From Polytrichum commune (Eukaryota > Streptophyta > Polytrichopsida > Polytrichales > Polytrichaceae): a stretch of DNA of 64,000 nucleotides. The DNA lies in the NCBI GenBank assembly GCA_950295325.1, contig OX485804.1, positions 2,356,001-2,420,000 on the forward strand, given 5' to 3'. This document shows, in pieces, positions 1 to 64,000 of the stretch (position 1 is its first letter; each line of letters begins with the position of its first letter). The notes under the pieces were generated by a model, which was not told the origin of the DNA, did not search any database, and worked only from the letters and a program-made list of their open reading frames with translations. The position numbers were made by a program, and so were the translations under genes.

Positions 1-199
1 GATTTAAGTGTATAAAAACTACTATTTTTTATAAACGCAAATTTTTTGAAACGTTTTAGGCCATTCGATTGATCGGAAATCTAAACATCCCTTCTCTTTT
101 TCTCCTCCCTTCAACGTTTTACACGACGCCCTTCATTCCTCAACCTCTAGACCATTTAGACAACGGAGCAACAACCCTTGTTATAATCTTATTCTAACG

Positions 200-297
200 A
201 GCACTTGGGACCGGCCTCAAGGCTACTAGGGAACTGAAATCTCATCGGATACAACCCCAAGAAAAACCGGTCTCGACCTCAAAGTGTGAACCGGCCC
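200..297. mobile_element. Possible right end of a family C element
   Basis: The sequence GTGTGAACCGGCCC followed by TAA at 284-300 resembles the right end of the family C elements at 47.2, 52.5 and 61.5 kb (reverse complement GGGCC...TTCACAC). No matching left end was found in the bases before it, so this is either a truncated copy or chance. Confidence 0.25.
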
Positions 298-928
298 TAA
301 GTGCGTGCCTCATATCTTCCTAGACGGGGTAAGGGAAGGGAGGGAAAGGGAAGGAAAAGAGTATCCGAATTAGGCACATCTAGCTTACAGAGGAGACCTC
401 GATTAGGATAGGGTGGATAACTAACGGGCTGACAATGCCCTAGATGCCCCGTCGAGGCACTCCTCATGTGGCAGGCAGTCGTGTTGGCATCCTCTCCCTC
501 CATGCATCATGGTCGGACGGACAGACGGACGGACGGAGAGAGGGACACTCCAACCCCACCCACACCACTTTTGCAGAAACCCTCCCTCCCCCCTAGCTAT
601 GGCTATGGCTATGGCCGGCCCCATGAGCTCTGTAGCTGCTTCCACCCCGCCCTCCCCTCCCCTGCCCTGCCCTGCCCTTGCACGGACGGCCTTTCAGCAA
701 CACACACATGTGACTCTGAGAAGGGCGAGAGGGAGAGGGAGGGAGGGAGGGGGAAAGGGGCTCGCTATGATGGGCCCTTTTAACCTTTCTCTTGTTTTTG
801 TGGAAACGATCAAACCGCGTTCATCACACCCAAGGCTCCTGAGGGTCATCAGTGCTCCTCTGATGAAGGGATTGCGCGCTTTGCGCCAATGGGGCCTGAT
901 GCTATCTATGTTACTCCTGCTTCTGCCC

Positions 929-968
929 GCTTTGATTCGACTGGGGTTTCATGGTTCCAATCAAAGCG
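929..968. repeat. Short perfect stem-loop
   Basis: CGCTTTGATT at 929-938 is matched by AATCAAAGCG at 959-968, giving 10 bp exact arms around a 20-base loop. A GC-rich context surrounds it. There is no evidence that it is a terminator or an RNA gene. Confidence 0.5.
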
Positions 969-1129
969 CGCCATGATGGGGACGCTGTTTTTATCCCTTT
1001 TCCCCCCCTCCCTCTTTGGTTGCAGTCGGATCTTGTTTGTCACCTGGCGCAGTTATATGTCATCATGTGCCCAATCTTTTATGGATTGGACAGTCGAACG
1101 TGTTGTGAGCGAGCGAATCTAACCATCGG

Positions 1130-1445
1130 TAAGGTAGATTGCTGGCTGGCTGGCTTTCTTCGACTACCCCACTTCTCCTAAGACATGAAAACATGTGATT
1201 AGTACAAGATGGTTAGCGAATCCAAATCGAGGCCATCGACAATTTCCTCATAGTATGGATTTCTTTTTCACCACCAACGTGAAGATTCTCGGGCTTATTT
1301 AAGTGGTCATATAGGTTCCTCCGATTATGTTCATTGCATGTTTTGAGCATGTGATTTAAGCTTTGTAAAACATGTGTCTTTTTTTGTATCCATTCTTGGA
1401 GCCACACCAAACCACTTACCACTCAAATTTAGGTGACCTACTAAG
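1130..1445 (-). mobile_element. Family R non-autonomous element, copy R1
   Basis: The copy starts with TAAGGTAGATT, like the R termini elsewhere in the window, and runs through the R landmarks in reverse orientation: GCGAATCCAAATCGAGGCCAT, a segment about a 'gtggtcatataggttc' motif, and CACACCAAACCACTTACCAC. The right end is not clear and may be lost. Full R copies are about 360-380 bp. Confidence 0.6.
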
Positions 1446-4134
1446 GATAGTAATCAAATAGAAGTTGTTTATCTTAATTTTTGCACGATTTGTCTTTCTT
1501 GTGGTCGTTCCTTTTCTTTTTGCAATCGAGTTTCTTTTCAATCTGTACATAGGATTATAAAAGTAGTTGTGTGAAGGCTCACGCACTGACCTAACATTCT
1601 TCAACCCTAAGGCATGTTTGGTGGGGCTGGACCCTATGGGGCATGATTTCACTATCAGTCAACCAAGGTTCACATCCCCACGGACCATTAGACTTTGGTG
1701 GCTCTAATTTCACATTGTAAAGAAATTTAGTATCACCTACCGTAATTTCCCACATGCACTATTAGCCACTCTCACTAAATGGGATAATCAGTGTAGTGCT
1801 ACAATGACTACAAGGAGAAAACAAAACAACAACCAAAAAAAAAAAAAAAAAAAAAAAAAGTTGATCCCATATGTAGCAAGACATACCTTTATTGTACCAT
1901 CAATTGACATGAATTATGATGAGGGCATGGCACTTGACATGGTATTGGGAACAAGTCAACTTATAGGTTCTTCATTGTCATTGTGTCATTGCTTCAATAA
2001 ACTTTTGGAGGTATATTGAAGAAGAAAAAAAATGTAAAGCTAGGGTATGCAAAGGATTCTAGAGATGAGAAACTTGAACCACCACAACTTGTGAAGGAAT
2101 GGTGATCAAGATACAAATTCATCAATCTAAGATAGACGTATGTTATTCAAACAATCTGCTTTTAGGTGCAAAATGGTTCAATATGTTTTCAAAAAAAAAA
2201 AACTTCTAAGGATCAACAATACAACTCATTGGTTGATAGTCACAAAATCAATTCTCAACATCCGTACAACACTAACAATTTCAAACCTACCTATGTAACC
2301 AGTTAAAAAGATCACATATGTGATCTTTGAAAATGTATCATATATTGAAGTTTGATCAACTTAATCTCATTCTTATAGCATTGGATTCGTACAAGATGAG
2401 CTAATCAAATTTAGCTCTTTTCTTGAATTTTACACATCATAAAAGACCAAGCTTCCTAAAAGTAACCATAATAGGCTTGTCTACCTTATGTCACAAATGA
2501 TGAACTTAAGTACTGAGGAGCATCAAATATTTGAATATCGGGAAATCTGGAGAGTCCCAATGTAAAATTATGCCTATCTAGTCATCCAGCTTTGACCACC
2601 AACCTTCACATTTATGTGAAGATTATTTTTAGTAGTACACTACTAAAAATTTGATTTGTGTTGTATAGAACCCTAATTCATCCTTACAAGGACAACAAAG
2701 TTGTGTACTTGTGCACATCTTCAACACGCAGTTTGCATTGCCTCTTGGTCAAATTGTTACCATTATTGAACATTTATGTTGTGGTTTCCGTATACATGAG
2801 GGAAGATTGTTTTTGAAACTCTCGAATCTTGAGTGAACATAGGTTTGTGGTAACTAATGTACTTGTGAACAACCGTTGGAGTTGCTTGGAGTGTCACGTG
2901 GTTGGCATTGCCTCTTTTGTTAGTCAACCATTCATCACGTCATCAAAGTCAATGCCAGTGTCCTTCAAGTATCAACCACTTAAATTAACATTTCATTTGT
3001 ATTTTATTTTTTGGTGGCATCTCACACATCGGATACAAATCCAATATGCTTGCACACCCCAAGGTAAATTTTCACAATATTCTTAACATTTGAGGAGATT
3101 CGATAGCCGCACAGTTGAAATTAGTCGTGTTCGGCCAGCTTGTGAGTCTTTCATATACAACTTTGAATTCATGATGGATGCAATGAATAAGAAAAGGAAA
3201 TAGCTGGTCGACCCTTTGTCAAATTTTGGACAAAAGCAAAACCATATAATCTTATATTTTTTGTGAAACACTCTTTAAGTGATCATAGGCCTTCCTATTG
3301 ATGTTCTAAAACGGTGTCTATATTTTGAGCACATAAATAGCTCAATGTCATCATAATCAATCGTTCGTCCAAAAACCAAAGATTAACATAACTCATCACA
3401 ATTTTTCATCCATGAAGGCACGATACCATCCAAAATTTGTCCATGAGTTGATTGGTTACAACTGAAAACCAACTCGAAGAAATAGACAGCTTGAGAACCT
3501 AGGGCTCATCATCCACTCTCCTCTCACTTGGTTATCCATTGTCACAACGCATGTCCTCATAATGTTCTTTCTTAACTACAAAACCTTACCATATTCCACT
3601 CGGATTTGGGTGTCCAATTAAGAAGAGCGACCACACCACATAAGGCACTTAGACCTCGAGGTAGAGGAACTCATAACCTCGCTCGCTCGTGAAGGGATTA
3701 TAGAAACCTTGTCACGTACAAATAGTGTGGGTTGGCTCTACAAGTTGATCCACAAACGTGATACATGTGATACATGCTCGCACATGTGATGCATGCTTGC
3801 CAAGACAGATGTCAATCAAAATCAAGTTAATGGATGCCAATCAAGTGCTTCCCACTTGGTTCTTCTACATAGCTCACGCCCCTGCCACAACACACACACC
3901 CACCACACGAATGGGTGATTTTCTTGCCATGGAGACCGAGTAACTTCCAATAATTATTCCATCACGGATGCCTCTCATGACTTCCGTTGAACTAGCAGCC
4001 ACACCCCGAGTGCGTTCCTACCACGTCCAAACAAGGCCAGACACTATTTTGTTGGCACCCGTGTGTCCCGACGCCCCCTTGGCAGGTGACAAAAGAGCCC
4101 ACGAATAATTCGGTTCACCAAGCCGGAGGAGAGA
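1446..4134. other. Intergenic, no supported gene
   Basis: No frame here has protein character. The stretch is AT-rich decayed DNA. Its one sharp feature is a 25-base A run at 1835-1859, which could be the tail of an old retroposed copy on the plus strand. No target-site duplication could be made out around it. Confidence 0.5.
1835..1859 (+). repeat. Poly(A) tract, 25 bases
   Basis: An uninterrupted run of 25 A residues follows an A/C-rich stretch. It could be a microsatellite or the 3' tail of a retroposon. Confidence 0.9.
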
Positions 4135-4362
4135 CAGTGTCCGGGAGATTTTTGGGCATAATCGGTCAAAATCCCTGTGTTTGCAGGTCCAGCTGGTAAC
4201 ATGTCGTGATGTTTGGATATTTCTTTATTAATTTGAGGTATGTTCTATATACCCCTCTAGTGGGATCAGTAATTTTTTGGAACAAGTCTTGAACGTCACC
4301 CGGCTACTTCTCAAACTCACCCGCTTCATCTGTAACTAGCGGTCAGATCTGCCCGTTCACTG
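4135..4362 (+). mobile_element. Family D hAT-like MITE, copy D1
   Basis: The element is 228 bp. It begins CAGTGTCCGGGAGA and ends with the reverse complement of CAGTGAACGGGCAGA, an imperfect terminal inverted repeat. It shares the interior 'TTTGGGCATAATCGG' and a later 'TTGAACGTCACC' type segment with copies at 11.2 and 44.5 kb. The flanking octamers AGGAGAGA and GCCAGAGA agree at five of eight positions, as expected for an old 8-bp duplication. The assignment to hAT is inferred mainly from copy D3. Confidence 0.65.
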
Positions 4363-4628
4363 GCCAGAGATCAGTTGGTTTTTCTTGAGAGATCTAGGGC
4401 CAAGGCTAGACACCTACGAAGAGAGGGACTTACCATAGAAGAGCGTACCTCTCATTTATCCAACATCAAATTTGAACCCCTGCATGTTTGTTGCCGATTC
4501 ATCTCAAATGATCTTGAGTACACTAATTTAGGGGCTTCAAAGTTAACTCCGGTGTTAAATCAACTAAAAAGGAAACCTTCAAATTACATATAATTATAGG
4601 GTTTTCATGTTGAATGAGTAAGAGGTAA

Positions 4629-4630
<2 letters not shown>

Positions 4631-4658
<28 letters not shown>
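4631..4658. repeat. (CT)14 microsatellite
   Basis: Fourteen uninterrupted CT units. It lies just before the truncated edge of element E1. Confidence 0.95.
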
Positions 4659-4659
<1 letters not shown>

Positions 4660-4678
4660 GCCCCCACCAACATTACCC

Positions 4679-4880
4679 AAGGTGAAAATGTAGATAATTA
4701 TATTATAGCCTATATATATAATATTTGATCGTGGAAGCAAAAGCATCAAAGGTCCGAAACAAGGACCCACTTGAGATGAATTTACTTCAAGTACATAGGG
4801 GTCAAGTATTTACTAAACCCCCTTTACGTCAGTATTAATGGTGGCAGCCCAACTCAAAGGGGTGGATGTCTAGCCTTGGC
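4679..4880 (-). mobile_element. Family E element, copy E1 (truncated)
   Basis: In reverse orientation this matches the element at 63.45-63.73 kb. Shared landmarks are AAGGTGAAAATG, a TATAATATA-rich stretch, and the terminal AACTCAAAGGGGTGGATGTC followed by TAGCCTTGG. The other terminus is missing; a CT microsatellite and short filler lie there instead. Confidence 0.55.
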
Positions 4881-4949
4881 CAAGTTCCAATCACAACATG
4901 CAAGTAGGTGTTTGCCAAGTTCCAATCACAACATGCAAGTAGGTGTTTG
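4880..4949. repeat. Tandem duplication, 2 x 35 bp
   Basis: The 35-bp unit beginning CCAAGTTCCAATCACAACAT occurs twice head to tail with no visible difference, and the next copy starts but breaks after CCAAGT. The identity implies a recent duplication. It abuts the end of E1. Confidence 0.9.
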
Positions 4950-4972
4950 CCAAGTGATGATATAGAGTGTCT

Positions 4973-5640
4973 CTCCACTTTGTTAACTTGGAAACTCCTC
5001 CACTACAAAGGGTCGAGCATTCCAAGGTCATGGGTCAAAAGAATGTGAATCTATCAATATTGGTGCCAATGCAACATTAAAGACCCCGAATTAGTGTACC
5101 TAGTGACATCCACTTGGCATGAAGTTCTTGCAACCCTATGGAAGTCAAAATTTGATCATACAGCCCCTATGTTAAGATTGATGGGATCTAACAAGTTCAC
5201 ATGACCCAAAATCCACTAACTTCATGAATCACTCCACTTTGCCAACTCAAGAACACCTCAGTTGTTGAGTGTTGTACATTTTCCAGATCGAAGTGTCAAC
5301 ACAACGTAGAATAGTCAATATCGACGTCAAATGTAACATCAAAAACCCCAAATTAATGTACCCGGTGAGATTCACTTGGAATGATGAAGCAACCACAAGC
5401 GTACCGAAGTCATGTTGTTTTTTACTATACCTCCTTAACCTAGGAGGAGCCCATGTAAAGATTTACGAAGCCCAAACCCACTTAACTTTCATTCCACTTT
5501 CACCAACCCCGGAACCACATCAGCTGCTGCTGCTGAGTACCTCCCCTATCTGATTGTGGCTTTCCAAGTTGAGGGTCAACGGAGTGTGAACCAGTCAATC
5601 CCAGTGCCAGTGCAATGGTACCATTACTACAACTACGAAT
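4973..5640. repeat. Diverged tandem array, about 3 x 260 bp
   Basis: Anchors CTCCACTT or TTCCACTTT recur at 4973, 5232 and 5492, giving a 259-260 bp period. Each unit carries a 'caatattggtgccaatg'-like segment, and the first two share 'accccraattartgtacc' and 'CACTTGG' segments. Units differ at many positions, so the array is old. No unit has a clear protein frame, and nothing identifies the source. Confidence 0.6.
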
Positions 5641-5987
5641 ACTTATAAGGTCCGACTCCGTGACCCAATTCACATCCTCCAAACGGGAGGCATCTGGAGG
5701 CACCATTAACGTCCCTATGCCGAGCTCCTTTATGATGCCTATGAGAGGGGTGTGTATGTGGAGACTGAAGCCGCGGTTTCAGCGAGCCCGAGATGGACAT
5801 AACCTCAAGGCCGGGCTCATCGTAACTTGGGGCATTAACTTAACCCTCCTCCGTGCCCCGGCCATTACACCTTGTAGCCACCAATTTCAGTGTGTCCTCG
5901 TCCGTCCTAAGCCCCGCCTTAAATGGCCAGTTGCTGAGCACCCCTACACCTAGTGACCGGGTCCTTTCACACAACGCCGCCCACAAA

Positions 5988-6358
5988 CTACACTAAATAG
6001 GGTGTGTTCAGGACACCATGGTAACTCTGTGGAGGACACTGCTTATGAGTGAATAAGTGAACAAATACTTGTCATGGATGATGGATGAGTTCCTCCATTG
6101 GCCAGAAACTCTACCTTCCCTTGTCAGCAACTTGTGATGGAACATTGTCACGGATGAGTGAAATTTGGATGAAACCCCACTTGGTATGTGACAATAATTG
6201 CAACATTGTACATCCATAATCCCCAAAAAAATTTGACAAGAAATGACAAATATAGTGTTGGGTTAGTATTTAGTGTTGGTGGCATTTTACAGTGGTTTAC
6301 AGTTAGTATTGAGCAAGACAATTAGAATTGGTGACATTATATATCATATTGAGTGTGC
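5988..6358 (-). mobile_element. Family G element, copy G4
   Basis: In reverse orientation this follows the G order seen at 48.5 and 54.1 kb: CACCAATTCTAATTGT, ACTGTAAACC, ATATTTGTCATTTCTTG, and TCATCCGTGACAATG. The left end carries ACACTAAATA. The right end reads as GGCACACTCAATATGATA on the minus strand. The length of about 370 bp matches G1. Confidence 0.6.
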
Positions 6359-6368
6359 CTCCTCAAGG

Positions 6369-6750
6369 TAAGGTAATCACACCTTACTTCGATGGATATT
6401 TTTCTCTTTGCATCCACTTCTTGTAGGATATGGAATACACGATTGATGCAAAGTGATTAGCAAATTCAAATCGTGGCCATAGCGATTCGTATCACGATTT
6501 TTGGAGCTCATACTAATATCTTATTTTTTTTCAAAGTGAAGATTGATGTACTCATCAGGTGGTCATATAGGTTCTCCCAACCATGTTGATTGTTGGGTTT
6601 AGAATGGCTAGCAAATTTTGAGCACGTAGTCCAATCTCTTTTAAATACACATCTTTTTGGTGTCCGTTCTTAGATCCACACCTAACCACATACCACTCAA
6701 ATGTAGGTGTCCATATTATTGCTACGTCGGGTTTCAGCACGTCTACCTTA
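6369..6750 (-). mobile_element. Family R element, copy R2, both ends present
   Basis: The element is 382 bp with ends TAAGGTAATCACACCTTA and, on the other strand, TAAGGTAGACGTGCTGAA. The interior holds the R landmarks: 'gtaggatatggaatacac', 'agcaaattcaaatcgtggcc', 'tttttggagctcata', and 'gatccacacctaaccacata'. No transposase is encoded. With R6 and R3 it defines the family's termini. Confidence 0.75.
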
Positions 6751-7340
6751 CGCATGGCATGCACCATAGACTTTCTTCCTCGTAGACATTTTTTGGCCGT
6801 TAGATGGGATCGCAAATTGTCCCATCCAATTAGAATTTGAGATTGTTATTTAAATTGGAGTTGAGACATAATAGTTATAAGAGATCAAAGTGAAGTTTTT
6901 TTTGGAGCTTTAAAAGCTATCACATATGCCGTTTAAAATGTGTTAATCGTTAGACCTACAAATGATGTCCTTATGTGGAGCACATAGTTCAATTTCATTG
7001 CAGCACACATTTTTTTGGTGTATGTTTCTAATCATAAGCTTTACCATATAACCCTCAACTATAATACAAACATGCATGAGCCAAGTGACTTTCCCAAGCA
7101 TAACTATAAGGACATCTACAATTATGGAGCCCCAAAATATCTACCCTCAATTTATTCAGTCTTTGAATACAACACTTTATTGCATGTTGCATCTAACCTC
7201 CAAAGGTCATAAGTATGTGTGCCTATTGTGGTCACTTCCAACTCCACGTACTAATATGACCGTCACCATGGGAAGGGCACTCTTCTTTGAGAGTCATAAA
7301 CGTGTACGCGTGCCTTAGGGAATCTCCACTCGTGGCGGTA
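6751..7340. other. Intergenic, no supported gene
   Basis: AT-rich sequence between element R2 and the 84-bp array. Short frames here share no recognisable domain. Part of it near 6940-7050 weakly resembles R-type wording ('tttttttggtgtatgttt'). Confidence 0.45.
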
Positions 7341-7996
7341 ACTTGGACCCCAAACCCAAGTCTACGCTCTTGCAAATTCAAGAGGCTCTAGTGTGAAGGG
7401 GACAAAACCTAACTCACAGAGCTAACTTGGGCCTCAACCCCAAGTCTACGCTCTTGCGAATTCAAGAGGCTCTAGTGTGAAGGGGACAAAACCTAACTCA
7501 CGGAGCTAACTTGGGCCTCAACCCCAAGTCTATGCTCTTGCGAATTCAAGAGGCTCTCGTGTGAAGGGGACAAAACCTAACTCACGGAGCTAACTTGGGC
7601 CTCAACCCCAAGTCTACGCCCTTGCAAATTCAAGAGGCTCTGGTGTGAAGGGGACAAAACCTAACTCACGGAGCTAACTTGGGCCTCAACCCCAAGTCTA
7701 CGCCCTTGCGAATTCAAGAGGCTCTGGTGTGAAGGGGACAAAACCTAACTCACGGAGCTAACTTGGGCCTCAACCCCAAGTCTACGCCCTTGCGAATTCA
7801 AGAGGCTCTGGTGTGAAGGGGACAAAACCTAACTCACGGAGCTAACTTGGGCCTCAACCCCAAGTCTACGCCCTTGCGAATTCGAGAGGCTCTAGTGTGA
7901 AGGGGACAAAACCTAACTCACGGAGCTAACTTGGGCCTCAACCCCAAGTCTACGCTCTTGCGAATTCGAGAGACTCTAGTGTGAAGGGGACAAACC
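7341..7996. repeat. 84-bp minisatellite, about eight copies
   Basis: TTGCRAATTC recurs at 7370, 7454, 7538, 7622, 7706, 7790, 7874 and 7958, exactly 84 bp apart. Units differ by only a few substitutions, such as CTCTTG/CCCTTG and TCTAGTG/TCTGGTG. Most contain GAATTC. Each holds two inverted repeats: ACTTGGG with CCCAAGT around 7 bases, and CTCTTG with CAAGAG around CGAATT. Although 84 is divisible by three, all six frames are stopped in the consensus unit, so it is not a repetitive protein. No similar unit occurs elsewhere in the window. Confidence 0.95.
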
Positions 7997-8540
7997 TAAG
8001 GTGAGCTAAATTTCGACGCCAGTTTGGGTGTTTTGTCTGCAAACCAAACTGCTCTACCTTAACTTGAGATCTAAACCCCTTCTCTCTGCTCGCACTGTCT
8101 CTCTCCGTCCCTGCAGCAAGTCATGTCCACTCACCATTCATGAGCTTCATAGTGCGTGCGGCCATCATCTAAACTAACTCCACTCCCCGATTCTAATGCG
8201 GCCGGGACTCCACTCACTCACCGCCCGAAGCTGCTTTGCCAAGGGGTTGTTCATTACTACTCCGGGAACTAGGGGAACTGCTTGTCAGGTGTACCTGAGG
8301 AATTGGTCCCCAGTGCCCCTGAACATCACAAGTCACCTCCTCACCTCCTCCTTCATAATAATAACTGTGGTGGAATTTCCTGATGCCCACCGGTTCAGTT
8401 ACTAACGTGCGATGGTGGAAGGATTGAATAATTTTGGGCTGCCAGGGTCCTAATCAAGCAACTGCTTTCACCATATATTTTCAGTTAGGAAGCCCACCAA
8501 TCCCAGTTACTGACGCTGTCACCGCCCCTGGATTAGCATC
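7997..8540. other. Intergenic, no supported gene
   Basis: No coding signal. The stretch near 8437-8525 (CCCAGTTACTGACGCTGTCACC) recurs in diverged form near 9391-9475 (CCCAGTCACTGACACCACCC). This could be an old direct duplication flanking element R3 and its surroundings. Confidence 0.4.
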
Positions 8541-8900
8541 TTAGGTCACTTAGACGTGCCTTTTACAAGGATACTTTTTTCCCTCTGCACCCACCTCTCG
8601 TAGGATATGAAACACACTATGCAAGATGACTAGCAAAGCCCAATTGTGTTTGTAGTCATTTTGCCTCATACTTATTTATTATCAATGTCGACATCCATGT
8701 GCTCATTACTAAGTGGTCATATAGCCATGTTGTCTATGAGACTTAGAATGGTGATCATGATTTGAGCATGTGGTCCAATATTTTCTAAACATAGGTTTTT
8801 ATGGTATCCAATCTTGGAGCCACACCAAACCACACACCACTCAAATATAAAATGATTGTCCGATGAAGATAAGTAACTGGAATAGGCATGTCTCTTTTAT
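8541..8900 (-). mobile_element. Family R element, copy R3
   Basis: The 360-bp copy starts TTAGGTCACTTAGACGTGCC and ends, on the minus strand, with TAAAAGAGACATGCCTATTC. Inside are 'cgtaggatatgaaacacac', 'agtggtcatatag' and 'gagccacaccaaaccacac'. It is more diverged internally than R2. Confidence 0.7.
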
Positions 8901-9533
8901 GTGCAATCGGGTTGCCCCATGCTAATTTATTGACATTCCACACAATTTTGAATTTGTATATTACCACAACAACAAAACATGTAAATTGTTTGTTTTTTGT
9001 TTTTTATTTTAAAAAAACAACTTTGGTTGCTATATGAATGAACAACAAAAGTTTAAGTTTGTGTAGTTTGATTTTGACCCAAGGCAATTTGCAAGGGTAA
9101 AAGAGGCAACCTATTAATTGCACATACCAACATACACATAACACATCATACCTTGCACCATCCTGTGCGAGTTGCAAGTTCGACTCAACTGCAACAGAGA
9201 GAAAATAATTTGCCCAAGGAGAAGTACTACAAGAAGTTGTCTTGATCGAATATACAGAAAACTGTTTTGTTTCTTTCTTTCTTTCTTTCTTTTGTAATTA
9301 GTTTTCAATTTCTTTGCGATTGAGGAATGTTCTGATGACCTAAAGGATTATTTTGGTGGACATTTTTTGAGTTACCTAATTTGTAGAGGGAATCCCAACC
9401 ATGCAACTGGCTTTTGCCAAGAATTCTGGTGGTGAAGGCCCCATGAATCCCAGTCACTGACACCACCCATTGCAATATTCACAGAGTCATTACAGCTCAA
9501 TTGAGGGTCAATTCACTCTAACCAGATCTCACA

Positions 9534-10059
9534 TACACCAGTTGTGGCATTTAGTGTTATGTACACTACTGGCAGACAATCTCAACTAGATGCCTAGAGG
9601 TCTAGTAGTGTCACGTCCGCTGATTATCAACATGACACTTTTTGCCAACATAAGTAAAAATATGAAATGCATAACGATTTGTAGTATGATATTCAACGTA
9701 GCATACTTGAGTGCTTGAGATGATGGTTTTACATTATAGTATGCAAGAGGAAGATATTATTGGGCATACATACCGGTATGTCAAGTGTCATGTGTTCACA
9801 GTCTAGTATGCAATGGGAGGATAATATTGAGCATACTAATGACAAGTGTCATGTGTTTTTATTCTAGTATCCAAGATGAAGATACTATTGAGCATGCTAA
9901 TGACAAGATATTAAGTAAGCACACTAGAATTCCAAGTGTCATGAGGTTACACTAATGGTCAAGTTGTTGGCCACCAATGTAACCCAACATACGCCTTGTA
10001 ATATGACATGTGACACTTATAATATTACATATGTGACACTAAATACCATTAACGGTGTA
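9534..10059 (+). mobile_element. Family A element, copy A1
   Basis: The 526-bp element begins TACACCAGTTGTGGCATTTA and ends, reversed, TACACCGTTAATGGTATTTA. The subterminal TTTAGTG...CAC box is present at both ends. It shares 'CTAGATGCCTAGAGGTCT' with A2 and A3. Its middle carries about three 63-66 bp subrepeats starting TAGTATGCAAGAGGAAGATA (near 9737, 9803 and 9866). TA lies outside CACC...GGTG at both ends, which fits a TA target duplication, but family membership is not proven. Confidence 0.75.
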
Positions 10060-10956
10060 AATTGGGTAAGGGTATTGATGTCATTTTTGGAGTCAATACT
10101 ACAAAGATCTATGCCAAAAAATAAGTCATTGCATTTTCACTTTCACAATAGATGAGTTTACTTAGAAGCTTTACATTGGAGGTTGTGATATCCACCTAAA
10201 CTCATCCATCATGCATGAAGGGGCTCAATACTCTATAGATCCAACTAGATTTGAATAAACTTCTTGGGGTGCTTAATGTCATTTTTGAAGTCAAATAATC
10301 AAGATAAGAAAGGTCCATGCCATAAGATGGTTTCTTGCATTTCCACTTTTGTAATAGAGAAGCTAATGTAGACACCACGAAGCTTTGCCTTGGACCTTCT
10401 GGTGCCCACCCAAAGTCGCCCATCTTGAGGACCAAATCACTCCATTTGGATTCTCGCTAACCTAGTTTGGAAGTATTTATGCCATTTTGGAAGTCAAAAC
10501 ACCTAGAATCATTATATTCGTTAATTTGGGACTTTTTCGGCATTTTGAGACAGTTACAAATATAAGATTATGAATAAAATCACATAGATATTGGAGAATG
10601 TTGTAAGATGCAAATACTTTGAAGCGGGTGTTCATATCAAGAACCCAATTAAGAACTCATATCAAGATGGTTTAGGTAAGACGACCCAAACATTAGACCA
10701 TGTTGTTGTGGTCCATATATTAATTTGAGACAAGAGAAAGTCTCAAATTAACGAATATAGTGATTAGAACTATAAAATTTACATGCTAGAGAATAGTTCA
10801 TTGTGTTCTCACCTTCACGATGGTTGACTTTACATAAGACACCACGAAGCTTCATGTTGGAGCTTCATTCATGGTGACTACTTAGATGCATCTATTGTGG
10901 ACGAAAGGGCGCAAGTCCCCTTATAGAATACTTACAAGAGTCTAAACATTGCACTC
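10060..10956. other. Intergenic, no supported gene
   Basis: AT-rich. Phrases such as 'tcatttttggagtcaa' recur near 10080, 10280 and 10480, and 'ttcattgtgttctcaccttcacgatgg' resembles text near 10130 and 10330. This suggests an old tandem duplication of roughly 200 bp that has decayed badly. Confidence 0.35.
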
Positions 10957-11212
10957 TCATCATGGGTCATGACTAGACATCCACCTCTTTGAGTTAGACC
11001 CCCATCACTGTTACTGAAATAAAAGGGACTTACTGAAACTATGACCCCTCCATATATATGTGGTTATTAAATCCAAGTGTATCTTTTGAGATTTAGTCAA
11101 GGCCTCTAATGCAAATTCCAACGCATGTAGTCTTAAAAAAACTACAAACTATAATATAGGTGATTGCATTTTCACCTTGAGTTATAGTAGAGGTGGATAC
11201 CTAACCCATGTA
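10957..11212 (+). mobile_element. Family E element, copy E2
   Basis: The copy starts near GACTAGACATCCACCTCTTT and ends with GTAGAGGTGGATACC, opposite-facing matches to the E3 termini at 63.45-63.73 kb. The interior keeps 'ttactgaaataaaagggacttactgaaac' and 'gattgcattttcaccttgag' type segments. It is more diverged than E3. Confidence 0.5.
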
Positions 11213-11242
11213 TAAGTGTAGGTTATTAATCACATTTGGGAT

Positions 11243-11463
11243 CATTGTCTAGGGAGATATTTGGGCATATACGGTTAAGATCCTTGTGTTTCGCAAGTCC
11301 CCAACCGGTAACATGTTGTGATCTTTCGGATTTGCCTGATTCATTTGAAGTATATTCCATAGATTCCTCCAGAAAGATCCGTAATTTTCCTGAAGTCTTG
11401 AACTTCAACCAAGTATTTCTCAACCTCAACCGGCTCATGTGTAACTTAGAGGTTGGCTCATTG
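11243..11463 (+). mobile_element. Family D hAT-like MITE, copy D2
   Basis: The 221-bp element starts CATTGTCTAGGGAGATATTT and ends GGTTGGCTCATTG. Its interior 'TTTGGGCATATACGG' and 'GTCTTGAACTTCAACC' match D1 and D3. The flanking octamers TTTGGGAT and TTTGGAAC agree at five of eight bases, a plausible decayed 8-bp duplication. Confidence 0.65.
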
Positions 11464-12744
11464 TTTGGAACGCAAAGAGTCAAAGACACTAAATTGCTTA
11501 AAATACGAGGAGCCTACTTGTTAGGGCTCTGGCAAGGGAATTGTCCGCAGCAGCAATACAAATTGTCCATATTTGAAGATCAAACAATTCGGGTACTCGC
11601 CACCTTTTAATACCCCTCCTCATGCAGGGCTGAAATCTAGTGGCCCACAATTTGACAATACAATAAGTCAGAATGATTCTCAAGCTTGATCGTCACCTGG
11701 ATTGATTATTCTCAGGCAGCGTATCCTTCGACTCCCATGCACTCCCCACACCCCATATTACTCCTAGGAATCAAAGTAGCATTAAAAACCTCAAGTGGGC
11801 AACTCCTTTATAATGCCACCCGAAACTTATAACTTATAAGCCAGTGCCCAAACACTTGCACACATAACATAACATATAAACACACCACCCCTAAACTTGG
11901 CATTTCCGAATCACTTGAATCATACCAATAAGCTGCTAATATCCCCAACGCTTATTTTAAGTAGCCACCACAAAGGTAGGACCCCCTGAAGCTTCCAAGA
12001 AACCCAAACTCCCCAAGAGCTCCTATATACAAACATAATTTTCATCACGTCCTGCCCTAGTTTGGGAGGAAGAAAGCCGCCGCATGATAACTTAACGGCT
12101 GCCCATGCCTGCCCCAGCTGCCCTGCAGTGTGTACGTTTGGCAAAGTTTTTGCATGTTTTTGACATTGGACACGCAAAAACTTGCACAAAAATAAAATGC
12201 AGGTCAATTGACATACACGATTTAGAATTTGACATGTGGTGTGACTTGTGAAGAAAAAAAACCACATGTCAATTGACACTTTAGAGATTGAAATGACGCT
12301 AGGCATGTGACATTGAGGTGACATTTTAGGAGAAAAAAAATGTAGATGTCAACTGACATTCATTTTTGTTTTTGAAAACATCGTGTGACACTTTGGATTT
12401 GAAATCGAAACATCAATTGAAAATTTGTCAAACATACACATTGTTGCCCAACCCCCAATCCTCAGCTGCCCAGATCAGCCCCAAAAGTTAAGAGCTTTAT
12501 AGCGTAGTAACCCAAATTAGAAACAATAAGATTGAAAAACATGGAGCCTCATTAGAGGGTGCAATGTTATTATAGCTAGCATGAGCCAACTTATGCTATA
12601 TAAACCCGGCCACCCACAACTGGTCCTAAACTAGCGCTACTGGTCTTCTAAAAACAAGTCGTGTGGGCTAGGGCAGGGGCAGGGCCGGGCTAAATAAATA
12701 AGGCCCATGATAGGGTTTAATTCTAAACCCACCCTAAATTAGGT
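11464..12744. other. Intergenic, no supported gene
   Basis: No protein-like frame. The 134-codon minus-strand frame at 11920-12324 shows no recognisable motif. Between 12170 and 12430 the phrases 'gtcaattgacat' and 'gtcaactgacatt' recur, each partly self-complementary, so this may be a decayed foldback. Confidence 0.4.
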
Positions 12745-12850
12745 GGTGGCTTAGTAGTCATGGAGGGATTAGCACTTGCTCCTTGCATTTAGGCCCACAA
12801 AGCTCAAACTCCAGTTAGCCTCGTGTTTGCAGGCAGTTGCCTTGTTGGGG
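12745..12850 (+). mobile_element. Possible tRNA-derived SINE head
   Basis: GGTGGCTTAGTAGTCA resembles an RNA polymerase III A box and AGCTCAAACTCC a B box, with CACTTGCTCCTTGCATTTAG between them. This layout is known from plant tRNA-derived SINEs. The B box departs from the GGTTCGA core and no 3' tail was found, so the call is tentative. Confidence 0.4.
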
Positions 12851-13912
12851 GAAGAAGAACTTATTTTTAGGCTACCCCTGGAGGCCCTACCCTTTGCATG
12901 ATTTTATATGATGATGATGTTGTCCAGTTTGCACCTTTCTTGTAAAAGAATGTAGTTTTTTTTTCCCCTAGCACTTGGCTGCCCCTTCTTGGAAGGTGCC
13001 CGGTCAGGCCTGCCCCTGTGTTCTCGGGCAGTCCTTTTTCACGATGTTTTCCATATTATTTCGGGCTCGGAGAAAATTAGAATTCTAAAATATAATCATG
13101 GGCAGCACGTGGGCAGCTTGACATGTAAGTTAGGCTATGTATTCCATGAGGTCATGAAAGGAGGTTGCCCCATGAATTACTTGTGTGTTGTGTGGATGAG
13201 CTACTTATTTCATTGGGCAACCTTTAGAAACCTTTAACATTAGCTCACACGGACAACATTTAACATAATGGGGAATCAAATGACAACCAAATTAGTCATA
13301 GAGCTTGGAATAATAGCATCCACGAAATTGGTGTGGCCACAAAAAAGAAAACTTGTAGTTATGAAATTTGTTGAGTTTGGGAGTGTTTGAAAAGCAAGCC
13401 GTTGAATTGAGGTTGAGTTTGTTAGTATTTGGTGTGCCGGTGAGGGGTTTTGAACGGATGACTTCTCTCGCCCTAAATGAAAGATCACTCCCCCTTTCGT
13501 CAATATTTATAGTGGTCCCCTCACTCTTGAGCCGGACGAAAGGGTGGCTTTGTTTTTGTGAATTACTTTGATTTTTTCAACAACAACAACAATAATAATA
13601 ATAATCTAGCAAAAGATATCCAAACCAAAGCATAAAATAATAAAAAATCTCTTTCATTTATTTCTAAACTAAAGTATTCCATGAATGTGATGTATCAAAT
13701 TTAAAAGATTTAATGTTGGATTATAAAAGAAAGAAAGATTGATCATAGCTTGTTGTACTTAGCATGTGAGCATATGGTGATTGGACTCTGACGACTTCAA
13801 AGAAAGAATTGGGTCACACAACCCAAGAGAGAATGTTGCATAAGGGCTAGGCAACCCATGAAGGAATTGTGCAAAGGACTTAGACAACTCCTAGCATATG
13901 GATATATGTATA
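12851..13912. other. Intergenic, no supported gene
   Basis: No protein frame stands out. It contains a CAA/AAT microsatellite at about 13578-13605. Near 13440-13500 the minus strand has CGTTCAAAACCCCT, a B-box-like string, but no convincing A box. Confidence 0.4.
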
Positions 13913-14027
13913 GTTGGAATTAGACAATTCCAATAGAAGCATAGATGAATGCATCAAGTTGGAATTAGGCAATTCCAAGATAAGAATAGATGAATGCATC
14001 GAGTTGGAAATAAACAATTCCAATCGG
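13913..14027. repeat. 45-bp tandem repeat, about 2.5 copies
   Basis: GTTGGAAT or GTTGGAAA starts at 13913, 13958 and 14003, an exact 45-bp period. Each unit holds TTGGAATT and AATTCCAA in inverted order, so every copy can fold. The period is a multiple of three, so frames on both strands read through it as 15-residue repeats. That is a by-product of the period, and there is no other sign of coding. Confidence 0.85.
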
Positions 14028-14059
14028 TGGATTGTGATTGCGCCAAAAGATAGAATATT

Positions 14060-17000
14060 CATACTAGAACCAAAAATAAAGCTACATATAAAATTATTTT
14101 ACGATACGAGAAATACAAAGTTAAAAGGGAGCTCGAGGGAGGAGAAAGGATCTTGTTTGTCTCTCCTATGGTCGGATGGTTCGAGCTCATAGCAATCACA
14201 ATATTGTGATCAAGTTGTAAATTATTTTTCGGAATGTACAAAGTTTGAAAGCTCTCAACACTGGTGTCTCATGTGCACTCGTGCTTGTGCTATTCTTGTA
14301 TAGAAGAGGAACGTGACAATGACCACATAGTTCAAGTGCATATTTGTGATTGCATTACATTGAATATGTAAATAGTGAATGTGGTAAAAATGCACCTCTT
14401 GAAAAAGGTTATTCTCATATATGTGCATAAACAACTTTTTCTATAAAAAAATTGCAATCATATCATAGTTAACCTACTTGGGAGTCATTTTCCATGCATG
14501 CTATGGACAACTATCCACATGTCATATCAAGTGGCACTCCCCCTTGTGGTTTGCATGGTTAAGTGAAGCAATGACTTTTTATTATTATTATTATTATTTC
14601 TCTGTTTTGTTGCCCCCCATTCATCCAACGAGGCTTTGTTGTTGGCAAGATGACATGCAAGCAAAGCCCTAAGGTATATGATGAGGCTATATACCATCTA
14701 AAAACCTTCGTAATAGTGAAATTATCCTAGTGCCAATACAATATTAGGGATATGCATTCTTTCATGGATTGCAATACATGTGTATCATACCAAATGGTCT
14801 TCTATTCCTCCTTTCACATTTGGTCAAGTTGGACATTATTGTGTTAAATATTGTAGAAATCTAATTTCAAAGTGGAGAATGGGTTCTTAGCCTCCCGTGA
14901 AGATCCCAATTTCTTCTTCTTCTTCTTTTTCGGGGGGGGGGGGGGAGGGGGTTGTCTCTCTTGTGGCTATTCTAAGTTTTCTTAGAAAATGAATTGTTCA
15001 ATTTATTCCAATTTCTTTAAGAAAATGATAAAACCCCATAATATACACCCAAGTGGTGTTAACCTTGTGGCACCAAACCACGGGTTATACCACTAAATTA
15101 GTCATTCAATGTCACTAAGGCTTATAAATTGATTGTATGAGCTATTTGTTTGCCCTCCTAGTTTGCCTCGACGTCAAGTTTACAACACATGAAGGACTCG
15201 AAGGAGAAATATTCTATTTAAAATGTACTTAGTATGAAAATATGATAGAGTCTCTTTAGGCTTTGATATAATTCTAGAGGTCAAAATACTCCAAACATCA
15301 ATACCTGCAAGTTTGAAATACTTTGGCACAAATCATCGGTACAACAATGATGAATCACATGGAATGGCATCTCCACAAGTTAATGTATATATTGTACAAC
15401 AAAAACATTACCACCTTGGTCGTTTGTGGTACAAGGCATATACAATGCTTTTCCCCCAGTCGGTAACACCGTGAAACATTGCATGTGTGTTTATTCTCTT
15501 GGATTAACTCCATGATACATGAATATAACACAATGTTGAAGGAGGCGATTGTGGACTCACAGTGTATGTAGGTTTGTACAAGGTTGCAAGGGAGGTCCTC
15601 GCTACTGGATTTGTATCTTACGTTCGGGTGCTTGTTATAAGAATGCTATTGATGGAAGAAGTATGGGACCCATCAAAAAACACTTTAAATTTTCAACATG
15701 CCTTTCATGGTGTAACGTTGCAATAGTCGTTAGTGCATAAGGGTGGAGACTCTCTAAGCTTTGCACTTCAAAGTCCTCATTAGATATGTGGAACTTGACC
15801 ACAAAAGCAAAGAACGTAGATTGCAAAGTGAAACCATAACATTACAATCCTATAATATATCTCATTGAAGAGCCAAGAGAGTACTATAGATTGTTGATGA
15901 TTGTATCCCATTATATACACCCATTCTACTTGAATACGTGTTCTAATTTAGTGCACAATATTGGAATGTCCAAGTTTGTTTTGGAAAAAACCACAACAGA
16001 ACCAATTTGCCCCACACCTTCAAATGAAGTAGCACCAAGTCACTCATGACAAGCAAGACTCACAAAAGGGACACCCCCCTTCACACATGATTTTTCTACG
16101 ATCAATGTCAATCCAACTCAATCAATCATCAACCATGAAAGAGGAAAATAGCCCACAAACAAAGAGGTTCTTTGAATATCTTTTCTAAATCATTATTATT
16201 ATTAGTGCATTTCATATTTCAACAAACAAGTAAACGTAGTCTTAGGTATTTTTCCAACTTTACCTCTATATAATCGTATGTCGATTTTATTGTTGAGGCC
16301 ATTGCACTTTGTCATAATGTTCCAATTATCGTCCCTCAAAACGTTCTCGACATCATACACATGGAAATCAAATTTTTTGATTTGATAAACAAGTTTATGT
16401 GCACAACACCAATTAAAGTGGAGGACAAACCAACATAGGGAAAGGTGAAAACATTGATTATTAATGTAGAACGCAGTTGTTTCTATTTTAAAATAAAAAC
16501 CCCACAATAATGATTAATTTTTTTGAATCCATCTAGTAAACTTAAACTGGGATGAATGAGCAACCAACTTAGAAGACGCAAATTTTTAACTTTTACCCCC
16601 TTGGTAGGTGCTAGGAAACCAAGGCATTCATAGACCTCCAACAAAAGACTTATGTGCCCTAAGTTCCCAACAGCCGAGCTTCAGTACATGAGGTGGAGAA
16701 AGTTACTCCCTAGTAAGATCAAGTGCGTTCCCATCCACAAGCAAACGCGTTCCCAAGGTCCTAATTAGCGGCCCAGGATTAGTGAGGGCCAGGGTTCTAA
16801 TTACTGAGGCAGCATCTTCGCCTCACGTAGATCTAGGGTTGGGGGACGTGATTAGTAACGTCTGCGCTGAGATTAGTGAGAGTAGTCAGACTGTACTGAG
16901 ACCCACTTAACATTAAGGCAATTATTAGTGGGCAGGACCGTTGGGGAATGGGATAATTAGTGAACTCTAGTGAATAGTTAACCCTGGTTAGCTGGAGCCT
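14060..17000. other. Intergenic, no supported gene
   Basis: About 3 kb with no gene-like signal. It holds ATT triplets near 14579-14598, TTC repeats at 14911-14926 and a 14-base G run at 14932-14945. From 16780 to 16980 the motif ATTAGTGA or a close variant recurs about six times at irregular 30-60 bp spacing. Confidence 0.45.
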
Positions 17001-17020
17001 GTGGGATATAACCCTGAGTT

Positions 17021-17040
17021 GGTCAAACCCGGGTTTGACC
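17021..17040. repeat. Perfect 20-bp palindrome
   Basis: GGTCAAACCCGGGTTTGACC equals its own reverse complement. It could be a protein-binding site or the centre of a decayed foldback. TTAGCTGG...GGGTTAGCTT wording on either side suggests weaker extension of the symmetry. Confidence 0.8.
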
Positions 17041-17159
17041 TGGGTTAGCTTAGAACTGAGGTTAAGTTAGGTTTCTGATCCAGTTCCGAATCGAGTCCCA
17101 ATCCCCATGTGGGAGGGAAAATGTTTCGGGGTAAGTACACATTTGTAAGTAATAAAGGT

Positions 17160-17240
17160 GATGTTCCGTACTGGCGCCGGGCTGGGCTGGGCCGGGCCGG
17201 AAAAATAGCGGGCCGGGCCCGGCTTTGGAAAGGGAGGGGA
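17160..17240. other. GC-rich GGGCC/GGCCGG cluster
   Basis: A local block of repeated GGGCTG, GGGCC and GGCCGG, able to form strong stems such as GCCGGGCC with GGGCCGGGC. It lies in AT-rich DNA. It opens several overlapping short frames on both strands, and none is supported as a gene. Confidence 0.6.
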
Positions 17241-17985
17241 GGGGGGTTTCCCTTTGGCTTTTTGGCGGGAGAGTGGATGACATGTTGCCAGAGTATCGGG
17301 GACGGAATATATTTTACCCAATGCTGGGATTGTACTGCTCCAAATACCCCCCCATTTTGATCCGATTTTCCTCTTTCACTTTTTCCCCCTTTGTGCAGCA
17401 ACTAGTTAGAATGGTACGGTAGGTGAAGATTGGCTTGATTTCCTACCCCCTCCCGAGGGGGTAAATACCGTATCACTCTAGCCGCTTGGTCACCTTTCTT
17501 GTCTAATAATCAATTAAAGTGCAAAAGTGAGTTAGGCAACCCAAAAAACAATATTCTAAAACTGGACAGATTCAAGACGTAGCTTTAAACAAGTTAGACA
17601 ATCATCCAAGTCATTTTTTATAATTCATGTATGGTTTTTTCGAATTTCGTCTATGACAGCTACGATTAACCTAAACACTTCCCTTAACCAACACTCCCTT
17701 AACGCTAAAGTTTGTCTTTTACTCGTTTGTCATGGTTTTGGTTGGCAACAACTTTTGCTTTGATTTGATGCAACTTTGTTGGATTCCACTGAATGTCACT
17801 TGCATTGTTGTGATTTTAGGCACGCTTTGAAGGTGGTTTCTTTTTTGGGGGACACTCGACGAAATTAATTTCCCAAAAATTTAGGCACCTTTCAAATTGA
17901 TTACTTTTTTGCCCTAGCTGCTAGAGAGCTACGGTAGTAAAACCAAATGCCATGTAGGTTGTTTATTCATCCCTATTCGGGTTCA

Positions 17986-18464
17986 TTACAATATTTATGT
18001 GTTTAGTGTCACATGCGTACTAGTGTCAATCACCCTATTTTGAGGTGTATGTTAGGTTACACTAATACCAACAACTTCATCATTGGTGTCACCTAATGAC
18101 ACTTGACATTCAAGTGTGCTTACTAATATCTTGGCATGAGTATGTTCAACACCGTTATGAGGTGTATGCATATGTTATATTTATGTATGGTCAACATATT
18201 GACTAAAGTGTAGAAGAAGACACTCGGCATTAGTATGCTCAAGAATATATTCCCCATGCATTCCAAACTGCAAAACTATCGCCTCAAGTAGACGTGCTAC
18301 ACCCAATGTCATAATGTATATAATTTTTCACTTTAATAGTTACTTATGTTGACAAATAGCATGATATTGGCAAATGCAAATCGTGACACTTTCAGACCTC
18401 TAGGCATCTAGTTTAGGCCGTTCGCAAATAATGCACATGACACTAAATACTATAAACAATGTAG
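17986..18464 (-). mobile_element. Family A element, copy A2 (opposite orientation)
   Basis: On the minus strand this runs in the same order as A1 and A3. On the plus strand it reads 'tgtttagtgtcacatgcgta', 'ttgaggtgtatgttaggtta', 'ctaatatcttggcatgagta', and later 'cctctaggcatctag' before CACTAAATACTATAAAC. Its outer few bases are diverged at the left. The length of about 479 bp is slightly below A1 and A3. Confidence 0.7.
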
Positions 18465-19918
18465 TCTAATTCGGGTCCCTGAAACCAACTCAAGGTTTAG
18501 TTTAGCTTCAAATGACAACCTTATCATTTTCACCCTCCCTTGCCCAGGTTTGCCCTCCCCCTTGGTAGTTGTTGTGGACATTCACCTGGTGAAGCTCCCG
18601 GGTTGATCACTTAGCATATTTTCACGTACTATACACCTATGTTCAAAGGGTAATTAAATGGGGGTAATTTGGTGCACAATAGTATTTTTTGGACCCCTTT
18701 AGTTATGAGAATTTTGTTGGCTCTTGATTTAATGGTACCGTAAAGTCAATTATAAATAAATTGTGCATTAAATTTCTTGAAGGGTATGTCTAATTTTTGA
18801 AAATTGTAATAAAAAAAATTAACCTTGAAAGCCCCATTCAAGGTCGATGCAAAAACACATAGCGATGTGGGAAAGAGAATGATAGACCACACAAACACAA
18901 AGACCACAAAAATATAGAGGCACAAACCCTAGTGATTGCACGGATGTAAATAATCCATACTTAGTGGATGAAAACAAACCATTTTCATCAGTTTGTTCTT
19001 TCATACAAGGGACCAATTGTCACATGCAGATATATTTTCCTCCCTTTTTTTTCATGGTTTTCTATTTGTAAAATTAAAGAACAAATGAGAAATAATCAAA
19101 CCCCTTTTCTTTAAAATTTTTTATAAACATGACTCTATATTTTATTAGGGATTTGTCTTCCCTAAAAATGTTCAAACAATTATCTCAAAGTAATAATGAT
19201 GCCCTATGTTTGATCGCACGTGGTTCCCGTAACTCACATTAAGCATTTGCCTCGGGGGATGAATCCTTTGAAATTAATTGGAACACGTGAGAACATAAGG
19301 TGTTCTTTATTTGGGGGGGGGGTACTATATTGGAGCACCCTACTATTATGGAATTTTCTAACACTCACTAACTTTTGAGGATCCTATGGGTAGGTGTTAA
19401 CTCGGTATTTTCTTCATCTTTTACATTGGCATATATAGTAGTTATTAATTGTAGTTTTTGCTAATGTCATGTAAAATCTAACACTTATACATACAAGATC
19501 ATAGTTCACACATCAACACATCAACACATCATGTGGATAATTTACTACATGGCATACACTCTATTCATTCAATACATGGAAATGGTGACAAAATGATTGT
19601 GTTCATGAACAAAAACAAATGCTTCCAAAATTTTGTGTTTAAACACACAATTGCATACAAATATGTAGCATTAGAACACAACCAACCAACACCAATCATG
19701 AAGTTCGCTTAGGGTTCGCACGTTCACATGTGAAGCAATTTTTGTCATTATTCAAGTTCAAGTGGTTTAAACCACTCAATACACATCAACCAACTTTATG
19801 TGCTCAAGATAGAAAGTCCAACCCTAACTCTAATCCCACCGCTCCAAACTATACAATTTTCCAAAAAGATTGCCCCAACCTCTTCCTAAAATCCTACCCA
19901 AAACAATTCAATGAGTAG
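18465..19918. other. Intergenic, no supported gene
   Basis: AT-rich with a 10-base G run at 19313-19322. No coherent frame or repeat boundary was identified. Confidence 0.45.
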
Positions 19919-21085
19919 CTAGGGGTTTGCTAACTCTTGCATTTCCTCAAAGAAAACAATTGTGCAGTTCACATCCACATCATAGTAAGAATCACATAGG
20001 GCATTATGCATAACCTTCAACTCAATGACACCCAACCAAGCTAATGGCTCACATAACATCTGCAAATTTGAGTGGCTTTGATAAGCGGCGGCTCTTCTTG
20101 AACCAACTGGCATTATGCATACATTGGTTGCTCATGTACTCATTTGTTGTCACCCACAATGTCCCTCGATTGTCTACCAATTCCCCAACAAGACTTGACT
20201 TTCTTTGATTCATGATCCCCAACTAGAGGAAATGGTTTTTCCTTCTCATTGGCACCAATTTCATGCACTACATTTAGTATTTGAATGCCTTCTTGATGGT
20301 CAAATGCGATCAAGACAATAGACTTTCCCTTAGAGGCTTGTGATTGGGGATGATAACCAAACTGGAATCCCTTTCTTCGGCACCGATTTCAAACATGCAT
20401 GTTAGACATGAGGTGATTTAATTATTATTTTTGGGCAAAGTGGTTGTGGATTGTGCTCTTGGAATGATCTCTAGTGTTGGATCTAAACTCTTTACAACAC
20501 TCCACACAATACACCTTTACTACACCCACAAAATTATGGTCCAAAGACCTCAAGTGCCATTGGTGATCCTTCATGGTTTTTAGTTTAAGATCTTTCCTAA
20601 GTTTCTTTTTGGCCAACAAGTATCTAGCCATAACCTCAGCACTCACCAATATGGACTTCATGTTAGATGCCACGTGGTTAATGCTTTCACCACTAACTCT
20701 AGAATCATCAAGTGGAGGCAATGGTTAGTCAAAGTCATCAAGAGGGGTAAGATCTTGGATTTCAGCCTCCTCTGCTATGCACTATAAAGTTTGTTGGGAG
20801 TTAGAAAATCTAGGTCAAGCACATGGATGCATTTTTCGCATTCAAGGTTGGGATCAACTACTAGCAAAACATATACACCCATAAAAACTTTATTGACCTC
20901 CTCAAGATTGCAGTTAATTATGCATCTACAGTTAATATCAAAGAATTGAAGGGCCTACCTACAATATGAATATTTTCAACTAGTGGTATGAGTTTTCCAT
21001 ATGTAACGCCCTCAAGACACTTGCAAAGTCCAATAAGCTTTGGACTAGGATAGGCATCAATAAGTGACAACAATTTCAACTTTGA
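19919..21085 (-). pseudogene. Broken protein gene with zinc-finger-like segment
   Basis: Four consecutive minus-strand stretches read as protein-like in different frames: about 20918-21085 (contains LIDAYPSPKLIGLCKCLEG), 20425-20721, 20140-20391 (contains GKSIVLIAFDHQEG) and 19919-20113 (contains RRAAAYQSHSNLQMLCEPLA). The 98-residue piece at 20425-20721 holds Cys72, Cys75, His86, His92 and His94, a plausible zinc-binding cluster, after a Lys-rich helix-like region (AKKKLRKDLKLK). Together they look like one gene that has gained stops and frame changes. I do not recognise the family. It could be a host gene or the remains of a transposon-encoded DNA-binding protein. Confidence 0.45.
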
Positions 21086-22006
21086 AGACACTGCAAACTT
21101 GATTTGTAACCAACAACCTCACAAGCACTGAGTACCTCGAGTTGTAGCTAGTATCGCTCATACATATGCTTCATGTTGTCAACCCCCCCCCCCCTTCCCT
21201 ACTCCTCTATGTCGACACTGCAACTCCATTAGACATAGGTTTCCTTCCCGATCTTCAAAATGTAATACTAGGTGGTGTCGAATCCGTCTTCTAGTTGGAC
21301 CATCAAGTTGATACCAACCTCTATGATACGATACTGAGACCAACGCACTCTATTCCGCTACGAAATCGACCTTTTTGACACCATCTTGATGTACTTCTAG
21401 TCTCACAAGGCTTTCGGCTTCGTGGACTCCAAAGTCAAATTCTTTTCATTTTATCTCATCTCATTACAATGCCACGTTAAGTAAGATTTGTTAGTAGTGT
21501 ACTTGTTGAAAAGGGGGCCTGGTGTAAGTGGAATCCACACTAATTCCGAAACCGGGGTACATAAATTGCTGACAAATAAAGAGGTGTGATCATTGGGTGC
21601 GAGGGTGCTGCAATAGGCATGGCCAGGCACGGTTGGCCTTAGTACATTGATGTTCACGTGAAGCTTTTTGGACGAGGTCAGATTGGGCTAATTGAGTGTC
21701 CAGTATCTCTCGTATACCATTTGATGTAAGTACTCAAGGGGTTAGGATGGGGACGGGAAGCAAAGACAAATGCAATCACTTAGTGCAAATTTGTTTGGTG
21801 TGCAGGCGAAGTTAAAGAGGCAAATGATTATGTTTTGCAATATGCCCCACGCCACGGCACAGGCCATCCTATCCTTGTCCACCAAAAAAATCCTTCTTCC
21901 CCCACAACCGCCTATTGTTGTTGATGTTTGGGAAACACGAGTAAGCGGCTCGGCTCGGGCGCACTTGATTTTTGGGGTTGGATTTTGCACTTGAGGACCA
22001 AATATA
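21086..22006. other. Intergenic, no supported gene
   Basis: Includes a C run near 21183-21194. The 135-codon minus-strand frame at 21742-22149 is partly built from the 99-bp duplication that follows and has no recognisable motif. Confidence 0.4.
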
Positions 22007-22204
22007 GGTTTCGTTCGCACACTACGTAGGATGTCCCCCACCTTCTTCAACCCTTGTGTGATGAGATGTGAAACTACTACATGGATTATCCCAATTAGTG
22101 AGGGAGGTTTCGTTCGCATGCTACGTAGGATGTCCCCCACCTTCTTCAACTCTAGTGTGACGAGATGCGAAACTACTACACGGATTATCCCAATTAGTGA
22201 GGGA
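22007..22204. repeat. Tandem duplication, 2 x 99 bp
   Basis: Two 99-bp units begin GGTTTCGTTCGCA at 22007 and 22106 and end ATTAGTGAGGGAG. They differ at a handful of sites. The unit contains CTACGTAGGATGTCCCCCAC. The period is a multiple of three, which keeps frames open on both strands without implying coding. Confidence 0.9.
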
Positions 22205-22790
22205 GGGCTATTATCGTGTGTGGGAGATTAGTGAAGGTGGTATTACTTTTCTTTTTAGTGCCACCAAAAGATTTGGGAATCGTTGTTCATCCTTTGAACA
22301 ATTTACTGTGATAACTATTCATGGTAGTCATTTTCACTGAAAGTATTGGCACTATTCACTTTTGCAAATAGTTTTTTTAATCACTTTACAAACACCTTAG
22401 AGCACGCATCAATTTTCTCGAAATGTATGGTGAATGAGCATGTACTTATGAATTTAGTATCACTCGATAAGAACTTCAACCCTTGGTAATTTTGAGACTT
22501 GACATAATAGTGCGTGTTTTGGGAATGAGTACCACACCAACCAATTTGGAGAATCAATGGAGTAGGTGATATTATGGATCAATGTTTATGTTATAAGAGA
22601 AGAAGAGAATTTGACCTCCAACCTTTGAGGATTGGGCGTAAACTTTTGGTGGTGTTCGTAAGAGAGTTTGTGTAATTGAGTATTGTCATCGGTTTTCAAT
22701 CTTTTGGCAAAGGCATGTATGTAGGTCTCCGTTTTGTTATTTGGGTCTTTGGTATATAGGTGATGCATGGTATCCATACTCAATATAAAT

Positions 22791-22808
22791 GATGGTATCA
22801 AAGAGCCT
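22791..22808 (+). mobile_element. Possible primer-binding site of an LTR fossil
   Basis: TGGTATCAAAGAGCCTA is close to the initiator-tRNA primer-binding sequence known from plant Copia elements. If real, the bases to its left would be the end of a 5' LTR, but no LTR pair was found and the surrounding DNA is heavily decayed. An old, broken remnant at best. Confidence 0.2.
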
Positions 22809-23147
22809 ACCCAATGAATATCAAAATTGACATTTCAAATATTGATACTTGATGGGTATCACAATATGAGAGAATGTTGGCGATCTTGATTCATTATCTA
22901 GATCGATACCCTCTTATAATCACCTTGATATCATGTGGATTCCACCTATGCATGAAGATTTATGCATGGAATATAGATCCGAATGGTATCAAAAACTAGA
23001 ATACCCTGAACTACATGTACCCTCTAGATATTCAAAAAGAATAGTTCTCATTGAATGTATCCAAGTGGCATCCTAAAAACTAGCACTTGTTCTAACACAT
23101 GTAAAACAAACTCCACCAATTGTTGGGTATAGTGTAGGTGGTACCAC

Positions 23148-23205
23148 TAGGAATTGAACTTGGATCACTTACGTAGCAACTACAAGTATCAACCACCAAA
23201 CTAGA
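23148..23205 (-). mobile_element. tRNA-derived SINE head (Pol III boxes)
   Basis: On the minus strand TAGTTTGGTGGTTGA (A-box-like) is followed about 32 bases later by AAGTTCAATTCC (B-box-like), then TAGTGGTACCACC. The order and spacing match the tRNA-related head of plant SINEs. The body and 3' end could not be delimited. Confidence 0.5.
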
Positions 23206-23249
23206 GGCTGATGCTTATGCTTATAATCTTATATTAGATAACAAAATTT

Positions 23250-26200
23250 CACCACGTAATTCATCAGGGTACAAAGGGGAAATGGTGTCCTTTTCAAGGT
23301 CAAAATACCAAAGGAAAGCTATTAAGCCCTTTACACAAGAAGAATTGAGAGATATTGGTGGGGAGGCTCATTCTTATTCACTCATGTGGAATGTCTACAA
23401 CAAGCTCTTTGCCATATTGACAACCATTAGTAAAAATCTCAATCTTTATTCGTCATCATTTCATTTTAAACACATTTTACTAAGCACATTATCCACATAT
23501 TGATACTTGGATGTTTGAGGAGAAAAGGTGACCACTGAGTAGGTCAGTCACCGCAATAATAGATATTTGAAAAATGAAAGGTTGTGTACACACATTTAAT
23601 CCCTAAGCGCCATGCCTGCTGATGGTGCATCCCGGGTCGACACAAAGGCATTTCAAAAACATCACTTCACTAACTCAAAAATGAACCTTTGGCACAAGTA
23701 ACTCTTAAATGGGGTCTTCTTCATCATACCCTATGGGTCCTAAGAATTAGTCCCAATAAGATCACATCCTAAAGTTTAAAAATATATTTTAAAGTGCCAA
23801 AATAAGATAATTTGTTGCCTTTGAAATTCACTCCCACTTTCAAACCACTTACCTCCTCCATATGTTACTCCCATCCACTATATAAAGGGGTCATATGAAA
23901 ACACATGAGTTGTATTCCCCTAAGAAAATATCACAGAATGAAGCCACGCTCAGACTTGCATTCATCGTATGAAATTTCAACTAAGAGGGATTTTCAATCA
24001 ACCTCCCAAAAAAATTGTTCTCTAAGATCCAAGTATGGGAGCCTATTCACCAATGTTACACATATAGAGGATTTTGGGCCCCTAATATATTCTAGCATGG
24101 TTTACCCGAAATTGGCATGCTCTTGGCATTGTAGTGAGAAGCAACCAGGAACAATTTCATGGGCAAGGGATGTACCCCGTTGTCAAACATGGAATTTGTT
24201 GCCCACCCGGGTTGTGTAGGCCCTTGCACTACTTGCAACATCTTCCATTTGTAAACACACACATATTTACACCAATATCTAATTACATGTAATTATATCA
24301 AATGAACTTCTAAATATTATACTTTTAAAATTGGAGGATAAAAAAATTCTTCACATGTGTAGTTAGGTTTTTGCTATGACTTAAAACAACAAACTCAGGG
24401 AACGAAGTCTCCAGGAAGACTGAGATAGTGTCTATAAGGGTTAATGTCACATTGGATTAAGGATCACAATAACAATCTAAGACCTTTCATTTCTCATTCC
24501 TTCTTCATTATACTTATTCTCCACTCTTAGGGTTCATTTGTGCCTTCTCTGTTGTGAGTGATTCCGTCCTATCTTTAGGGAATTATCTATCACTCTATGT
24601 CTTTGACCTATTTCAGTCGTGAAGCTCAAAAGCTTGGCGAGTAGTCAATGGCTCATAGTCGGGACAAAGTCCGAGGTAATGTCTCTTTAGTAACCGCATA
24701 GTCTTTGATCATCACAAATCACAATTGCGGTAATCCAACATTTTAAACTCTTCTTTAATCAACTTACAACCATCATGCAACTACTATAAAGCTAATAGCC
24801 ATCATCTTCGCATTTCGGTAAACCTGGCAACTCATCTCAAAAACATTCATACCGTCAATACATAAAACAACGCATGACAAACTAGGTGATATCCATATTA
24901 TAGCCTTAGTCTGCTGATTCTACGGAAACCTTGCACTGGTTATAGTCTTACTCTTATGAAGTAACGTCTTTTCCTCCTTTGGGTAACATTCTGGCCTACC
25001 CGCTTACAGACCTTCTGTCTTTCCTCCTCTTGGGTATAGGGTACCTACCTAGGCTATATCTCTACCTTGGTGATCACCACCATGTAACGTCCTTTCTTGA
25101 TGACTCGGCTCAAGCCCTTTTGCTGCGGCTATGGTCACTTAGTCTCTCGGTAACGACCTTGCCCATCCCAGGGCCTTTTAGTTTCTACTGATTCCATTTA
25201 GACTACTTGCCTCTTTTCCTTCTCTGACATTTCTTAAGCTTTGGCTACTCAACTTATGTTTGCTAACTTGCATACATGATGTTGCCCTTCTTGTGGCGAC
25301 TCGCCTTCCTCTCTCTCTCTCTGGTCGAGACTCTTGCTTATTGCCAAGACTTTACTTTCCTCTCAAAAACTTATATCTCTCTCTTACATCTCTCATACAA
25401 GGCTCCAAGGATCGCTCATTCTGATTGTTCTATGGCTCTCATAGCCTTCTCAAGTTTATTCGCCTCTATGACTGTTCAATATCCTATCGACCATTACCCT
25501 CAAGAGTTTAACTATGGCCTGATATTCAACAAGATTGATTTATATAGATATTGTTCTCTAAACTCCCACTCAAACTTCTCCTCTTCTTCGGCTTATCTTA
25601 AACACTATAATCTTTGCTCACCATTACTTGTATTCTGGGACAGACTACTTGCCTGACTTGCATTCGACTGTCCCTGCTCTTACATATTCAGACAATCACT
25701 CCATCTCAAGACAATTGCACTCACACACAACAAGGACTTGCACTCCAAGTTTACTCATAATATAGCATTGAAATCGTAGTCTTAACTGTCAATGCCAAAG
25801 TTAAAAAATGACCAGAGTCCAAATCACTCAGCTTTGACAGTCTTTTCCTATGCCCACAAGCATCTCACTTGGGGTTTCCTACTTGCCACCCAACCTCAAT
25901 CACTGAGCGTTGGTGATATTGAAAGCCTATTGCTCTAGCTATGAGACTATGCATGATTTCTAGTAGTGAAAATAGCTTGCTCTTCCCTTCGGCTGCCTCC
26001 TCCTCATAGAAGCGAGGGAGAAGGGCAATCGGTTGGAGCGCCTAAACGCCTGTAACGGCAATTGCCCCTACATCCTACTCTGGATGTCTTCCACTAGCTA
26101 ATGGCCGGTTGAAAAGCATCAAAATCTAAAACTTTGCCTAATTCGGCGAGGCTATAGCCAAAAAAATGGTTTTACAACATGCACCCTAACCTTTGCATGT

Positions 26201-26451
26201 GAAGCACCAAACTCGCCTTTGTCACCTTTCCACCTTTGTATGGCATTTGACCCAACAATCATCTTTGCACACCTACCTCCCGCCATATTGGTTCGAAAAT
26301 ATTTGGCATCAAACTTTGCAAATAAAACACTAATAGTGTATCAAAGCCTTCATCAAATAATGAAACTGCGGAGTGTGTGAATTGTAGTTTGAAACGCACA
26401 CCCTTACCTCTCCCATTTGATGCAAGCATCTCAATCATTCCCAATGGACGC
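23250..26451. other. Intergenic, no supported gene
   Basis: About 3 kb without a supported gene. From 24900 to 25680 the plus strand is pyrimidine-rich (CTT, CTC and TCT runs), which keeps frames of 70-126 codons open. Their Leu/Ser/Phe-rich, low-complexity composition argues against a protein. No repeat family of this window occurs here. Confidence 0.45.
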
Positions 26452-26560
26452 AAGCACGGTCAAGTACACAACTTCATTGCCTTGCACATGTTTAAGTGAA
26501 AGTGATTCAAATCTATATAATAACTTTGAATTTGTGAAGGAAAAAAAAGTCATTACTGAG
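26452..26560 (+). mobile_element. Family K fragment, copy K2
   Basis: CAAGCACGGTCAAGT followed by TTAAGTGAAAGTGATTCAAA and TAACTTTGAATTTGTG resembles the left part of the element inserted at 43.76-44.34 kb (GCATGGTAAAGTGG, TCAAGTGAAGGTGATTCAAA, TAACTTTGAATTTTTA). The right end was not found. Confidence 0.4.
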
Positions 26561-26965
26561 AGTTACAATCAACGGATTATCTCAACTCAATGGGCAGCCA
26601 AGGCTCCAATAAATGTCAATGAAAATCCTACGAGGTGAGCTCTTGTTATCCTCGTGATTTTGATAGAATTGCTGGACAAGATTAACTTACTTACAAGGTA
26701 AGCATCACATGTGATTGGAATTTTCCAAAGTTGTAAAAATGATTGTCCGTCACAAGGCTTATTGGGGGGCATGGGTAAAATTAGTGAATCGGTTACTCTA
26801 GAATGGGCAGCCAAGGAGTGTACCCTTTCTCCTTTCACAAAGACATCATATTCTCATGTGGCCAAAGTTAGGCATTTGTTCCCAATATTAGTAATCCTTG
26901 TACTTGAATGGTACAATTGGGGCCCTAAATGTTGTTATGGAAACAAGCTTTGTCTTGTTGGGTTG

Positions 26966-27382
26966 TAAGGTAGGTGTGCCCAATTCATGCCTTGTTCCAA
27001 ATGCCAACACCTATATCTAAGTGGTGAATGGTTGGGTTTGGATTCAAGAGTGGACATCTAAAAACTAGTATTTAGAGAATTATGGATTAATCTGCTACCG
27101 CATGCCCGCTTTAATATCTCCACTGTGGTACCAAATATCTATGCACATCATGTCCACGGTCTTGTAATCTACAATCACCTACATGTTGAGTACAAATAAC
27201 AACACTTGAAGCACAAATGTTCACATTTATCCAAATTGCTTGCTTATTTTTGAACTCATCAAAAGTATGGAGTTACCTAAATGCCAATTTAAAATGACAT
27301 ATACTAGAAATAAATTGGGCTACATGCTCAAAATTATTCAACCATTCTACACACATTAGTCAACATAATTCCGAGGGACTTA
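26966..27382 (+). mobile_element. Family R element, copy R4, cut by R5
   Basis: The copy starts TAAGGTAGGTGTGCCCAATT, keeps 'gtggtgaatggttgggtttgg', and picks up R wording again at 27318 ('gctacatgctcaaaatt', 'agtcaacataatt'). It then stops where copy R5 begins. The piece from about 27090 to 27315 does not match R and may be another insertion. Confidence 0.5.
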
Positions 27383-27845
27383 TTAGGTAAACATGTCTAA
27401 TTTTGTCATTTATCTTAGTTTGTTACCTATATTTAAGTAGTAAGTGCTTAGGTGTGGAGCTAAGAATGGATACAAGAAAAATATGTGCTCAAAATTTGTT
27501 AATCATTTTGGGCTCAATGATCAACATAATGGGGGGGGGGAGGTAGGGGATGAATATTTCATGGTTTGTTACTAAAATCTCATATCACGTTTGTGGATCC
27601 AAGAGAATTCCCAACTTTAAAAATTAAGTTGAGAATCATGGTGAACAACAAAAACAAAGCATTCAAGACACGTTTATCTTATGTTCATTGAATATTGGAA
27701 AGAATCTTCACTTTCACCATGAATAGGAGATTTGTACGAGCTCCAAAATCACAAGGAAAGGTTCAATTTGGATTTGCTAATCATCTCGCGCTAATTGCAT
27801 GTTTCATATCCTATGAGTAGTGGGTGTAAAGACCAAAGTGCCCGT
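27383..27845 (+). mobile_element. Family R element, copy R5
   Basis: The copy starts TTAGGTAAACATGTCTAATT and contains 'tgcttaggtgtggagctaag', 'ttggatttgctaatcatctc' and 'catgtttcatatcctatgag'. It is longer than R6 (463 against 378 bp) because of extra sequence around 27531-27660, which includes a G run. Its right end reads GTGCCC where other copies have the TAAGGTA repeat. Confidence 0.65.
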
Positions 27846-28661
27846 TGAAGACCCAATAACACTAGGTGAGACCCATTCAACGATTCTCTTCTTTTATTTT
27901 TCGCACAAATTGGAAAAATCAATTACAAGAAAATAATCAAAATACAACTACCATGAGAGAACCAATACAACTTGAGGGGAAATCAAGAAATAATGCCCCT
28001 CTGAGCTCTAACCTTCCAAGTGACCACTAAATTGCTACAACTCACAATAAAACCTTTCACACCCCAAATCGAGTCAACGGTTGAGTCACTAACTTGGACA
28101 AATCTTTTTGATGAATTGCACGAGTGTAAGTTCGAAGAGGCTTGCCATGGTTGTTGGTGGCTCAAGAAGTAGTCCCTTGGCTTGAGGTCGAACAATATTT
28201 TCGGATGCCCGGATTAGAATGACATGAATTGAGAATCCTCGTGTGATTTGTCAAAGGTCATTTTGAAATTTGATGAAGCAACTTTGAATTTGATGTATGC
28301 TACTAGAGGTGGCAAACAATGGAGGATGACAAACCTAGTCTATCATGTCCGATTGAGTTTGTTTTTTTTTTTTTAAAAGAATTCTCTCCTTGGGATTTCT
28401 TGGAGAGGCGTGAAGTGGATCCGTTTGGGATGGCTTCCATGTGTGGTGTTTCAAAACTTCAAGTTCCAATTGGATGAAGCAGTTTAATTCTAATGCTATG
28501 CTACTAGCTAAAGTTGATAAACAATGGATGCACCTAACCTCTTATTATCTCCGCTTCCTTTTTTTCTGTTCATTTGTTTTGTGGGGAGTCTTGAAGTGGA
28601 TTGGTTTGGAATGGATACAATGTCTTATGCGTGGTAGTTTGATCATCATTGGTCTAATAGC
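27846..28661. other. Intergenic, no supported gene
   Basis: Two related stretches, near 28260-28420 and 28460-28620, share 'gatgaagca', 'tttgaat/ttaat', 'atgctactag' and 'gtggcaaacaatggaggatg' type wording, indicating a decayed duplication of about 210 bp. No gene is supported. Confidence 0.35.
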
Positions 28662-28803
28662 TAGCCCACACTTAACTGTTGCGGGCCAACAATGAACGGT
28701 TTCTACCAGCATTGATTACATCTAGTGGCTCTCACTGGTCAGATCGAAGCTAAAAGCAATCCCTAATGATAGGAGATGTTCGCTAGTGTGTGGATGGGTT
28801 ATA
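28662..28803 (+). mobile_element. Family I foldback MITE, copy I2
   Basis: The left half, TAGCCCACACTTAACTG then GCGGGCCAACAATGAACGGT, matches I1 at 54.9 kb. The right end, CTAGTGTGTGGATGGGTTATAA, is the diverged opposite terminus. Shared central text includes 'ctctcactgg' (reverse of I1 'ccagtgagag'). Confidence 0.6.
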
Positions 28804-28928
28804 ACTTACACGTTGTTCAAGAGGCATGGGAGGGATAGTTTGGTTTGGTTTTATGCTTCAATATTAATAAGAAGCTAGGATCGATGTTGTCAAGCGACTA
28901 ATAAGTGGTGATTGGCATTGAGAAAATA

Positions 28929-29237
28929 GAGTAATCCTTTCTCTTAACCGGAGTTTTGGCTGAGAGTTGATTGTTTTGCATACAAAAAAAATCATGTTCG
29001 GTAAGATTTTGGTGCATGCTTGGAGTCAGTGTGGAGGTTTGAGCAAGGAAGATTTTATATCGGTTCATTGAGGGTCAAACTCGTTTTGGCATGCCAAGAG
29101 GTGAGCTTGGCCCCCAATGAACCTATATATGCACAATGATTGTAAGCATGCATCACAAAACTTATCGAATATAGGAAGACTTGTATGCAAAGCAACCAAC
29201 TCTTGACCAAAACTCCAGTTCAATCAAAGGATAACTC
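28929..29237. repeat. Long foldback, 55-bp arms and folded interior
   Basis: The arm at 28929-28983 (GAGTAATCCTTTC..., TTGTTTTGCATAC) is matched in reverse by 29183-29237 (GTATGCAAAGCAACCAA..., GGATAACTC). The interior also pairs: GGTTCATTG near 29062 with CAATGAACC near 29118, and GTGCATGCTTG with TAAGCATGCATCAC. Weaker pairing extends outward to about 28855 and 29295. The whole could form one hairpin. It may be a foldback MITE or a source of hairpin RNA. Confidence 0.75.
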
Positions 29238-30294
29238 TCATGTGCCTTCACTTGCTCACAATGGCTTCAAACTAACATTGTTGGAAGCAATAATTTTTAA
29301 TCTAGCTATGCGTCGGTGATTTGCGATTCCAAAATATAAGATGATCATATTCTATGATTATTTGATGATTTTGTGGATGAAATCGCCAACATTTGAACAA
29401 ATGTGTATAAATTTGAATGTAGATTCGCATAATCATCCACATGTGGCATCGCCACTCCAATAAGTGTTGCCAATGCTCCTCTCTTCCAAACTTGAAATAA
29501 AAATCAGTGGTTGGAAGAACCAATTTTGATCAATTGGCCTCACACTTTTGCAGAAGTGTCTGATTTCCTTTTCTTGTCATATACTTACATTTCTTACAAC
29601 CTCTACCCTCCTTTATGGACCTGTCCTCACTATTACCATTGACGCGTTCAAGGCAGTGGCTATTGTACCTATCAACGTACGAGCTTCACAGACGTTCAGT
29701 CACTCCATGCAAAAGAACATATTGAAAAAACTTAAAATAAAAATAAAAAATCAATCAATCAAACAACCAAACAACCAAACAAACAAACAAACAATGAATG
29801 GCTCTTACTAAAAGTGAAATTGGTCTAAATGATGTTTCGCAGATATGTACACATCCTTCTTAAACCCTCAACAGCTACAGCTGGAGAATTTGAACCTAAT
29901 GTGCAAACTTTTGTTTTGCATCCAAGTGAAGTTGGAGTGTAGAATTTCGTCATGTATGTTTCGGACCACAAATATAATAAAGGGAAGTAGCATCAAGGCA
30001 ACTGATGTTTTAGGCATTTTGCGTCTACAAATCCAGTGGCTTGTACTAGATTGCATCCAAACTTTATTTATCCGTGTGATTATTCATTATTATCAACTCA
30101 ACATTACATCTCAAAGTTACGTATCTTTTTCGTGCATTTCCATCATCTGTGAATATCCATAAGATTTTTTAACTTTTTAACTTTTTTAACTTTTTTCCCA
30201 TGAATAGGAGAAAAACCAACATACTCACAATTAGATACTGTGAACAACGATAAAGAATAACTCAATGGACACAGAACACCGGATTTGTTTCTAC
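29238..30294. other. Intergenic, no supported gene
   Basis: Contains a simple repeat of CAAT/CAAA units at about 29750-29794. No frame is supported as coding. Confidence 0.45.
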
Positions 30295-30700
30295 CTAGAG
30301 TAGAGGCACCCATAACTGATCACTTAAGAGATTTTGCACAAGATCAAGAGAAGTATAGGGTGGTGCATATTTTTTCCGTGTAGGAAGATAGAAATTAGGA
30401 GGATTGTAACTTTCTCGGAAATTTTATTCCTTAAATTGAAAATTCTATGAATATTTGAAGTCAAAAGTTGCCCCGAACATATAATCAATGTCTAGAGTCC
30501 GTTGTAGCCACTCATTTAAACCAATCATTTCTTCTTAATTTAGCACTCAACTCTAGGACATGTGTCTTGGCACTATTGGTTCAGACCTCATCGAAATCTA
30601 GCTCCAGCCTAATTGAAATTCAATCCCAATCTGATCGAAATTCATATACCCTATAGATTGCCGATGGAAATCTAATTGGAAATAGGCCCCCTCACTATAG
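30295..30700 (+). mobile_element. Family B element, copy B1
   Basis: The 406-bp element starts CTAGAGTAGAGGCACCCATA and ends, reversed, CTATAGTGAGGGGGCCTATT. The interior holds the shared B text: 'gatcacttaagagattttgc', 'aattttattccttaaattg', 'tgtctagagtccg', 'ggacatgtgtc' and 'ctatagattgccgatgg'. No protein is encoded. Superfamily unassigned. Confidence 0.75.
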
Positions 30701-31673
30701 TTTCAAGAGAAAGACAGCTATTGCATGCGAGCATACATCTTATTCATTCAACATAAAATACTTAAAATAATATGCAATCTAGAGTTGCTTCTTTTAGTTG
30801 ATTTGACAACAATATTAGCTTTAAAGTCCCGGACTTAGTCTAGTCCATGTCATTTCAGATGAATCGACCACAAACCTCAACTTCTTATATTGGATAGATG
30901 AGAGGTACACTTGTATGCGGTAATTCCCTCTCTCTCCCTAATTTCAATCTAAAGATCTTCAACCTCTTAATCCGGTTTCTCCCTAGCCATGGGTTGAATT
31001 GCATCCAATTTGAGAGGTTTCTTGAATCCTTTACTAGTGAGGTTATAGAATATTAAGAATCCAAAACAAAACGTTCTTGATATGCCCTTGACACAATTGA
31101 ATTTGAGGTTGCATCGATTTAAAGCATGGCCTTGAATATCAATATTACATATGGACTTGACATGTGAATGTCCGACTCCTCCATTCATTAAAGTCGTCGA
31201 TGCAGTTGGAGGGTAAGATGGAAATTGGAGATCCCAAGACCGTGATTAATTTTAACATGACAAAATTGGACTATCCAATTGCTTGACAAGGAAAGAACCA
31301 AAACAACCGCGAGATGAGAAGACCCATTTAACCAAGGGCAAGGGCAACTCAAGAAATAATGGCAACCTAGGACCATTTCCTTCCGGGTCACCACAACATT
31401 ACACCTAAGGTATGCGAGTCTAAAAGGGACACGGGATGTAAAGTGGTCAGGTCTCATATAATCTAGCATGTCTTCATTTTAGAATGTAAATATAGGAAAA
31501 TCTTACATTGATAATTGTTTAGAAATGTGTCCATTTTAGGCTCACATATGTTAAGAGCAATCGACTCATTATTGTGCCAAGTGCCATCAAAATCCTCTAA
31601 GATACCTTGTTGCAACATTAAGACTTAGAACCATCAATTTTTTAGAAACGCAACATGTTTATTCCTGACTCTT
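30701..31673. other. Intergenic, no supported gene
   Basis: AT-rich, with no repeat boundary or gene recognised. Confidence 0.4.
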
Positions 31674-32010
31674 GGTTGTTTTATTCCCATGCCTATAGGG
31701 TAACACATAGTCCATCTATAGGTTAACCCAAAACTGCAAATCTAAATGCTAATACTTGGTTGCGATAACTATCAAAACTCTTATGAGGGTAATCAATCAC
31801 AAGCCGCCACCACATAAAACTTAACTCTGTTCGCCTTAAAAACATAAATCTCGTCCATGTTGGCATTACATGACCCTAGTGAGCGGTTAAACAACATGGT
31901 CGATATGGATGCCTTGATCTTTAATCCGATACTCTTATTAGCTTTGAATTTAATCGTAGCATTTCTAAGCCTCGTGCTCCCTCACCATAGGCATGGGAAT
32001 AAAACAATTA
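31674..32010. mobile_element. Element N with about 24-bp terminal inverted repeats
   Basis: TTGTTTTATTCCCATGCCTA at 31674 is repeated in reverse at the right end (TAGGCATGGGAATAAAACAA, ending 32010). The 337-bp interval encodes nothing recognisable. Part of the inside (about 31696-31840) is found inverted at 46345-46490. The sequence just right of the element (32035-32120) matches the DNA just right of that second copy in direct orientation, so the inside may have flipped relative to its flank. Confidence 0.6.
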
Positions 32011-33280
32011 AGAATCCTTTACCACTTCAAAATGTGTAGCAATTTCCATATATACGAAAAAATCTTCTTTTTTTGCATTCTCCTTAGAATTTTTCCTCTT
32101 TGCAAGAAAAAGAATTCTCCACTCCAATCCTACCTCTTTCATATGACACGTTTGGGGAACAAGAAAGTTGTTGTATTATCCAGGTGCCACACATTCAATA
32201 ATATGAAAAATTGGACCTCTTTGTCATAATAATTATGTACTTCATGAAAATGCACTTTAGATATTCTAACACATATACAAATTGAATATTCAATCAAATG
32301 TCTTTACAAGTATGCATATTTCTTTCATAAAATATATTTGGACTTGAAGGAAAAATAGTTTGGTGATGTTGTCACTTCAAATTAGCAACAAACATCTTAT
32401 TAAGCTTTTCCAATATTGCTTGCAATTTCATTACATATGAATGAGTAAACTCTAATGGGTTGTCCATTGAAAACATAACTAACAATGTGAGCATGATGTT
32501 CAGCATCTGCAAGTTTCATAACAGGTGGAGGCCTCTCATCAATATCTAAAGAGTCCAAGGGCTTTGCATTAAAGACAAAACTAAGCACGGGTAGATCACT
32601 CTAAGGCATTTTTGTGCACCACGTGCGGCTAGGGGTTTTTTTGTTTTGGGGCTATTTACCTTCAAGGGTTGAATTAAAGCCTCCCTATAATTACTTAAAT
32701 TTAAAAAATGGCCCATTTGTTTGCACCCTTCCATTACTTATATTGTCCAAGTCACTGCAATTCTTTGTACTCTATATTCCTTTTAAGTAATAAAAGCTAA
32801 TCTACTTCCTAACGCAATTGATGAGTGTTGAGGGAAAGCATGGAAACAAAGAAGGGTGCAAACAGTAATACCATTGCAAACAGAGTTATGAAGAAAACAC
32901 ATAAGAGACCATAGCAAAGTAATACCAATTATCATCCATCCCCGTGAGTCCTAAACCCATTTACATACCATACTAAACATACCTTCTAGGATCCTTATCT
33001 TTAGCCCCTATATTAATTTTACAAAAAATAATGGCCCACGTTTTATGTCCATCTAACTTACTTATAATGGGATTGTCTACATTTAATGGCCACTTCATTA
33101 TTTGGAATTCCTTTATAATTTTTATTTCAGATGATTTTAATCCTCTCTATATTATGCCGCACGTCGTTTTTAAAATGCACTAAGTGATCTACCCGTGAAA
33201 CTCTGTAACTCTATTCTCTATCCCAAGGCCATATCAATAAGCTTTGACATGCAATACATCGTTGTATTGAAATCAACTTT
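32011..33280. other. Intergenic, no supported gene
   Basis: No gene recognised. The segment 32060-32120 matches 46515-46575 (GCATTCTCCTTAGAA, TCTTTGCAAGAAAAAGAATT). Confidence 0.4.
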
Positions 33281-33560
33281 CAAACAATCATAACTTTGCT
33301 AATACAACTCAAATTTGATCAAAAGTACTACCAACAAAAGCACAATTTCTGTACATTTTCAACAATGTGTCAATGAAGAAGATTGGATTAATATTGACCT
33401 CAAAATCTACAAAAGTAGACTGATGTCTAGAAATCAACTGCAAAAACTTACCATGCCTTCAAATGATCATAACTCTACCAATACATCTTGGAATTGGACA
33501 AAACTACTACCAATAGAAGTGAAATTTCAAGAGCTTTCCAACAATATGCGGATCAAAGAA
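33281..33560. repeat. Diverged direct repeat, 179-bp offset
   Basis: 'caaacaatcataactttgct' at 33281 recurs as 'caaatgatcataactctacc' at 33460, followed in both by CTACCAA, a gap and CAACAATRTG. 'Ataactt..., aagagctttccaacaatat' wording is familiar from LTR regions of plant Gypsy-type elements, so this could be an ancient, broken LTR piece. It is not delimited. Confidence 0.45.
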
Positions 33561-33656
33561 ATATGATACAGCTAGAGTTCAAAGTGCTCGAAAACATATT
33601 GTGCACCTTGGTTTAGGGTTTAGGTGAAAAATTGTTGTAAAAGAGACAAAAGCTAC

Positions 33657-33920
33657 ATTGTTTTGTCTAATTACCGTGGCCCACACTAATTCCCAACTAC
33701 CCACACTAATTTTTAAAAAATTGGAAGTGGCCCATTGTTATTCCTGTTGTGAAAAATTGATTTGGGTTTTTTGTGAACATTTGAATTTGGATGAAAATCG
33801 AAGGCAAGGCAAGTACTATAGAAATTACTAATTTTAACCAAGTGAAGTACCATAAAATGTGGGCCACACTAAATTCCAACCCACATGAATTTCCCACCCA
33901 CACTAATTAGACAAAACAAT
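33657..33920. mobile_element. Element J, 264-bp MITE with 14-bp exact ends
   Basis: ATTGTTTTGTCTAA at 33657-33670 is exactly reversed as TTAGACAAAACAAT at 33907-33920. Just inside, GTGGCCCACACTAATTCCCA and, from the other side, GTGTGGGTGGGAAATTCA then GTGTGGCCCACAT continue the symmetry imperfectly. No protein is encoded. Confidence 0.65.
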
Positions 33921-35024
33921 ATAATGACTCTCTTGATTAGGTTTTGAGATAGAGAACCTAGTTCCATGTTTTAACATCATTTTTTAATATCTTTCATACA
34001 TTTAATATTAAATATATACTTCCACAAGTGTGGGACTCAACATATATTTATTTAGTACCTCTATAATATGACATTTCAAGGGTCCAAGAGTGTTTTATTA
34101 ACAATGTCATAGTTGTATTATATAGAGGGAGATTTTAACCCAAAAGTTTGGTTTTAAAATATTGTGTCATTATATTGAGGTTCTTGTGTCATTGAGTGTC
34201 ATTGTTAAGGTAGAATTTAGCATTATATTTTAAGAACATAAATATCCTTAATAAACCAACCCGTCAAAAACTAACTAGTTGGTCACAAATTGTCGAAGGG
34301 GCAAAAAATGCCAGGTTTACTATTTGACGTCAAATATGTCCTTAATACAATTAGTTGTTAGATCGTCCACTAGTTGGTTTTCTATTGTTTTACTATTGAA
34401 CAACCTATTCAGTAGTAATAAGTATTTGGTCAAAAAATGACTTGTAGGTCCAAAGTTATTAAAATGTCATTATGAGTTTTTTTCTAGTTGATCATTATTA
34501 TGACCTTAGTGTGCTAGCTAATCATGAACTAGACAGAAGGAAAAAAACGCATCAAGACAGCTAGTTGTAGTGTTTTGTTGGGGTGGCAACCTACCAAGTT
34601 GACCCACCTAGTAGGTGATTGTTTTGAAGTATATAAGGATTGTCCTAGAGCCTTTTGGCTCTCTTAGTTCACATGTATTAATATCGCTTAGACTCTTTGA
34701 GAGGGTGTGTATGCTGGTGAGTTCTAGCTCTGGATGGGTAATGTCATGGAAACATGTGGCAGTTTAGACGGACAATAGTCCTGGAAAACAAGTTAGTAAA
34801 GTGTTGAAAGAAGGATTTAAAGAGTAGACTCCTTGTTGGTATTCTCCTATTACTACTCTTCTTGTGAGCTAAGATAGCCCTTAGTGTTGACAAGACAACG
34901 GTGTTGAATGTGTGATTGGAAGTGTGCATTAGACAACTCGTGATGTATTACCTAGGAATGCATCAGGAAATGCAGAGGGTAGGTATGTGCGGACCTGACG
35001 CTCATGGGAGGATGTCTAGAGCAA
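33921..35024. other. Intergenic, no supported gene
   Basis: AT-rich. GTATATAAGG at about 34629-34638 followed by a pyrimidine/G mix could be a core promoter of a decayed LTR-type element, but no paired LTR was seen. Confidence 0.35.
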
Positions 35025-35295
35025 GTGGTTGGAATGACTCGAAAATTATGCCAGAGGTTGGTAAAATGTTAGATAGATTAGATCCAAACTTGGTTTGCGA
35101 AAACCACCTCCGGAAGTTGGCCGATCTAACTGAAAATGCTAGCTGGTCGGAAATGTGAAAGTGGTCATAATGACCCGAAAACTCTACCATAGGTTGGTAG
35201 GAAGTTAGAGAAGGTAGATCCAGACTCGGTCATCAAAAACCACCTCTAGAAGTAGGTCGTTCTGACCAAAAACATTGGCTAGTCAGGTGTGTTTA
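35025..35295. repeat. Tandem duplication, 2 x about 136 bp
   Basis: The unit starting GTGGTTGGAATGACTCGAAA at 35025 recurs from 35161 as GTGGTCATAATGACCCGAAA. Shared landmarks are 'aggttggtaaaatgttag / aggttggtaggaagttag' and 'aaaaccacctc...gaagt'. The units are moderately diverged. The plus-strand 80-codon frame over the first unit is incidental. Confidence 0.75.
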
Positions 35296-35507
35296 GAGCA
35301 TATTTTCAAGCCGTAAACAAGATTTTCAAGGTATTATATGTTGGAGTAGCATTCTAGGGATGAAGGACTAGCTTGGGAGGTGTTTTTGCAAGGCGAACTA
35401 GTTAATGGAGCAAGGAAGGAGTGCGGGAATCCATTAATAGTCCGTATTAAAGAGGTAGGATTGTTTTACTCTTCCTAAACAAAAGCAAACTCTCATATTT
35501 TATCAGT

Positions 35508-35886
35508 TATAGAGGGGAGGCGCCCATAACCGATCACTGAAGAGATTATGCACCAAAATGTTTTTAAATAAACATAATGCGGTGCAAATTTTTCCTATGT
35601 AGGGAGATAAAAATCAAGAGAACTACATTTTTTTTGGTAATTTTATTGTTTAAATTGAAATTTTGAGGCCAAAAGTCGGCTTGAACATATTTCCAATGTC
35701 TGGAGTGTGTCATAACCACACATTTTAACTAATCATTCCTCCTAAGTTTAGCACTTAACACTAGAACATGTGTGATGGCACTATTGGTTCCAACCTTATC
35801 AAAATTTAGTCCTAGCTTGATCGAAATTCATATGCCCTATAGATTGCCAATGGGGTTTCAATTGAGAATAGGCACCTCTACCATAG
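35508..35886 (+). mobile_element. Family B element, copy B2
   Basis: The 379-bp copy starts TATAGAGGGGAGGCGCCCAT and ends AATAGGCACCTCTACCATAG, so both inverted ends are present. The interior follows B1. It is followed after about 32 bp by B3 in the opposite direction. Confidence 0.75.
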
Positions 35887-35918
35887 ATGCCTCAACATTA
35901 GGCCCGCTTAATTCACCT

Positions 35919-36287
35919 TATAGTGGAACAACCTATTCCAGACCAGGTTCCCATCGACAATTTATAGGGTAGCGCAATATCGATCCGATTGGGATTGAAT
36001 TTCGATTGGGTCAAAACCAATAGTGTCATGACACATGTCTTGGTTTTAAGTGCTAAAGTGAGGAGGAATGAGTGGTTGTGGCATACTCTAGACATTGGTA
36101 ATATGTGCGGGCCAACTTTTGGCTTTAAAAATCACAATAATTTCAATTCAAGGAATAAAATTACTGAAAAATTGCAGTCCTCCTTATTTCTATATTCCTA
36201 CATGGAAAAACATTTGCATTACCTTACACTTCTTCAAATTTGGCACAGAATCTCTCAAGTGGTCGGTTATGGACACCTCTACTCTAG
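35919..36287 (-). mobile_element. Family B element, copy B3
   Basis: The 369-bp copy is in reverse orientation, with ends TATAGTGGAACAACCTATTC and GGACACCTCTACTCTAG. Interior text 'cattggtaatatgtgcgggc' and 'ctaaagtgaggaggaatgag' is the complement of the B interior. With B2 it makes an inverted pair of about 780 bp. Confidence 0.75.
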
Positions 36288-36549
36288 AGCCAAGCGTTGG
36301 GGAGCTTCGTCGAGCCTCTTAAACAACAAACATTAAAAATGCACTTGACAAGTGTCCGTGCTGCAAACTTCACCCTTGCATTCACATTAGTCAAGGAAGT
36401 GGGAGGATAGGCTGGGATTGGAGCTCCCAACACCTGGATGTTGAGGGATCCACACAAAAAATGAAGCAGCTATTGACCCAAATGTCACGAACGCAAACAT
36501 CCACGTGGGCGTACCTTTTCCACTTGAAAACTTGAATTGTCTCCACACT

Positions 36550-36570
36550 AAGTTAAGTTAAGTTAAGTTA
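36550..36570. repeat. (AAGTT)4 microsatellite
   Basis: Four units of a 5-bp AAGTT/AGTTA repeat. Confidence 0.9.
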
Positions 36571-36712
36571 CTGTGGCCACGTGAGGTAAATTACCTGCAA
36601 GGTTATTCACAGCCACATAATGTTTTATATGTATATTGATGGCTCCAAGTCCGATATATGACAGCAGGATCGAATTTAAGGACGACTCATGTGTCCCTCC
36701 CTCCCGTCCCCT

Positions 36713-36752
36713 GGGGGGGTTGGATGCTCTATGGGTATCCAGCCGCCCCCCC
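36713..36752. repeat. G7/C7 stem-loop
   Basis: GGGGGGGTTGGAT is opposed by ATCCAGCCGCCCCCCC around a short loop, giving a very stable hairpin. CCCG-repeat sequence follows near 36820. It may be a transposon end or just simple sequence. Confidence 0.6.
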
Positions 36753-37194
36753 AAATCTTTTTAACTTATAGGCTCCCTGTTCCATTGTCCCCTCAACACG
36801 AGAATATTAGCCCTGCCTGCCCGCCCGCCCGCCTCCTGCTAGCCTTGCCTGCTGCCAACAAAAATCATAGCGAATGTGAACCAAAAATCATAGCTAGCGT
36901 TTGGTTTGAGGTGGTGCACCCACGATCCTACTAGAATTGCATGGTACACTAATTAGGGTAGGGCAAAGAAGGGTGCTAAAACTGCCACTTTATGCATTGA
37001 GCATAGCTACTATAATTGCATTGTTTAACAAACACAAATGTTTCTTGTTCGTGGTTGGAAGGGGTTTTCATTGCACCAAAATGTTTTTATTATTATTTTC
37101 TATGCAAAAGCCATAAGGGTTTAGAGTTTCATTGATTTTTACTTGTCAAGCTTGTCATTGTTGGGGCATGAACAATCTTCGTGCTGACATCAAA

Positions 37195-37572
37195 TAAGGT
37201 AGATGTGCCTAATTCGAATGCAACAATAATTTGAAAACTTGTATTGAGAGGATGCAGTTAGATGTGGATCGAAGAACTCGCACCAAATAGACACGTGCTA
37301 AAAAATAGAATGGACTACGTGCTAAAAAATGCTAATCATTCTAGGTCCAATTGTCAACATTATTGGATGGACCTATATGCCCGCTTAATGAACATGAAAT
37401 CTTCCACCTTTGTACTAAATGAGATAAGCATATGAGCTCTAAATATTATGAAGTAAACAACTATGGGAGTGATTTGGATTTGCTAATCATTTTGCACTAA
37501 TTGCGTGTTTCATATCGTGCGAGAAGTGGGTGTAGAGAGAGAAAATTATCCATCCAAGGCACGTGTACCTTA
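37195..37572 (+). mobile_element. Family R element, copy R6, reference copy
   Basis: The 378-bp copy has clear ends: TAAGGTAGATGTGCCTAATT on the left, and TAAGGTACACGTGCCTTGG reversed on the right. The interior order is 'cagttagatgtggatcgaag', 'ggtccaattgtcaacattat', 'aaatgagataagcatatgag', 'gatttggatttgctaatcat', 'catgtttcatatcgtg'. It codes for nothing. It is the best copy from which to define the family. Confidence 0.8.
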
Positions 37573-37605
37573 CCAACAAACAAACCCCAAATGGTGAGAT
37601 CTTCA

Positions 37606-38060
37606 CAAAAAGTATGTCATGCCAATGATTGTTGAGAGTTGCAAAGCTCAAGCAGCCGCGTTTCTCAATTTCCGCAAACTTATGGAAAGGGTCTAGGCCG
37701 AGTGGGAACTAGGGTCACTAAGTTAGGGTTCTCGACCTAGACTCGCTCGGGCCAATAAACTTGGTGGCACAAAGCCCCTTTGGGTAAAGCTACTTGTCAT
37801 TGCCGGAAGGACACAATCATCTCCCTTGCTTACATCACCACTACTCTACTAGAGCAATTTGCACCCAATATCAACGAACTCTGGGCGGTATGGTATTCGC
37901 ACAAAGCATGTCGTGCCAATGATTATTGAGGAGCCCAAGCATCGGCCATGTTTCTCAATTCCCGCAACTCAACTTCCGCACCAAAAGGCCGGGCCGGGCG
38001 GGCTGAGTAGGAATTAACATAGGGCTCACTAAATTAGGGCTTCTCGACCCACCTTATAGT
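37606..38060. repeat. Diverged tandem duplication, about 294-bp offset
   Basis: 'gtcatgccaatgattgttga' at 37617 recurs as 'gtcgtgccaatgattattga' at 37911. Both are followed by an AAGC..., GTTTCTCAATT, GGGCTCACTAA/GGGTCACTAAG and TTCTCGACC series. The second unit has an added GGCCGGGCCGGGCGGGC stretch. Origin unknown. Confidence 0.7.
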
Positions 38061-38169
38061 AGCCTTGCTCTCAGGGCAAATACTTATTAGCCGGAAGTGC
38101 GATCTGTGTGAACCCCTGGGCATGAAAAACATGGTGGGAAAGAGCCGGCCCCGAATGCGGAATGAAGGG

Positions 38170-38519
38170 CCGGGCATGCCCAGGGCTAGATCACATCTTC
38201 ATTTCGCTAAGTCCCGCCCTTCCCACGCCTTTTTCATTATCCGGTCTTCCTGCCCGCACCTGCATGGGAACTCTTCCTTGTTGGGAACCAATGTGATAAT
38301 AGTCAATCAAAAATTATAAATATTCAAGTTAATCGATGGAGTTCTTTCACATGTCAAAAGAGCTTAATGGCTTAAGTGACCATGTATTGTTACATTGATT
38401 CCCAACGGAATGGAGTTTCCCACGTAGGTGCAGGCAGGATGATTGGACAATGAAGGAGGTGTAAGAGGGACGGGACCTAGCCGAATGAAGATGTGATCTA
38501 GCCCGGAACGTGGGGCATC
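38170..38519. repeat. Long inverted repeat, about 135-140 bp arms
   Basis: The left arm at 38170-38304 (CTAGATCACATCTTCATT, CTGCCCGCACCTGCATGGGA, TTGGGAACCAATGT) is matched in reverse at 38378-38519 (ACATTGATTCCCAA, CCCACGTAGGTGCAGGCAGG, AATGAAGATGTGATCTAG), with about 74 bp between. Similarity is about 80% by eye. Frames on opposite strands show the same ARSHLH...SRPS text because the arms are copies. Possibly a foldback transposon. Confidence 0.75.
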
Positions 38520-38589
38520 TCAATATACATATATCTTTGTCTTTACTTATTAAGGTTTTTGGGTACATATATATATTGCGGCGTCTCAA

Positions 38590-39110
38590 TATGAACATCC
38601 TCCTATGGCAGGTGGCCCATGTGTCTGGAGCCTTTTCCAAGAGCTTTCAGTTAGTGAGAGCGCGAGGAGCAGGTGTTGATTGATACCTAATAACTTGTGC
38701 CTCGGAAGGCGAGCCCCGGGCCAGGCCAAAATCAAGGCTTCGATAAAGGCAATTGGGAGGAGGCCTCCTCGGGGCTGTTGCGACCACAACCCATAATTGG
38801 CCTGCTTTTTTATTCCGGTGCTTGTGCAATTCACCCCCTTCTCATCAGGGATTGAGGCAAGTTTCCCACGGCTAATTTAGCCTCCAATTGCTCGAATGGG
38901 AACCCGGCCGTCGAGCCGGCTGCTCCATTTATCATAGAATCGGCCCTCATTTGAATTTTCGAAAAGGGGAAAAAAACACCTTTACGAAGCATCGATCCAT
39001 CCGTCCATTCGTTCCAACTCAAAACTCCCTCCCTCCCAAAAGCCTTCACTTCTCGAACCACGCACAAGATTTCAGCACGAGAAGTAGTTCAAACTCAGTC
39101 GTCCACTAGC
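38590..39110 (-). other. GC/CpG-rich block with overlapping frames
   Basis: This stretch is richer in CG dinucleotides and GC than its surroundings. Its minus strand has successive open frames: 38831-39067 (ends GNLPQSLMRRG) and 38586-38834 or 38647-38829 downstream. The first includes GAAGSTAGFPFEQLEAKLAV, which looks like ordered protein. The break between frames falls at 38831. I cannot name a family. It may be a decayed gene, an organelle-derived insert, or unmethylated regulatory DNA. Confidence 0.3.
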
Positions 39111-39950
39111 TTTCGATTTCAAACACTTCCAACTCGATTGCTCATAACTTATAAAGCCCACCACAAATTAAGCACATGATTCCGGGACCACTTGTTTGAG
39201 TGTGTGCCATAGCAACAACGAGCCTTTTAATCAGGACAAAATGGGCGCTAATGTTGTGGGACTCATGAGACAAATGACATTTGACCAACCTCCATTCCCT
39301 AACAAACAGAAACCGATACTAAAATCGCATCTTATTGCAGGAAGCATAAAGGCACGTATTTATACTTTGATGATTAGCTTTCATTCTCCCAACAATTCAA
39401 AAGTGAGCATGGCAATTCTTCATATGTGACAACAATGATCCGATACCCGTGGTAGGTATTTGAGTCTAGGTCATTAATATGAGCAAATTTAAAATTTGTA
39501 GTTTATAATATCAAGAAATAAATCTGAATCCCCTTCCATATGACACCTTGCGACGTAGAATGGGCCTCTTGGACCTTTCGGATAACCCCGTAAGGTCCAG
39601 TTGTTTAATATGCACTGAAAAAACATGATTAAGCTTGAGGTACACTCCCTCAAACCACAACAAGAATCATAAGATTAGACTATATTCTAAAAAGATTGTT
39701 AACCATCATGAGTTAGTGGTCATTTAAAACGATAGATAATAATACTCACTTTGATCGCTTATAACTTTTGCATCTCAACTCTAATCCTACAACTTGCTAT
39801 GACAATCTCCATCTTCACAATTGCTAACTGGATGATACAATTCATGATACACAACATGGAACCCTCCAAGCTCATACAATTGCAAATGCACCATGTCTAT
39901 ACCGAAACCGACATCCCATTTCTCACTAACAACCATCCCAAACAATACCA
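39111..39950. other. Intergenic, no supported gene
   Basis: AT-rich, with no repeat boundary or gene recognised. Confidence 0.45.
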
Positions 39951-40480
39951 CTACACCGTTTTTGGCATTTAGTGTCACGTACATTATTTGCGAAGGGCCC
40001 AAACTAGATGCCTAGAGGTCTTAAAGTGTCACGCCTGCTAATTGCCAATCTAATTTTGTTTGTGAACATAAGTAACTTCTTTAAGTGAAATAAATATTTA
40101 GAGCAACACATTGGGATACTTTAGATGATAGTCTTGTGTTTTAGTATGCAAGGGGAAGATAGTTTTGAGAGTAATAATGTCAAGTGTCGTGTATTTACAT
40201 TTTAGCATACAAGAGGAAGATATTCTTGAGCATACTAATGACATGTGTCATTTGTGTACACTCTATTTAACTTGTAGACCATTGTGTAGCATAGGCATGC
40301 ACCTCATAGTTCTATTGAACATACTCATGCCGAGATATTAGTAAGGGCACTTGGATACCAAGTGTCGTGAGGTGACACTTTTAGTGATTTTTTTAGTCAT
40401 TAGTGTAACCTAGCAAATGCCTCGAAATAGGGTAAGTGGCACTATTACGCACGTGACACTAAATATCATAAATGGTGTAG
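39951..40480 (+). mobile_element. Family A element, copy A3, reference copy
   Basis: The 530-bp copy has ends CTACACCGTTTTTGGCATTT and, reversed, CTACACCATTTATGATATTT. Subterminal TTTAGTGTCACGT is present at both ends. 'CTAGATGCCTAGAGGTCT' is shared with A1 and A2. It carries two of the 60-odd-bp TTAGTATGCAAGRGGAAGAT subrepeats where A1 has three. It encodes no protein. Confidence 0.8.
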
Positions 40481-40607
40481 CTCTCATATGTTAATACTTT
40501 TGTTCACAAAATCTAGCAATTCATATAGTGGTAGCTTAGTTGTTTATTTACTATTGCCAATACAAAACTAAATGTCACATGACATATTTATATCCTCTAA
40601 GCATAGC

Positions 40608-40665
40608 CAAGGGTTTTGAACTCAAGATCTCACCACTCCCAAATGGCCGCCTTAGCCACCAACAC
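40608..40665 (-). mobile_element. Possible tRNA-derived SINE head
   Basis: On the minus strand TGGTGGCTAAGGCGG (A-box-like) is followed by GAGTTCAAAACCC (B-box-like). The inner text GAGTGGTGAGATCTTGAGTT is typical of tRNA-related SINE heads. No 3' end was recognised. Confidence 0.5.
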
Positions 40666-41452
40666 CACTCACAATTGAAATTCCTCACTACAAGAACCAT
40701 CTTTGAGGTCACTTGAAGTCCTCAGATTCATAATATATTTTTCACATTCAAAACATGTTATGTAAGTGCAAATTGATTTTATTCTATCAATATTTTCACT
40801 ACATGGTTGACCCCACTAGTGGTTCTCCTTAATGCGGCACATATAGTGAGGTTGCCCAATTGTGCTAGAAATCACATAGGCACGATAGTGGCTTTGACCA
40901 CTTTCTCCCACTTTTCTGTGAAATATTGATCCCAGTGACATGGCCCATTGGACTGACACATGAGCCTTGTAGCATTACCATTAAACCCCCAACTGGGACT
41001 CGTCACGCATAAAAATGTCTACTTTATTGTTGTTGGGCCAGTATCATCTTATTCTAAGACGATATTGGCATGCATATTTGACAATGTATGGGTTTACGAT
41101 ATTGATGGAGTTTACATATATACCATGCAAGAACCTTCGTCCCTAGGTAGAATCCTTGTACTATACATATGGTTGAGTGTTAGTGAACTAAACAATAACT
41201 TGGGTATACAAAGATTCTCTCACCTTATCATACCCATCAATTATCAATATTTGAATTGTATTGCAATTTTGAATCCCACGGGTAGGTCCCTTGATACCAT
41301 TATTGACGTTCATTATTGATGCATTCACTTACACACCCGTCTAATATTGGACGTACATACATGTCCAACCTTGAGATAAAGCCAACCCTTGGATTAGAAA
41401 CATCTCAAAGCCAATAAGCATCTCCAATTCCCAACATTGTCTACACCTCTAA
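40666..41452. other. Intergenic, no supported gene
   Basis: A 119-codon plus-strand frame at 40960-41319 has no recognisable motif and no clear start or splice context. Nothing else stands out. Confidence 0.4.
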
Positions 41453-41697
41453 CCCCATGCCCACACTAGGGCCAGTTGTTGGTTTTGTGCAGTAGCAAGA
41501 GTCCCACTTCATAGGGAAAGTGCATCTCTTTCTCAAAATTTTCTGCTAGCAATAAGGATTCTTTTGTCCTCCTCATAATAACAACATTGGATGTAATATA
41601 CTGCAAATTCGTTAGCATATACGAGACAAGAACTCCTATGAAGATGAAAAATCCCCCATTGTTGTGAGCCAGTCGTTGGTCCTAGTGTGGGCATAGT
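41453..41697 (+). mobile_element. Family F MITE, copy F1
   Basis: The element is about 245 bp. It starts CCCCATGCCCACACTAGGGC and ends with the reverse complement of CTATGCCCACACTAGGACCA. Interior 'gggaaagtgcatctctttc' and 'attcttttgtcctcctca' match F2. No protein is encoded. Confidence 0.75.
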
Positions 41698-43697
41698 ATA
41701 AGTCGTTAATGTGCTAATGGTGTGATGCCATCAATAACAAGTAATGGTTGCGAGATCATCCATAGTGCCATCTTGGTTGGGAAAGGGACGGTAAGCAATA
41801 GTGCACAAAATCCATCGTATGTACGGACATTTGGTGCAATTCTAGAAACGGAAGCAAGATTTGCTACTAGGGAGTTTCCACAACTTGTTTCGTGTTCTTA
41901 TGTGCAAGTGAATGAAGTTGCCTCAACACTTGGGCATACTAGGAGAGTGTGTACCTTGGTTCATAATTGCCACCGAGAGCCCCACATGTTTTCTCTAAAT
42001 TTAAAAGAGAAACCATGATACAAGAATAGATAGATGCACGTCTTGTTCGGTTTTGTTTCAATTTGATGTAAAATAAAATTTAAATAAACTTTCTGAAGCA
42101 TAGAAGGTCATCAAGACTTGGAGGAAGCAAGTTCAACCATCTTTAGAAGTGTGGAAACACCCCGAACCAATCATGTTCCAAAAATTGACATTCAAGCTCA
42201 TTGTGAGAGACATTCATCATGAACGAATACCACCTCTAGAACAGAAATTCAAATTCTCACAACAGTGTATATCATTCATTCATTCATTCATTCATATATA
42301 CATACACACACACATACATACATAATATTATTGAGGGTTTTCATTCATCCCATCATCCATAATTTAAGGATACTAGGAGTTTCAATAGTTACCCCAACTT
42401 GGCATTTCCATCTTTTTGATTGTTGAATCTTCGAAACAAAGTTTGAGAGAAAGATAAAATTTCTCCCAATTTTTCATAATGGACTTGATTTTTACATACA
42501 CATGGTTGAGCATGAAAACATGTTGATGATAGGTGGGTTGAAATGCCCTAAACAACAAGGTGGTATAAAAGTTCCAAGTTCATTGAGAGGCACCCGGTAG
42601 TAATGAAGGGTTAAATTTGTGATCACATGCTCTGCATTAGGATCATAGACAAAATAAACTCAATGGCAACATGTTCAAAATTTTAACATGGGTGATCACA
42701 AGCTCGATGATTATTTTATTTCATTTCATTTTATTAATGCAAGCTCCTCAATGCCAATATTGAGGAGGATGAGGAATCGGATAAGCACCTCACATGTCAA
42801 TCGCAAGGGCCATTGACAATAAAAATCCACTAGTGGTTGGGTTTTCCTATTCAAAAAAAAGTAAAAGTAAAAAGCCAAAAGTTGTCTCCATTTTTTTTTA
42901 TTGAAAAGAAGGAATAGTGTTGACTAGTGGATTAGTCTATGTACTAAGGACGCTAGAGTTCCAAATACGTACACAAATCCCCTTCAAAGGTGGATACCAA
43001 AAAAATCAACATACACATTATTCATATAGAAAAACAATACTTTTCAAAATTAGGTCCAAATTGTTGACTAGTTTGCCATAGAAGACATATATGTTAAGAA
43101 GGTTATTCATTGGAGCTCCGAAAGCAATTTGATCTATCAAAAGTAGATCAAATTCATTACGGAAAAATGTTTCGGGACTCTTTTATGCAAAGCCTATAAA
43201 AATATTTCCTACAACAAAACAATGATAACACCTCATGTACATTAGAATGCATTTTAAGAATGTATGTGGCATATAATGCAAAATAAAAAATAAAATAAAA
43301 TGGTTGACCAAGATCTTTCATGTGGTTGCTAAGTCATTTTTGGAAGTTACCGAGTCCAAGTACACCACTTATCGAATGGCAAGGATGGACGAGCAACGTG
43401 GATGGAGAATAGCATGAACCACATCACAAAAGCTATGTGCTGAAAATTAGAGTGGATGGAAAGTGAAACCTTGATGGATGTTGTTGACACTTATTCAAGA
43501 TTCTATTGCCATTAAAACATCACTAATCGCATAGAAAAAGTGATCCTAAAGTTGGACATTATATGACTTAGATTACAACGACTCGAATCGAGTTTGTACG
43601 GGGATTTTTTATTTTTATTTTTAAAAAGGGTAAATTATTCAGTATACTTCACATTACCTTTGCTCAACATTGAAGGTAACTACGGACTCTTTGAATC
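41698..43697. other. Intergenic, no supported gene
   Basis: Two kb with no gene. The 98-codon plus-strand frame at 41722-42018 has no recognisable motif. Near 42272-42325 an ATTC / ATAC / AC simple-repeat cluster occurs. The rest is AT-rich with A runs. Confidence 0.45.
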
Positions 43698-43759
43698 TAA
43701 GGTGGAGATGTCTAATTCGGCTACTATGCTTAGTTGGACATCTATATTTGAGTGATATG

Positions 43760-44340
43760 GATGGAAGCATGGTAAAGTGGATAGTCTCATGATCTTATCT
43801 TGTGTTCAAGTGAAGGTGATTCAAAACTATACACTAACTTTGAATTTTTATGGAAAATAAAATAAAAATCATGAACATTCAAAAAACCTATTGGCTTACA
43901 AAGTCAAGTGATTTATGATGACAAAAAGAAATTTCGAGAAAAATCTACATATTTAAAAAGACGGGTGCAAGTGGTGTGCAAGTAGGTCATATTCAACAAG
44001 TAATTGTCTAAAATTTGTTTAAAATATGATAAACGTGATGGTTTTCTACAAATTTTTGTGATGACAACCTCGAGTATATAATGAGTCCAAGAAATATGAA
44101 GGGAAAAAAAATCCTACTTCAAAAAAATCAAGGTTGTGAAATTTACGTTCAAATTAGATTCAATCATGTGCTTTTCAACATCACTTTTAATAATTAGTTT
44201 TGAAGATCTCGACATGGAAGGTCATCATGAGGAAAACGAATCCAACTTTGCTACTACCTTTAGGCCTTTGACTAGAAGAAAAAAAATATGGCTTTAGTAT
44301 ACTAGAGCACTATTTTGGTCCACTTTACCATGCTTGCACC
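43760..44340. mobile_element. Family K element, copy K1, inside R7
   Basis: GGAAGCATGGTAAAGTGG at 43763 faces CCACTTTACCATGCTTGCAC at 44320-44339; 15 bp are exact (AGCATGGTAAAGTGG). The interior has 'agtgaaggtgattcaaaact' shared with 26.5 kb. At about 580 bp, with no protein. The insertion point is defined by the break in R7, but no clear target duplication was seen. Confidence 0.6.
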
Positions 44341-44534
44341 TGTGTGTGATTGAGTGTGGTTCCAAGAACAAATACCACAAACACATTTGATCTAAAAGGA
44401 TCGGACTTTGAGCAAAAAAACATGACTACCCATTCTAGATTCAATGGTCAACGTATTTGGGAAAACCTAACTAACACAATTTAATAAACACAAGATTCTT
44501 CACTTTGATAATAAATAAGATATTCATATGAGCT

Positions 44535-44832
44535 CAATGTCTAGGAATATTTTTGGGCATAATCGGCCAAGATCCTAGTGTTTCCAAGTCCAACAAGTAC
44601 ATGTTGACATCTTTTGGTTTTTCTTTATTGATTTGACGTAAATACTTTAAATTCGTCCAAAATGATTGACAACTTCCCTAGAGTCTTGGACTTCAATCAA
44701 CCCTAAACCCTAAACCCTTGAGGCCCAAGACCCTAAACCTAACTCCAAACCCTAGGGGTTGAATTTGAGAAGTAGGGTTTAGAGTTAGGTTTAGAGTTCC
44801 TGTAGCTAGTGTTTGGTTCTCCCCATTCATTG
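44535..44832 (+). mobile_element. Family D hAT-like MITE, copy D3, inside R7
   Basis: The 298-bp element starts CAATG and ends CATTG. It is bounded on each side by the identical octamer TATGAGCT (44527-44534 and 44833-44840). An 8-bp duplication with CARTG ends is the hAT signature. The interior follows D1 and D2 ('TTTGGGCATAATCGG') but carries an extra block of telomere-like text and an inverted repeat (44701-44796). It is younger than R7. Confidence 0.85.
44701..44796. repeat. Telomere-like CCCTAAA units and hairpin inside D3
   Basis: CCCTAAACCCTAAACCC at 44701-44717 is two units of the plant telomere repeat plus a partial one. From 44731 CCCTAAACCTAACTCCAAAC(CCTA) faces TAGGGTTTAGAGTTAGGTTT(AGAG) at 44773-44796, 22 of 24 positions matching. 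D1 and D2 lack this block. Confidence 0.8.
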
Positions 44833-44903
44833 TATGAGCTCTAAAATTTATGAGAAAAATGGCTTTGGCCTCGATTTGGATTTGCTGATCATCTCGTACT
44901 AAA

Positions 44904-45297
44904 GTAGAAAAACGGAAAATGAGGACAATAAGTTGATTCGGCCATAAAGAGAGGCTTTAAAATTTTATGCAATATTTTAAGAGATGGATTAGAGGAAATG
45001 AGGAATGCAAGTTGTTTCATAATTTCATTCCGTGTAAATAATTAGTTACATGTTCCCAAGAAAGACTCTATTTGTACAATAGAATCTTTTTAATTTGGGC
45101 ATCAAAATATCATACTCTGCATACAAATGCACACAAAATGGCTACCTCAATGGTACCTAAAAGTGATCCTAAGTGGTGTGAAACATGACCTTTCTAGCCA
45201 ATCACTACATCCTTTCCAAGCCGCCACTTTACAATCAACCATTTTAGGTTCACACAAGAATCATCATACTCTTAGTCAAGTACACCAATACATTTGA
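44904..45297. other. Intergenic, no supported gene
   Basis: AT-rich. No frame or repeat boundary recognised. Confidence 0.4.
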
Positions 45298-45599
45298 AGC
45301 ACCTATTCCCAATCAGGACCTCATCAGGAACATATAGGGTGCCATAATTTCGCTAAAGTTGGGACTGGCTTTTGATCATGCTAGAACCAATAGTGATATA
45401 ACATATTGTCCCTAGTTTTGATACTAAAGTGAGGAGGATTGAATGGTTACGGTAGACTCTAGACATTGGTAACATGTTGGGACCAACTTTTGACTTCAAA
45501 ACTTTTGACTTAAAGAATAAAGTTACCAAAAAATTTGCAGTTCTCCAAGTCTGGCGCGGAATCCTCTGAAGTGATCGATTATGGGCGCATGTAATCTAG
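45298..45599 (-). mobile_element. Family B element, copy B4 (internally shortened)
   Basis: In reverse orientation it starts GCACCTATTCCCAATCAGGA and ends GATTATGGGCGCATGTAATC. It holds 'tagtgatataacatattgtc' and 'attggtaacatg' as the B complement. The 302-bp length against 370-406 bp indicates a loss near the middle. Confidence 0.65.
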
Positions 45600-45927
45600 T
45601 GGTCATCTACCCATTTCTATTTGTCCACCTTAATCCCGTGTTTCATACCCTAGGAGTTTTGGGCTATTGGGGGAAAGGGGGGGGGGGGAGAGTAACCATT
45701 TTAAGACCCATCTAACCTCAATGTGGTCCCAAGTAAGAACACATATTATAACACGGAGGTTGTCATCTGACGGCCCACACTGCAAGCAGCATCCCATCAC
45801 CTGGCCCGTCTTTTCACAAATGGCTTTCTCAGTGATGAAACTTATTAACTTGCGATGATGATGATGATAATGATCATAATAATTGCCTAGTGGTTTTTTT
45901 CCCGTACTGGTTGAAAACTTACACTGA

Positions 45928-45963
<36 letters not shown>
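45928..45963. repeat. (TC)n then (AT)n microsatellite
   Basis: TC units run from 45928 to 45954 and pass directly into AT units to about 45963. They precede a T-rich stretch ending TCCTCCTGCAG at 46009. Confidence 0.9.
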
Positions 45964-46009
45964 GTTTATTTTTTGTTTCCTTATTTTTGTTTATTTTTCC
46001 TCCTGCAGG

Positions 46010-46124
46010 CAAGTCCCTTTTTTGGAACTAACCGGATCTGCGTCAACGCTACAGTGGAGTCGTGTCCTCACAGATACGTGCCAATAGATTGTGATGTTTC
46101 TGTGTTTGTGCTTTATGTATAAGC
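46010..46124 (+). other. Possible terminal exon after a strong 3' splice site
   Basis: A T-rich run ending TCCTCCTGCAG/G (46009/46010) is a good plant acceptor. The next 114 bases read open for 37 residues (start ASPFFGTNRICVN, end SVFVLYV) before TAA. No matching upstream exon was found and the peptide is not recognised. It may be chance. Confidence 0.2.
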
Positions 46125-46344
46125 AAACCAAATACAACGTACGGCTTTCCCGAAAGAAAGAAAGAAATAAACTAAAACTATTTCAATTAACTTCCGGCAA
46201 ATATGCTCTGTTGTAACATGCTAGGCATTTGTGATGACTGAGGTCAAGGCATCCATAGTCGACTAGGTCCATTTAACCGCTTACTGGGGTCATGTACTAC
46301 CAGCATGGATGAAGCCTTTTTTCTTTTTTTTTAGGAGAACGAAG

Positions 46345-46490
46345 TTAAGGTTTATGTGGTGGCGGTTTGTGATTGATGAACCTCATAAGAGTTTTGACAA
46401 CTGTCGTAGCCAAGCATTAGCATTAAAATAAGTGGTTTTGCGTTAACTTGTAGATCGACTATGTGTTATTCTAACTTCATTTGGTTCGAA
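46345..46490 (-). repeat. Inverted partner of element N interior
   Basis: 'ttatgtggtggcggtttgtg', 'ctcataagagttttgacaac' and 'ttaacttgtagatcgactat' are the complement of 31696-31840. The right-hand flank (46515-46575) instead matches 32060-32120 in direct orientation. Confidence 0.6.
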
Positions 46491-46574
46491 AGTTGTAGTT
46501 ACCATATTTATGGAAGAAAAGAAATTGCATTCTCCTTAGAAGTTGTTTCTCTTTGCAAGAAAAAGAATTCCCCA

Positions 46575-47162
46575 TTATAACTCCTCCCAAGCAAGTGCAA
46601 GCTCTCTTCTTTCATTGGTTATAGATGCCTCCACTTTATGTAGACTTATTCGTTGTGTAGGTGAAAACAAAGTTGATTATTTATGGTTTGTAAACATTTA
46701 TTTCAAGATGATGTGGCTCCAACAAAAGCATAAGAAACCCCTTATAAGTATGCATAGTGAAGTCTAGCTGGAATGAATCGAGTTGGCCTACCTCAACCTT
46801 ATAGGGGACTTGTTTTTACTAGAACCCCTTCATCCACAATGGAAGAGTTTACATAGACGCCATGAATCACAAGCCGTTGTAACACGAGATATAGTATAAG
46901 GACTGATTTAGACTATGGTTTAGTCCCAAGTTGGAGTCTGCAAAGGCCAAGTTTCTTGTTGCACAAGAAAATTTGGTCACCATATAACTCCCTCAACAAA
47001 AAGTGTTGCCATGTTGACAACATTTTTCATCCACACTTGAAGTTCTCCACCAAAGATATCTTGGCCGTAGTGTAAGCCCTAGCTTGCGACGAACCTATTC
47101 ATAGCCCATATTGCTCCATTCCCCTAATTCCTTGACCAGTAAGCTTCCTTACCTTACTCTAT
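46575..47162. other. Intergenic, no supported gene
   Basis: No coding signal. A weak inverted repeat AAAAAGTGTTG / CAACATTTTT lies near 46998-47027. Confidence 0.4.
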
Positions 47163-47668
47163 GGGCCACTTCACACTATGGTCGAAGGTCGAGAGGCCAA
47201 CGATTTCCACCAATCAAATTGCAAGAATCAAAGAATTCAGCCTCTTAACCCTTCACACTAGAGGCCAAAGTCCAAAGGTTGCCGCTCTCCACAATGCCTA
47301 CATGGCAATACTTTTTGACCAAGGTGATGGACTCTTGAAGGAAGTTTGGGTCGGATTTGAATGAAACTCAAAAGTATGGTTGAGTGGCCGTCAATTCCTT
47401 TTTCATAAATAAATAAATAAATAAAATCGACAAGATCTTGGCCATTAGATTGGAGGTGTTGTTCTGAGCAGGGAATAAAGTGGGATGCTCCTTCTTCCTT
47501 TGGACATTGGGCTTGACCTTTGGAGGCTTCACACTATGCCCGGCCCATTGGCTCCAGTTCCTATATTGTATTCATTATTTTCAGCCCATTTCTTTGGACT
47601 CGCAACAAAGTTTGCCCCATTCAATCCCACGGCCTCTTGACTCGGACAGCCATAGTGTGAAGCGGCCC
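47163..47668 (+). mobile_element. Family C (Tourist/Harbinger-like) element, copy C2
   Basis: The copy starts GGGCCACTTCACACTATGGT and ends with the reverse complement of GGGCCGCTTCACACTATGGC. The 20-bp ends differ at two positions. It is followed by TAA; the left flank TAT does not match exactly. At 506 bp it encodes no transposase. GGGCC-type ends with TAA or TTA flanks point to Harbinger-derived MITEs. Confidence 0.7.
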
Positions 47669-47708
47669 TAACCCAACCCTAAGACCAGAGTTATACGTAT
47701 ATATATGT

Positions 47709-47718
47709 ATATATAAAT
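47709..47718 (+). promoter_or_regulatory. Candidate TATA box
   Basis: TATATAAATA lies just outside C2, followed about 30 bases later by a C/T-rich leader-like stretch (47740-47990) with long TTTTCTT runs. This resembles a plant core promoter plus 5' leader or intron, but no gene follows. It could equally be AT simple sequence, since TATA repeats precede it. Confidence 0.2.
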
Positions 47719-48521
47719 ACCACTAGCACAGAGTTGGTTTCCCATCCATTCTTCATCCAGTCCGTGTGTGTCTGAAGCTTCCATTCCTGTAGACGCCAGA
47801 CATTCGGAGGGCTGTGTTCTTTACTTATATTTTTCTTCTTTTTCTTGAGCTATGTATAGTATACCTTGAATCTAAAGAGATCTGCTAAGCCAAGCCTAAA
47901 TAGTTCCAGCCTCCTGTATTTTCTTGTTTTCCTTGTTTTCTATTTTTTGCTCTTGTTTCTTTCTGTCTTTCTAAATTGCAAAGTGACGGTGTGTCCCTCG
48001 GTCATGGAGAAGACGATATTGGGCCAGTGATGGACTCACTCACTCACACCGAGTATTAATACCAAAATGAACACTCATAGTAGTAAGCATGTTCCTTTGA
48101 TTATGTGTGCATTGTACACAGTAGTAAATCTACAGATTCTGTATATATGGAACACGTACACAATTTGCTCATTTGCATGTTACTTTGATTACTTGGACAT
48201 TGGAGTAGTAAGGATGCTTTTATTTCCATGCCCTCTTCTTCACGGAAGTACTTTAATATTTCAAGTGTGAGGATGAATACCACTTACGTGAGCACCCGAG
48301 AGGCCGGCTGAAGTACGATGCCATTCGAGGATTTACCAACATAGTAGATTTAAACACCAGGATTCTCAACTTTGTAACCTCTTTTGAAAAGGGGTGGCCC
48401 GGAGCCAGTTTGAAAACCATGCATACTTGTCGTGGTTAAAGTGTAAATTGTAATGGTGTTTGGCATTTGGGTTCATGACTTTGGAAGTTTGGAGATAGTT
48501 CCTCATGCTGTCAATCGCCTC
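47719..48521. other. Intergenic, no supported gene
   Basis: Pyrimidine-rich to about 47990, then mixed. Only very short frames are present. Confidence 0.4.
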
Positions 48522-48919
48522 TAAGTACACTAAATAATTTACTTAGTGTCATCAATTCTATTTGTCTTGCTCAATACTAATTGTAAACCGCCCATGTAGT
48601 GTCACCAACATAGAATGTAAAATCATCATTATTTGTTGTTTCTTGTAAAGTTATTTGGGCATTATGGGTTTACGTAGTTGCAATCGTTGTCACTTGCTAA
48701 GGATTTTCCATCCAAATTTCAATCATCCATGACAATATCTCATTATACAATTGTTAGGATGCAGAACATTTCAAATTTTCTTTCAATCATGTTTGGATGA
48801 ACTAAAAGTAAGTTGGGATGACAATACTTGTAATTTTATCACAAGAAATATCACTATAAAATTTAGTGAAAGGTCTTAAAATAGAATATACAATTAAATA
48901 TAATATTTAGTGCATTACT
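48522..48919 (+). mobile_element. Family G element, copy G3
   Basis: It starts near TAAGTACACTAAATAATTTA and ends, reversed, AAGTAATGCACTAAATATTA. It shares 'ctaattgtaaaccgcc', 'gtagtgtcaccaaca' and 'caatcatccatgacaatatc' with G1. About 398 bp, no protein. Confidence 0.65.
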
Positions 48920-49720
48920 TGGTACCTAAACCAGCTAAACGCCTTATACTCCATGAAATTCACTTATTGTCACAAAATATTTCTTACCACTGCCATCATG
49001 GGAAAACTCAACATACAGAAACCACTTATCCAAGCACTAAGAATCTAACGAAGGAAAGTCAACCCCCTCAATATCAATTCTGCAGGCTTTTGAGGAGCCA
49101 TATGCAAATACTCATTCCCAAGCCATAGAACACTTCAAAATACCCCCAAATGATATTTATTCTTATAAAAAAAATCGTAAAACACACACACCATATATCC
49201 ATAAAACACCTCACATGTCTAGTACTAAACAAAACAAAAATCGACAACAAACAAGCCCCCATGGACATCCCATAGCTAACCAACCTCTTTTGTTCCATAT
49301 GTTACTCAAAGAAGCCCACCTTTTGAAAGGAGGAGAGTGACCCTACCTCAAAACTTGGTAGAACATGATCAAGGTAAGGATGAACGAAGTCCCCTTCACA
49401 TCGGTGTACAAAAACATTTACGTTACTTTTATTTATTTTATTAAAGTGTCACTTGGGAAGCCAAAGAGTTTTAGGGTCGCACTACATGACAAATACAATA
49501 CTACACGTTCACTTGTAATCGGAAGATTTGTTACGTATGTTGAGGAGAGCAATCATTTCTCATTGCATGCATGTGTGTTGCAATTAAATGTTGGAAATTC
49601 AAGGGAGTTTTTTCCCAATTATTTGCAAAGGTATTTTAACTACTCCACAACTCCATGCTAGCCAGTTGTGGCCCTTTGAAAGGAGTGCTGGGCATCTAGT
49701 AGGTGTGCCTAGTTCACTAA
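48920..49720. other. Intergenic, no supported gene
   Basis: Frames up to 98 codons on the plus strand (49365-49661) show no motif. No repeat was recognised. Confidence 0.4.
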
Positions 49721-49970
49721 TACCATGTCCATACTAGGACCACCGACCAATCCACGCTAGTCTTGATGGAGAGTTTTCATCTTGATAGGAGTTCTTGTTG
49801 TTTATGCACTAACGAAACTGCAGTATGTTACACCTAATGAGGTTATCGTGAGTAGGACAAAAAATCTTTATTGGTAGCAGTAAATTTTGGAAAGAGATGC
49901 ACTTTCCCTATCAAGAGGGGCTCCTTCTACTACCCAATACCGGTGACTAGCCCTAGTGTGGACACGGTAC
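49721..49970 (-). mobile_element. Family F MITE, copy F2
   Basis: About 250 bp, opposite in direction to F1. It starts TACCATGTCCATACTAGGAC and ends, reversed, GTACCGTGTCCACACTAGGG. Shared interior: 'gaaagagatgcactttccct', and 'ggacaaaaaatctttattgg' as the complement of the F1 text. Confidence 0.75.
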
Positions 49971-50879
49971 AAGGTAGTCCCTAATACTCCTCTTGAACTA
50001 TGGTTGCCAACTGATGGAGATAGCCGATGCACCCTTGCACCAATTCAGCCCCCTATAATCTAAATGTCAAAATTAAAATCAACAAGCATTGGCCATCAAC
50101 ATTCACACGTGGCATGGTCTATAAGAACCTTGACATACATACATATTCCTACAAAAGTAATAAACATTAAGCCCTTTGGCTTTGTTGGTCGGACTGCACT
50201 ACTTTCCTCTAAAACTAAAGGACACGAACTTTGAAAGGAACAACTTCCTCCTCTTAAGAACCTCGCACATGTCAAATTGACGGTCAAAGACCAAACCCAC
50301 TGCCCCAATTGAAGAATGTTACGAGCTTGACATGCACCATTGACTTAATTCTATCGCATACTAATATTGGACCAAGAACACTCATCATTTTTAACGGCCG
50401 CATTGGAACTCACTAGGCATATATGCTACCCTACCCGAGTTCAACAATGTCGGTTGGAAAACTTTGAAAACCCACCGGTCGATCATTGTCCATTTCATCA
50501 TGCCAACCCGGAATACTTCAAGAGCCAGCCCACCATCTGGGTGGCCATTAGATTTGACCAAAGCCCGAGTTGGACTCTTAGCGGTGTTTTTCCCTCCAAT
50601 ATGAAGCGGCGGCCGGGAGGCCAAGTTTAGTAATGTGAGGTGCCGGTGAGTACGGCTACTCCCCAAGTTTGTTGTTGAGTTCCCTAACAACAATCCACTG
50701 ATGGGTATCTCCTGAGGAAGTTCGGGAATGACAGCGCCGTAGTTTGAAAGGACTTTGGTTGGAATTCAACATCTCTATAGTCACCAAACCCTACAGCGAA
50801 TGCTTGCAAATTTGGAACGACACACGCCCGTTCACATGATGCAGGCTAATCCTGGCTCACTTGTCGTATAAAACTCGCA
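49971..50879. other. Intergenic; unassigned GC-richer patch 50.34-50.69 kb
   Basis: Between 50367 and 50693 both strands have open frames (87 codons plus, 100 codons minus) with more CG dinucleotides than nearby DNA. Neither peptide is recognised. A decayed gene exon or transposon fragment are both possible. Confidence 0.35.
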
Positions 50880-52115
50880 CTTACGTGAGTAAGTGTGTCG
50901 TGTAGGTGATTTTAGTGTGGCATTAGAATCGATATGACATGTTAATTAGGGTGATCTCCACGATTAGTCATGTACTCCATGTGTTCCATGCAATCCTCAG
51001 GGAATTCATGATCATCTTTGTTCGTTGATGGTGAATAGTGCGAACTACACTAAACCATGTGTATGCTGGTGTAGTGAACTTCTAACGAGTCCTTTTCCTA
51101 AATATATATATTTGATGCGGGTTTGTTTTGGGTGCTCGTTGGTTGCATCCATGCTAACCTTCTTTTTTTTGGTCAAGTTCAAGGTACATGATATGGTCGT
51201 AACCGGGCGTTGGAATTGTATCTATGATCTAATATGTCACTGCATATACATTTGACTCAACGTGGTTCCAAAATTGATGCGCCATATTGATGAGAGTGGC
51301 ATCCACAACCTCTCATGTAGTAGCATGTATCTTGTGCCACCTTCTCCAATAATTCCAAAACTGTTCAAGTGGGTCATCTATACAAAGTGTGGGCCACACT
51401 GGATCAGATGTAGTGTAGTGGACGTCCAATGAGTCTTTTCCAAAGACATCGTTGATTGCAATATGATTATGGGGAATCACAAGTTGCATTCATGGCATTG
51501 TATCGAGGTTTCTTTGATTCGTCTAGTTCAATGTATACGATTTGGTCATACATGTGTGAGTAGGTACACTATATATTTGATTTATTGTGACATTCAAATC
51601 GATGTGCCTCCTTAATGAAAATGGCCTCTAGATATTATCATGTAACAACATATATGTTTCATGTCACCTTCTTTATTGCCACCCAGTGATTGCAAGTTTG
51701 TTTGCGCATGTCAATGATGAATACCTAATCAGGCCATGCTAAATCGAACGTATAGTTCGGTGGATGCCGAAGGACATGCCTTTTGAATTCCAACAAAAGT
51801 TAATGATGCATGTAAAATTCAGGGAAAGACCAACTGTGATATCCATTCCGGTGTTTTGTTGCTTCCTTTCTTTTTCAAGTTCGATGTATACAACTTGGTC
51901 ATAAATGTGTGAGTAACTACACTATATACATGGTTTAGTTTGACATTAAATTTGATGTGCCAACTTAATTATATTGACCTCCATGACTTTATATGTAGTA
52001 GGATATGTTCCATGCCACCTTCTTTGTTGCCACCCAATGAATGTAAGATCATTTACATGGGTTGATAATGAATACCTAGTTAGGTTGAACTAAATCAAAT
52101 TTATACCAATCTAGT
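50880..52115. repeat. Family H tandem array, about 3.5 units of 330-355 bp
   Basis: The anchor GCCACCTTCT or GTCACCTTCT recurs at 51335, 51663 and 52014, and TGTGTGAGTA at 51553 and 51907 (354 bp). A more diverged unit precedes. Other shared text: 'caagttcgatgtatac', 'atatgtagtaggatatgtt', 'gccacccaatgaatgtaaga', 'gaatacctagttaggt'. Units are strongly diverged. The same sequence appears inverted near 60.4-60.7 kb, and a short piece lies at about 53108-53150. Confidence 0.7.
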
Positions 52116-52116
52116 G

Positions 52117-52489
52117 TAAGGTAGACGTGTGTTATTTGGATTCTTTTCTCCTTGTACTTGCCTCTTTGTATGAATGAAACACACTATTTGTGGCAAATGA
52201 TTAGCAAATCCAAATCGTGGCCATTTTCCTTGTACTCTTTGGAGGTTATACAAGCATATTATTCATTGTGAAAGTGATAATTCTTGTGTTCCTTAAGTGG
52301 GCATAAAACTCCCCCTCAATCATGTTGACCATAGAACCTAGAATTGGTTAGCAAATTTTGAACACGTAGTTCACTCTCTTTGAAACACACGTCTTTTTGG
52401 TGTCTAACTTTAGATCCACACCTAACCACATGCAACTTAAATACATGTGTCCAAATTTTTATTGTGCTTGAATCAGGCATACCACCGTA
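52117..52489 (-). mobile_element. Family R element, copy R8
   Basis: It starts TAAGGTAGACGTGTGTTATT and contains 'gattagcaaatccaaatcgt', 'gaggttatacaagcatatta' and 'gatccacacctaaccacatg'. On the minus strand it ends near GGTATGCCTGATTC. Element C3 begins immediately after it, so its extreme right end may be cut or overlapped. Confidence 0.7.
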
Positions 52490-53092
52490 GGGCCAGTTCA
52501 CACACATGACTGAAAGCCCGTGACTATTGCATTCTAAAATCTCTCATTGGTTGAAAAGGTTGAGACCGTCCAAGTTCACTTCACACTAGACGGCGAAGGC
52601 CTAAAGGCCCAAAGATGCTATCACCGATGAAAAACCTACTTGAATTCCTACATGACAGACTGTACATAATGTTTCATGCGATGCCAGAATGTGCGTCAAG
52701 GCCACCTCCAAGAGATAGGTGTGACGCAAATTCCGGCAACCCACGCTATGGCCTTTGGATGAGAAACCAATAGCCATGACTAAAAGCCCGTGATTATTGC
52801 ATTCTAAAATCTCTCATTGGTCGAAAAGGTTGAGACCATCCAAGTTCACTTCACACTAGACAGCGAAGGCCTAAAGACCCAAAGATGTTATCACCGATGA
52901 AAAACCTACTTGAATTCCTACATGACAGACTATTAATAACATTTCATGCGATGCCGGAATGTGCGTCAAGGCCACCTCCAAGAGATAGGTGCGACACAAA
53001 TTCCGACAACCCATGCTATGGCCTTTGGATGAGAGACCAATAGCCCTCACAACTACGTTGTCGCGGCCCTTGGCTTGGGGTGTGAAGTGGCC
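52490..53092 (+). mobile_element. Family C element, copy C3, with an inner 270-bp duplication
   Basis: It starts GGGCCAGTTCACACACATGA and ends with the reverse complement of GGCCACTTCACACC. Inside, GACTGAAAGCCCGTGACTAT at 52508 recurs at 52778 as GACTAAAAGCCCGTGATTAT, exactly 270 bp apart, and the following 240 bp stay very similar. The copy is thus a longer, recently duplicated form. It encodes no transposase. Confidence 0.75.
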
Positions 53093-53520
53093 GTAATTAG
53101 TGGACCCATTTTGAGGCTCGCTTGTTTTGTCAAGTTCGATGTATACAGATGCGGTCATAAATGGGGTCACATGGCACCGTGTGGGGTGCTGACCGGGATC
53201 CACATGCCATTGCTTGTCCATCGAGAGGCCCGCGGCCACATGCTGCCTCCTCCATTCCCATCGCTCCATCCGGGCCCTACTTTCCACAAGCCTAACCGAT
53301 TCAAGCCACGTACTCTAATTCCACCCCCTCTTATTGAGGAGCTCCCGTTCGGGGTGTTGATGGGCTTTCGTCTCCAATCCCCGGGGATCGGATGCACATC
53401 GCTTCAATTTGGCGACAAAGTGGACGCAATTCGATTGAGTCCGTTTTCGAACGCGTCGGAAAAGGAGATCGGTTCCGAGTCGAGCGTAAAGTGGGCGTTA
53501 TGATGGTGTAGCTCTAATCC
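53093..53520 (+). other. GC/CpG-rich block with a 142-codon frame
   Basis: The plus-strand frame 53075-53503 stays open through a GC- and CG-rich stretch. Its last third includes LPFGVLMGFRLQSPGIGC. Minus-strand frames overlap it (52871-53287, 53167-53397). The frame begins inside element C3 and a family H fragment, which weakens a single-gene reading. No family is recognised. It could be an exon remnant or unmethylated DNA. Confidence 0.25.
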
Positions 53521-54091
53521 ACTTCCGGATCGGGCCTCTTCAATTGGAGAGAGGGGGGGGGGGGGGTCTCGTTATTGGAAATCATCGACGGACAATGATT
53601 TTTGAAATTGTGGCTTGAAGGTGGTGAGTCGGCCTTTACGGGCCATGTGAATTCCCTCGTTTCGTGGGCGTCTTTGGTTGGTGTCCATGTTGCAGTGGCC
53701 GTAAGCTCGGGAAGTCTCCATAGCTCTTGTAAGCTGACACCATTCACCGCAACTTGTAAGACAAGTGGCAAACAAGCACACACAACCAACAAGCAACAGA
53801 GGGAAATGACGTGCTCTTGAGCCACTCGTTGCGTTCCCTTCCCGGCCACGATGTAGACATTGTACCATCTATGAGCCTAGTAGATTCTAGGACCCGCGAT
53901 CGTGGATTTCACCTTACCATCTTGTCGCCACGAATTGAACAAGTGGCAAGCCACATTGCCCATGCTAGAGTGACGCCTAGTTCAATTTCAAATCGTGTTT
54001 TCAAAATTCACAAGTGTGACGGAATAGCCAAGAAAAAAAAAAACGAGCATTCTTTTTCTTAACCATAGTTAGGCCTCTTCAATGTGGGGAT
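53521..54091. other. Intergenic, no supported gene
   Basis: Begins with a 13-base G run (53554-53566). Overlapping minus-strand frames of about 100 codons (53514-53868) and a 72-codon plus-strand frame have no motif. Confidence 0.4.
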
Positions 54092-54461
54092 GGCATTACA
54101 CTGAATATGTTGTATTTAGTGTCACAAATTCTAATTGTAAACCGCCTGTGTAGTGTCACTAACACTAACTGTAACACCTAACAATATTTGTCATTCTTTG
54201 TGTTTATAAATTTAGTAATAAATTTGGGGATATACAAATTTGTGATGTTGTGATTACTATCACTTTTTGAGTGATTTTTCATCCAATTTTCAATCATCCG
54301 TGACAATATTATGTTACAGAGATGTAGGGATGCATAGTTCACCAAAGTTGAAAAGTTTGGATGACACTACTTGTAATCTTGTTCATGAAAAGTGTCATTA
54401 GAGAAGTTACCACAATGACGTAAAAATATCATATAGCACTAAATACAGTATTTAGCGCATT
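54092..54461 (+). mobile_element. Family G element, copy G1, reference copy
   Basis: The 370-bp copy starts GCATTACACTGAATATGTTG and ends, reversed, AATGCGCTAAATACTGTATT. Both ends contain TATTTAGTG. The interior has 'ctaattgtaaaccgcctgtg', 'ttttcaatcatccgtgacaa'. It encodes no protein. Confidence 0.75.
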
Positions 54462-54891
54462 CATCTTGGTTCCAAATTTACGAAGGTGAGGGAATGCTTG
54501 GAGGTGGAAGGGTTTTGTCGTGTAAATATTTCGGTCCATGTAATTTTTTTCTCATTTGAAAGTGTATTTGGCTCAATTGGCTCAATTGGAGGTATTTGCC
54601 CAATAAAAAAAAATCAATGTTGGGGCTAAAATATTTACGGAAATGGAATATCCTCGGGGTGCAAAAAAAATTCAAGTTGAATAGGGTAGCTCCGCACGGG
54701 ATTTTATTTTCTAGAAAGAGAACTCGGTCCTTATCCTATATGATATTATGTCATTGATATTCGGCAATGTAGGGATTCAAATCTTGGTGAATGCATTGCA
54801 CCTTCCCTAGTACCTCAACACCAAACATTGCAACTTGCAAAGATTGTGCAAGGCCAAGTTGTTGGGCCTCCTTTAGAACGGAGTACACTTA
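54462..54891. other. Intergenic, no supported gene
   Basis: AT-rich with A and T runs. A direct repeat TTGGCTCAATTGGCTCAATT lies near 54569. Confidence 0.45.
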
Positions 54892-55049
54892 TAGCCCACC
54901 CACACATACTGGTGCGGGCCACCAATGAACGGTTCCTACCAGCAGGGACCACTTTTAGAGTTGGTTTAGCCAGTGAGAGCCATTAGATGTAACTAGTGTT
55001 GGTACTCACCGTTCATTGGTGGCCCGCTCTAGTAAGTGTGGGTGGGCTA
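54892..55049. mobile_element. Family I foldback MITE, copy I1, reference copy
   Basis: The 158-bp element is bounded by TTA on both sides (54889-54891, 55050-55052), a Tourist-type 3-bp duplication. Its ends are TAGCCCACCCACACATACTG and, reversed, TAGCCCACCCACACTTACTA. The symmetry continues through GGGCCACCAATGAACGGT, giving about 55-bp arms. It could fold fully and has no coding capacity. Confidence 0.85.
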
Positions 55050-55347
55050 TTAGTGTGCATTTAGGTTTGGAACCTTCCATTAATTTTTTTAGCTTATGTT
55101 GACGTGATGTTGGTTTCTTCATGGTGGTGTGTTTTTGCCCCTGTTCTACATTGCATTTGCTTCTTTGTGCTTTTGGTTATTGTCCAGTCTTTTTTTTTTT
55201 CAATTTTTTACCAAGGTTCCTTGTGGGTGCCGGTGTCTTAGTTGTACTTATATTACAACGAATTGGAATTCCATCTACTTAACTATAAGAAAACTGCAAG
55301 ATATAAGAATAAAAAAAACAAGTCATCTTGTATTAAGGTAAGTGGGC
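55050..55347. other. Intergenic, no supported gene
   Basis: T-rich, with a TTTTTTTTTTC run near 55190-55200. No gene. Confidence 0.4.
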
Positions 55348-55705
55348 CTAGAGTAGAGGCGTCCATAACCGATAACTTAAAAGATTTTGCACTAGTTTTG
55401 GAAAAGTACAAGATGGTGCAAATTTTTTCAATCTAGGAGGATAAAAATGAGGTGGACTGCAATTTTTTTGGTAATTTTATTCTTTAAATTGAAAATACTA
55501 TGAATTTTTGAAGTCAAAAGTCGGCCTCAACATATCACCAATGTTTAGAGTTTGCCATTACTGCTCTTTCCTCCTCACTTTAGCATTTAAAATAGGGACA
55601 TGTTTCATGATAATATTGGTTCCGGCTTGATCAAAATTCAGTCCCAGCTTGATCAAAATTATGACACCCTATAAATTCATGATGAGGCCATGATAGGGAA
55701 TAAGT
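55348..55705 (+). mobile_element. Family B element, copy B5
   Basis: It starts CTAGAGTAGAGGCGTCCATA and has the B interior ('aacttaaaagattttgcac', 'aattttattctttaaattg', 'aatgtttagagtttgcca'). Its right end (GGGAATAAGTGA) runs directly into R-type text at 55705, so it is shortened there. Confidence 0.7.
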
Positions 55706-55780
55706 GATTAGGCGTGGATCTAAGAACGGACACCAGATAAAAACGTGTTAAAAAAAGATTGGACGACATGCTTGAACCCC
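55705..55780 (+). mobile_element. Family R fragment
   Basis: 'gattaggcgtggatctaaga' and 'gaacggacaccaga' followed by 'gattggacgacatgct' are R interior text. Neither terminus is present. It is joined directly to the end of B5. Confidence 0.5.
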
Positions 55781-56068
55781 TAAACCACTTCCCCCGGGAG
55801 CTTCTCAAACCATCCGTGCATTGGCAGGAAAGTTCCAGAAAAATGGAAAGCTAACATTACTTATGTTTTAATGTCCCCACGCCCACGGGTGAGGACAGAC
55901 AAGCTGCAATGGGGTTGCCATGTGGATGAGGACGCCATTGGCTTCATGGCAGTCCTTTTGAAGGGAACTTGAGAGCCATGTCTTTGGCTTCGGCACCAAC
56001 TCATCCACTTACTAAGGACCTTTCGTATGGTGCCTCGCAATTGGCATATCCTTTATCAAGCACCTCAA

Positions 56069-56285
56069 TAGACATTGCTAATATGTTCAAGCCAACTTTC
56101 GAACGGTTTCAAAAAAATGCACCATAATTTCAATTTAAGGAATAAAATTATCATAAATAAATAAATAAACTGCAGGTCTTCTTGATTTGTATCTTTCTAC
56201 AAGGGAAAAAAATGCACCGTTTTATACTTCTCCAGATGTTGCGTAGAAATTGTTAAGTGATTGGTTATGGGCGCCTTTGCTCTAA
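56069..56285 (-). mobile_element. Family B element, copy B6 (partial)
   Basis: In reverse orientation, it holds 'agacattgctaatatgttca', 'caatttaaggaataaaatta' and 'gattggttatgggcgccttt', the B half next to the CATAACC end. The other half is missing. With B5 it forms a second, looser inverted B pair. Confidence 0.6.
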
Positions 56286-57092
56286 TATGATGACGATGCA
56301 TGATACATGCTTGGTGACCTTCCTCCGTAACTTGAGTGTTTGGGATGGAGGGAAAAGCGAAGAAAAAAAAATGACGTAACTTCTTAGTGTGGATTTACAG
56401 TTGGATTGAAGACATGATTGAATGAAGTGACAATAATGTGGCATCACTTCCCCATCTAATGTCATTGGCCTCCACTCAATAATATGTTGAGACTTTTGTG
56501 TCAGTCTAAAGTGCCTCTCTTAGTTTGAGAAACCCGTTGTTCAAGCTTGGGTCAAAATATATTGACTTCAATAATAAAGCCCAAATGTAAACCCACCCTT
56601 GGTTACGAGACTCTCATGGTTCCGTCCCATTGGTTCTCCTCACACTAGACAAGTTTGAAATCTACATATATATATGTATTGGAAATTTGCTATTGCAATG
56701 AATCAATGGTAGGGAACCACGATTCCAATTTGTAGTGCTTACACTAAAGTAGATGGTTCTTAAGCAGCTTGTTTTCTTAATCGAACCTTTATATATCATT
56801 GGTGCATGGTTCAATGAGGATCACATAACAAACATCATAAAGATCATGTTTAAAAGAAATTGAATTATGTCTTCAAATATTAATAAGTACTCTACACTCA
56901 ATAGTGAACATCACACTTGGGACAACCTATGTATCAAGCTACCAAATCAACAAGCACGCACTTCCAACAATCACAACTGAATCAGGGGAGATCCGATACT
57001 CATTCTAGTTTTCACATATATTTCATTGTAGATTTGCTAACGCAAATATGAGTATTTGTTTGTGTAAGTCCAATCAATAGAAGGTGGAGAAC
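56286..57092. other. Intergenic, no supported gene
   Basis: AT-rich. Near 56635-56660 'ctcctcacactagac' resembles a family C interior piece. No gene. Confidence 0.35.
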
Positions 57093-57461
57093 ATGGAAAT
57101 CGAACCAACTAACACCCACACACCTTCCTGCATAGCAATTAAATCACTGTCTGATCCGGGAACTGGCATTCGTATTAAGTTCTTTTGCATGTGCATGCCC
57201 TACATGACTGGAACACCAACACCCTGCCCTGAAAGTGGCAGAATTTTCTCCCAACTTCTCCAGACTATTAAGGACATAAAGCGTTAACAAGTTATGGCAG
57301 CTGATTGATAAATGAAATAAGTTTCTTCTGACTTTCTGCGTGTGTGCGTGGTTTTGACAGAGTTCCCAGCCTTTGCACTAGCCGCTGCTACTGCTGCTGC
57401 TGCTGCTTCTGGAGCAGGGGAAATCAGCCTTATTATAATAAGGTCGGGCGTGATTATATAG
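57093..57461 (+). CDS. Candidate two-exon small gene (weak)
   Basis: Exon 1 (57093-57282) reads MEIEPTNTHTPSCIAIKSL and on to LLQTIKDIK. A 78-base interval, 57283-57360, begins GTTAAC, has CTGAC about 30 bases before its end, and closes with GTTTTGACAG. Exon 2 (57361-57461) continues in frame: FPAFALAAATAAAAASGAGE, and ends at TAG. The product would be about 96 residues, alanine-rich near its C-terminus because of a GCT microsatellite. The donor site is poor and the protein is not recognised. The minus strand is also open here (57284-57472). Confidence 0.2.
57383..57410. repeat. (GCT)n microsatellite
   Basis: GCT units with one ACT break, between 57383 and 57410. They encode Ala on the plus strand of the candidate exon 2. 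Confidence 0.9.
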
Positions 57462-59087
57462 ACACAGTGCATGTCAAGGCCTAATGATCATGAGTCTACA
57501 AGACAGTGGATTGTTGTAGATACCTCACCCAACCCAATAGCTCCCACTTATGAACCCATTTTACGTTATATTTTTGTGTTTTTGGATACGTGGATGGCTG
57601 ATGTTTTGTGGATGTGTGTATGTTGGTTGTAACTTTAGAATGATGTCATCTTTATGATCGTATCCATTGTAAGAGACACTGCATACTTCATATCAAAGTT
57701 GTTGAATTGGGTTAAATCTTTTTAGGAGATTTTGCTCCGGCTTTTAGGGGTCAACAACCACAATCTTTGGTATCGACCAATTTTTAGCGCTTCATTATGT
57801 TGGTGTTGTTTTCTTTCTTTTCTTTCTTTCATTTTTACATGTACAATTGGGTGACTCTATTGAGAGAAAATTAATAATAGGTGGTCATGGCATTTAATAT
57901 GTTCATATGATATGCAAGGGTGTATAGGTGACCAAGGAAAAGTCTCAATAGTATATGTAGATTGTCAAGTGTACATCAATATTGGTATTACATGATATGG
58001 TACCATCCGGGTCGGATGTTTTCACATGTACATTTATCCTCATTCATACTCAAATAGAACACATATACCGACACAACATTGGTGTCAACCTCGAACCTAC
58101 CCTAAATGAGTTTGATATGAGGACCTTGTTTATTTGCACACTGTTGTGGACTAGATACCTAGCATGGCTAAGAAGTCATTCGAATTTGGTAGAAACATGA
58201 CAATCACCATTGATTTTGACAAGAGACCAACTTACGAAACACAAATAGGTCTTGGGAAATTGAAGTTCAGTCTTCGTAGGGCAGCCCACACATGTGAGTC
58301 AACCCGAAGATGTCTAAGGAGTCTAACTCAAATTGAACATGCATCATAAATTGCGCCTTGAAGACTTGGTTTGGGAATTGAATTAGAATAAAAAGTTGTA
58401 GGGGATGGATTCTAGACATTTCCTAATATAATTTGGATTCATGGTTTCTAACATCTCCACGGTCCACCACTCTTGTCTTATTCTTTTCTAAAATCCTTTC
58501 AATTTTTTATCCATGGTGATGTAAAAATGTCTATTTTATCCAAGTGAACATAAAAAAAATTAAAGAAAGAAAATCTCCTTGAGGAAATTCTATTGCAAAA
58601 CTTTTGCAACCACTTTTTGGCTTCTTAGACCTCTAGAGGTTGAAGAGGCCCGCCATTGGTTACTCGGTGGTTATCTCCAATGGCCGTCATTGAGACAAAC
58701 ATTATGAGGAGCTTCCCGTGTTCATTAAAATGAGCGGTTCTAGAACCATTTGGCAAGCACTTGGAAATTATTGTGATGCTCATTGTGTGTCAAGTGTTGG
58801 GATGGTGTACACATGAGTTGTCATGATTGAATTGTAAAGTGGTCCAAGTGTCACTAAAAGATCATCATAATTATAAAAGCGTCTCAAAATTGGCGTGTTT
58901 CACATTGGAGTAATTTGGAAATGGTGAGGGGGAATCATGTCGATGTGGGTTGATTGTGTGATTACATTAAGCCAATCTAGGCCAATGACTTTCCTTGGTT
59001 GAGTTGTTAGAGAGAGAGAAAGAGATCCTCCAATAAGATTGTCATGGCAAATTTACCCCCTCATTCATCTATAACATCACTAATGGC
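57462..59087. other. Intergenic, no supported gene
   Basis: TTTC repeats near 57811-57830. Frames of 60-72 codons between 57982 and 58349 have no motif. No repeat family of this window was recognised. Confidence 0.4.
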
Positions 59088-59295
59088 AGTCTACCCTAAA
59101 TATGGTATTTAGTGTCACTTAGTGTTTGGAGTTATACAATGTTACGTTTGTTTACTATTACTGTACCAAGTAAAGATGTTAATGTCCAAACAACCAATTT
59201 GACCTCTATTGGCAAAAAAGAGACAAACAATACATAGATACTACATCGAGTAATTTCAAGTAGTAAGTGACACTAAATACATATTTAGTGTAATG
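59088..59295 (+). mobile_element. Family G short relative, copy G2
   Basis: About 208 bp. It starts GTCTACCCTAAATATGGTAT and ends, reversed, CATTACACTAAATATGTATT; both ends then continue TTAGTGTCACTT. Its ends match family G but the interior differs, so it may be a deletion derivative or a related family. Confidence 0.6.
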
Positions 59296-60369
59296 TTTTC
59301 TTTCTATATCGGTATCACAAACTCATGGCTAGTAGCATAAATTATAGATTGCCATATTTGGAGCTTGACATAAAATGTACCTATGATCGAGCATTGTGCA
59401 CTGAACTAGTGGTGTAGAGTGTGGAGATTGTGGAAATAGAATACTAAGAGCAACAACAATGTTAAGGCATAACAAACTGAATTTGCACTTGTTGCAGCAT
59501 TTCATGGTTATATTATGAAGGAACACACATTTCTTAATAAAATTGTGGACACCTGTTGTGATGGCATGCATAACATGGTGTCTACGCATTGCACACCCGC
59601 CCTCGTATTATTTATAGAACGAAGCTATTGATTGATTCAGTCGTTGCTAGGAATTCATTGGCTAGTGGCAATATTCAACATTGAATATGTTTGTGTGAGG
59701 ATCTAAAGGGGATTATGTCAATACGAATCCTAGGTTATTCTTGAGCTCATGGAGCAACATAACATTATTTAATTGCTATCACCCGTTCCAATCTAATAAT
59801 ACCAACACATTGCTTCACCCAAGTTGTTCAACCTGAATATGCCAACGCAGTTTTGTGTTGTGAGAATAAACAAACAACATTTTCAAATAGAATCTAGCTT
59901 AAATAATGTTATGAAGTTGTGAAGCCTTAGTAATATTATGTCCTCAATCTGACAACACGGGTAGATCACTCCATTGTCAAGTTGAACAGCACGTACGACC
60001 AAAAAAAATCTTCTTTTGGTAAGTTGCACCACCAAAATGGGTCAAAATTTTATCAAAAAACATTCATGAGTAGATATACATAGTACCTATGACATAGTTA
60101 AAAGTGGTAACTAAATTTGATGATTTGTTTTTTTCATAAAACATACCGTTTCTAACTAGAATGACACAGAATTGAACTAAAACAATTACTAAAAAAATAA
60201 AGATGACTAAAAATTTCAAAAAAATATACAAAAGATACTATCAATGGTTATGTATATGTAGAAAAAATATCATAAATTTAAAATTATATATGGCATGTAA
60301 TATAGGGGTAGCAAACTTTGTCCACACGTGGTGTCAACTTGACAATGAAGTGACCTCCCCGTGTCTGAC
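59296..60369. other. Intergenic, no supported gene
   Basis: AT-rich. The minus-strand 86-codon frame at 59329-59589 has no recognised motif. Confidence 0.4.
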
Positions 60370-60700
60370 AATTTGCGAAACACTATAGTATGTCCCATAG
60401 ATCTAATGCGGCTATGAAGTTGTGCATTAGAACTGTGATGCCAAATTTCATGCGAGTTATCAATGGTAAAACATCCAAATTATGTGAGCATGCTTTTGTA
60501 GGCAACTACACCAAAACATATGATTTAGTGTGGTCCACTTATTCATCATCGGCCCACACTAATTGTCTTGCAATCATTGGGTGGCAACTAGAGATGAATC
60601 TTCTCGTATGGCACTTGATGCTATATGACAAGTCATGAAGACCAACGTAATTAACATGGTGCACCAATTGTGATGCCACACTAAATCACACAATATTTAG
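60370..60700 (-). repeat. Inverted single unit of family H
   Basis: 'cttgcaatcattgggtggca' is the complement of H text 'gccacccaatgaatgtaaga'. 'gatgccaaatttcatgcgag' and 'ttagtgtggtccac' also fit H wording. One unit stands alone and ends CACTAAATC...GATGCCACACTAAATCAC. Confidence 0.45.
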
Positions 60701-60713
60701 TGTAGCATGTTCG

Positions 60714-61075
60714 TAAGATAGTGGTACCTAATCTACCTACTTATTTTAATCAGACAACCATATTTGAATAGTACATGGTTAGACGTGGCTCCAAGAACAA
60801 ATATCAAAAACACTTGAGTGACAAAGAGATTGGACTAGATATATGTTGAAAGAATGACAATCCTTCTAAGCTCAACATCCAACATATAATGAGCACGAGC
60901 CATGTACACTTTTGATAACATGTAAGATATTCATTTAAGGTCCTAAAAGCATGAGGAAAGTGGCTCCAACCTCAATTTGGATTTGCTAACCATGTCATAT
61001 TAATCACATGTTTCATATCCTAGGAGAAGAAGTGCAGTAGACGGAAAAACAATCATGTAAGAGTCATCTACATTA
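60714..61075 (+). mobile_element. Family R element, copy R9
   Basis: The 362-bp copy starts TAAGATAGTGGTACCTAATC and ends, reversed, TAATGTAGATGACTC. It contains 'catggttagacgtggctcca', 'caatttggatttgctaacca' and 'catgtttcatatcctaggag'. Confidence 0.7.
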
Positions 61076-61500
61076 GGTCAAATCCAAATTGCATGTTTGT
61101 ACATAAGAGTGAATCGGAGTTGATACAATACTACAATTGTATCACATGGAAGAAGAGGAAAGTTTGGTGGTGCGGGGGGGATCCATATAATTAAGAGTCC
61201 CCTGGTTAATACTGGTGGCTGCCCAACATGGGCCACTTCATCTTCTCCAGACTCCCACCACCTGGCCACCTCAGCAGCAGCATCTCCACGTGTCAATTTG
61301 GTTGGATCTGATTGGTGTGGGTGGCAGGTCCACCTCAGATTGGTAGGCGGTAGGTGTGGGAGTGGGCTGTGTTGGGTTGGCCACAAGGTCAGCAATGATA
61401 GCAGCCCATATCCGAGTCACTGGCCTTTGGGGGGGTGCTTTTGTCCCTAAAATCATCCCTCCTAAGCTGAAACTTGCACCTGTGGGCTCATGCCTAGTAA
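61076..61500. other. Intergenic, no supported gene
   Basis: GC-richer than nearby DNA with GGTGGC and GGGGGG stretches. Frames on both strands of 60-131 codons overlap one another and lack motifs. Confidence 0.4.
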
Positions 61501-62220
61501 GGCCACTTCACACGAGACTGAAGGCCCGTGACCATTCCAGTCTACGGACGCGTATCCATGAAAGCCGCTCACCCACTAGATTCCAGAAAGTAGTGGGTCA
61601 CATGTGTTTGCATGAGTTAGCACAAGCCACCATCCAACTACATTCTCGTGGGTTACTAGAATGTGGAGGGTCATGGACATGTGCTGCTAGACTTCTATGC
61701 GTTCCACTGAAGGAACTGGAACCTACAAAAGTCGGTCACCAAAGTTATTGAAGATATGTTTTAAGAAGGAGGAGGAGGTTAATATGTAGGCTTGGGTTTG
61801 AGAAGATGAGAGTAGCTAGTTGGCGCATACGAACCCTACCCCACTAGATTCTCTCTATATTTGGCCGGCTTTGTCTTTATTCACACTAGAATCTAGTGGG
61901 TGAGTGGCCTACATGGAAACTCACCCTAAGACCTCTCATTAGTTGAAAAGGCCAAGACCATCCGTGTTCACTTCACACTAGAATTTGAAGGCCTAAGGGC
62001 CCAAAAAAATTTACATGAATGAAAAAATCTACATGGATTCCTCTCTGGCATACTATGAATAATATTTCATGATCTACTGGAACTTGCATCAAGTCCACCT
62101 CCAAGAGGTAGGCCTAACACAAATTCCAGCAAACCATGCCAATCGTAAGGCCTTTGGATGAGAATCAAGGGTCCTTACAATTACATAGTCACAACCCTTG
62201 ACTCGTGTGTGGTGTGGCCC
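61501..62220 (+). mobile_element. Family C element, copy C4, with TAA duplication
   Basis: The 720-bp copy is flanked by TAA on both sides (61498-61500 and 62221-62223). It starts GGCCACTTCACACGAGACTG and ends with the reverse complement of GGGCCACACCACACACGAGT. The interior from 61930 ('gaaaaggccaagaccatcc', 'acttcacactagaa', 'ccacctccaagaggtaggc') matches the C3 repeat unit. It is the longest C copy but still encodes no transposase. The TAA duplication supports Harbinger/Tourist affinity. Confidence 0.75.
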
Positions 62221-63449
62221 TAAGTAATAAGAATGCCTTGCTCTTGAAGTTTCATTCCCCACACCAATGAATTATAAGGTCAAAATGCATGTAAATCGCT
62301 TTATCATATTAGAGTCATCGTCTTTAGGAGTGGTTTTCTCCCTAAAACAAACTGTAAAACTTCCTATGATTGTTTTAATGTCACGGTTTCCATAGGGGTT
62401 CCCTCCCCGCCTCTACCCCCCTTCTTTATTTTGGGAACACATGATGCACGTGACCACCTGGCGAGCTTTGTCATCAAGTAGACTGCAAATTTCACAACAA
62501 GGAATTGAACAGCCAACCACTCCATTTGGTGCCTAGTCTCCGCTATCATCCGGTAGTTTAAGGTCACCTTGGAGCGGTTTCTATTTGTGTTTTCACTCTC
62601 TCTCCGTTGGGAAGTTAGGTGTCACAAACCTGTTACCGTGCATGTACCGAATGCCACTCTCAGGGAAGGGAGGGTGAGGGGGCGCTCGTCAGAAGCTCAA
62701 ATAAGTCTTTCAATCATCATGTACAATGGCCACTTGCCTGCGCTGGCTGTGAACCAGAAAAAATGATAAGGTGGACCAGCAAATTCCTCCAGGTGGTCCA
62801 GGACTCCCTCCCTCCCTCCCTCTCCTTCCTTCCTTCACATATGACTGATACCAGGATTCAGTAGACTCGCTCGTCATAAGAAGTTGGCCACACTTTTAAG
62901 AAAACGTCCCAAGTGCCTCTCAAAACCTCACAACCTCAACTTCTAAAGGCCAAGGTGAAATCTCCCCAAAGACCATCTAAAACACTTCACTCCAGTTTTA
63001 TCAGTTTATCAAAGGAAGTCGATGTCTCTTATAGAGATATCTGACCTTACGGATGATGTCTTTGTGAAGTCATGATTGTTCACACAAATTTTTGGTACTG
63101 CACGTGTTGCTCACGATTGTAAAATTATAATGTAAACGTATACGTTGGTATGGTTGGACATAGGTGACTCTTTGGAAGAACAAAAGTCGGCCTCGGCCTT
63201 TAGGGATTTCCAAATTGTGTTGACTTTGCATCATGGACCCGAGACATTTATTCTTTAATAGTTTTCATGAGATGCCATGTAGACTCGTATTCGCACTAAA
63301 CTTCGATTTTGATTAGGCAATGATAAGTGGCAAATTTTGGAGGTTTTAACCTTTGCCATCAGGCGACTACCCACTTGGAGTCTCAAAATGCCATGGTTTA
63401 GCTAGGATTTTGTTTAAAAAATTTCTTGTTGTTTACAATGTCATAGTTG
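62221..63449. other. Intergenic, no supported gene
   Basis: A TCCC/TTCC microsatellite lies at about 62806-62836. The minus strand near 62500-62540 has TAGCGGAGACTAGG and GCTGTTCAATTCC, a weak A-box/B-box pair. No gene. Confidence 0.4.
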
Positions 63450-63730
63450 AGGTTGGCCAGGGCTAGGCGTTCAACTCTTTCGGTTGGGCCTCTACCATTA
63501 TTACTAAGACAAAAGGGGGTCTAGTTAAAACATGATCCCCATATGAATATGGTTTATTCATCTTGAGTGGGTCCCTCTATATTGTGTTGGGGCTTTTGAT
63601 GTTAATTTCAAGGTTTATTTTTCCCAAAAACATAATATACATGCTATAATAAAATGTCTTGTGTTTTCACCTTAGATAGTAGTGGGAGGGGCCCACCTCA
63701 AAGAGTTGGACGTCTAGCCTTTGCACATGT
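63450..63730 (+). mobile_element. Family E element, copy E3, reference copy
   Basis: The 281-bp copy starts AGGTTGGCCAGGGCTAGGCG and ends with the reverse complement of GGACATGTGCAAAGGCTAGA. The symmetry then runs through CAACTCTTT..., GGGCC. The interior includes 'ttttcaccttagatagtagt', shared with E1 and E2. No protein. Confidence 0.7.
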
Positions 63731-64000
63731 CCCTTTATTTTGTTTTGTGTAATATGTATCTCTACTAAAATCATCAAGTCATGGTTTGTTGCAGTGTGAC
63801 TATAGGAATATTAAACCACGAGCCTTTTTAGATAATTGTTATTCCTGAATTGGAAATGGGATCAACATAGTGTTGTTGATCAATGTTATGTTGGTATGCT
63901 ACAATTGTATTACAAAGTCACATGCAACATGGCATGACAATACTCAACTTCTAACATGAGTTCTCTTTCCAATAATGGCCATTTTGAAAAGTGACAAGGA
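63731..64000. other. Right-edge sequence, no supported gene
   Basis: AT-rich, no frame or repeat recognised. Confidence 0.4.

Follow-up and report, generated by a model that had tools for sequence, protein, structure and literature searches.

Nested MITEs are an ordinary and well-known part of plant DNA, and several described systems can be set beside the one reported here. In carrot, DcSto2 or Tourist-like MITEs are reported to be nested inside DcSto1 elements, where the duplications are TA and TTA (PMC3695323). A second article describes 8-bp target duplications and short TIRs for hAT elements, 4-bp duplications and variable TIRs for Sola, which seems not to be common in flowering plants, and duplications of 4-6 bp with TG...CA ends for Ginger (PMC10741241). 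TA duplications are given for Tc1/mariner elements and Stowaway MITEs (PMC10741241, PMC3695323).

The nest analyzed here is found in Polytrichum commune (GCA_950295325.1), whose genome of 408 Mb in 64 contigs was searched. With 58 matches to the chlorophyll a/b-binding family, the genome is that of a photosynthetic organism; these matches, its size, and its TE content point to a plant. The window, meaning the whole stretch of DNA that was analyzed, is 64 kb long and covers 2356001-2420000 of the 70.3-Mb contig OX485804.1; positions below are counted within it. An R-family MITE, R7, is interrupted by three inserts (K1, D3, and X1), and X1 in turn contains Y1, so the nest has five elements and two nesting levels. 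Like the carrot DcSto1 elements as described, R7 is apparently a small TA-target MITE into which further MITEs have inserted, every one of them at a target duplication of its own. It differs in that four inserts from four families are present in one host at two nesting levels, and in the sequence of its ends. Two tandem arrays were also seen in the window, one at 7339-7999 (84-bp unit, 7.9 copies, 97% matches) and one at 52505-53045 (270-bp unit, 2.0 copies, 93% matches).

All five elements look like non-coding MITEs, since they are short, have inverted ends, and are multi-copy. The consensus sequences of fetched copies range from 226 to 615 bp in the five families, and all have inverted ends. 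The copies used for comparison were fetched from this genome, and some lie inside the window; searches with a query from each of the five families scored the best 40 of 813-2870 candidates. The longest stop-to-stop frame within 43700-45718 is 87 codons, and a 111-codon frame at 45630-45965 extends from the last R piece into the flank. The window had no matches in Rfam, and no function is evident for the nest.

The host element R7

R7 is a whole R-family MITE on the forward strand (43700..45718), with about 395 bp of R left once the inserts and second target copies are removed. The R consensus, for which 27 relatives of the middle piece were used, is 374 bp long and has the ends AGGTAGA...TCTACCT. 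Four pieces of R7 can be recognized, all in forward orientation. The first (43700..43758) has at its end the left target copy of K1, ATAT (43755-43758), and the second (44342..44534) begins with the right copy, GTGT (44342-44345), and ends in TATGAGCT (44527-44534). The third (44833..44901) begins with a second TATGAGCT (44833-44840) and ends in TA (44900-44901). The fourth (45633..45718) is the 3' end of R7; it is preceded by TA at 45631-45632 and contains a G tract that is absent from the consensus. A TA also lies to the left of R7 (43698..43699), while its counterpart on the right (45719-45720) reads CA. Without the second target copies, the parts that match the consensus are 43700-43758, 44346-44534, 44841-44901, and 45633-45718, in that order. 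When joined they align to the consensus with 84.4% identity over 371 sites and a score of 456, compared with a maximum of 55 in 200 shuffles. Taken together, the four pieces are nearly complete relative to the R consensus.

The extent of R7 differs from that given in the sequence-only reading, in which R carried two insertions and ended at 44903. Both of those insertions, K1 and D3, are present, but X1 and Y1 had been missed, so that two of the four inserts had been found. The R 3' end restarts at 45631, which is 728 bp beyond the proposed end. Consensus positions 306-341 are found at 45631-45666 and positions 351-373 at 45691-45714. The tail (45633-45718) aligns with a score of 75.0, which none of 2000 shuffles reached (maximum 15.5). 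The same reading had three pieces of R lining up consecutively with another copy in the window, R6. The pieces are indeed in order and at about the places proposed, but R6 is a poor match for them, and of the left piece no more than the initial 22 bp can be aligned with it in one block. R6 belongs to a different R subfamily from the one whose consensus R7 matches well. R matches account for 2937 bp of the window in total.

Junctions and families of the inserts

K1 is 583 bp long (43759..44341, forward strand), with limits set by comparison with the termini of 29 further K copies. The family ends are GGGTGCAAGCAYGGTAAAGTGGAC, and their outer bases have diverged in K1. The inverted ends of K1 had been described as exact and 15 bp long; they are exact, but the length is 17 bp (43765-43781 and 44319-44335). 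Correcting the element ends to 43759 and 44341 exposed a putative 4-bp target duplication that the earlier description lacked. The flanks are ATAT on the left and GTGT on the right, while the R consensus reads GTAT at this place. Across 47 R copies the site is GTAT in 31, GTGT in 3, and ATAT in 2. The two target copies of K1 agree at only two of four bases, which counts against a duplication, but one transition in each copy of the consensus GTAT would explain the mismatch.

D3 is a 298-bp hAT-like MITE (44535..44832, forward strand) with the ends CAATG...CATTG, and it is flanked by a perfect TATGAGCT at 44527-44534 and 44833-44840, exactly as had been read from the sequence. At the corresponding site of the 47 R copies, TATGAGCT is the commonest 8-mer (exact in 21), and the rest are near variants. 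In the D family an 8-bp duplication is exact in four of nine readable copies (0.39 expected) and present with at most one mismatch in six of nine; the remaining 20 of the 29 copies were unreadable and were dropped. The family ends are CAGTG/CATTG. With 8-bp duplications and CA...TG ends, the D family fits hAT and is probably a hAT-like group. A difference from the hAT comparison is that D3 carries a telomere-like segment of 103 bp with inverted arms (44697..44799, no strand assigned), which replaces positions 164-193 (30 bp) of the D consensus. It consists of CCCTAAA repeats followed by their inverted counterparts and is not found in the consensus. A genome search with 44697-44799, by a procedure that passes over simple repeats and highly frequent words, matched only its own locus.

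X1 is a TA-flanked MITE (44902..45630, forward strand) inserted in R7, and it in turn contains Y1. The X consensus is 438 bp and has the ends AGGTAGA...TCTACCT. The left part of X1 matches the X family, and its right end resumes after Y1 at 45599..45630 in the same orientation (score 28.0, compared with at most 15.0 in 2000 shuffles). X1 has TA on both sides, and R reads GTAC-TA-AT at this place; TA is present at the site in 37 of the 47 R copies. Elsewhere in the genome, another X element lies inside R at a different TA (L111), and a Y copy lies in R next to GTACTAAT, which by eye is nearly the place where X1 entered R7 (L145).

Y1 is a 306-bp MITE of the Y family inside X1 (45291..45596, forward strand), with TA at 45289-45290 and 45597-45598. 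The family ends are TAGTAGAGGCGCC...GGCGCCTCTACTC, and the X consensus at this place reads CAG-TA-GTGG. Inspected by eye, 15 of 20 other X copies run on from this TA to the X end, and five (L112, L115, L116, L123, and L125) have other sequence there. In the longer stretches (L131-L135), L132 has a palindromic insert of about 200 bp, after which the X end resumes, and in L131, L134, and L135 the X end was not seen in the 420 bp inspected. The CAG-TA-GTGG site may be a hot spot, or the mark of an X-based composite subfamily or of a longer X form. Y copies also occur near one another. Two lie in opposite orientation about 50 bp apart at 35517-36284, and several fetched Y loci have inverted or direct Y pairs. 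An interpretation of Y as a long foldback or tandem repeat was rejected on alignment, which resolved units some 365 bp long, each bounded by its own inverted ends.

R, X, and Y lie at TA, which may be a likeness to Tc1/mariner elements and Stowaway MITEs. The Stowaway TIR begins with CTCCCTCC. The consensus ends of R and X (AGGTAGA...) and of Y (TAGTAGAGG...) differ from this, and the three families were not assigned to Stowaway. Flanking TA on both sides was found in 8 of 18 R copies (6.5 expected), three of five X copies (3.0 expected), and two of six Y copies (2.0 expected). A TA rule for these families would be weak from the copies alone, because the TA may belong to the inverted ends, and it is suggested mainly by the empty sites of X in R and of Y in X. 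Mutator was also considered for R. With the element ends as set, none of the 18 readable R copies has a duplication of 8-10 bp with at most one mismatch. A single R copy, L071, has the 9 bases AACACCCAG on both sides beyond the TA.

Order of insertion and origin of the nest

R7 was in place before K1, D3, and X1, and X1 was in place before Y1. R is older than K1 and D3 because both interrupt it at target duplications and because uninterrupted R copies are common. The K site is uninterrupted in 45 of 47 paralogous R copies, the D site in all 47, and the X site in all 46 of the 47 that cover it, although these copies are the best matches of contiguous queries and are biased towards uninterrupted ones. 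The flanks of D3 correspond to an empty R site rather than to unrelated sequence, and the search for R copies lacking the insertions, suggested with the sequence-only reading, was answered by these paralogs. The order that had been proposed, R oldest and then K and D, holds for R, but the nesting sets none of K, D, and X before another. Divergence adds no order either, since the 95% intervals of all five elements overlap (K1 0.120-0.192, D3 0.107-0.224, for example). The K2P distances to the consensus are 0.177 for R7, 0.176 for X1, 0.163 for D3, 0.154 for K1, and 0.199 for Y1. Y1 is therefore not less diverged than its host X1, with overlapping intervals. The copies in the window fall in or beyond the upper part of the family distances (K1 0.154 compared with 0.044-0.131, Y1 0.199 compared with 0.117-0.186). 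The distances of the other copies run low, since these copies were chosen as best matches to sequence from the window and also went into the consensus of their family. With about 7e-9 changes per site per year, the distances would mean some 20-30 million years, or less if methylated repeats mutate faster.

Serial insertion into R7 is almost certainly the origin of the nest, with K1, D3, and X1 entering at separate sites and Y1 then entering X1. R7, a non-autonomous MITE, would have inserted at a TA. Later K1, D3, and X1 would have entered R7 by cut-and-paste integration and produced the duplications typical of their families (4 bp for K1, 8 bp for D3, and TA for X1), and Y1 would then have entered X1 at a TA. 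All five were presumably moved by transposases encoded elsewhere, from autonomous relatives acting on the element ends. Point mutation and small indels would account for the decay that followed. Points against this account are the mismatched target copies of K1, whose variants each occur in a few other R copies, the CA to the right of R7, the weak TA rule, the divergence of Y1 relative to X1, and the bias of the R copies towards uninterrupted ones.

The suggestion that the R pieces are separate partial copies that became adjacent by chance takes some encouragement from how common R is in the window, but the odds of it are vanishingly small. The four pieces are collinear, on the same strand, contiguous in the consensus, and bounded by target duplications, and the sites with exact TATGAGCT and TA junctions are single-copy in other R elements. 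It is also very improbable that R7 and its inserts were duplicated or transposed as one composite unit, the insertions having taken place elsewhere. The five X copies with foreign sequence at the TA of Y1 indicate that X-based composites may exist. However, a query with 43400-45100 gave only one spanning match among the best 40 of 7286 candidates scored, and this was the locus itself. Each of the remaining 45 of 46 rows covers a single element, with an overhang of up to about 20 bp in some. In addition, no piece of the flanks (43100-43697 and 45721-46320) longer than about 130 bp has a match elsewhere.

No preference of K or D for R was seen at the loci compared. R density within 150 bp of K is 0.003, compared with 0.026 farther away (29 loci), and within 150 bp of D it is 0.030, compared with 0.036 (29 loci). 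Y density is 0.017 near D and 0.001 far from it, with a single locus (L056) contributing 150 of those bases. K density near K is 0.032 compared with 0.004, which is due to one broken K (L024).

The K family and its 4-bp duplication

K is the one less ordinary family in the nest. The element is about 615 bp long, is non-coding, and has the ends GGGTGC...GCACCC. A 24-base K end has 460 exact matches in the genome (240 forward and 220 reverse), while a reversed-pattern control has none. Of 29 copies, 16 could be read at both ends, and the other 13 were dropped. An exact 4-bp duplication is found in 11 of the 16, whereas shuffled pairs give an expectation of 1.2. No copy of the 16 has an exact duplication of 5 to 12 bp, and one has an exact duplication of 3 bp.

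A duplication of this length does not fit any of the five superfamilies to which MITEs of plants are usually assigned. Mutator elements have a target duplication of about 9 bp, and CACTA elements have CACTA ends and a 3-bp duplication. K does not show these features: with the element ends as set, none of the 16 copies has a duplication of 8-10 bp with at most one mismatch, the ends differ from CACTA, and a 3-bp duplication is found in 1 of 16 copies compared with 11 of 16 at 4 bp. Ginger requires TG...CA termini, which K does not have. By duplication length alone the nearest superfamily is Sola, in which K is a candidate member; a difference is that K is a non-coding element. No description of the K family was found in the open literature on plant MITEs with 4-bp duplications, or with the end strings, among the matches listed.

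The chances are about even that K belongs after all to one of the usual plant superfamilies, such as Mutator or CACTA, and has an atypical 4-bp duplication, rather than to a separate one such as Sola. A superfamily call from duplication length alone is weak, and no transposase-bearing K was found. One locus, L129 (C1:63429300-63432480), has 2759 bp between two perfect inverted K ends, with no frame above 79 codons. No other inverted pair of K ends so far apart and otherwise unpaired was noticed among the matches listed, of the 460, and the locus may be a K copy that a further insertion has made longer. Set against membership in a usual superfamily are the exact 4-bp duplications in 11 of 16 copies, with none exact at 5 bp or more, and ends that are not those of CACTA. 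Tentatively, and at somewhat less than even chances, K may instead be a MITE family with a few hundred copies, from a superfamily with 4-bp duplications that lies outside the usual five and is either Sola-like or undescribed.

Within a single 2-kb stretch, the nest allows several insertions that involve five repeat families to be placed in order relative to one another. It also shows that a host element can restart far past the insert at which its end seems to lie. The K family is one lead that deserves the attention of specialists. Should K prove to be a Sola-type MITE, a superfamily that is said to be uncommon in flowering plants would have an abundant example in it.
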